Positions 1 to 36,839 of a DNA stretch of 36,839 bases are shown piece after piece. This stretch comes from Acidobacteriota bacterium. Its GTDB lineage: Bacteria > Acidobacteriota > Thermoanaerobaculia > UBA5066 > Gp7-AA6. The stretch is from assembly GCA_003222385.1 (NCBI GenBank), contig QHVV01000107.1:1-36839 (forward strand), in the 5' to 3' direction. Position 1 is the first letter of the stretch, and each line of letters opens with the position of its first letter. The position numbers and the translations under genes are program-made. Under the pieces are notes generated by a model, which worked only from the letters and a program-made list of their open reading frames with translations, was not told the origin of the DNA and made no database searches.

Positions 1-488
1 GCGACCTGGACTCCCGTGTCGTCCAGATAGTTCTGGATCTCGACGGATCGTCCCAGGAAGGAGAGCGTGCGGCCGAGGACGTCGCCCAGGACCGCATTGC
101 GCAGGTGGCCGATGTGCGCCGCCTTGTTCGGATTGATGTTGGTGTGCTCGACGATGACTTTCCCGGGACACGCGGGGAGCGGCGGAGATCCGGCCAGCAT
201 CGCGGCGACGAGCCGGCCCCGATCCAGAAAAAAGTTCAGATATCCGCCCCCTTCGACCCGCATCTCCCGCACGCCGTCGGGAAGCTGCGCCGCGCCGGCG
301 AGCTCGGCGGCGATCGCGCGCGGCGCCTTCTTGAGCGTCTTCGCGAGATCGAAGGCCGCCGGCGACGCGAGGTCGCCCAGCGCGAGCGAAGGAGGGCGCT
401 CGAGAACGACGCGCTCCGGGCGAACGCCCCAGAGGCGTTCGGTCGTGTCGGCGAGAGCGGCCTCGATGCCGGCGCGGATCGTCGCAAC
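1..488 (-). CDS. argS: Arginyl-tRNA synthetase, N-terminal part (runs off the window)
   Basis: Class I aminoacyl-tRNA synthetase that charges tRNA-Arg. Reading the minus strand gives about 160 residues: an N-terminal additional domain (IRAGIEAALADTTERLWGV), then YLNFFLD, then EHTNINPNKAAHIGHLRNA with the HIGH nucleotide-binding signature, ending in GRSVEIQNYLDDTGVQVA at the window edge. The catalytic core continues outside the window. The start is odd: the frame is closed by TGA at 491-489 and holds no ATG, GTG or TTG before residue ~75, well inside the conserved domain. A GTG at 492-490 sits 9 nt after a -10-like TATACT but is in another frame; removing one T of AGTTG would join it to the argS frame. 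Family identity is firm. The start is unresolved: an indel, or a non-standard start such as ATC at 479-477. Confidence 0.9.
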
Positions 489-501
489 TCACGGGCCCGG
501 C

Positions 502-509
502 AGTATAAA
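502..509. promoter_or_regulatory. Overlapping divergent -10 boxes for argS and the SRPBCC gene
   Basis: On the minus strand 507-502 reads TATACT, close to the TATAAT consensus, 9 nt before a GTG near the argS 5' end. On the plus strand 504-509 reads TATAAA, about 34 nt before the ATG at 544. No convincing -35 box was seen for either. The two boxes occupy the same bases, so only one direction could open at a time. This is inferred from sequence only. Confidence 0.4.
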
Positions 510-543
510 GGCCGCAATGACGCGGCGCTGTTCCCGCGTTACC

Positions 544-957
544 ATGACCTCGATGGAAACCATCGTCCGTTCGGTCGCGATCGAGACGACGGCGAACGCC
601 GCGTTCGACGCCTTCACCCGCGTAGGGGAGCTGCTCTCCTGGTGGTGCGAAGGAGCGCTCGTCGGCCGCCGCGAAGGGGGCAACTGGGCGGTCGGATTCA
701 CCGACGACCACGGAGGGACGCGGGCGACGATCATGGGGAAAATCGAGACGTACGAGCCGGGCCGACGTCTCGCGGTCCGCGACATTTCGTACGAACGCCG
801 CACGGAAGAGCCGCTCGAAGGGTTGAGCTTCCTGCTCACGTTCGTGGAGCGCGAGGGCACCTGTCTCGTGACGGTCGAGCAGGCGATCCCCGACGCGGGC
901 CCCGCGTACGAGCTCTACCACGGAGAAGCCGGTGGGAAGAGAGACTTGCCGAGCTGA
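544..957 (+). CDS. SRPBCC / AHSA1-type protein, 3' end frameshifted
   Basis: Small START-like (SRPBCC, Aha1 C-terminal type) hydrophobic-cavity protein; substrate unknown. It begins at ATG 544 (a second ATG at 553 is possible) with METIVRSVAIETTANAAFDA, followed by the typical WW-containing segment LLSWWCEGA and then LLTFVEREGTCLVTVEQ. As read, the frame ends in GGKRDLPS after 137 residues. The family's usual last helix, WEERLAELKRYLEG, is present in the next frame starting near 932 and ends at a stop at 1020-1022. One missing base around 931-933 (GGTGG where GGNTGG would restore the frame) explains both. The span 544-1022 is 479 bp, one short of a multiple of three. It is divergent from argS. 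It is either a sequencing deletion or a slightly truncated gene. Confidence 0.7.
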   Translation: MTSMETIVRSVAIETTANAAFDAFTRVGELLSWWCEGALVGRREGGNWAVGFTDDHGGTRATIMGKIETYEPGRRLAVRDISYERRTEEPLEGLSFLLTFVEREGTCLVTVEQAIPDAGPAYELYHGEAGGKRDLPS

Positions 958-1022
958 AGCGATACCTCGAGGGCCCTCGACGACGGAGCGTGCTGATCGA
1001 GGCCGGCCTTCCCGAAAACTGA
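932..1022 (+). other. Displaced C-terminal helix of the SRPBCC gene
   Basis: This stretch encodes WEERLAELKRYLEGPRRR and then LIEAGLPEN before a TGA at 1020-1022, out of frame with the gene that starts at 544. The WxxxLAxLKRYLE pattern is the usual closing helix of AHSA1-type proteins. It therefore belongs to the same ancestral gene, cut off by a one-base frameshift near 931-933. Confidence 0.65.
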
Positions 1023-1026
1023 AGGC

Positions 1027-1032
1027 TAGAAT
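1027..1032 (+). promoter_or_regulatory. -10 box, leaderless arrangement
   Basis: TAGAAT lies 6 nt before the GTG start at 1039, so transcription would begin at or next to the start codon. No Shine-Dalgarno sequence is present and no clear -35 box is visible. This matches the TANNNT leaderless promoters described in other GC-rich bacteria. Confidence 0.5.
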
Positions 1033-1038
1033 CGAGCC

Positions 1039-1773
1039 GTGGAGAGCTTGAGCGCGACGTGCGCCCGCTGCGGCGGAACCGGGTGGATCCTGGAAGCGGT
1101 CGAAGGGCGCAAGCAGGCGCATCCCTGCTCCTGCCGCACGCAAACGATCGCGAAGGAGAGGCTCGAGGCCGCCCGAATTCCCGAGCGTTATCGCGACGAC
1201 AACTTCACGAACTTCAACGATCAGACGCCGGAGCTCGCTCGAGCGAAGGAAATCGCCCGAGAGTTTGCGGAGTCGTACCCTGCCGTCGAGTCCGGCCTCC
1301 TCCTGGTCGGTCCGGCCGGCCTCGGCAAGACGCACCTCGCCTGCGCGATCCTTTCTGAGCTCGTGCTCACCAAGGGCGTCTCCGCTCTCTACGCAGATTT
1401 TTCTGACCTCCTTCTTCGGATCCAGACGAGCTTCCGGCCCGATGCGGACGTCTCCAAGGAGTCGGTGCTGACCCCTTACGCCGAGGCCGAGCTGCTCGTC
1501 TTGGACGAGCTCGGCGCCTCGAAGCCGCACCCCTGGGTACTGGACGTGCTCTACAACCTTCTCAACACGCGCTACAACCGCAAGCGGATCACGATCGCGA
1601 CGTCGAACTTCGAAGACGACGCGGCCGCCGCGTCGGGTGAGAGAGAGAAGCTCGAGGATCGGATCGGCTATCGGCTGCGCAGCCGGCTGTACGAGATGTG
1701 CACGCTGGTCGCTCTGCGCGGAAAGGACTACCGAAAGGAAATCCTCGGCACCCACGTCCGGTCCCGCTTTTGA
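1039..1773 (+). CDS. DnaC/DnaI-like AAA+ ATPase (helicase-loader type) with N-terminal zinc-binding motif
   Basis: AAA+ ATPase of the DnaC/DnaI/IstB group; in replication these proteins load the DnaB helicase. The 244 residues start with a probable zinc site (Cys8, Cys11, Cys30, Cys32), as in DnaI-like loaders. They continue with Walker [10 protein letters not shown] (lysine 97), Walker B LLVLDELG (Asp156-Glu157), a sensor-1 segment ITIATSN ending at Asn190 and an arginine-rich RLRSRLYEM near the end. The GTG start is chosen because the Cys motif begins just after it and a -10 box lies 6 nt upstream. No transposase is adjacent, so an IstB role in an insertion sequence is unlikely. It overlaps the next gene by TTGA. 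Helicase loading is inferred from the family. Confidence 0.85.
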
Positions 1774-4041
1774 ACCGGCCGCGATTCCTTTCCGCGGCAC
1801 TTCTCTTCGTCGCGGTCGCGGGGATGGCGGCTTGCGCGACCGGGCCGACCGCGAAGCCGGCGGCAGGACCCGCGCCGGCTCCGGCGACCGCCGCGGCGCC
1901 GACCCCCATCCCCGAGCGACGCGGGCGCCGCGGCGCGCCGCCGCCCGTCCCGGTTCCGACGCCCTCGCTTCCGAGCGGGATCCTCTATCGCGTCGGATTG
2001 AAGAGCGACCTGCCCGAGCTCTCTTATGGATCCGCGGGCGAGCCGTGGACCGTGGTCTCCGGCGGACGCGCGGAGCTCCTCCGCGGTCCGATCGTGTTCC
2101 GTCCGGAAGGCGTCCCTTCGGGCTCCCCGCGCTTCTCGGTGCAGGCCGCCGCGTTCTCGCAGGAGCAGCCGGCGCGCCGCGCGCTCGAGAAGCTGTCGGC
2201 GGACCTGCAGGTCCCCGGCACGGTCGCCTTCTCGGCGGACCGCGGCGTCTACCGTGTTCTGCTCGGAAGCTTCGATACCCGCGTCACCGCGGAAGCGTTC
2301 GCCGCAAAGGTGCGCGGCTCCGGACGGGATGCGGTCGTGTTCGAGGGAACCCCCCGAGGAGCCGCGGCCGGCGCGGCGGCGGTCATCGTCGCCACTCCCG
2401 AGGACGGCTCGCCGCGACGTCTGGCCTCGCCGATCGAGATCTTTCCCGCGCCGTCCGGTCCGGGCGTGCCCGGGAGCGTTTCGTTCGAGGAGAAGCCGTA
2501 CCGCGGCAGCCTCCTCGTTCTCACGAATCCGCGCGGCACGTTGAACGTCGTCGATCGCCTGGACCTCGACGAGTACCTCTACGGGGTCGTCCCGGCGGAG
2601 ATGGGACCCAAACGCTACGACGAGATCGAAGCGTTGAAGGCGCAGGCCGTCGCGGCGCGCACGTACGCGCTCGCGCACCGCGGCCAGTTCGAGTCGGAAG
2701 GCTACGACCTGTGCGGCACGGGAAAATGCCAGGCCTACTCCGGTCTCTCGGCGGAGGACCCGCTGTCGAATGGCGCGGTGGACTCGACCCGCGGCCTCGT
2801 TCTCGCCTCCGGCGGGACTTTCGCGGACGCTCTCTTCGTCTCGACCTGCGGCGGCCGGACCGAAAACGTCGAGAACGTCTTCATCGGCGAGGCGGCGCCT
2901 TACCTCGTCTCGGTCGAGTGCGGCGAGCTCGCGACGACCACCCTCGCGGGCGCGCGGCCGCGCCGATCGCCCCCCTCCGGATGGAGCGCGCTCGAGTGGC
3001 GCGGCGACGTGCTCGCGCACCACTCCTCGCGACGGCGGGGCGGGGGAGGGCGCGCGGCCTGGGTCGAGACTGCGCAGCGCTTCGCCGGGATCGACCACCG
3101 GGCGGCCCCGGCGGCCTCGCTCGCGCCGGCTGGCCTTCCAGCTCTCCGAAGCGCGGGCGGTCCACGTCGGCGCGCGGGAGCAGCGCTACTACTCGGAGTT
3201 TCCTCCCGCAACTGGCCGACTGACCGGAGCGGCGCGCGAGGCCTACGCCTTCCTGCTCCGCTTCCGGCTCGGCGCGGCCGAGCTCCTGCCGCGTCCCGAC
3301 CGCTCCCTGTCCGAGGAGGAGTACGCGGGCCTGCTCTTCTCGGCGGCCGTGCGGCTCCTCGGGGTCACGGAAGTCTCCGGCCGGTTCGTCTCGCGGGAAG
3401 GCGCCAACGTCTGGGCGCGGACGGCGGAAGGCCGGGTCGGCTTACCAGTCGATCCCGACCTCCCGCTCGCGCGGCGGGTCGGCGACCGCTGGTTCGCGTC
3501 CTCTTCCCTGACGCTCCGCGCGGGCGACCGGCTGCGCTGGTGGAAGCGCGGAAACCAGGTCCTCGCGTTGTGGGTCGAGCTCGATCCTGCCGGTCCCTCC
3601 TTCGAGCGCGAATCCTCCTGGACCGAATGGGTCCGGCGGGTCTCCGGCCGCGAGCTCGCTCGGCGCATGGCGGCACGTGTCAGCGGGACCGAAGTGCGCG
3701 ACCTCGTGGTCGCCAAGAGGAGCCCTTCCGGGCGGGTCATCGAGATGCGCGTCGTGACGGACGCGGCCGAGATCACGCTGAAGGGCTTCGACGTCCGCCA
3801 GGCGCTGGAGGTCCCCGAGATGCTGTTCACGTTTTCGAGGACGAAAGGTCCGCAGGGAGAGGTGGAATTCGTGTTCCTGGGGCGAGGCTGGGGACATGGC
3901 GTCGGTCTTTGCCAGAACGGCGCTTACGGAATGGCTCTCGCCGGTTCGACCTACGACGCCATCCTCCGCCACTACTATCCGGGAGTCGAGATCGTCGCTG
4001 CCGCCAGCGTAAAACCCGCGGCGCTCCCCTCTCTGCGGTAG
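1770..4041 (+). pseudogene. SPOR + SpoIID/LytB-type lipoprotein, reading frame broken
   Basis: Peptidoglycan-active protein of the SpoIID (amidase enhancer / lytic transglycosylase) family. It starts at TTG 1770, overlapping the previous stop, with a lipoprotein signal ([10 protein letters not shown], Cys22), a Pro/Ala-rich linker and a SPOR peptidoglycan-binding domain around residues 119-192 ([20 protein letters not shown]). The SpoIID domain follows: [13 protein letters not shown] with the probable catalytic Glu, AVAARTYAL, and [16 protein letters not shown]. After about 2930-3010 the frame breaks. LLATAGRG appears in a second frame, [13 protein letters not shown] back in the first, and from about 3140 [17 protein letters not shown] in a third frame, which then runs cleanly to [19 protein letters not shown] and the stop at 4041. 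The span of 2272 bp is not a multiple of three. The first frame stays open into the next gene, giving a false 1,171-residue fusion. Clustered indels in a G-rich tract suggest sequencing error; real decay is possible. Confidence 0.75.
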
Positions 4042-4051
4042 GCTCGCGCGC

Positions 4052-4057
4052 TAGAAT
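4052..4057 (+). promoter_or_regulatory. -10 box, leaderless arrangement
   Basis: TAGAAT lies 7 nt before the ATG at 4065, placing the predicted transcript start at or within a base or two of the start codon. It is identical in sequence and almost identical in spacing to the box at 1027-1032. There is no clear -35 box. Confidence 0.5.
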
Positions 4058-4064
4058 TTCCGGA

Positions 4065-5213
4065 ATGAGCGCCGTTCTGACGTCCGAGCAGCAGGCGATC
4101 CGACAGGCCGCGCGGGAATTCGCCGACGCGGAGATCCGGCCCCACGTCATGGAATGGGACGAGGCCCAGTGCTTCCCCCGGGAAGTCTTCCGGAAGCTGG
4201 GGGAGCTCGGGTTCCTCGGAACGATTTTTCCGGAAGACTACGGCGGCGCCGGCCTCTCTTACATGGACTACATCGGCGTCATCGAAGAAATCTCGGCGGT
4301 CGACGGCTCGGTCGGTCTCTCGCTCGCGGCCCACACGTCGCTCGGCACCAACCACATCTTTCAGTTCGGCACGGAGGAGCAGAGGCGGAAGTACGTTTCG
4401 AAGCTCGCGACCGGAGAGTGGCTCGCCGCCTGGGGGCTGACGGAGGCGGAGGCGGGCTCTGACTCCGGAGGGACGCGCTCGACTGCGGTCGCCGACGGCG
4501 ATTCCTGGGTGCTGAACGGGTCCAAGAACTTCACCACGAATGCCTCGGTCGCACACGTCGCGGTTCTCATGGCCGTCACCAATCGTTCCGCCGGCCGCCA
4601 CGGCATCTCATCCTTCATCGTCGAGCTCGACAACCCGGGCATCCGGGTGGGCAAGAAGGAGAGCAAGCTCGGAATGCGCGCATCCGATACCTGCACGCTC
4701 GTGATGGAAGACTGCCGCGTTCCCCGCGCCAATCTGCTCGGCGCGGAAGGCGACGGCTTCGTCAACTCGATGAGGATCTTGGACGGCGGCCGCATCTCGA
4801 TCGCTGCGCTGGCCATCGGGATGGCCCGCGGCGCCTTCGAGGCCTCCTTGAAGTACGCGAAGGAGCGGCGCCAGTTCGGTCGGCCGATCGCCGACTTCGA
4901 GGCCATCCAGTTCTACCTCGCGGAGATGGCGACCGAGATCGACGCCGCCCGCCTTCTGACCGAACGAGCCGCGCAGGCGCGCGACCGCGGCGAGGAAACG
5001 ACCCGCATGTCGGCTCAGGCGAAGCTCTATGCGAGCGAGATCGGCGTCCGCGTCGCCGACCGCGCCGTGCAGATCCACGGCGGATACGGTTACATCAAGG
5101 ACTTCCCGGTGGAGAAGTTCTACCGCGACGTGAAGCTCTGTACGATCGGCGAGGGAACGAGCGAGATTCAGAAGCTCGTCATCGCAAAGAGCCTGCTGAC
5201 GGACGGGACGTGA
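4065..5213 (+). CDS. Acyl-CoA dehydrogenase
   Basis: FAD-dependent acyl-CoA dehydrogenase of the short/branched-chain type, oxidising acyl-CoA to 2-enoyl-CoA and passing electrons to ETF. The 382 residues match the family length. Visible features are N-terminal [17 protein letters not shown], the flavin/substrate loop [11 protein letters not shown], a nucleotide-contact region [10 protein letters not shown], and [19 protein letters not shown]. The catalytic base is expected at Glu363 in [12 protein letters not shown] 4065 is used although the frame is open upstream, because the family N-terminus begins there and a -10 box precedes it. It overlaps the MeaB gene by GTGA, linking it with propionyl/methylmalonyl-CoA metabolism, which suggests a branched-chain amino-acid or short-chain acyl substrate. 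Exact substrate is not readable. Confidence 0.93.
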
Positions 5214-6190
5214 GCCCGGTCCCGGCGCCGGGGACGTCCGAGCTCGTCGCCGGGATCTTCGCGGGAGACGGCCGCCGGATCGGGCAGGCCATCTCGGCGG
5301 CGGAATCGGGCGACGGCGTGCCGGAGCTCTCGCGCCGGATCTTCCCGAAGACCGGCAGGGCACGCGTCCTCGGACTGACCGGACCTCCCGGAGCGGGGAA
5401 GTCCACCCTGGCGCTGAAGATGGCCCAGGCTTACCGCGCCCGCGGACGAAAGGTCGGGATCGTGGCCGTCGATCCGTCGTCCCCCTTCACCGGGGGGGCC
5501 ATCCTGGGTGACCGGATCCGCATGTCCGAGATCTACACCGACCCGGGCGTCTTCATCCGCTCGATGGCGACGCGCGGGTCGATGGGAGGTCTCGCGCGTG
5601 CGACGAGCGATGCCGTGGACATCTTAGACGCCGCGGGCTTCGACGTCGTGCTCGTCGAAACCGTCGGCGTCGGGCAGGACGAAGTCGACATCATTCGGAC
5701 GGCGGAGACGGTCGCGGTCGTCCTCGTGCCGGGGCTGGGGGACGACATCCAGGCGATCAAGGCGGGCATCCTCGAGATCGCCGACGTCTTCGTGGTCAAC
5801 AAGGCGGATAAAGAAGGCGCCGACCGGACGTCGGCGGAGCTCGCGATGATGCTCGACCTGACACCCGGTCGGTCCTGGCGGCCTCCGATCGTCCGAACGG
5901 TCGCGCCGCGCGGCGAAGGCGTCCCGGAGGTCGTCGAGGCCATGGAGTCGCACCGCAGTTGGTTGGCGAATTCGCCGGAGGCCGGCTTCCGGGCGGCGCG
6001 GCGCGCGAGGGCGCGCCTCGTCGCTCTCCTCGAGGAGCGGTTCCATCGGTCGCTCGAGTCGCGCTCTCCGGAATCCAACGGCCTCGAGGAAGCGATCCGG
6101 CGGATCCGGGAGCGGAGGGAAGATCCCTACTCCGCCGCCACACGGCTCTTCGAGAGGCTGACCCGGGAGCCGGCGGCCGAGCGGGCGTGA
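5210..6190 (+). CDS. meaB: MeaB/ArgK-type GTPase, methylmalonyl-CoA mutase chaperone
   Basis: G3E-family P-loop GTPase that protects and reloads the B12-dependent methylmalonyl-CoA mutase. The 326 residues show an alpha-helical N-terminus, Walker [10 protein letters not shown] (Lys64), the family's [20 protein letters not shown] segment, the signature [15 protein letters not shown], the switch ETVGVGQDE and the guanine-specificity motif NKAD. GTG 5210 overlaps the acyl-CoA dehydrogenase stop, and its own stop overlaps the epimerase start, so the three are probably translationally coupled. The mutase subunits themselves are not in the window, nor is a B12 riboswitch seen upstream. One leucine is TTA (5624-5626), rare in this GC-rich context. 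Confidence 0.93.
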
Positions 6191-6603
6191 GCGTTTCCGC
6201 CTTTCGGCTGGATCACATCGGTATCGCCGTGTCGTCGATCGACCAGGCGGTCGGCCTCTACGAAGCGCTCGGCCTGAAGGAGACGCGACGCGAGATCGTC
6301 GAAAGCCAGGAGGTCAGGACCGCGTTCCTGCCGATCGGCGATACGAGACTCGAGCTCCTCGAGCCGGTCGGTTCGGACTCTCCGGTCGCGAAGTTCCTCG
6401 CGAAGCGCGGACCCGGAATTCACCACATCTGCTTCGCCGTGCCCGACCTGGAAGGCGCCCTCGCGGACCTCCGCGGGCGCGGTTTCCGGCTCGTTCACCA
6501 GAGCCCGGTTCCCGGCGCCGACGGCAGGCGCGTCGCGTTTCTTCACCCCTCCGCGGGGCAAGGCGTTCTGATCGAGCTCTCGGAAGGAACGAGCGGATCA
6601 TGA
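6187..6603 (+). CDS. mce: Methylmalonyl-CoA epimerase
   Basis: Vicinal-oxygen-chelate (glyoxalase-fold) enzyme interconverting the 2R and 2S epimers of methylmalonyl-CoA. The 138 residues contain two beta-alpha-beta-beta-beta modules with expected metal ligands at His10 (LDHIGIAV), the histidine pair in GPGIHHICFAV and the glutamate in VLIELSEG. The segment RTAFLPIGDTRLELLEP is typical of the family. GTG 6187 is chosen because it overlaps the MeaB stop and starts just before the first conserved strand. Together with MeaB it points to a methylmalonyl-CoA route, for propionate or branched-chain amino-acid breakdown or the reverse. Confidence 0.93.
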   Translation: MSVSAFRLDHIGIAVSSIDQAVGLYEALGLKETRREIVESQEVRTAFLPIGDTRLELLEPVGSDSPVAKFLAKRGPGIHHICFAVPDLEGALADLRGRGFRLVHQSPVPGADGRRVAFLHPSAGQGVLIELSEGTSGS

Positions 6604-6899
6604 AGAGCGGCGAGCTCGTCCTCGTCCATCTGGTGGCGCCTCGGGAAAAGTTCTGGGGAATTCTGCACGAGACGAGCCCGGCGGGGGTGACCATCCGCGG
6701 CCTCGGTCTCGACGCGTTCGAGGGATGGATGCGCGAGATCGCCCGCGGAGCGCCGTCGTCCTCGTTCCCGGAGACGGTCTTTTTTCCGCTTCACCGCGTC
6801 GAGCGGATCTTCGCGGACGAGACTTTGGGCGAGATCTTGTCGTACGGGGAGAGGTTTCTATCGGTTGTCGGGGGGGACGCGAAAGACTATTTGGAATAG
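6600..6899 (+). CDS. Small uncharacterised protein in the methylmalonyl-CoA cluster
   Basis: A 99-residue protein not recognised as any named family. It starts at ATG 6600, overlapping the epimerase stop (ATGA), so it is almost certainly the last gene of this operon. The N-terminal half reads as short beta strands (GELVLVHLVAPREKFWGIL, then GVTIRGL), and the rest includes FFPLHRVERIFADET and YGERFLSVVGGD. It has no signal peptide, membrane segment or cysteines. The strand-rich start with a charged loop resembles small barrel proteins, but that is only an impression. It is likely cytoplasmic. The coupling suggests co-expression with acyl-CoA metabolism, not necessarily function in it. Confidence 0.75.
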   Translation: MKSGELVLVHLVAPREKFWGILHETSPAGVTIRGLGLDAFEGWMREIARGAPSSSFPETVFFPLHRVERIFADETLGEILSYGERFLSVVGGDAKDYLE

Positions 6900-6919
6900 C
6901 GAAGCCGGGGCGCTTTCTC

Positions 6920-7648
6920 CTAGAACACGACGCTCTTGACGAAGTAATCCTGGACCGTCACGGTCCGATCCCGCAGAAGCTTCGCCTGAGCGGGAGTCAT
7001 CTCGAAGGTACCGGCGCGCTCTCCCGAAGCGGCGGTCAGGACGATCTCGATCGACGTCGGCCGGCCCCGCTCGGCGGCTTCGGCGATCGCGCGGGCAGCC
7101 GCGGAAAGCGCGCTGAAAACGGCCTGCTCGGAGTTGGCGGTCGCGAGGAGACGCGTCTTTCCGCGGGAGTTCGCAAGCCGGAACTGCGTGATTCCCGTCT
7201 CCTCGAAAATGCGAACGAAGCTCGCCTGAACGACCGGATCGACGGAGCCCGACGTCTCGGAGGTTCCACCCACCGACCGGGCGTTGGCGGGCGGAGGGCC
7301 CGGCGCCGGAACCCCGAGACGGTCTCTCTTCTGCCGCGCGAGCGCGCCGAGGTTTCCCGGGGACTGCGGAATCGGGGTCGGAGCCTGGAAGACTTTTTCG
7401 TGCGGCTGCTCGAGCGCGATGACGTTGCCGAAGTTCTCCCGGTTGTACTTGTCGGTTCCGGGCACGTCGATCTTGTCGAACTCGATCTGCGTCACGGTGC
7501 CGTTCTCGAGCGTGATGATAGCGTTCTTACCCTTGAGGATGTAAGGCCCGCGCGCGAAAACGAGCGAGCCGTCCTTCAGCTTGACGACGTACGCGAAGAG
7601 CGCGGGCGCGACGACGAGAAGAGCCAGCAGCACGACCGCCGTGCGCAT
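6920..7648 (-). CDS. Secreted protein of unknown function, paralogue of the upstream gene
   Basis: About 242 residues from ATG 7648; a GTG at 7696 is an in-frame alternative adding 16 residues. The N-terminus is a Sec signal peptide (MRTAVVLLALLVVAPALFA). The mature part opens with a strand-rich module of about 60 residues (KLKDGSLVFARGPYILKG, AIITLENGTVTQIEF, NRENFGNVI). This module is shared almost position for position with the gene at 7725-8177. A Pro-rich linker follows, then a C-terminal domain beginning near VDPVVQASFVRIFEETGI. It is not recognised as a characterised family. The gap to the upstream paralogue is 28 to 76 bp depending on start, so the two are probably co-transcribed. A periplasmic or cell-surface location is inferred from the signal peptide. 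Confidence 0.72.
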   Translation of the reverse strand: MRTAVVLLALLVVAPALFAYVVKLKDGSLVFARGPYILKGKNAIITLENGTVTQIEFDKIDVPGTDKYNRENFGNVIALEQPHEKVFQAPTPIPQSPGNLGALARQKRDRLGVPAPGPPPANARSVGGTSETSGSVDPVVQASFVRIFEETGITQFRLANSRGKTRLLATANSEQAVFSALSAAARAIAEAAERGRPTSIEIVLTAASGERAGTFEMTPAQAKLLRDRTVTVQDYFVKSVVF

Positions 7649-7724
7649 CGGCGAAAGCGAGCGGCGGGGGCTCCGCGTCGGGCCGGGCCGGATCACCGAA
7701 GAGATCCCGCGCCGATTCGGATCG

Positions 7725-8177
7725 TCACGGACCCGAAGACCCCGAAGGGCGTGCGGCCGGTCGTGCGAGCTGTCGAAAACCTCGAACTGCCGGTCCGCTC
7801 CGCAGGGCGGGCGCGGACTGCCGCGCCGGGCTCGACGGCGTCGAAACCGACTGTGTCGCCCGGATGGGCAACCGAAACGCCATCTGCGGCGGAGTGCTCA
7901 ACGTGATCACGTTCCCGCAGTTTTCGCGGTTGAACTTCTCGGTGCCGGCGACGTCGACTTCCTCCAGCGGGATCTGCGTGACGATTCCATTCTCGAGCGT
8001 GATGATCGCGCGGGTCCCCTTGACCGTGTACGGCACCCGGGCGAGGACCCGCGAGCCGTCCTTCATCCGGACGGCGTACGGGCAGGCGAAGAGCGCCGGC
8101 CCGACGACGAGGAGACCGAGAATCGCGAGGGCGAGGACCAGAGAGGGTCGACGAAGACCGTCGAATCCAAGGATCAT
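7725..8177 (-). CDS. Secreted protein of unknown function, short paralogue
   Basis: 150 residues with an N-terminal signal peptide (RRPSLVLALAILGLLVVGPA) and the same module as its downstream neighbour: MKDGSRVLARVPYTVKG, AIITLENGIVTQIPL, EVDVAGTEKFNRENCGNVI. It then ends in a low-complexity Ser/Pro/Ala/Arg tail and lacks the C-terminal domain of the neighbour. One cysteine replaces phenylalanine in the NREN(C/F)GNVI motif, and another lies just after the signal peptide (FACPYAV). The pair looks like a tandem duplication followed by divergence. It faces the DAHP synthase gene across a 194-bp divergent intergenic region. Function is unknown. Confidence 0.72.
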   Translation of the reverse strand: MILGFDGLRRPSLVLALAILGLLVVGPALFACPYAVRMKDGSRVLARVPYTVKGTRAIITLENGIVTQIPLEEVDVAGTEKFNRENCGNVITLSTPPQMAFRLPIRATQSVSTPSSPARQSAPALRSGPAVRGFRQLARPAARPSGSSGP

Positions 8178-8333
8178 GGGGAACCCGGGGTGCGAGAACC
8201 GTGCCGCGCGTTTCGCTCAGGCGCGCGCCTCCCGGCGGGTGGCGGACGAGCGCGGCCAGGTCGAGCGCGCGCCAGCGGGTGCCCCGCACGATCGGCTTGG
8301 GGCGGTGAAGCCTTCCCTCACGCAACGCTTCGA

Positions 8334-8362
8334 TTGACAGGGCTTGTTCACTTACAAATGAT
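8334..8362 (+). promoter_or_regulatory. Promoter for the DAHP synthase operon
   Basis: A perfect -35 hexamer TTGACA at 8334-8339 is followed after 17 bp by AATGAT at 8357-8362 (four of six matches to the -10 consensus). The expected start of transcription is around 8369, with the ATG at 8372, so the message would be leaderless or nearly so. The rest of the divergent region 8178-8333 shows no obvious operator or hairpin. Confidence 0.5.
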
Positions 8363-8371
8363 AGCACCCCG

Positions 8372-9385
8372 ATGCTGATCGTGATGGATTCCGCGGCGAC
8401 CGCGGACGACGTTCGCCGGGTCATCGAAGCGGTCGAAGGCTTGGGTCTCCAGGCTCACGCCATCCCGGGCGCTCAGCGGACGGCAATTGGTGTCACCGGA
8501 AACCGCGGCTCGGTCGAATCCGCGTCATTCGAGAACCTTCCCGGCGTCGCGGAAGTGATTCCGGTCACCGCGCCGTACAAGCTCGTTTCGCGGGAAGCGA
8601 AGCGTGAGGACACGGTGGTTTCGATCGGCGGTGTGGCGGTCGGCGGCCATCGCGTGGCGGTCGTGGCGGGTCCTTGCGCCGTCGAGTCGGAAAAGCAGGC
8701 GCTGGACATCGCGCGGCAAGTCTGCGCCGGCGGCGCGACGCTGTACCGCGGCGGGGCGTTCAAGCCGCGGACGTCGCCCTACTCCTTTCAGGGCCTGGGC
8801 GAGGCCGGCTTGAAGATCCTCGCGAAAGTCCGGGAGGAGACGGGTCTCCCGATCGTCACGGAAGTCCTGGACACCGACACCGCCGAGCTCGTTGCCGAGT
8901 ACGCCGACTGTCTCCAGATCGGAGCGCGCAACATGCAGAATTTCGCGCTGCTGAAGAAAATCGGGCGCATGCGCAAGCCGGTGTTGTTGAAGCGCGGGAT
9001 GTCGGCGACGATCGAGGAGTTTCTGCTGTCGGCCGAGTATCTTCTCTCGGAAGGTAATTACGAGGTCGTGCTCTGCGAGCGGGGCGTCCGGACGTTCGCG
9101 AACCACACCCGCAACACGCTCGACCTGTCGGTGGTCCCGTACGTCAAGAGGATCTCGCATCTCCCGATCCTCGTCGACCCCTCGCACGGCACGGGCAAGC
9201 GGCTGAAGGTGCTGCCGATGTCGCGCGCCGCGATCGCGGCGGGAAGCGACGGCCTCCTGATCGAGGTCCACGACCATCCGGAGGCCGCTCTCTCTGACGG
9301 GCCGCAAGCGCTCCTGCCCGAGATGTTCGCGCAGCTCATGTCCGAGGTGCGCCTGCTCGCGCCGGTCGTCGGGCGAACCGCTTGA
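8372..9385 (+). CDS. aroF: 3-deoxy-7-phosphoheptulonate (DAHP) synthase, type I-beta with N-terminal ferredoxin-like domain
   Basis: First enzyme of the shikimate pathway, condensing phosphoenolpyruvate with erythrose-4-phosphate. The 337 residues comprise an N-terminal ~65-residue ferredoxin-like domain ([20 protein letters not shown]), which gives feedback control in relatives such as the Thermotoga enzyme, and a TIM barrel. Barrel motifs are [56 protein letters not shown] and DPSHGTGKR. These carry the metal ligands and the PEP and sugar-phosphate contacts. No chorismate-mutase domain is fused. It is followed immediately by carA with a TTGA overlap; aroC lies about 10 kb downstream on the other strand. 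Confidence 0.95.
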
Positions 9386-10479
9386 AGGGTCTTCTCGTCC
9401 TCGAAGACGGGAGCTGCTGGAGGGGAGAGGCCATCGGGCGGCCGGGGACGTCGTTCGGCGAGATCGTGTTCAACACGGCGATGAGCGGCTACCAGGAGGT
9501 CCTGACCGATCCATCCTACGCGGGGCAGATCGTCGTGATGACCGCCGCGCACATCGGCAACTACGGCGTGCGCGCTTCAGAGGCGGAGTCGGACCGCGTT
9601 CACGTCGCCGGTTTCGTCGCGCGGGACTTTCCGGAGCGCTGGAGCGGCGCGGGAGGCGAAGAGAGCCTCGCCCGATACCTCGATCGCGAAGGGGTGGTCG
9701 GGCTGCACGGCCTCGACACGCGCGCGCTCGTACGGCGCATCCGTTCGGAAGGCGCGATGCGGGCGGGCGTCTCGACCGAGGTCGACGACTCCGAGCTCCT
9801 GGCGCGCGTGCGCGAGTCGCCGCCGATGATCGGGAGCGACCTGGCCCTCTCGGTCTCTGCGGCGACGACGGCCGAATATTCTCCGCGAGGAGCCCGCGAG
9901 CTCTTTCGGGTCGCGGCGATCGACTACGGCATGAAGAGGAACATCGTCCGGCTCCTGACCGCGGCGGGCTGCCGGGTGAAGGTCTATCCCGCGACCGCGC
10001 CCGCCGAACGCGTCCTGGAAGACGATCCGGACGGCATCTTTCTCTCCAACGGTCCGGGCGACCCGGCCGCGCTGCCCGGACCGATCCGAACGATCGAACG
10101 GCTCGTGCCGCGGAAGCCGATCTTCGGGATCTGCCTCGGACACCAGCTGCTCGGCCTCGCTCTCGGCGGCACGACGTTCAAGCTGAAGTTCGGCCACCGC
10201 GGCGCGAACCATCCGGTGCAGGACGTGGGGACGGGCGCCGTCGCGATTACTTCGCAGAACCACGGCTTCGCGGTGGAGGCCGCGACCCTGTCATCGGAAG
10301 TCGAGGCCACGCACGTCAACCTGAACGACCGGACGCTCGAAGGCTTTCGCCACCGGACGCTTCCGATCCTCGCCGCTCAGTTTCATCCGGAGGCCTCGCC
10401 CGGCCCCCACGACGCGAACGTCCTGTTCGAGAGGTTCATCGGCGAGATGGAGAAGAGGCGCCTGCGCGAGGCGCGATGA
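9382..10479 (+). CDS. carA: Carbamoyl-phosphate synthase small (glutaminase) subunit
   Basis: Hydrolyses glutamine and channels ammonia to CarB for carbamoyl phosphate (pyrimidines and arginine). The 365 residues have the normal length: an N-terminal CPSase domain ([20 protein letters not shown]) and a class I amidotransferase domain with nucleophile Cys251 in GICLGHQ and the His-Glu dyad in [11 protein letters not shown]. Further motifs are [18 protein letters not shown] and QNHGFAV. The TTG start at 9382 overlaps the aroF stop. The partner carB lies 3.6 kb downstream, separated by a permease and two secreted-protein genes, unlike the adjacent carAB of many bacteria. Confidence 0.95.
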
Positions 10480-11720
10480 AATCGCTCGCTTTCGAGGTCG
10501 CTCTTTCATATCTCCGGGCGCGGTCGTCCCGCCTGGTGTCCTCGGTCTCTCTCCTCTCGATCGCCGGAATCGGTCTGGGCGTGGCGGCACTCGTCGTCGC
10601 GATGGGACTCCTCTCCGGATACCAGCGCGAGATTCGGGAGAACCTGATCGGCGCGAACGCCGAGGTGGTCCTCTTTCCGCTGTCGACCGCGGCCGAAGCG
10701 GATCCGTCCGCAGCGGAGCGTCGCGTCGCCCTCCTCCGGCGGGTCCGGGCGACGGCGCGGGTCATCTATCAGTCGGGGCTCGCGTCCTCCTCGGCCACGC
10801 CCGACGGCACGGACGTGGTCCTCAAAGGGATTGAACCGTCCACCGAGCGGCGCGTCTCGAAGCTCGACTCCTATCTGCCCGACGCGGAGCGGATCCTGAC
10901 CCGGGGGAGCGCGGGGTCGCCTCCGGGCGCCGCGGTCGGAGTCGAGCTCGCCCGCCTGCTCGACGTGCGCGAAGGAGACACGATCGCTCTTTCGGTGCCC
11001 GACAACACGCCGGGCGGGACATCGCTCGTCGCGCGCACCGCCCCCTTCCGCGTCGCCCGGATCTTCCGCACGAATTTCTACGAGTCCGATTCGGGCCTGG
11101 TCTTCCTGGATCGCGAGGTCCTTCGGAACCTCGCTCACATGAGCGGGAAAGCCAACGTGATCGAGATCAAGCTCGACACGATCGGCGACACGGAAGAGGC
11201 GGCGCGCCAGATCGGGAAAGCGGCGGGGAAGGAGTTCTCGGTCACCGATTGGAGGTCGCTCAACACCGGCCTCTTTTCGGCGCTCCGGATCCAGCAGACG
11301 ACGCTCTTCTTCGTCATCGGCCTGATCGTCGCGGTGTCGACGTTCAACATCGTCGCGACGCTCGTGATGACGGTGAAGGAAAAGAAACGGGACATCGGGG
11401 TCCTGACCGCCCTCGGCGCGGAGCCGACGTTCTTCTCGAGGGTCTTCCTGGTGCTCGGCGGTCTCCTGGGAGGTGCCGGAGTGCTCGCCGGAATCGCCTT
11501 CGGCGCGCTCGTGTGCTGGGTGATGACGGCTTTCCGCCTGCTGCGCTTCCCTCCCGGGGTGGCCGAGATCTATTTCGTCTCGTACATCCCGTTTCGGGTG
11601 CGGCCGCTCGACCTCGCGGCGATCGTCGGCTTCTCGGCGCTCGTCATTCTGCTCGCGTCCTGGCTTCCGGCCCGCCGCGCGGGCCGCGTGGACATCGCCG
11701 AAGCGCTTCGGTACGAGTAG
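10476..11720 (+). CDS. LolC/LolE-type ABC transporter permease
   Basis: Inner-membrane FtsX/MacB-fold permease of the type that releases lipoproteins from the inner membrane. The 414 residues show an N-terminal transmembrane helix after a short cytoplasmic tail (ALSYLRARSSRLVSSVSLLS, then GIGLGVAALVVAMGLLSGYQ). A periplasmic domain of about 230 residues follows. Three C-terminal helices (FFVIGLIVAVSTFNIVATLV, GGLLGGAGVLAGIAFGALV, IVGFSALVILLASWLPA) are separated by the conserved loop KKRDIGVLTALGAEP. It ends in ARRAGRVDIAEALRYE, typical of LolC/E. The cognate LolD ATPase is not in the window. ATGA overlap with carA suggests coupling despite unrelated function. It could equally be called a generic FtsX-like permease. 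Confidence 0.88.
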   Translation: MKSLAFEVALSYLRARSSRLVSSVSLLSIAGIGLGVAALVVAMGLLSGYQREIRENLIGANAEVVLFPLSTAAEADPSAAERRVALLRRVRATARVIYQSGLASSSATPDGTDVVLKGIEPSTERRVSKLDSYLPDAERILTRGSAGSPPGAAVGVELARLLDVREGDTIALSVPDNTPGGTSLVARTAPFRVARIFRTNFYESDSGLVFLDREVLRNLAHMSGKANVIEIKLDTIGDTEEAARQIGKAAGKEFSVTDWRSLNTGLFSALRIQQTTLFFVIGLIVAVSTFNIVATLVMTVKEKKRDIGVLTALGAEPTFFSRVFLVLGGLLGGAGVLAGIAFGALVCWVMTAFRLLRFPPGVAEIYFVSYIPFRVRPLDLAAIVGFSALVILLASWLPARRAGRVDIAEALRYE

Positions 11721-11729
11721 TCCGGGCTC

Positions 11730-12104
11730 TTATCGAGGAGACGGCGTCGGGCTGCCTTTCGGGTTTCCTCCCGCGCGTCCCTGGCTGGCGACGTAGCTCA
11801 CGCAATCTCCCTCGTTCTTGAAGCGCGGGTTGGTGAACGTGCGCCAGCCGCCTTCCTTGCATTCGTCGGTAGTCGTCGGCGCTCCGGCACCGGACGGCGT
11901 CGGGGTCGGCGTCGCGGCCTCGAGGACGGTTGCGGTCGCGGTCGGCTCGCCCCCGACCGGCGTGAACGTCGGCATGGGTGTCAGCGTCGGGATTCCGCCG
12001 ACTCTCGGGGTGCGCTGCACCGGTGGATTCGTCTGCATGAGGCTCGTCCCGGCAAGTCCCATCATCGCAAGAGCGAAGATACTTCCTGCGATCACCTTCT
12101 TCAT
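11730..12104 (-). CDS. Small secreted protein with Pro/Thr linker and C-terminal NPRFKNEGDCVSYV motif
   Basis: 124 residues, starting at ATG 12104 with a good ribosome-binding site (AAAGGAG, 7 nt upstream). A lysine-led signal peptide (MKKVIAGSIFALAMMGLAG) is followed by a low-complexity Pro/Thr-rich linker (TPMPTFTP, ATPTPTPSG). A compact C-terminal segment, DECKEGGWRTFTNPRFKNEG then DCVSYVASQGR, has two cysteines likely to form a disulfide. Similar GGW..FTNP.FKN.G.CV motifs occur at the C-termini of secreted proteins in other GC-rich bacteria; role unknown. It is divergent from the propeller gene across 143 bp, and tail-to-tail with the LolC-like gene (9 bp apart). Confidence 0.78.
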   Translation of the reverse strand: MKKVIAGSIFALAMMGLAGTSLMQTNPPVQRTPRVGGIPTLTPMPTFTPVGGEPTATATVLEAATPTPTPSGAGAPTTTDECKEGGWRTFTNPRFKNEGDCVSYVASQGRAGGNPKGSPTPSPR

Positions 12105-12200
12105 GACTCGCTCCTTTCGCGGCCGCCCGGTCGAGAGCGGTTGCGGCAGTTCGGCAAGACCGAAACGTCGTCCGTTGAAGAGCATTCAAGATGGTTGCCA

Positions 12201-12206
12201 TATAAT
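12201..12206 (+). promoter_or_regulatory. Consensus -10 box for the propeller gene
   Basis: A perfect TATAAT, striking in this GC-rich window, lies 41 nt before ATG 12248. No good -35 lies at 17 bp; TTGAAG at 12175-12180 is 20 bp away. The predicted leader of about 35 nt includes a Shine-Dalgarno-like TTGGAGGGG (12236-12244) just before the start codon. Confidence 0.5.
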
Positions 12207-12247
12207 CGCGGTGCGTTCCAACGACAATTTCCACCTTGGAGGGGTCC

Positions 12248-14029
12248 ATGTTCACTCGGATGACGAAAGTGGCCGTCATCGCCGGCGGACTTCTGCTCGC
12301 CGGCCTTCCTCTCGCGGCGCAGTCGTGCGGCGAATGGCTCTGGGCGAACCCGGCTCCGCAGGGAAACCTCCTTTCCGCGGTCGCGTTCGGCGATGGCCTC
12401 TACGTCGCGGTCGGTCGCGCCGGAACGATCCTCTCGAGCCGGGACGGCGCCGCCTGGACGCAGGAGATCGCGAACCCCAAGGTGGAGCTCTCCGACGTCC
12501 TGTGGAGCGGGGCGCAGTTCATCGCGGTCGGCCAGGGGGGCGCGGTCCTGACGAGCGCGGACGGCCACCTCTGGGAGTTTCAGCGTTCGGAAATCACGAC
12601 GGCGCTCCGGAAGCTCGCCTGGAACGGAGACCTCTTCGTCGCGGTCGGCGACGGGGGAGCGGTCGCGAGCAGCCCCAACGGCCGCGACTGGACGGCCCGG
12701 ACGCCGGCGACCGATTCGAATCTGCGCGACGTCGCGTGGGGTGCGGGACGGTTCCTGGCGGTCGGCGACTACGGCGCGATCGTCACGAGCCCGGACGGCA
12801 TCTCCTGGTCCCGTTCCACGTTCGAGATCTTCGACCAGCTCTACGCCGTCGCGTGGGACGGATCGCGCTTCGTGATTACCGGTACGAGCTTTCCGGATTT
12901 CGGGCTCGTTCTGTCGACTCCGGACGGCGTGGGCTTCGCTCTCTACGGTCAGGCGCAGCACGTCTCGTTGAAGTCGCTCGTCTGGACCGGATCGGATCTG
13001 GTCGCGGTCGGCGAGTACGGCTCGATCTTCGACAGCCCGGACGCGATCCACTGGACCCGCCGGACGTCCTCGACGCGCGTCGAACTGACGGACCTCGTCT
13101 GGAACGGCGCCGAGTTCCTGGCCGTGGGAGGGAGGGGAGTCGTGCTGGCGAGCCCCGACGGGCTGGACTGGAGGAGCCGTTCGGTCGGCAACCGGAACGC
13201 CGTGGCCGACGTGGCGTGGAGCGGGTCCGGCTACGCCGCGGTCGGCGCGTCCGGCACGATCCTGACGAGCGAGAACGGCGCGAGCTGGACGAGCCAGGCT
13301 TCCGACGTCCAGCGGTGGCTCCTCGGGGTGGCGTTCGGCGCCTCCCGCTTCGTCGCCGTCGGAGAGCAAGGCGCGATCCTGACGAGCGAAGACGGGACCT
13401 CCTGGACGCGGCGCAACTCCGGAACGAAAGAGACCCTTTACGACGTGGCCTGGAATGGCTCGCGCTTCCTGGCGGTCGGAAGCGGCGGAACCGTGATCGG
13501 CAGCGGCGACGGCCTGACGTGGTCTGCCCCTCTGATGATCCATCCCAACTCGCTCCTGCAGGTGATCTGGAGCGGCGCGCGCTGGGTCGCGGTGGGCGGA
13601 GATTACGCACGGCTCGTCTTCACCAGCGAGGACGGCACGACCTGGACGAAGCGCCTCTCGGTGACCGGCGGAGGGTTGAACGACGTCGCCTGGGACGGCC
13701 TGCGGCTCGTCGCCGTCGGGCAGAGTGGCGCGGTCTACACCAGCCCCGACGGTCTCTCCTGGACGGGAGGGAATGCCGGGACGGATCGGAACCTGTTTTC
13801 GGTCGCGTGGACCGGCTCGCGGTTCGTCGCCGTCGGCGGGAGCGGCGTGCGCGCCGAGAGCCCGGACGGCGTCGCGTGGTCGCTGCGCGACTCCGGCACC
13901 GAGAACGACCTGTACGCCGTGCGGTCCGCGGGCGGAAACCTGCTGGCTCTCGGAAAGGCGGGAACCGTGTTGCGCGAAGGGTGCGCCGCGAAGAGCGGCC
14001 GCCTGACCGGCGTGCACGGGTGGCGGTAG
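12248..14029 (+). CDS. Secreted 14-repeat beta-propeller protein (Ycf48/BNR-like)
   Basis: 593 residues with a signal peptide (VAVIAGGLLLAGLPLAAQ). The whole mature chain is built from about 14 repeats of 38-44 residues with the pattern L.DVAW.GSRFVAVG..G.ILTSPDG.SWT. Examples are VAWNGSRFLAVGSGGTVIGS and VAWTGSRFVAVGGSGVRAES. Each repeat would give one four-stranded blade like those in Ycf48/sortilin-type propellers with Asp-box (S.DG..W) turns. Fourteen repeats fit two seven-bladed propellers. Repeat 5 carries an insertion (TGTSFPDFGLVLST) and repeat 14 degenerates. Two cysteines flank the array (SCGEW near the start, EGCAAKSG near the end). There is no sorting or anchoring domain. ATG 12248 is chosen over TTG 12236 because TTGGAGGGG acts as ribosome-binding site. 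Ligand and role are unknown; it is likely exported. Confidence 0.85.
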   Translation: MFTRMTKVAVIAGGLLLAGLPLAAQSCGEWLWANPAPQGNLLSAVAFGDGLYVAVGRAGTILSSRDGAAWTQEIANPKVELSDVLWSGAQFIAVGQGGAVLTSADGHLWEFQRSEITTALRKLAWNGDLFVAVGDGGAVASSPNGRDWTARTPATDSNLRDVAWGAGRFLAVGDYGAIVTSPDGISWSRSTFEIFDQLYAVAWDGSRFVITGTSFPDFGLVLSTPDGVGFALYGQAQHVSLKSLVWTGSDLVAVGEYGSIFDSPDAIHWTRRTSSTRVELTDLVWNGAEFLAVGGRGVVLASPDGLDWRSRSVGNRNAVADVAWSGSGYAAVGASGTILTSENGASWTSQASDVQRWLLGVAFGASRFVAVGEQGAILTSEDGTSWTRRNSGTKETLYDVAWNGSRFLAVGSGGTVIGSGDGLTWSAPLMIHPNSLLQVIWSGARWVAVGGDYARLVFTSEDGTTWTKRLSVTGGGLNDVAWDGLRLVAVGQSGAVYTSPDGLSWTGGNAGTDRNLFSVAWTGSRFVAVGGSGVRAESPDGVAWSLRDSGTENDLYAVRSAGGNLLALGKAGTVLREGCAAKSGRLTGVHGWR

Positions 14030-14094
14030 ACATCCGGACTTAGCCGACCCGCCCGGTCGCGCGCTCGCTTCGCGGCGACCTCGAATTGGCCGCT

Positions 14095-14100
14095 TATACT
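14095..14100 (+). promoter_or_regulatory. -10 box upstream of carB
   Basis: TATACT lies 15 nt before the ATG at 14116, predicting a leader of roughly 9 nt with no Shine-Dalgarno sequence. The box has the same sequence as that of argS. It implies carB has its own promoter, independent of the upstream propeller gene. No attenuator-like hairpins are seen in the 86-bp gap. Confidence 0.45.
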
Positions 14101-14115
14101 TCGCGCGGCCTCTCG

Positions 14116-17318
<3,203 letters not shown>

Positions 17319-17322
<4 letters not shown>

Positions 17323-19253
17323 GCGCCGTCCTCGAGGCGGAAGGGAATCTCCTCGCGCCGAGAGCGCCCCGGCCGGCGACTCCGGTCCGGCTCCTCCTCT
17401 TCGCGCTCGCTTTGACCGGCAGCGCCGTCGTGCTCGGGGTCGGCTTTCCCCGCGGCGCTCCCGACCGGCTGCCGGTTCTCTTGATCGCGCTCGCGCTGGC
17501 GCTTGACGCGGTCGTCCGGCCGACCGCCGCGATCCGCGACTTCTGCTTCGCTTTTCCGGTCGCGGGCTTTTTGGCGGGCCTCTCCGGCGCCACCGATCCG
17601 GTCGCATGGCCGGTGCTCCTGTTCGGAGGCCTGGCGGCGGGATGGACGTTCCGCTTCCTCTACGACTTCGAGAGCGTGCCCGATCCCTCCCTTCTCGACT
17701 CTCCCCTCCGAGCGCTCGTTACGTTGTGGATCCTCGCGACGGCGGTTGCGGTCGCGAACGCGAAGACCGTGTGGGCGCTCGTCCGTCGCCTGACCGGTCG
17801 CACGGTGAATGGCCAGGGTCTGCCCGAAGCCGCCGCCGTCAGAGAGACCGTGCTGGCGCTCGCGATCCTCGTGGCCGGAGCGGCGTTCTTCTTCCTGCTG
17901 CGGCGAGCCGGAGAGGAGACGCGGGCGAGAGCGGCCCGCGCGGCGCTCCTCGGCACTGCGCTGTCGGCTTTCGTGGCGGTTCTCCAGGCCGCCGGCGTGG
18001 GCGCGGCGGAGGCGCGGCCATTTTGGAAGCTCACGGGACGGCTGTCCGGCGGCGCGACCGACCCCAACGCGCTCGGAATCCTCTGCGGCCTGGCGATCCC
18101 TGTCTGCGTCGCGCTCGCGATTCGCCGCGACCGGCCGGGATGGGCGCTGCCCGCGCTCCTGCCGCTCCCGATCGGGCTCGCGCTCTCCGGATCGAGGAGC
18201 GGGTTCCTGATGGCGGTCCTGGGCTCCGGTGCGGTCGTCGCGCTCGCGCCCGTCGGCCGGCGTCTGCGGACGGCGGCCGCGCTCGCCGCGGTCGCGACGC
18301 TGGTCGTTCTGATCGGAACCGCGCTCACTCGAAGCTCGGCCGGGGACGTCGGCGATCGGCTCGGTCAGCTCTTCCGGTCGTCGTTGTCGCTCGAAGACCG
18401 TGCTTCTTCGCGGCCGATCCTGTGGCGCGCCGCGCTGCGGCTCTTTGCCGAGTCGCCGCTCGCGGGGGGAGGGCTCGGCAGCTTCGCGTGGCGGCTGCCG
18501 GACCTCGCCGGCCCGGACCGCGCGCGGCTGGCTCTTCGCGACAACCCGGGCAGCGCCTACCTCCAGGCGCTGGCGGAGTCCGGGATCGCGGGAGTCCTGC
18601 TCACCCTGGCGTTCGTCCTCGCGCTCGGGAGAGAAGCCTTTGCGCGCGCGAGAGACCCGGTCGTGTCGGGAGCGGCCGCGGCGGTCCTCGCGTTTCTGGT
18701 CGTCCTCGTCGTGGGCTCGCATTGGCTCGCGCCGGAGGTCGCATTCTTCTTTTTCCTGCTGGCCGCGTTCGTCGGGACCGGCGGTCGGCGTTTGCGTGAG
18801 GCTGCCCGCACTCGGACGCGGATCGCCCTCGTCGTCCTCTACGGGATCTTCGCGGCTTTCGCGGTCTCCGCGACCGGAGATCCGGCTGCGACGTTCCGCT
18901 ACGCGAATCGGATCGGCTTCTACGATCGCGAGGTCGGCCCGGGCGGCGCTTTCCGCTGGACGCGGCGCCGGTTCGCGCTTCGGGTCGGTCGAGAAAACCC
19001 GGAGCGGATTCTGCTCGCGAACTACTCGCCCGACGGAAAGCCGGTCGAGATCGATCTGCGCGCCGACGAGGGACCGGTCCTCTTCCGCCGCACGCTCGCG
19101 CCGGGCGCCGCCACCCGGCTGACCCTCTGGGCGGGAGGCCGTCCGCGCGTGTTCCGGTTCGAGCTGTCGCGGTCGTTCGTCCCAAAGCGTCGGGGCCTGT
19201 CGGACCGGCGGGAGCTCGGCGTCGTCGCCGTGCTGCCGGAGGACGAACGTTGA
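17319..19253 (+). CDS. O-antigen ligase-like polytopic membrane protein
   Basis: 644-residue membrane protein with about a dozen hydrophobic segments and the Wzy_C/WaaL features of O-antigen ligases. These are the [16 protein letters not shown] segment, the large loop beginning [19 protein letters not shown], and [21 protein letters not shown]. Such enzymes attach polysaccharide or glycan from undecaprenyl carriers to lipid A or to proteins. A C-terminal stretch of about 110 residues after the last helix is non-membrane and strand-rich (GREN then [31 protein letters not shown]). It probably forms an extracytoplasmic domain. GTG 17319 overlaps the carB stop. No other glycan-cluster genes are adjacent here; the GT-C-like genes lie about 4 kb on. 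Ligase versus polymerase cannot be decided from sequence. Confidence 0.82.
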
Positions 19254-19265
19254 GACGGAGCGCTC

Positions 19266-20444
19266 TCAAACCCGCGAATATTTTCGAATTCGCTCGCGGT
19301 GTGCGGTCAGGCGGGACTTCACGTCGTCCAACCGGTCGCCGCCGATCGATTCGAGGAGAGCGTCGGCGAGCACGAAGGCCAGCATCGCCTCGGCGATGAC
19401 GCCGCAGGCGGCGACCGCAGTGACGTCGCTTCTTTCGTAGGCCGCCCGCGCCGCTTCGCCGGTCGCGAGATCGACCGAGTCAAGTCCCCGCGCGAGCGTC
19501 GAGAGCGGCTTCATGTAGGCCACCGCGATCACGTCCTCGCCGTTCGTCACCCCGGCCTCGAGGCCTCCGGCGCGGTTGCTGCGCCTCCGGAGGTTCCCGC
19601 GCCGTCCCCGCTCGATCTCGTCGTGCGCCAGCGAGCCGGGTCCCCGCGACGCTTCGATCGAAGATCCGAGCTCGACGGCTTTGACGGCCGGGATGGAGAA
19701 GAGCGCCGCGCCGATGCGCGCGTCGAGCTTACGGTCCCACGAGGTGTACGACCCGAGACCCGGGGGCACGCCCCGCGCGCCGACGAGAATCGAGCCGCCC
19801 AGGGTGTCGCCTGCGCGCTTGGCTTCGTCGATCGCCGCGATCATCTCTTTCTCGAGCGACGCGTCCATCGCCCGCAGCGGCGAGTCTTCCCGGACCTTTT
19901 GAAGCGCCGCGAAAGAGCGCGGAGATTCCGGGTCGATGACCGGACCCACCGAAAGGACCCCGCTCGCGACCTCGATCCCGCACTCCGCGAGCAAGAGCTT
20001 GCAGACGGCGCCGCCGGCGACGCGAGCCGCCGACTCCCGCGCGGAGGCCCGCTCGAGGACGTCCCTCAAGTCTCCCGCGCCGAACTTCATTCCGCCGGCG
20101 AGGTCCGCGTGTCCGGGGCGGGGTCGGGTCACGCGCCGTTCCGCCGAAGCGATGGGGTCGTTCTCGAGGGGATGCATGACCTTCGACCAGTTCGCGAAGT
20201 CGCGGTTTTCGATCCCGATCGCAATGGGAGAGCCGAGTGTCACCCCGCCTCGGATGCCGCCCTCGAGCGTCGCGCGGTCCTTCTCGATCTTCATCCGGCC
20301 GCCGCGCCCGTATCCGTGCTGGCGCCGCGCGAGGTCACGGTCGACGAATGCCGAATCGATCCGAAGCCCCGCCGGAATGCCCTCGAGGATCGCGGTCAGG
20401 CGCGGGCCGTGCGATTCGCCGGCAGTGACAAGTCTCAATGTCAT
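19266..20444 (-). CDS. aroC: Chorismate synthase
   Basis: Last step of the shikimate pathway: converts 5-enolpyruvylshikimate-3-phosphate to chorismate using reduced FMN. The 392 residues are of normal length and show LVTAGESHGP at the N-terminus, ARRQHGYGRGGRMKIE, RPRPGHADLAGGMKFG, the ERASARESAARVAGG signature and NRAGGLEAGVTNGEDV. The ATG at 20444 is followed immediately by the family start (MTLRLVTAGESHG). It diverges from the helicase gene; if the helicase used its only in-frame canonical start at 20438, the two coding regions would overlap by 7 bp. It lies tail-to-tail with the O-antigen ligase gene, 12 bp apart, with no visible terminator. Confidence 0.96.
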   Translation of the reverse strand: MTLRLVTAGESHGPRLTAILEGIPAGLRIDSAFVDRDLARRQHGYGRGGRMKIEKDRATLEGGIRGGVTLGSPIAIGIENRDFANWSKVMHPLENDPIASAERRVTRPRPGHADLAGGMKFGAGDLRDVLERASARESAARVAGGAVCKLLLAECGIEVASGVLSVGPVIDPESPRSFAALQKVREDSPLRAMDASLEKEMIAAIDEAKRAGDTLGGSILVGARGVPPGLGSYTSWDRKLDARIGAALFSIPAVKAVELGSSIEASRGPGSLAHDEIERGRRGNLRRRSNRAGGLEAGVTNGEDVIAVAYMKPLSTLARGLDSVDLATGEAARAAYERSDVTAVAACGVIAEAMLAFVLADALLESIGGDRLDDVKSRLTAHRERIRKYSRV

Positions 20445-22576
20445 CGCCGAAATCCTGTCACAAAGGAGCTGCAGGCCCAGAAGTTAGACTCCAATGTGGC
20501 AAGTGGAGACCTGACCCTCAATGTGGCAAGTGGAGACCTGACCCCATTAAGAAATACGTACTCCGGACGGAGGTCGGAGCCCGGACCTATCGGGTCGACT
20601 ACGACCGGGAGCTGAACGAAGAGCAGAAAGCGGTCGTGCTCGCGGGCGGGGGGCCGATCCTCGTCATCGCGGGCGCGGGGTCGGGCAAGACACGCACGCT
20701 CGTCTACCGGGTCGCGCGGCTGATCGAATCGGGCACCGACCCGTCCCGCATCATGCTGCTGACGTTCACAAACAAGGCGGCCCGGGAGATGCTCCGTCGG
20801 GTCGAGATGCTCCTCTCGGTCGACACGCGCCGGCTCATGGGAGGCACGTTCCACTCGGTCGGGAGCCGGCTCCTGCGGCGGTTCGGGAGCCGCATCGGGC
20901 TCTCTCCCAACTTCACGATCCTGGACGAAGAGGACTCCCGCGAGGTTTTCGATGCGGCGACGTCCGACTTGAAGATCCAGACGCTCGAGAAACGCTTCCC
21001 CAAGGGGGATGTCCTCTCCGACCTCTACTCCTTCACCATCAACACCGGCCGCCGTTTCCCCGAGGTCCTGGCGGAGCGTGCCCCGCACTTTCTGCCGCTC
21101 GAAGAGGAGATCGTGAGGGTCTTCCAGCGATACCAGGAGCGCAAACGGACCGGCAACGCGTGCGACTACGACGACCTCCTGCTCTCCTGGAAACGTCTGC
21201 TCTCGGAGGTCCCCGAAATCGCGGCCCAATTCGCCGCCTCCTACGATCACGTCCTCGTCGACGAGTACCAGGACACCAACCAGCTGCAGGGCGACATCGT
21301 CGACGGCATGGGAAAGATCCGCCGCAACGTCGCGGTCGTCGGCGACGATGCGCAGGCGATCTACTCGTTCCGTGGCGCGTCCTTCGCGAACATCCTCGGT
21401 TTCCCGGAGCGATACCCGGACGCGAAGGTGTTCCGTCTGACTTTGAACTATCGCTCAACCCCCGAGATCCTGGCGCTCGCCAACTCCTCGATCTCGCACA
21501 ACCAGAAGCAGTTCGAGAAAGACCTTCGCGCCTCGCGCGGCGAGGGGCCGCTGCCCGCGGTCGTCCCGCTGGCCGACGTCTCCGAGCAGGCGCGCTTCAT
21601 CGCGCAGCGGCTGCTCGAGTGGCACGACGAGGGGGACGCGCTCGCGGACCTCGCGGTTCTCTACCGCGCCCACTACCAGGCGCTCGAGCTGCAGATCGAG
21701 CTGACCCGACGCGGCATCCCGTACGAGATCCGCTCCGGGACCCGCTTCTTCGAGCAGCGTCACGTCAAGGACGTACTCGCGTTCCTGAAGGTCGTCGTCA
21801 ACCCGAAAGACGAGCTCTCCTGGAAGCGGGCTCTCAAGATTTTTCCGCGGATCGGGGAGCGCTCCGCCTCGACCGTCTGGGCGGCGATCGCGGGATCACC
21901 GGATCCCCTGGTGGCCTTCCGCGCGCTCGGGGAGCCGGCCTCTCTGCCGCGCGGCGCGGACGCGGCCTTGAAGCCGTTTCGCTCGCTCGTGACCCGCCTC
22001 GACTCGCCGTCCCTGCGTTCGTCTCCGGCGGAAGCGATCCGGTTCGTGGTCGAGTCGGTCTATGCCGACTACGCGCGCGCGAAGTTTCCCAACGGGGGGG
22101 CGCGGCTGGACGATCTCGAGCAGCTCGCCCAGTTTGCGCAACAGTACGAGTCGCTCCCCGGTTTTCTCGAGGAGGTCACGCTCTTCAACGAGCTGTCGGG
22201 CGAAGACGTCGCCGCGGGGGAGCCGTCGGATGATCGGGTCGTCCTGTCTTCGGTTCACCAGGCCAAGGGTCTCGAGTGGAGCCGGATCGTCGTGATGTGG
22301 CTTTCGGAAGGGCGTTTTCCGAGCTACCGCGCGGCCACGACCGAGGAAGGGGTCGAAGAGGAGCGCCGCCTCTTCTACGTCGCGGTCACGCGGGCGAAGA
22401 ACGAGGTCGCGTTCACGTATCCGATGCTCGCCCGCGACCGGTATGGAGTGGATGTCATCCTAGAGCCGTCGCGGTTCGTGTCGGAGCTGCCCGAAGACGT
22501 CTCGGAGCGCTGGACCGTCGAGCTCGAGGCGGAAGTCGGAGCCGAGGAGCCGAAGAAACCGGAGCCCGTGAACTAG
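20438..22576 (+). CDS. UvrD/PcrA-family superfamily 1A DNA helicase
   Basis: ATP-dependent 3'-5' DNA helicase of the UvrD/Rep group. Motifs in order are Q (ELNEEQKAVV), I (AGAGSGKTRTL), Ia (TFTNKAAREM), II (VDEYQDTN), III (VVGDDAQAIYSFRGA), IV (LTLNYRST), V (SSVHQAKGLEW) and VI (RLFYVAVTRAKNE). There is no nuclease or long C-terminal extension. The start is unclear. ATG 20438 is the only in-frame canonical start before the motifs, but it overlaps the aroC start and translates through a tandem repeat into QCGKWRPDP twice, which looks non-native. The credible protein begins at IKKYVLRTE, where ATT (20546-20548) stands at the position expected for a start codon. A GGAG inside the repeat lies 10 nt upstream of that ATT. 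From ATT the length would be 676 residues. Confidence 0.9.
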   Translation: MSSPKSCHKGAAGPEVRLQCGKWRPDPQCGKWRPDPIKKYVLRTEVGARTYRVDYDRELNEEQKAVVLAGGGPILVIAGAGSGKTRTLVYRVARLIESGTDPSRIMLLTFTNKAAREMLRRVEMLLSVDTRRLMGGTFHSVGSRLLRRFGSRIGLSPNFTILDEEDSREVFDAATSDLKIQTLEKRFPKGDVLSDLYSFTINTGRRFPEVLAERAPHFLPLEEEIVRVFQRYQERKRTGNACDYDDLLLSWKRLLSEVPEIAAQFAASYDHVLVDEYQDTNQLQGDIVDGMGKIRRNVAVVGDDAQAIYSFRGASFANILGFPERYPDAKVFRLTLNYRSTPEILALANSSISHNQKQFEKDLRASRGEGPLPAVVPLADVSEQARFIAQRLLEWHDEGDALADLAVLYRAHYQALELQIELTRRGIPYEIRSGTRFFEQRHVKDVLAFLKVVVNPKDELSWKRALKIFPRIGERSASTVWAAIAGSPDPLVAFRALGEPASLPRGADAALKPFRSLVTRLDSPSLRSSPAEAIRFVVESVYADYARAKFPNGGARLDDLEQLAQFAQQYESLPGFLEEVTLFNELSGEDVAAGEPSDDRVVLSSVHQAKGLEWSRIVVMWLSEGRFPSYRAATTEEGVEEERRLFYVAVTRAKNEVAFTYPMLARDRYGVDVILEPSRFVSELPEDVSERWTVELEAEVGAEEPKKPEPVN
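20492..20544 (+). repeat. Two tandem copies of a 26-bp repeat (period 27)
   Basis: Units at 20492-20517 and 20519-20544 are identical over 26 bases and begin CAATGTGGCAAGTGGAGACC and end TGACCC, separated by one base. They lie between the divergent aroC and helicase genes, directly abutting the helicase's first conserved codons. There are no further copies and no regular spacers, so this is not a CRISPR array. The ACCTGACCCC ending resembles dispersed intergenic repeats I recall near REP-associated (RAYT) transposases; that link is from memory and unverified. Confidence 0.8.
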
Positions 22577-22625
22577 CCTCGGCCGCGCCCGCTGCGCGCG
22601 CTGTGCGAAAATGGTGTCCCCGGGT

Positions 22626-23153
22626 ATGAGAGCCGACGATCGCTACGCCGCGAGCTGCCGGGGAGCGCTCGAATCCCGACAGCGCGATGTCATGTCCTTC
22701 GTCGACAACGGGATGTCGGGAATGTCGGCGCGGCTCGAGAAGACGCTCATCCGGCTGCCCGGAGGGCACTATCTGCTGGGCCTGGGACCCTACAACGCGG
22801 GGCTCGTCCGGCTCGACTTCGAGGAGCTCCTGATCGGCCGCGAGGTGCCGGAGTTCATCGGCGTCGGGATGCCGGTTTCGGGATTCCGCGTCTCGTCTCC
22901 GGACGCCTTCCTGAATACGGAGGTTTCCCGCCTGCACGCCAAGCTCGTCCGTCGGGTGGCAACCGACGGGCCGCACTACCTCCTCGTCGACATGCGCTCG
23001 ACGTGCGGGACGTATCTGAACGGCGATCCGGTCCCCCAGCCCGACGACCTCGGAGGCGTTTCGGAAGAGGACTGCGCCCGTCCGCTGACCTCCGGAGACT
23101 TCTTCTCACTCGGCCCTTCGGCCGTCAATCTCTTCCTGTTCTTCCGGAAGTGA
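22626..23153 (+). CDS. FHA-domain protein
   Basis: 175-residue cytoplasmic protein with a forkhead-associated (phosphothreonine-binding) domain. Visible are the GR pair in LLIGREVPEF, the SRLHAKLV signature (serine/histidine contacts), the core LLVDMRSTCGTYLNGDPV and the closing strands PLTSGDFFSLGPSAVNLFLF. The insert between GR and SRLHA is longer than usual (about 30 residues). The N-terminus (RADDRYAASCRGALESRQRD) is helical and unassigned. ATG 22626 is used; ATG 22611 and the methionine before SFVDNGM are alternatives. The stop overlaps the start of a GT-C-like membrane protein (GTGA), suggesting phospho-dependent control linked to envelope glycan synthesis. No Ser/Thr kinase gene lies in the window. 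Confidence 0.8.
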   Translation: MRADDRYAASCRGALESRQRDVMSFVDNGMSGMSARLEKTLIRLPGGHYLLGLGPYNAGLVRLDFEELLIGREVPEFIGVGMPVSGFRVSSPDAFLNTEVSRLHAKLVRRVATDGPHYLLVDMRSTCGTYLNGDPVPQPDDLGGVSEEDCARPLTSGDFFSLGPSAVNLFLFFRK

Positions 23154-24940
23154 CCCCTCCGGGGCGACCCGGGAAAGCCGCGGCACTCGTCGTCGGCGGC
23201 AGCGTCTCGTTCTTCGTCGCGGTCAACCTCGTGAGCTCGATCCGGCCGGCGCTGCTGGCGGACCCCGACCCCGCCTGGGCAGTCCCGCGGCTCTTCCTCT
23301 GGCTCTTTCTCGTGAGCGCGGTGGCCTCCTCCGGCGGACTCGCGGCGGGCGCCTTCTTTCTGTGGAGCCGGTCGGGACCGGGGCGCGTCTCTCCCGGAGC
23401 GCTTCCCCTCTCCCCGCCGGCGACCGTGGCGCTCGCCGCGACGGCTCTCGCGGCCGGCGTCTTCCTGCGCTCGGTCTGGCTGTCGACGCTGCCGTTTCCG
23501 TTCATGGGGGACGAGGTGAACCTGATCGGTCCGACGCTCGCTCTCTCCGGGACGTGGCGGGACTTCGCGAATTCGATCCGGGCGATTCCCTTCGGGGTCC
23601 CGGATCCGCACGAGGTCATCGGTGTCCTCTACCTGCGGCTCTTCCGCGGCGTCCTCGAGGTCTTCGGCCCCACGATCACGGGTCTCCGGTTTCCATCGCT
23701 CGCGGGCGGCGTGCTCTCCCTGGTCACCGGGACTCTGCTGGGCCGGGCGCTGCTGCCCCGGGGAGGCGGAGCGCTCGCGGCGGCGGCGCTGGCCGGCCTG
23801 CGGTGGCACCTGATCCTGTCGCGCAACGGCTGGCACCTGATCCTGGTCACGGCGATGGCGGACGCCGCGACGCTCCTCCTGCTCCGGTCGCGCCGGACCG
23901 GCCGGGCGCTTCCCGCCGTCGCCGCGGGACTGGTCCTCGGAATCGCCGCGCACTTCCACATCGCGGCCTGGGTGCCGGCGGCCGCTCTTCTCGCGTTTGC
24001 CGCCTGGCCCGCGCGTCCGGAGGAAGAGTCGCGGACGCGCACGCGCCGGCTGCTTGCCTGCACCACCGCCCTCCTTCTGGCGGCCGCCCCCCTTTTCCTG
24101 CTGCGCGGCGGACGTGCCTCCGGGTACCTCGCGCGGACCGCGCGCCACAACGTTTTCCTGGAGATGCGGTACACGAAGTCCCTGCTGCCGCCCTTCGCCG
24201 TGGCCGCCGATTCGCTCGCGGCGCCGTGGTTCCTGCCCGAATCGGCCGGGTGGATCGACCTGCCCGGCCGCTCCCGGCTGGGATGGGTGATCGGCGTGCC
24301 GGTTGCCCTCGCTCTTTCCCGCGCGCTCGCGTTTCCGAAGGAAGAGCTCTCCCTGCTGCTCCTTCTCCAGGCGGGTGCCGCTCTCGCCGCCGCCGTCCTC
24401 GGCGGCCAGGCCGGCCACCCGCACGGATTTCGATTCGGTTACCTGACGACGTTGACCGCGGTCGCCGCCGCCGCGGGAATTCTTCAGATCGTCTCGTCCG
24501 CTCCGCCCCGCTGGCGCCGGGCCGCGGCGCTCGCTGCGATCGCGCTCGTGGCGTGGAGCGGCGCCCGGGCGGCGCGGGACGCGCTGCTCGTTTGGCCGTC
24601 CGCACGCTCCACCTTCGACGGCTATCACGGCGAAGACACCTTGATCGGACGCGCGGCGGCCCGCTGGGACAGTCGGGGAAGCGTCCGGGTCGAGCGCGGG
24701 CTCGGACGTTCGGACGCCACGGTCGACACAGTCCGCCGCTTCCGGCTGGATCCGGACTGGAAGGTTCGGACGAGTTCGGCGCCTCAGGCGGAACTCCGCG
24801 GTCCCCCCTTCCGCAGGCAGTTTCGCGTGGCGCGGCCGGGGGCGCAGGCGGAAGCGGGGGAGCGGCTCGTCGAGCGAGTGCGCGACGGGTGGGGCCGTGA
24901 GTGGGCCCTCGTCTTCGGGCGGGCGGTCCGGGGATCGTGA
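23150..24940 (+). CDS. GT-C-like (ArnT/PMT-type) integral membrane glycosyltransferase, copy 1
   Basis: 596-residue polytopic membrane protein with more than ten hydrophobic segments. After the first helices comes an extracytoplasmic loop with an acidic pair in FPFMGDEVNLIGP, the position where GT-C enzymes (GT39/ArnT/PMT-like) carry a catalytic aspartate. Also visible are WRDFANSIRAIPFG, GRALLPRGGGALAAAALAGL, and a C-terminal soluble tail ending ERLVERVRDGWGREWALVFG. GTG 23150 overlaps the FHA stop, and the stop overlaps the next gene (GTGA). The neighbouring gene is a full-length paralogue. Transfer of a lipid-linked sugar to lipid or protein is inferred from the fold; donor and acceptor are unknown. 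Confidence 0.78.
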   Translation: MTPPGRPGKAAALVVGGSVSFFVAVNLVSSIRPALLADPDPAWAVPRLFLWLFLVSAVASSGGLAAGAFFLWSRSGPGRVSPGALPLSPPATVALAATALAAGVFLRSVWLSTLPFPFMGDEVNLIGPTLALSGTWRDFANSIRAIPFGVPDPHEVIGVLYLRLFRGVLEVFGPTITGLRFPSLAGGVLSLVTGTLLGRALLPRGGGALAAAALAGLRWHLILSRNGWHLILVTAMADAATLLLLRSRRTGRALPAVAAGLVLGIAAHFHIAAWVPAAALLAFAAWPARPEEESRTRTRRLLACTTALLLAAAPLFLLRGGRASGYLARTARHNVFLEMRYTKSLLPPFAVAADSLAAPWFLPESAGWIDLPGRSRLGWVIGVPVALALSRALAFPKEELSLLLLLQAGAALAAAVLGGQAGHPHGFRFGYLTTLTAVAAAAGILQIVSSAPPRWRRAAALAAIALVAWSGARAARDALLVWPSARSTFDGYHGEDTLIGRAAARWDSRGSVRVERGLGRSDATVDTVRRFRLDPDWKVRTSSAPQAELRGPPFRRQFRVARPGAQAEAGERLVERVRDGWGREWALVFGRAVRGS

Positions 24941-26721
24941 GGACTCCTCGCTCCACAGCGCGGCCCGAGATGCGCGCAGCTGTCTGCTTCGGCGCCGCCG
25001 TCTCCTGCGTCGTGGCCGTGCGAAGTGTCGAGGCGATCCGGCCGGCGCTGCTCCTGGACCCGGACCCCGCCTGGATCGCGGCCCGATTGGTTCTCTGGAT
25101 CGGGCTCCTTTCAGCGACCGTCGCCGCGGGTGGGCTCGCGGCGGCCGTCTTTTTCCTGTGCGCCCGGAGCCGCTTCGCGCCGGATGCGCCGTATCCGCTG
25201 CCGTTCCGGCGGGTTACGCTCGCGCTGCTGGCCATCGGCGCTCTCGCGGCCGGAGCGCTCTTCCGGTTCGCGTGGCTGGACACTCTTCCGGTCCCCCTCT
25301 GGCTGGACGACGTCTCGCTCATCTCGCCGGCTCTTGCGCTCGAAGGAAGCTGGCGCGACTTCGCCAACTCGATCCGTCCGGCGCCCTACGGGGTCGCGCA
25401 GCCGTTCGGCAGCGTGGGAGTGCTCTACCTCGAGTTCTACCAGCTCTGCCTGGAGCTGGCGGGGACGACGGTTTTCGGCGTGCGGCTGCCGTCCGCGCTC
25501 GCCGGAGCGGCCTCGGTCGGAACCGCGATGTTGCTCGGACGCGCGCTGCTTCCGCGGGGAGGCAGCGTCCTCGCGGGGCTATCGCTCGCCGGGATGCGGT
25601 GGAGTCTGATCCTGTCGCGATGGGGCTGGAACGCGATCGTGCTCGCGCCCGTGCTGGACGTCGCCGCGCTCCTTCTCCTCGCGGCGCGCCGGCGATGGAG
25701 CCTCGCGCTCGCGGCCCTCGCGGGCGTCGTCGCGGGGATCTCGACCCACATCTATCTCGCGGCCTGGGTGGGATCGGCGGCGCTCTTCTTACTCGCGCTG
25801 TGGCCTCCGGCGCCCGAGCAGGGAAGGCCGTGGCGGCCCGCCCTGGCTCTGGCCTTCGCGATCGGCCTCCTGCTCGCAGCGGCGCCGATTTTTCTCCTCC
25901 GGAAAGGAAGGACGTCTCCCTACTTCGCGCGCGCTTCCGACCACAACGTCGTCCTCGAGGTCCGCCGGGCGCGCTCGATCCTTCCGTTTCTGGGGGTCGC
26001 CGCCGATGCGCTTTCCTCTCCCTGGTTCCTGCCGGACCCGACTCCGCGGCACGACCTTCCCGGACACTCGCGCCTCGGCTGGATCGGGGGCGCGCTCGTG
26101 GCGGTCTCCTTCGCGTACGCGCTTCTCCGTCCCCGCCGCGACTTCTCCGCCTATCTCCTGGCGCAGGCGGCCGCCGCCTTCGCGGCGACGGTCGCCGGAG
26201 GTCGCGCGACCGTGCCCAATGGTTACCGCTTCGGATACCTGTCGAACGCCGCCGCCGTCGCGATCGCCGGAGGTGCTCTTCTCGTCCTCGCGATGTTTCG
26301 CGCGTCGCGGCGCCCGTCCGCCGCCATCGCTCTGACGGGACTCCTCGCGGTCGCGTCTTTCGCGGGCGCGCGCGACGCGATCATCCGCTGGGCCGGCTCG
26401 CGGACCACGTTCGACGATTTCTGGGGACAGGACACGCTCCTGGCGCGCGCCGCGGCGCGGTGGGACCTCTACGGAACCGTCGACCTCGATCCGGCGCTCG
26501 GAGAGAACACGCTCACGATGGAGGGGGCGCGCAAATATCGACTCGATCCGTGGCGCGATCGCCTCGGAAGAGATGCGCCGGAAGGAGAACCTCGACGGAA
26601 GTTCCGGATCGTCGCGCCGAGGTCGCGGCCCCGCGCCGGGGAGAGGCTCGTCGAACGGGTCGGAGACGCCTGGGGAAGAGAGTGGGGCTGGATCTACGGC
26701 CGGCGGACCGGAGGAACCTAG
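24937..26721 (+). CDS. GT-C-like integral membrane glycosyltransferase, copy 2
   Basis: 594-residue tandem paralogue of the preceding gene. It shares AIRPALLxDPDPAW near the N-terminus, GSWRDFANSIR (GTWRDFANSIR in copy 1), GRALLPRGG, the NGYRFGYLSNAAAVA region and the C-terminal GERLVERVGDAWGREWGWIY. In the putative catalytic loop it has WLDDVSLISP where copy 1 has MGDEVNLIGP, so the acidic pair is Asp-Asp, not Asp-Glu. GTG 24937 overlaps the upstream stop. The two copies are probably a duplication with altered specificity, or subunits working together. It contains a rare TTA codon (25790-25792). It runs tail-to-tail into, and overlaps by 4 bp, the cysteine-dioxygenase-like gene on the other strand. 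Confidence 0.78.
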   Translation: MRTPRSTARPEMRAAVCFGAAVSCVVAVRSVEAIRPALLLDPDPAWIAARLVLWIGLLSATVAAGGLAAAVFFLCARSRFAPDAPYPLPFRRVTLALLAIGALAAGALFRFAWLDTLPVPLWLDDVSLISPALALEGSWRDFANSIRPAPYGVAQPFGSVGVLYLEFYQLCLELAGTTVFGVRLPSALAGAASVGTAMLLGRALLPRGGSVLAGLSLAGMRWSLILSRWGWNAIVLAPVLDVAALLLLAARRRWSLALAALAGVVAGISTHIYLAAWVGSAALFLLALWPPAPEQGRPWRPALALAFAIGLLLAAAPIFLLRKGRTSPYFARASDHNVVLEVRRARSILPFLGVAADALSSPWFLPDPTPRHDLPGHSRLGWIGGALVAVSFAYALLRPRRDFSAYLLAQAAAAFAATVAGGRATVPNGYRFGYLSNAAAVAIAGGALLVLAMFRASRRPSAAIALTGLLAVASFAGARDAIIRWAGSRTTFDDFWGQDTLLARAAARWDLYGTVDLDPALGENTLTMEGARKYRLDPWRDRLGRDAPEGEPRRKFRIVAPRSRPRAGERLVERVGDAWGREWGWIYGRRTGGT

Positions 26722-27272
26722 GCGACCGGCGCGGCCGTCGTTCTCGCGGCGACCGCCCGCGCGAGGACCTCGTCGCCCACCTCGAAGGTCGACGCGCGAA
26801 TCTCCTGGAACCCTTCGCGCGGATCCCAGATCCCCATCGTGCGCAGCGGCGGCCGGTAGATGTGAAGGGAGACGGACCGGGAGCGCGGCATCAGGCGGTG
26901 GAGAACGGTCGGGCCGGTCTCGGAGAGATCTCCTTCCGGGCGCACGCGCGAGTCGGCCAGTTGTGGAAGCTCCTTCGGCACCGTGAACCGCTCCTCGACG
27001 ACCGTGCCGGACAGGATGACCATTCCCCCGAGCACGCCCCGGTGATCGTGAATCGGGGTGATCTGGCCGGCTTCCCAGCCGATCACCATGACCTCCCAGT
27101 CTTCCCAGAGGAGAACCGGGTGGCGGACGTAGTGGTGGGGGTCGAAGCGGACGCGTTCGAGGTACCGATCGGCTTCCGACGCCAGGCACCGGGCCAGGCT
27201 GGCGGGAGTCGGACGCTCCGGTCCGACGGCGTGTTCGGCGAGGACCTCGCGCACGATCTCGGAGAAGTTCAT
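26718..27272 (-). CDS. Cysteine dioxygenase-like cupin
   Basis: 184-residue cupin of the cysteine dioxygenase type I family, which oxidises cysteine (or a related thiol) to a sulfinate with non-haem iron. The metal-binding segment reads GQITPIHDHRGVLGGM, with iron ligands expected at His75 and His77; a third histidine lies in SLHIYRPP. The strand GWEAGQITPIHDH and the closing GIWDPREGF are typical. Glycine rather than cysteine follows the HDH motif (GVLGG), as in bacterial enzymes without the Cys-Tyr crosslink. ATG 27272 lies 8 nt after a -10-like TAAAAT. It diverges from the dehydrogenase gene. Substrate (cysteine versus 3-mercaptopropionate or other) is undecided. Confidence 0.85.
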   Translation of the reverse strand: MNFSEIVREVLAEHAVGPERPTPASLARCLASEADRYLERVRFDPHHYVRHPVLLWEDWEVMVIGWEAGQITPIHDHRGVLGGMVILSGTVVEERFTVPKELPQLADSRVRPEGDLSETGPTVLHRLMPRSRSVSLHIYRPPLRTMGIWDPREGFQEIRASTFEVGDEVLARAVAARTTAAPVA

Positions 27273-27280
27273 GGATCCGG

Positions 27281-27286
27281 ATTTTA
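27281..27286 (-). promoter_or_regulatory. -10 box, leaderless arrangement, cysteine-dioxygenase-like gene
   Basis: On the minus strand 27286-27281 reads TAAAAT, 8 nt before the ATG at 27272, with no Shine-Dalgarno sequence between. The 48-bp gap to the divergent dehydrogenase gene must therefore hold both promoters. For that gene only a weak TATCGT at 27302-27307 was seen. Confidence 0.4.
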
Positions 27287-27320
27287 GCGCACGCAGAATG
27301 CTATCGTCCCGCCCGCCCGC

Positions 27321-28373
27321 ATGAGGATCGCTGTCGTCCCCGGCGATGGAATCGGCGTGGACGTCACGCGCGAAGCGGTGAAGACGCTGGAGGCGATCGG
27401 GCGGCTGAGGTCGCTACCGGTCGAGACGGTCCATTTCCCCTGGAGCGCCGATCACTATCTCGCGACCGGCGAAACCGTACCCGCGGGAGCGTTCGACGAC
27501 CTCGCGCGGAACTTCGACGCCATTTTCATGGGCGCGTTCGGCGACCCGCGCGTACCCGACATGCGGCACGCCGCCGAGATCCTGCTCGGAGCGCGCTTCG
27601 CCCTCGACCTCTACGTCAACTATCGGCCGGTGCGCTGCCTCGACGACCGGCTCTGCCCGCTGAAGGGTTTCTCCGCCTCGGACGTCGACTTCGTCGTCTT
27701 CCGGGAGAACACCGAGGGCGCCTACGTGGGCGCGGGCGGAAACCTCAAGAAGGGGACGTCCGAGGAAGTCGCGGTCCAGGAGGACGTGTCGACCCGAAAG
27801 GGCGTCGAACGCATCGTGCGCTACGCCTTCGAGTTTGCCCGGGCCAGCGGGCGGAAGCGCGTCGTGATGTCCGACAAGTCGAACGCGATGCGGTTCGTCG
27901 GAGACCTGTGGCAGCGCACTTTTTTCCAGGTCGCGCGCGAATACCCGGACGTCGAGTCTTCCCACCTCTACATCGACGCCCTCTGCATGCAGATGGTCAA
28001 GGACCCGCGGCAGTTCGAGGTCATCGTGACCAACAACATGTTCGGCGACATTGCGACCGATCTCGGAGCGGCGCTCCAGGGAGGCCTGGGGATGGCGGCT
28101 TCGGGGAACCTCCACCCCGGCAAGGTGTCGATGTTCGAGCCGGTCCATGGCTCCGCGCCCAAGTACGCGGGTACGGGCCGGGCCAATCCGTTCGGCGCCA
28201 TCCTGACGGCAGCGCTCCTGCTCGAGCAGCTCGGGCACGCGACCGAGGCCGCCGCGCTCGAGGCGGCGGTCGCCCGGTGTGTCCGGGAAGGCCGGGCAAC
28301 CGCGGACGTGGGCGGTTCGCTCTCGACCTCGGCCGCCGGCGACGCCGTCTGCGAAAGAATCGAGTTCGATTGA
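27321..28373 (+). CDS. Isocitrate/isopropylmalate-type dehydrogenase
   Basis: 350-residue NAD(P)-dependent beta-decarboxylating dehydrogenase. Visible motifs are VVPGDGIGVDVTREAVKTLE at the N-terminus, FVVFRENTEGAYVGAGG, the metal-binding region LYIDALCMQMVKDP, and the signature NNMFGDIATDLGAALQGGLG. The cofactor region FEPVHGSAPKYAGTGRANPF follows. In the substrate loop it has FALDLYVNYRPVRCL, close to 3-isopropylmalate dehydrogenase and related enzymes and unlike classical ICDH. No other leucine-pathway gene is nearby, so leuB is possible but homoisocitrate or tartrate dehydrogenase-like roles remain open. ATG 27321 begins directly with the family's first strand. Confidence 0.88.
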   Translation: MRIAVVPGDGIGVDVTREAVKTLEAIGRLRSLPVETVHFPWSADHYLATGETVPAGAFDDLARNFDAIFMGAFGDPRVPDMRHAAEILLGARFALDLYVNYRPVRCLDDRLCPLKGFSASDVDFVVFRENTEGAYVGAGGNLKKGTSEEVAVQEDVSTRKGVERIVRYAFEFARASGRKRVVMSDKSNAMRFVGDLWQRTFFQVAREYPDVESSHLYIDALCMQMVKDPRQFEVIVTNNMFGDIATDLGAALQGGLGMAASGNLHPGKVSMFEPVHGSAPKYAGTGRANPFGAILTAALLLEQLGHATEAAALEAAVARCVREGRATADVGGSLSTSAAGDAVCERIEFD

Positions 28374-28387
28374 AGGGAGCGGCTTGG

Positions 28388-28393
28388 TAGAAT
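28388..28393 (+). promoter_or_regulatory. -10 box for the secreted protein gene
   Basis: TAGAAT lies 23 nt before the ATG at 28417, in the short gap after the dehydrogenase stop. The predicted transcript start near 28400 leaves a leader of about 17 nt containing AAAGGAG (28402-28408), so this gene is likely transcribed alone with a conventional ribosome-binding site. Confidence 0.45.
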
Positions 28394-28416
28394 CGGGACA
28401 CAAAGGAGATCAAACA

Positions 28417-28998
28417 ATGGGGAGTCTGACTCGTCGTTTCTATGGAACTACGTTGTTCGCCGTTCTGGCTCTCGCGCTCGCCGCGTCGCCGGCGTTCGGG
28501 AAGGCCAAGAATTTCCTGGACTCGGACGACGCGAAGGAAGCGAACGAGCCCGCGAAATTCCTGCCCGACTACGACAAGCTCACGAAGGGCAAGGACGCCG
28601 ACTGGGTGTATTTCCCGGAGGGGAGCTTGAAGAAGTACCGGACGGTCTCCGTCAAAGACTTCGTCGAGAACGGGCGCGGCCACGAAGCGCGGGAGGCCGC
28701 GCGGGCCGGCAAGGAGTACATGGAACAGTGGCTGGAAAAGGCCGGCTACAAGGTTTCCGACAAAGGCGCGGAGCTCTCGATCGAGGGCAACGTGTTCAAC
28801 GCCTGGCAGCCGGGGACCGGCGCGCGGATCTGGGGGGGTTGGATGGCCAACCCGGGGGTCGGCGTGGAGGTCATCCTCAAGGATTCGAGCGGGAAAATCG
28901 TCGGCGAGGTCCGGCACAAGAACCGGGGCTCTTCGATCGAGGATGCCGTCGAGAACGCCCTGGAAGAAGTCTCCAAGGCGATCCAGGACGGCCGGTAG
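28417..28998 (+). CDS. Secreted protein of unknown function
   Basis: 193 residues, from an ATG with a good ribosome-binding site (AAAGGAG). The signal peptide (TTLFAVLALALAASPAFG) is followed by a lysine/aspartate-rich mature part: FLPDYDKLTKGKDADWVYFP, YRTVSVKDFVENGRGHEA, and a C-terminal domain with GVGVEVILKDSSGKIVGEVR and SIEDAVENALEEVSKAIQ. The pattern (a strand carrying an effect on a quantity, then a conserved GEVRH strand and a closing helix) resembles periplasmic DUF4410-like proteins, but I do not assign it. Codon use fits the neighbours. It has its own promoter and is followed by a strong terminator, so it looks like a well-expressed single-gene unit. Confidence 0.8.
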   Translation: MGSLTRRFYGTTLFAVLALALAASPAFGKAKNFLDSDDAKEANEPAKFLPDYDKLTKGKDADWVYFPEGSLKKYRTVSVKDFVENGRGHEAREAARAGKEYMEQWLEKAGYKVSDKGAELSIEGNVFNAWQPGTGARIWGGWMANPGVGVEVILKDSSGKIVGEVRHKNRGSSIEDAVENALEEVSKAIQDGR

Positions 28999-29070
28999 AG
29001 CCTTCGACCCGGCGGGTGCTCCGGCGCCGAAGCTTCCGGAACCTTCTGAAAAAAATGAACTTGCCTGCCC

Positions 29071-29104
29071 GGCGGGCCTCCGTGTGACGGGGGCCCGCCT
29101 TTTG
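29071..29104 (+). terminator. Rho-independent terminator
   Basis: Stem GGCGGGCC (29071-29078) pairs with GGCCCGCC (29092-29099). An inner CCGT/ACGG stem around a GTG loop extends it, and a run of T (29100-29103) follows. It lies about 70 bp after the stop of the secreted protein gene and isolates it from the phoH operon. It is the clearest intrinsic terminator in the window. Confidence 0.85.
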
Positions 29105-29152
29105 CTGTTCCGAGGCGTGGTAGCGTAATTTCGGCACGGAGGAGAACGCAAG

Positions 29153-29356
29153 ATTCCCGATCCCAACCAGGCCGTCACGCTTCCCGATGCCGGCTTTACC
29201 GCCCTTTTCGGCATCGCCGACGAGAACCTGAGGGCCATCGAGGAAGCCTTCTCCGTTCGCCTGGCCGCCCGGGGCAACGAGGTTTCCGTCGTCGGATCGG
29301 GGGAGGGGGAGGACGCCGCCCTCCGCCTCCTCTAGGCGTTCTCCGACCTCGCCGCC
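29153..29356 (+). pseudogene. N-terminal part of PhoH, cut off by an in-frame TAG
   Basis: In frame with the phoH gene that follows, this stretch encodes the family's N-terminal KH-like region: LPDAGFTALFGIADENLRAI, EEAFSVRLAARGNEVSVVG and AALRLL. A TAG at 29333-29335 then interrupts it before [17 protein letters not shown] (Gln) at that codon would restore an unbroken protein by one transition. The natural start is also missing. The frame opens after a TAA and contains no ATG, GTG or TTG, but a strong GGAGGAG (29138-29144) lies 8 nt before ATT 29153. It may be sequencing error, decay, or ATT initiation combined with a nonsense mutation. Confidence 0.75.
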
Positions 29357-30145
<789 letters not shown>

Positions 30146-30149
30146 AACC

Positions 30150-32474
30150 ATGAACCGGCCGGTGACGTTCCGCCGCCGCCGGGCGTTGCCGCGCGAGACC
30201 GGCGCGGAGCCGGCGCGCCGGCCGTTCCTGCGACCCTGGTTCTGGGGGATCCTGTACGTCCTCGTCACGACCCTTTCGTTCGCGCCGACGCTGACCTTCC
30301 GGAAGGCGCCGGTCCGTCCCGGTTCGATCGCCACTCGGGACGTCGTCGCGCCGCGGGACCTGATCGTTTCGGACCCGGAGGCGACCGCTCGACGCCGTGT
30401 CGAGGCGGCGGCCGAGGTCCTGCCGGTCTACGACTTCGACGCCTCGGCCCCGTCCCGGTTCGAGAAGGAGCTGCGCGAGTCCTTCGTCCGCGCGCGTGTC
30501 GCCCTCGGCAGAAGCCGATCCCACGAGGTCACGCAGGAGGTCCGCGACGCGTTCCACCTGCCGATCGGCGACGAGGCGCTATCGGCTCTCGCGCGTCTCG
30601 GGTTTTCGAACGTTCTGGAGGACCGGCTCGTCTCGATCGGGCTCGAGCTCTACCGCAACGGGATCGTGGACAACCGGGAGGTCTTCGTCGAGCAGAAGGG
30701 GGGCATTCTCCTTCGCGACACTTCGACCGGACGCGAGCAGCGGAGGCGGGATTCGCCCGCGGCCGTCGAGTACGGCTCGGAGACGAAGTCGGAGGTGTCG
30801 ATGCGCCTCTCCGAGACCCCGCTTCGGGAAGCGGAGCGGGCCGAAGTCGCCGCGTTTCTGGCGGCGTCGCTCCGCCCGAGCCTGACGTTCAACTCGACCA
30901 TGACGGCGCAGCGGAGAGACGAGGCTTCCCGCGGGGTCGAGAGCGTCTTCACGAAGATCCCCCGGGGGAAGGTCATCGTACGCGCCGGCGACGAGATCAC
31001 CCCGCGGACGTCGGTCTGGGTGGCGGCCGTCCGCGCATCGGTCTCGGATCCGTCTTCCTGGTTCAAGGTCGCGGGAATCCTGATCCTGCAAACTCTGGCG
31101 GCGACGGCGTTCTGGCTGGATGCCCGCCGCTACATCCGCCGGAGGCGCGAACGTCCGCCCGACACGATTTACTCGTCGGTGGTGTGCGCCGGGATTCTCT
31201 TCGCGCTTCTCCTGCGCGGCTCGTTCGTGCTGGCGCAAGGATTCTCGGCGAGCTTCGAGGGCCCGGCGACCGCGGCGGCGACCTACTATGCCCTTCCTTT
31301 CGCGGCCGGGCCCATCGTCGCGGGCCTCGTGTCGGGGATGGGACCGGCGCTTCTGTTCGCGGCGGCAAACGCGGTCGGGGCCGGCGTCCTCATGGGGCAG
31401 AGCTTTCCGTTCGCGCTCTTCGCTCTCGTCGGATCGCTCGCCGGGATCTTCGCGTCCGGCAAGATGCGGGCGCGCAGCGTCCTGCTCGCGATGGGAGGAT
31501 TCGTCGCGGCCGCCAATTTCGTCTCGATCGCGGCGATTCAATTCCTGAACCCCGAGCCGCTCCGGTGGACCTTCGCTCTGGACGTTCTCGGAGGACTCGT
31601 GGGAGGCCTCCTCGTCTCGGCGAGTGTGGGACTCTTTCTCCCGGTCTTCGAGCACTTCTTCCACGTCACGACCGACATCCGGCTCCTCGAGCTGTCGAAC
31701 CAGAACCTTCCTCTCCTGCGCACGCTGGCTCTCGAAGCTCCCGGCACCTACCAGCACTCCCTGATGGTCGGGCACCTGGCGGAAGCCGCCGCGGAGGCGG
31801 TCGGCGCGGATGCCCTGCTCGCCCGGGTCTCCGGCTATTACCACGACATCGGCAAGACCAAGATGCCGGTCTACTTCATCGAGAACCAGACGAAGGGCTT
31901 CAACCGGCACGACCGGCTGGAGCCTTCGATGAGCGCGCTCATCATCGCGGCCCACGTCAAGGAAGGGGTCGAGATGGCGAAGAAAGCGAGGCTTCCGGAG
32001 CCGATCGTCGCCGCGATCCGGGAACATCACGGGACGAAGCTGATCCGCTACTTCTACCAGAAGGCGCTGACGAAATCGGAGCCGGGCGGGAACGCCGTGC
32101 CCGAGATGGAGTACCGCCACCCCGGACCGAAGCCGGGCACGCGGATCACCGCGATCCTGATGATCGCCGACGCGGTCGAGGCAGCGTCCCGGACGATCGT
32201 CGAACCGACGCAGCCGAAGATCCGGGCGATGATCCAGGCGATCGTGGATGACTGCCTGCGGGACGGCCAGTTCGACGAGTGCGATCTGACGATGCGCGAC
32301 CTCGCGCTCATAGTGGACGCGCTCGAAAAGACGGTCACCACGATCTTTCACCACCGGATCGACTATCCCGGGTTCGACTTCAATCCGGAACGAACGCGGC
32401 GCAAGACCGAGCCGGCTCCGGCGTCCGCGGCGACCGCAGCGGCCGCGCGCCCGCCGGGTCCTCGGCCGGCGTAA
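30150..32474 (+). CDS. PgpH-type 7TM-HD phosphodiesterase (cyclic-di-AMP)
   Basis: Membrane-bound HD-domain phosphodiesterase; characterised relatives (PgpH) cleave cyclic di-AMP. The 774 residues comprise a short cytoplasmic N-terminus, a first helix (WGILYVLVTTLSFAPTLTF) and an extracytoplasmic 7TMR-HDED region of about 280 residues with APRDLIVSDPEAT and SLRPSLTFNSTMT. About seven helices follow between residues ~310 and ~510. The cytoplasmic HD domain contains YQHSLMVGHLAEAA, SGYYHDIGKTKMP (the HD pair) and REHHGTKLIRYFY. A Pro/Ala-rich tail ends it. ATG 30150 is chosen because it follows the phoH stop by 4 bp, although the frame is open upstream. Its position between phoH and ybeY is a widespread arrangement. 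The nucleotide specificity is inferred. Confidence 0.9.
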   Translation: MNRPVTFRRRRALPRETGAEPARRPFLRPWFWGILYVLVTTLSFAPTLTFRKAPVRPGSIATRDVVAPRDLIVSDPEATARRRVEAAAEVLPVYDFDASAPSRFEKELRESFVRARVALGRSRSHEVTQEVRDAFHLPIGDEALSALARLGFSNVLEDRLVSIGLELYRNGIVDNREVFVEQKGGILLRDTSTGREQRRRDSPAAVEYGSETKSEVSMRLSETPLREAERAEVAAFLAASLRPSLTFNSTMTAQRRDEASRGVESVFTKIPRGKVIVRAGDEITPRTSVWVAAVRASVSDPSSWFKVAGILILQTLAATAFWLDARRYIRRRRERPPDTIYSSVVCAGILFALLLRGSFVLAQGFSASFEGPATAAATYYALPFAAGPIVAGLVSGMGPALLFAAANAVGAGVLMGQSFPFALFALVGSLAGIFASGKMRARSVLLAMGGFVAAANFVSIAAIQFLNPEPLRWTFALDVLGGLVGGLLVSASVGLFLPVFEHFFHVTTDIRLLELSNQNLPLLRTLALEAPGTYQHSLMVGHLAEAAAEAVGADALLARVSGYYHDIGKTKMPVYFIENQTKGFNRHDRLEPSMSALIIAAHVKEGVEMAKKARLPEPIVAAIREHHGTKLIRYFYQKALTKSEPGGNAVPEMEYRHPGPKPGTRITAILMIADAVEAASRTIVEPTQPKIRAMIQAIVDDCLRDGQFDECDLTMRDLALIVDALEKTVTTIFHHRIDYPGFDFNPERTRRKTEPAPASAATAAAARPPGPRPA

Positions 32475-32523
32475 TCGCCGTGGAGCCTCCTCCCGGCGGT
32501 CGTCCCGGCATGAGAATGCGGAG

Positions 32524-32949
32524 ATGGAAGTGGAAACGCGGTCCAGCGCTTCGGGCGCGCCCTCTCCGGCGCGGGTCCGCCGCGTGCTTTCGGCTGCGGC
32601 CGCCGCTCTTGGCCGTCGGGCGCGTGACGTCTCGGTCTACTTCTGCGGCGACCGGCGAATGACCGGTCTCAATCGCCGCTGGCGGCGCCGCAGCGGTCCC
32701 ACCGACGTGCTCGCGTTTCCGGCGGGGGGAGCGGATTCGCGCTTCCTGGGGGACATCGTGATCTCCGTGCCTTACGCGACGCGGCAGGCGCGGCACCGCG
32801 GCGAGAACGTTTCCCGCGAGATGGACCGGCTTCTCCTGCACGGGTATCTGCATCTCCTGGGCTACGACCACGAGACCGATCACGGCCAGATGGAAGCGCT
32901 CGAATCGAAGCTGCGGCGCCGCCTCGGGATCGCCGAAAAGACGCGATGA
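32524..32949 (+). CDS. ybeY: YbeY endoribonuclease / rRNA maturation factor
   Basis: Zinc-dependent endoribonuclease acting in 16S rRNA 3' maturation and ribosome quality control. The 141 residues include the conserved PTDVLAFP strand, GDIVISVPYA and the metal site LLHGYLHLLGYDH, matching HxxxHxxxxxH. ATG 32524 has a weak GCGGAG upstream; an ATG 13 bp earlier is in another frame. The 49-bp gap after pgpH shows no terminator. The stop overlaps the corC start (ATGA). Confidence 0.95.
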   Translation: MEVETRSSASGAPSPARVRRVLSAAAAALGRRARDVSVYFCGDRRMTGLNRRWRRRSGPTDVLAFPAGGADSRFLGDIVISVPYATRQARHRGENVSREMDRLLLHGYLHLLGYDHETDHGQMEALESKLRRRLGIAEKTR

Positions 32950-34181
32950 TTCCCTTTCTCGCTTCGGCGTTCTGCTATCTGGCGTTCCTGCTCTTCGAAA
33001 GCTTCGCGCTGGCGCTCGACCGTCTCTCTTCGATCAAGCTGCGCGGACTTCTCGAGGAACACCCGGAGCGCGCGCGCATTCTCTCCGGCCCCGGAGAGAT
33101 CGAGATCATCCGGACGACGACCAAAGTTCTCGTCCAGATCCTCCTGCTCGCCGGCCTCCTGACGGTCGTTTCGGGCTTCCAGACGTTCGGGGTCGAGCCG
33201 GCCTGGGCGTGGGGCGGCGGGGTCTTTCTCGCGGGCTGGCTGATCTCGGAGGTCGCGCTCCTGAAGCTGGGAGGCGCCGCCGACCCGGAGAGAACCGTGG
33301 CGCGCCTCCTCCCCGTCGTGACCGGGGCGTCCTGGCTGCTCCTGCCGCTCGCGATTCCGGTGCGGAAGATCTTCAACGCCCGCGCGGCGCCGAAGGTCGA
33401 GACCGAGGCGACCGATCAGGAAGTCCAGGCGTACATCGACGTCGGCCGTCAGGAGGGAATCCTCGAGAAGGAGGAGGAGAAGCTCCTTCTCTCGATCGTG
33501 GACTTCGGCGATACCCGGGTCCGGGAGGTCATGACCCCCCGGACCGACGTCGTGTGGATCGACGTGGCCTCCTCGCTCACCGTGCTCGCGGACCTCTTCG
33601 TCGAGTCCAAGTACTCGCGGATCCCGGTCGCGCGCGGCTCGATCGACACGATCGTCGGAATCGTTCACGTGAAAGACACGCTCCAGTCGATTCGGGCCGG
33701 CGGCTCGCGTCCGATCGCCGAGCTGGTGCGCGAGGCCTATTTCGTGCCGGAGACCAAAAAGGTCTCGGAGCTCCTGCGTGAGTTCCAGAGGCGGCACCTC
33801 TGGATGGCGATCGTGGTCGACGAGTACGGCGGCGTCTCCGGTCTCGTCACGGTCGAGGACCTTTTGGAAGAGATCGTCGGAGAGATCTCCGACGAGCACG
33901 AGGACGAGCGCGAAGAGGTCTCGCCGGCCGGGGAGCAGACGTATTCGGTTTCCGGAAAGGTGAATATCGCGAAAGTGCAGGAGCTCTTCGGACGCGGTCC
34001 CGAGGAAGAGGAGTTCACGACCCTGGGCGGTTTCCTCGCCGCCCGGCTCGGCCATATCCCCCGCCCCGGTGAGATCCATCGCGAGGCGGAGCTCCTTTTC
34101 ACCGTGGAGGAGGCGGACCGCCGCCGCGTCCATCGCGTCCGGATCGAGCCGATCGCCGTTCCCGTTCACCGCGACGCTTGA
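32946..34181 (+). CDS. CorC/HlyC-family membrane protein (CNNM + CBS pair)
   Basis: Membrane protein of the CorC/hemolysin-C group, associated with magnesium or cobalt efflux. The 411 residues comprise an N-terminal CNNM-like domain with about three to four helices ([38 protein letters not shown]). A linker rich in Glu ([20 protein letters not shown]) leads to two CBS motifs ([13 protein letters not shown], and [20 protein letters not shown]). The C-terminal transporter-associated domain contains [20 protein letters not shown]. It sits between ybeY and era as in many bacteria and overlaps both (ATGA and TTGA). Transport function is inferred from the family. Confidence 0.9.
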
Positions 34182-35086
34182 CCGGATTTCGATCCGGCGA
34201 AGTCGCGGTCGTCGGGCGGCCGAACGTGGGCAAGTCCACCCTGGTCAATCGGCTCGTCGGCGAAAAGGTCGCGATCGTCTCGGACAAGCCGCAGACGACC
34301 AGAAAGCGCATCCTGGGGATCGCCCGCCGGCCCGGAGCCGAGATCGCGCTCGTCGACACCCCCGGGATCCACCGGCCCGACCACCGTATGAACGCCGCCA
34401 TGGTGCGGGACGCGACGGAGGCGCTCTCGACCGCGGACGTCGTCCTGCTCGTCGTGGACGCGACGCAGGAAGGCAAAGAGGGGCGCGTCCTCGAGATGCT
34501 CGCCCGCGCGGCGGTCCCGGCGATCCTGGCGCTGAACAAGATCGACCTCGTGGGCAAGGAGCGTCTCCTGCCGATGATCGCGGACTTCTCGCGGCGCCAC
34601 GACTTCCGCGAGATCGTGCCGATCTCGGCGAAGACGGGAGACGGGGTGGAGAGACTGGGGGACCTCCTCGCGGCGAACCTGCCGGAACGCCCGGCGGCCT
34701 ATCCCGAAGACTTCCTCTCCGCGACCTCCGAAGCGGAGTGGGCCGCGGAGGTTATCCGCGAGAAGCTCCTGGAGCGGACGCGGCAGGAGCTCCCGTTCGC
34801 GTCGGCGGTCGTCGTCGAACGGATGACCCGCGACGAGGAGCGGGACGTCTCCGTCGTCTACGCCTCTATCGTGGTCGAGAAGGAGGGCCAGAAGGCGATC
34901 GTCATCGGACGCGGCGGCTCGATGATCCGCGAGATCGGCACGGCGGCGCGCGCGGAGCTGGAGGAGAAGTCGGGCGGCAGATACTTCCTGGACCTGACCG
35001 TGAAGGTTCGCGCTGACTGGCGCGACGACGAACGGTTCCTGGCGAGGCTCGTGACCGACGCGAGAAAGGGCGGCAGCCCGCTGTAA
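34178..35086 (+). CDS. era: GTPase Era
   Basis: Ribosome-assembly GTPase that binds the 3' end of 16S rRNA. The 302 residues have the normal two-domain structure: G1 GRPNVGKST, switch region SDKPQTTRKRILGI, G3 DTPGIH, G4 NKID, G5 ISAKTGDG, then a KH domain with VVEKEGQKAIVIGRGGSMI and a closing LDLTVKVRADWRDDE. TTG 34178 overlaps the corC stop and matches the family start (just before GEVAVVGRPNVG). With phoH and ybeY it forms a 30S-maturation set. Confidence 0.95.
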   Translation: MTGFRSGEVAVVGRPNVGKSTLVNRLVGEKVAIVSDKPQTTRKRILGIARRPGAEIALVDTPGIHRPDHRMNAAMVRDATEALSTADVVLLVVDATQEGKEGRVLEMLARAAVPAILALNKIDLVGKERLLPMIADFSRRHDFREIVPISAKTGDGVERLGDLLAANLPERPAAYPEDFLSATSEAEWAAEVIREKLLERTRQELPFASAVVVERMTRDEERDVSVVYASIVVEKEGQKAIVIGRGGSMIREIGTAARAELEEKSGGRYFLDLTVKVRADWRDDERFLARLVTDARKGGSPL

Positions 35087-35090
35087 TTTT

Positions 35091-35393
35091 TTGTCCGACC
35101 GGCACTTCGGGCAATTCCGAGTTCTCAAGCCCTCGACGCGTACGATCTCTCTGCGGCTGCCGGAGAGCCTGCTGGCGGACCTGAAGGTCCTGGCGCACTG
35201 GATCGACACGCCCTACCAATCGCTGATGAAGGTCTACCTCGCTGAGCGGGTGATGCGGGAGCTGCGGGAGGGGAGGACTCCGGAGGAGCTGGCGGCGCAG
35301 CTGCGAGAGCCGGCGGCGCCGTACGGCCGGGGCGGACAGCCTCGGAAGCGCTCGTCGGTCGGAAACCCGCCTCGAAGAGGAAAGAAGAGCTAG
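35091..35393 (+). CDS. Orphan CopG/BrnA-like ribbon-helix-helix protein
   Basis: 100-residue basic protein with a ribbon-helix-helix DNA-binding core: the strand TRTISLRLPESLL, helix LADLKVLAHWI, and the helix PYQSLMKVYLAERVMREL. This is the arrangement of CopG-family antitoxins (BrnA-like, PYQxLxKxYLxER). The C-terminal third is a disordered Pro/Arg/Gly-rich tail (RGGQPRKRSSVGNPPRRGK), possibly for nucleic-acid contact. It begins with TTG, 4 bp after the era stop, so it is probably co-transcribed with era. No RelE/BrnT-like toxin lies on either side, so it is an orphan antitoxin or a regulator. The end overlaps the MglA-like gene on the other strand by 4 bp. Confidence 0.75.
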   Translation: MSDRHFGQFRVLKPSTRTISLRLPESLLADLKVLAHWIDTPYQSLMKVYLAERVMRELREGRTPEELAAQLREPAAPYGRGGQPRKRSSVGNPPRRGKKS

Positions 35394-36751
35394 CCCCGGA
35401 CGGCCTTCCGGACGCGCTCGGAGAGGTCATCGAGCGATTCCGCCAGCGCCTGGCGGAGTCGCTCGATCTCCGCCGTCCAGCTCTCGTCGGCCTCGCGCCG
35501 GACCTGCTCCTCGAGGAGCGGCGCGAGCTGCAGCTTCAACTCCTCCGGCCCCTGGCGAGGCTCCGCCGTCTTCTCGGAGACCGCGCGCTCCAGCTCCCGA
35601 AGGTCTCGCGTCAGCGCCGCCGCCTGCTCGTCGAAGCGCCCGACCCTCTCCCGCATCCGGCCGAGCTCTTCGACGAGGGTCTCTTCCGCGGAGCGGCCGC
35701 GGGAAGCCTCGGCGGCGAGACGGTCTTCGAGAGTCTGCACACGATCTTCATGGCGGCGGTCGAGCGCTGCGATGTCCCGCGCGAACGAAAGCTTCGCTTC
35801 TTCGATCTGCGCCCCGGCTTTCACCGCCGTTTCGGCCGCCGCCTCGAGAAAACCGGCCTGCTCCTCGAGCCGCTTTTCCAGCGTCCGGATCTTCTCTTCG
35901 AGCTCCGCGACCGCCGGCGGGGAGACGCCCTCGACCGCTTCGGCGAAGGGCGGCTCGAGAGGCTGCGATTCCGCCGCCGCGGAGAGCTCCGCTGCCGCGC
36001 TTTCGGTTTCTGGCTCGGCTTCGGTTGCCTCCGGGGCCGAGCGAACGAGTGTCAGGGGAGGGCGTCGTTCCTCCTCGGCTTCGTCCGGCCGCGCCACGGG
36101 TTCGCCGGCGGCGCCCGGGTTTCCAGCCACCACCGCCTCCGCGCCTTCCGCCGGAGGCCGGGCCTGCAGGCGCCGGAGGAGGTCCAAGAACGTGAGCTTC
36201 GAGATCAGTTTGAACGTTTCGGTCACCCCCCGTCCTTCGCTGGCAACGGCCTCGACGCGCGGATACGACGAAAAACCGAGCGCTTCCTGCATCGCGTCGA
36301 CCGACAGGATGTCCGGCAGGTCCCTCTTGTTGTACTGGATCACGACCGGGATCGTCTCGATCGCCGCGCCGTTCTCGACCAGGTTCTCCTTCAGGCTCTG
36401 CCAGCTCTCGAGGTTCTTGGGCAGCATCGTCCACTGCGAGTCGGCGACGAACACGATCCCGTCCGCGCCCTTCAGCACGATCCGCCGCGTTTCGTTGAAC
36501 GCGGTCTGGCCGGGCACCGTCGCGAGCTGGAAGCGGATCGTGTAGCCCTTGATGTCGCCGAGCTCCACGGGCAGGAGGTCGAAGTAGATCGTGCGGTCGC
36601 TTTCGGTCGAGAGAGCGAGGAGCTCCCCCGCGGTGCCCGGATCCAGATGCCGGTGCAGCACCTGGAGGTTCGTCGTCTTTCCGCAGAGCCCCGGCCCGTA
36701 GTACACGATTTTCGCGGTCAGCTCGCGCGTCGACGCGTTGTAGAAGACCAT
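35390..36751 (-). CDS. MglA-like small GTPase fused to a C-terminal coiled coil
   Basis: 453 residues. The first ~195 form an MglA-type Ras-like GTPase, the polarity switch of gliding bacteria: P-loop KIVYYGPGLCGKTTNL (Lys25), the MglA-specific TVPGQ in place of DxxGQ, FVADSQ, and NKRDLP for guanine recognition. After a disordered Pro/Ala/Glu-rich linker (about 200-280) comes a long coiled coil (AVAELEEKIRTLEKRLEEQA, then further heptads) to near the end (WTAEIERLRQALAESLDDLS). Classical MglA is about 195 residues, so the extension more than doubles it. No MglB (roadblock) gene is in the window. The ribosome-binding site GAGGAA precedes ATG 36751. It is probably a cytoplasmic organiser; an attachment or oligomerisation role of the coil is inferred. 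Confidence 0.85.
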   Translation of the reverse strand: MVFYNASTRELTAKIVYYGPGLCGKTTNLQVLHRHLDPGTAGELLALSTESDRTIYFDLLPVELGDIKGYTIRFQLATVPGQTAFNETRRIVLKGADGIVFVADSQWTMLPKNLESWQSLKENLVENGAAIETIPVVIQYNKRDLPDILSVDAMQEALGFSSYPRVEAVASEGRGVTETFKLISKLTFLDLLRRLQARPPAEGAEAVVAGNPGAAGEPVARPDEAEEERRPPLTLVRSAPEATEAEPETESAAAELSAAAESQPLEPPFAEAVEGVSPPAVAELEEKIRTLEKRLEEQAGFLEAAAETAVKAGAQIEEAKLSFARDIAALDRRHEDRVQTLEDRLAAEASRGRSAEETLVEELGRMRERVGRFDEQAAALTRDLRELERAVSEKTAEPRQGPEELKLQLAPLLEEQVRREADESWTAEIERLRQALAESLDDLSERVRKAVRG

Positions 36752-36776
36752 CGGGAGTTCCTCGCCGCTGCGATCG

Positions 36777-36782
36777 ATTGTA
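36777..36782 (-). promoter_or_regulatory. -10 box for the MglA-like gene
   Basis: On the minus strand 36782-36777 reads TACAAT, 25 nt before the ATG at 36751, giving a leader of about 20 nt that contains GAGGAA. Unlike several other genes here, this looks like a conventional leadered start. Confidence 0.4.
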
Positions 36783-36839
36783 GCGCGTGGGTGAGTCGTC
36801 GCGCGTGTCTTGACGCGTGCGTGCGCTGCCCGTAGACTC

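Follow-up and report, generated by a model that had tools for sequence, protein, structure and literature searches.

A translationally coupled FHA-domain gene and an old tandem of GT-C-like membrane protein genes in an Acidobacteriota lineage

The window analysed here is the whole 36,839-nucleotide stretch of Acidobacteriota contig QHVV01000107.1. It contains a run of three genes (Table 1) encoding a stand-alone FHA-domain protein followed by two GT-C-like membrane proteins, termed GT-C1 and GT-C2. There is a 4-nt overlap at each junction, and GTG is the start codon of both GT-C1 and GT-C2. The GTGA at both junctions bears out the translational coupling that an earlier note had proposed for this locus. 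The FHA start is backed by orthologues that open with the same Asp-Asp. The FHA/GT-C1 overlap is also present in the related genome G001, and hence in two of the three family genomes. In the third, G002, FHA and GT-C are separated by a 94-nt gap containing an 18-nt tandem repeat (three copies found, L026:6555-6640), and its two GT-Cs are joined by an ATGA overlap. Homologous genes occur in the same order in two other genera, which argues that the three ORFs are not chance frames. A promoter scan found none, and a single terminator-like site was located within GT-C2, such sites being fewer than in shuffles. The coupled three-gene operon is real. At its downstream end, GT-C2 and a convergent cysteine-dioxygenase-like gene (26718-27272, reverse strand) have four end bases in common, 26718-26721.

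Table 1. Features of the three-gene run (positions are those of the window)
Feature	Positions	Strand	Remarks
Stand-alone FHA-domain protein gene	22626..23153	+	175 aa; PF00498; orthologues 68-81% identical
GT-C1, GT-C-like membrane protein, DE type (MGDEVNL)	23150..24940	+	596 aa
GT-C2, GT-C-like membrane protein, DD type (WLDDVSL)	24937..26721	+	594 aa
GTGA, FHA stop/GT-C1 start (translational coupling)	23150..23153	+	read from sequence
GTGA, GT-C1 stop/GT-C2 start	24937..24940	+	read from sequence
Acidic-pair codons D121-E122, GT-C1	23510..23515	+	columns 121 and 122 acidic in 7/7 homologues
Acidic-pair codons D124-D125, GT-C2	25306..25311	+	columns equivalent to the GT-C1 pair

The first gene does encode a stand-alone FHA protein, as had been claimed: its product matches PF00498 at 28.9 bits, above the curated cut-off of 20.7 bits (E 1.6e-6), with residues 97-141 aligned to profile positions 15-57 of 67. 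The orthologue at L027 scores 32.9 bits with the same profile, and the protein has a conserved N-terminal region of ∼ 60 residues.

GT-C1 and GT-C2 are paralogues of full length that share 49% identity across 592 columns. Both carry a signal for PMT_2 (PF13231), at 18.8 and 20.1 bits, respectively, below the cut-off of 26.1 bits; the profile is matched at E 1 or better by all seven homologues of the alignment used here (termed A3: the two window copies and five others), and the homologue from genome G007, at 36.7 bits, is the only one of the five non-window proteins to exceed the cut-off. A structural model of GT-C1, built with five sequences, has a mean pLDDT of 58.4 and falls below 50 in the acidic loop. 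A Foldseek search of the PDB with this model gave no match at E <= 0.001 (best E 0.039), and a PDB sequence search with a GT-C profile returned chance matches only. In a VIA-align 2 comparison, ranks 1-30 were all occupied by GT-C-fold chains, before the first unrelated row, with Z values of 6.6-10.8 (best Z 10.8, rmsd 5.2 over 269), to be read in the knowledge that helical models may reach Z 13 through common arrangement. These chains are GPI mannosyltransferase I, the GPI-transamidase PIG-U-like subunit, Pmt4, AftD and PimE, and further ALG3, ALG6, STT3/AglB/PglB, AftA, ArnT and Emb. A GT-C-type fold is indicated in a middling model, aligned over residues ∼ 86-489, with the start of the core varying between residues 86 and 154.

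Together, the identity, the PMT_2 signal and the VIA-align ranking uphold the description of the two proteins as full-length GT-C-like paralogues, and the GT-C folds and the G007 score speak for glycosyltransferases rather than for some other membrane protein family. As judged from sequence and model, GT-C1 and GT-C2 are GT-C enzymes ordinary in kind, with putative activity. Like the PMT_2/GT39-like GT-Cs (ArnT, PMT, PimE, ALG3/6), they carry two neighbouring acidic residues in the first large loop that follows a membrane helix and give a PMT_2 signal, here below the cut-off, and the predicted fold of residues ∼ 86-489 resembles that of these enzymes. The GT-C1 model is set apart from them by two extra predicted helices ahead of the core, at residues 7-31 and 41-73, and by a C-terminal domain of ∼ 110 residues. 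A total of 13 helices would bring the C-terminal domain to the periplasmic side, where the acidic loop would also lie; Lys/Arg counts fail to separate the membrane sides (39/265 inside, 238/1767 outside).

The difference between the two acidic pairs, MGDEVNL and WLDDVSL, is present in the sequence as the earlier note had described it. Across the seven homologues, column 121 reads D,D,D,D,D,E,D and column 122 reads E,D,E,E,D,D,D, such that both acidic positions are filled in every protein, in the first large predicted extracytoplasmic loop. The portions of PMC7801869 available give a DE pair as the active-site form of ArnT (D55/E56 in 5ezm_A, D77/E78 in 6p25_A) and also of Pmt1, and a DD pair as that of 7bvf_A (D281/D282; an EmbA-EmbB entry) and of the TMTCs. 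Equating the window pair with ArnT D55/E56 is based on helix order and on that partial source, with the membrane side predicted. Since both DE and DD are active forms in these accounts, and all seven homologues are acidic at both positions, the difference would mark two lineages and not a loss of function; the suggestion of a catalytic and a non-catalytic partner is therefore not borne out. Indeed, in a tree of the seven proteins the three DE members form a clade (support 99/99), and a tree constrained to pair the two window copies is worse by 40.91 log-likelihood units (p-AU 0.000213), which rules out a recent tandem duplication. When five distant outgroup rows were included, branches were long and most forks stayed unresolved, and the seven-row tree omits those rows. 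By sequence comparison, the GT-C duplication is old.

The FHA gene is found in all three family genomes examined, followed by one or two GT-Cs. However, the block aroC-uvrD-FHA-GT-C-CDO-IDH-PhoH is syntenic throughout the family (apart from FHA, GT-C and CDO, the genes were named by eye), and so the FHA-GT-C adjacency is not singled out within it. Between family genomes, FHA is 78-82% identical, similar to UvrD (79-82%), AroC (74-79%) and IDH (78-84%), whereas CDO is 57-71% and the GT-Cs only 47-56% identical. An FHA protein evolving at a UvrD-like pace beside fast GT-Cs suggests that the former is a conserved housekeeping adaptor and the latter are fast-changing enzymes.

In the sister family f3 (G004 and G006, two of two genomes), the gene for an FHA orthologue with 68% identity stands directly ahead of secD-secF. 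G006 has the operon-like run yajC-VIT1-FHA-secD-secF (L027:1885-6724), each member of which was confirmed by Pfam, and the G004 contig begins just before FHA. A search of these two genomes with the window GT-Cs gave no match at E 0.001; both carry other PMT_2 proteins. Nothing relevant was found in the region after uvrD in the sister family. Two of the three f1 genomes have yajC immediately ahead of secD, with no FHA gene at this place, and the ORF scan of the third (L052) contained no yajC. The anticipated conservation of an FHA and GT-C neighbourhood thus holds as adjacency in the three family genomes, but the whole block is conserved alongside it and the sister family differs. The slow tempo of FHA and its placement beside secDF favour a role wider than these GT-Cs.

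The distribution of this FHA protein is narrow. Strong orthologue matches were obtained in 5 of the 60 genomes searched, the window genome included, plus one weak match, and in a phylum sample, where part of the first-look candidates were scored, orthologues were present in at least 3 of 396 genomes at E 1e-10. A scan of genome contigs returned two loci, which belong to two family genomes already identified, and the viral contigs and plasmids searched held no relative. Close GT-C homologues exist apart from any such FHA gene, on contig C154 of the window genome itself and in G007.

The explanation that we consider somewhat better than an even bet is that the co-translated trio comprises a slow, lineage-restricted FHA adaptor ahead of a fast-evolving, old GT-C tandem that depends on polyprenyl-phosphate sugars. 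On the periplasmic face, both GT-Cs would draw their sugar from a lipid carrier, using the acidic pair after the predicted third membrane helix, and they may serve two different envelope acceptors or add two different sugars; the neighbouring genes of the block gave no hint of the acceptor. The FHA protein could act as a cytoplasmic adaptor for a Ser/Thr-kinase target other than the GT-C itself. Its placement before the GT-Cs would then give co-expression rather than dedicated control, as suggested by the orthologue beside secDF in the sister family.

The strongest competitor, unlikely as we judge it to be, is a dedicated module, as suggested by the earlier note, in which FHA would recognize a phosphothreonine made by a kinase, either on the two GT-Cs or next to them, and thereby switch envelope glycosylation. 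The FHA/GT-C1 coupling in two of the three family genomes would also be expected from such a module, the adjacency is present in all three, and the window genome has 56 Pkinase matches. There is also a precedent in the binding of phosphorylated MviN by FhaA, according to the accessible part of PMC11898655. In mycobacteria, as here, an FHA protein is linked to a polytopic envelope-building membrane protein in a genome rich in Ser/Thr kinases. However, MviN has a phosphorylated pseudokinase domain (same partial source), whereas in the window GT-Cs the predicted cytoplasmic loops are all short and lack conserved Thr. Five columns (175, 193, 488, 497 and 524) hold Thr in at least four of the five FHA-linked GT-Cs, and none of the five lies in a predicted cytoplasmic loop, the topology being that of the middling model. 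The FHA domain is likewise tied to a membrane protein in the ABC exporter Rv1747, but there, in the available text of PMC5549992, the FHA domains lie within the transporter itself, whereas the window FHA is a separate gene whose site is altered at Asn and perhaps also at Gly.

Gene order adds little to the case for such a module. The window genome has 9 FHA and 23 PMT_2 matches, and by listed places the C42 FHA gene is its only FHA gene adjoining a PMT_2 gene. When gene order was randomized (9 FHA and 25 PMT_2 genes as input), at least one FHA/PMT_2 adjacency arose in ∼ 12% of trials, and an FHA gene directly upstream on the same strand in ∼ 3%, which makes adjacency alone weak evidence. The level given by this simulation is ∼ 0.13 adjacent FHA genes per genome. 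Further against the module are the synteny of the entire surrounding block, the sister-family FHA orthologue for which no close GT-C homologue was found, the GT-C copies on C154 and in G007 that have no FHA, and the atypical FHA site discussed below. A literature search by titles and abstract openings, with subscription papers mostly outside reach, found no report of a module of FHA and a glycosyltransferase or GT-C. Control of the GT-Cs by FHA is accordingly a possibility to which operon placement points, and a doubtful one.

A still less probable alternative is an obligate GT-C1/GT-C2 heterodimer, or a pair in which one member is dead and serves to regulate its partner. The two genes are in tandem, coupled and of similar length, the DE clade retains its own motif, and Pmt1-Pmt2 and EmbA-EmbB are precedents for GT-C pairs, EmbA-EmbB also being named among the Foldseek rows for the GT-C1 model. 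The copy numbers speak against this: the window encodes one DE and one DD protein and contig C154 of the same genome another DE copy, but G001 has a single DE copy, G002 one DD and one ED copy, both of the DD/ED group, and G007 one DD copy, which argues that the pair is not obligate. A dead partner is moreover at odds with the acidic residues retained at both positions in all seven homologues.

About as improbable, or slightly more so, is a purely structural role for the FHA-like protein, as a scaffold that has lost phosphothreonine binding and that lies beside GT-C or SecDF by accident. In an alignment with KAPP, C127 stands opposite the Asn of the NGT motif, and Cys127 is found in all five FHA orthologues; in Rad53 the equivalent residue before GT, Asn107, is implicated in a peptide-backbone contact, as described in the available portion of PMC5549992. 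The substitution means that the protein is classed as an FHA-domain protein by score and is not a proven phosphothreonine reader. The candidate site Arg is either R88 or R72, both invariant in five of five orthologues. R88 sits 13 residues before S101, close to the Arg-to-Ser spacing of 15 in Rad53 and 14 in Rv1747 (PMC5549992, in part), and is preceded by Phe, not Gly, in all five. Against a loss of binding, Arg, S101 and H104 are kept in all five orthologues, and G71-R72, 29 residues upstream of S101, could be the true Gly-Arg with an insertion behind it; the FHA structure model (pLDDT 39.3) is too poor for use in deciding this. By its sequence, the FHA binding site is atypical.

In the widest reading, which is highly speculative, the FHA adaptor would link Ser/Thr-kinase signals to the stage at which exported proteins pass through the membrane and are given sugars. 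The GT-C and secD-secF placements could then both belong to a single kinase-gated machine for export-linked protein glycosylation, given that O-mannosylation of bacterial proteins was for a long time believed to be coupled to Sec, a view since questioned (PMC11727336, in the part available).

What the locus contributes is an FHA family that is small, narrow in distribution and altered at its binding site, together with a diverged GT-C family in which two types of acidic pair are both old. Were it true that FHA governs the GT-Cs or SecDF, bacterial Ser/Thr kinases would have a new route for setting surface glycosylation or export, and a stand-alone Acidobacteria FHA protein would gain a testable role.

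Some further features were observed around these genes. At L030:1511-5559, two tandem genes for 613-aa secreted-looking paralogues are followed by the third GT-C copy and by another PMT_2 gene, and the first of the two paralogues had no Pfam match at E 0.001. In the window, positions 17217-19253 (forward strand) encode an O-antigen-ligase-like protein of 678 aa (Wzy_C, 52.8 bits), the listed start of which overlaps the end of the preceding ORF at 14086-17322 (carB by eye). Finally, two copies of a ∼ 28-nt direct repeat are located at window positions ∼ 20490-20550, at the start of the uvrD-like ORF.
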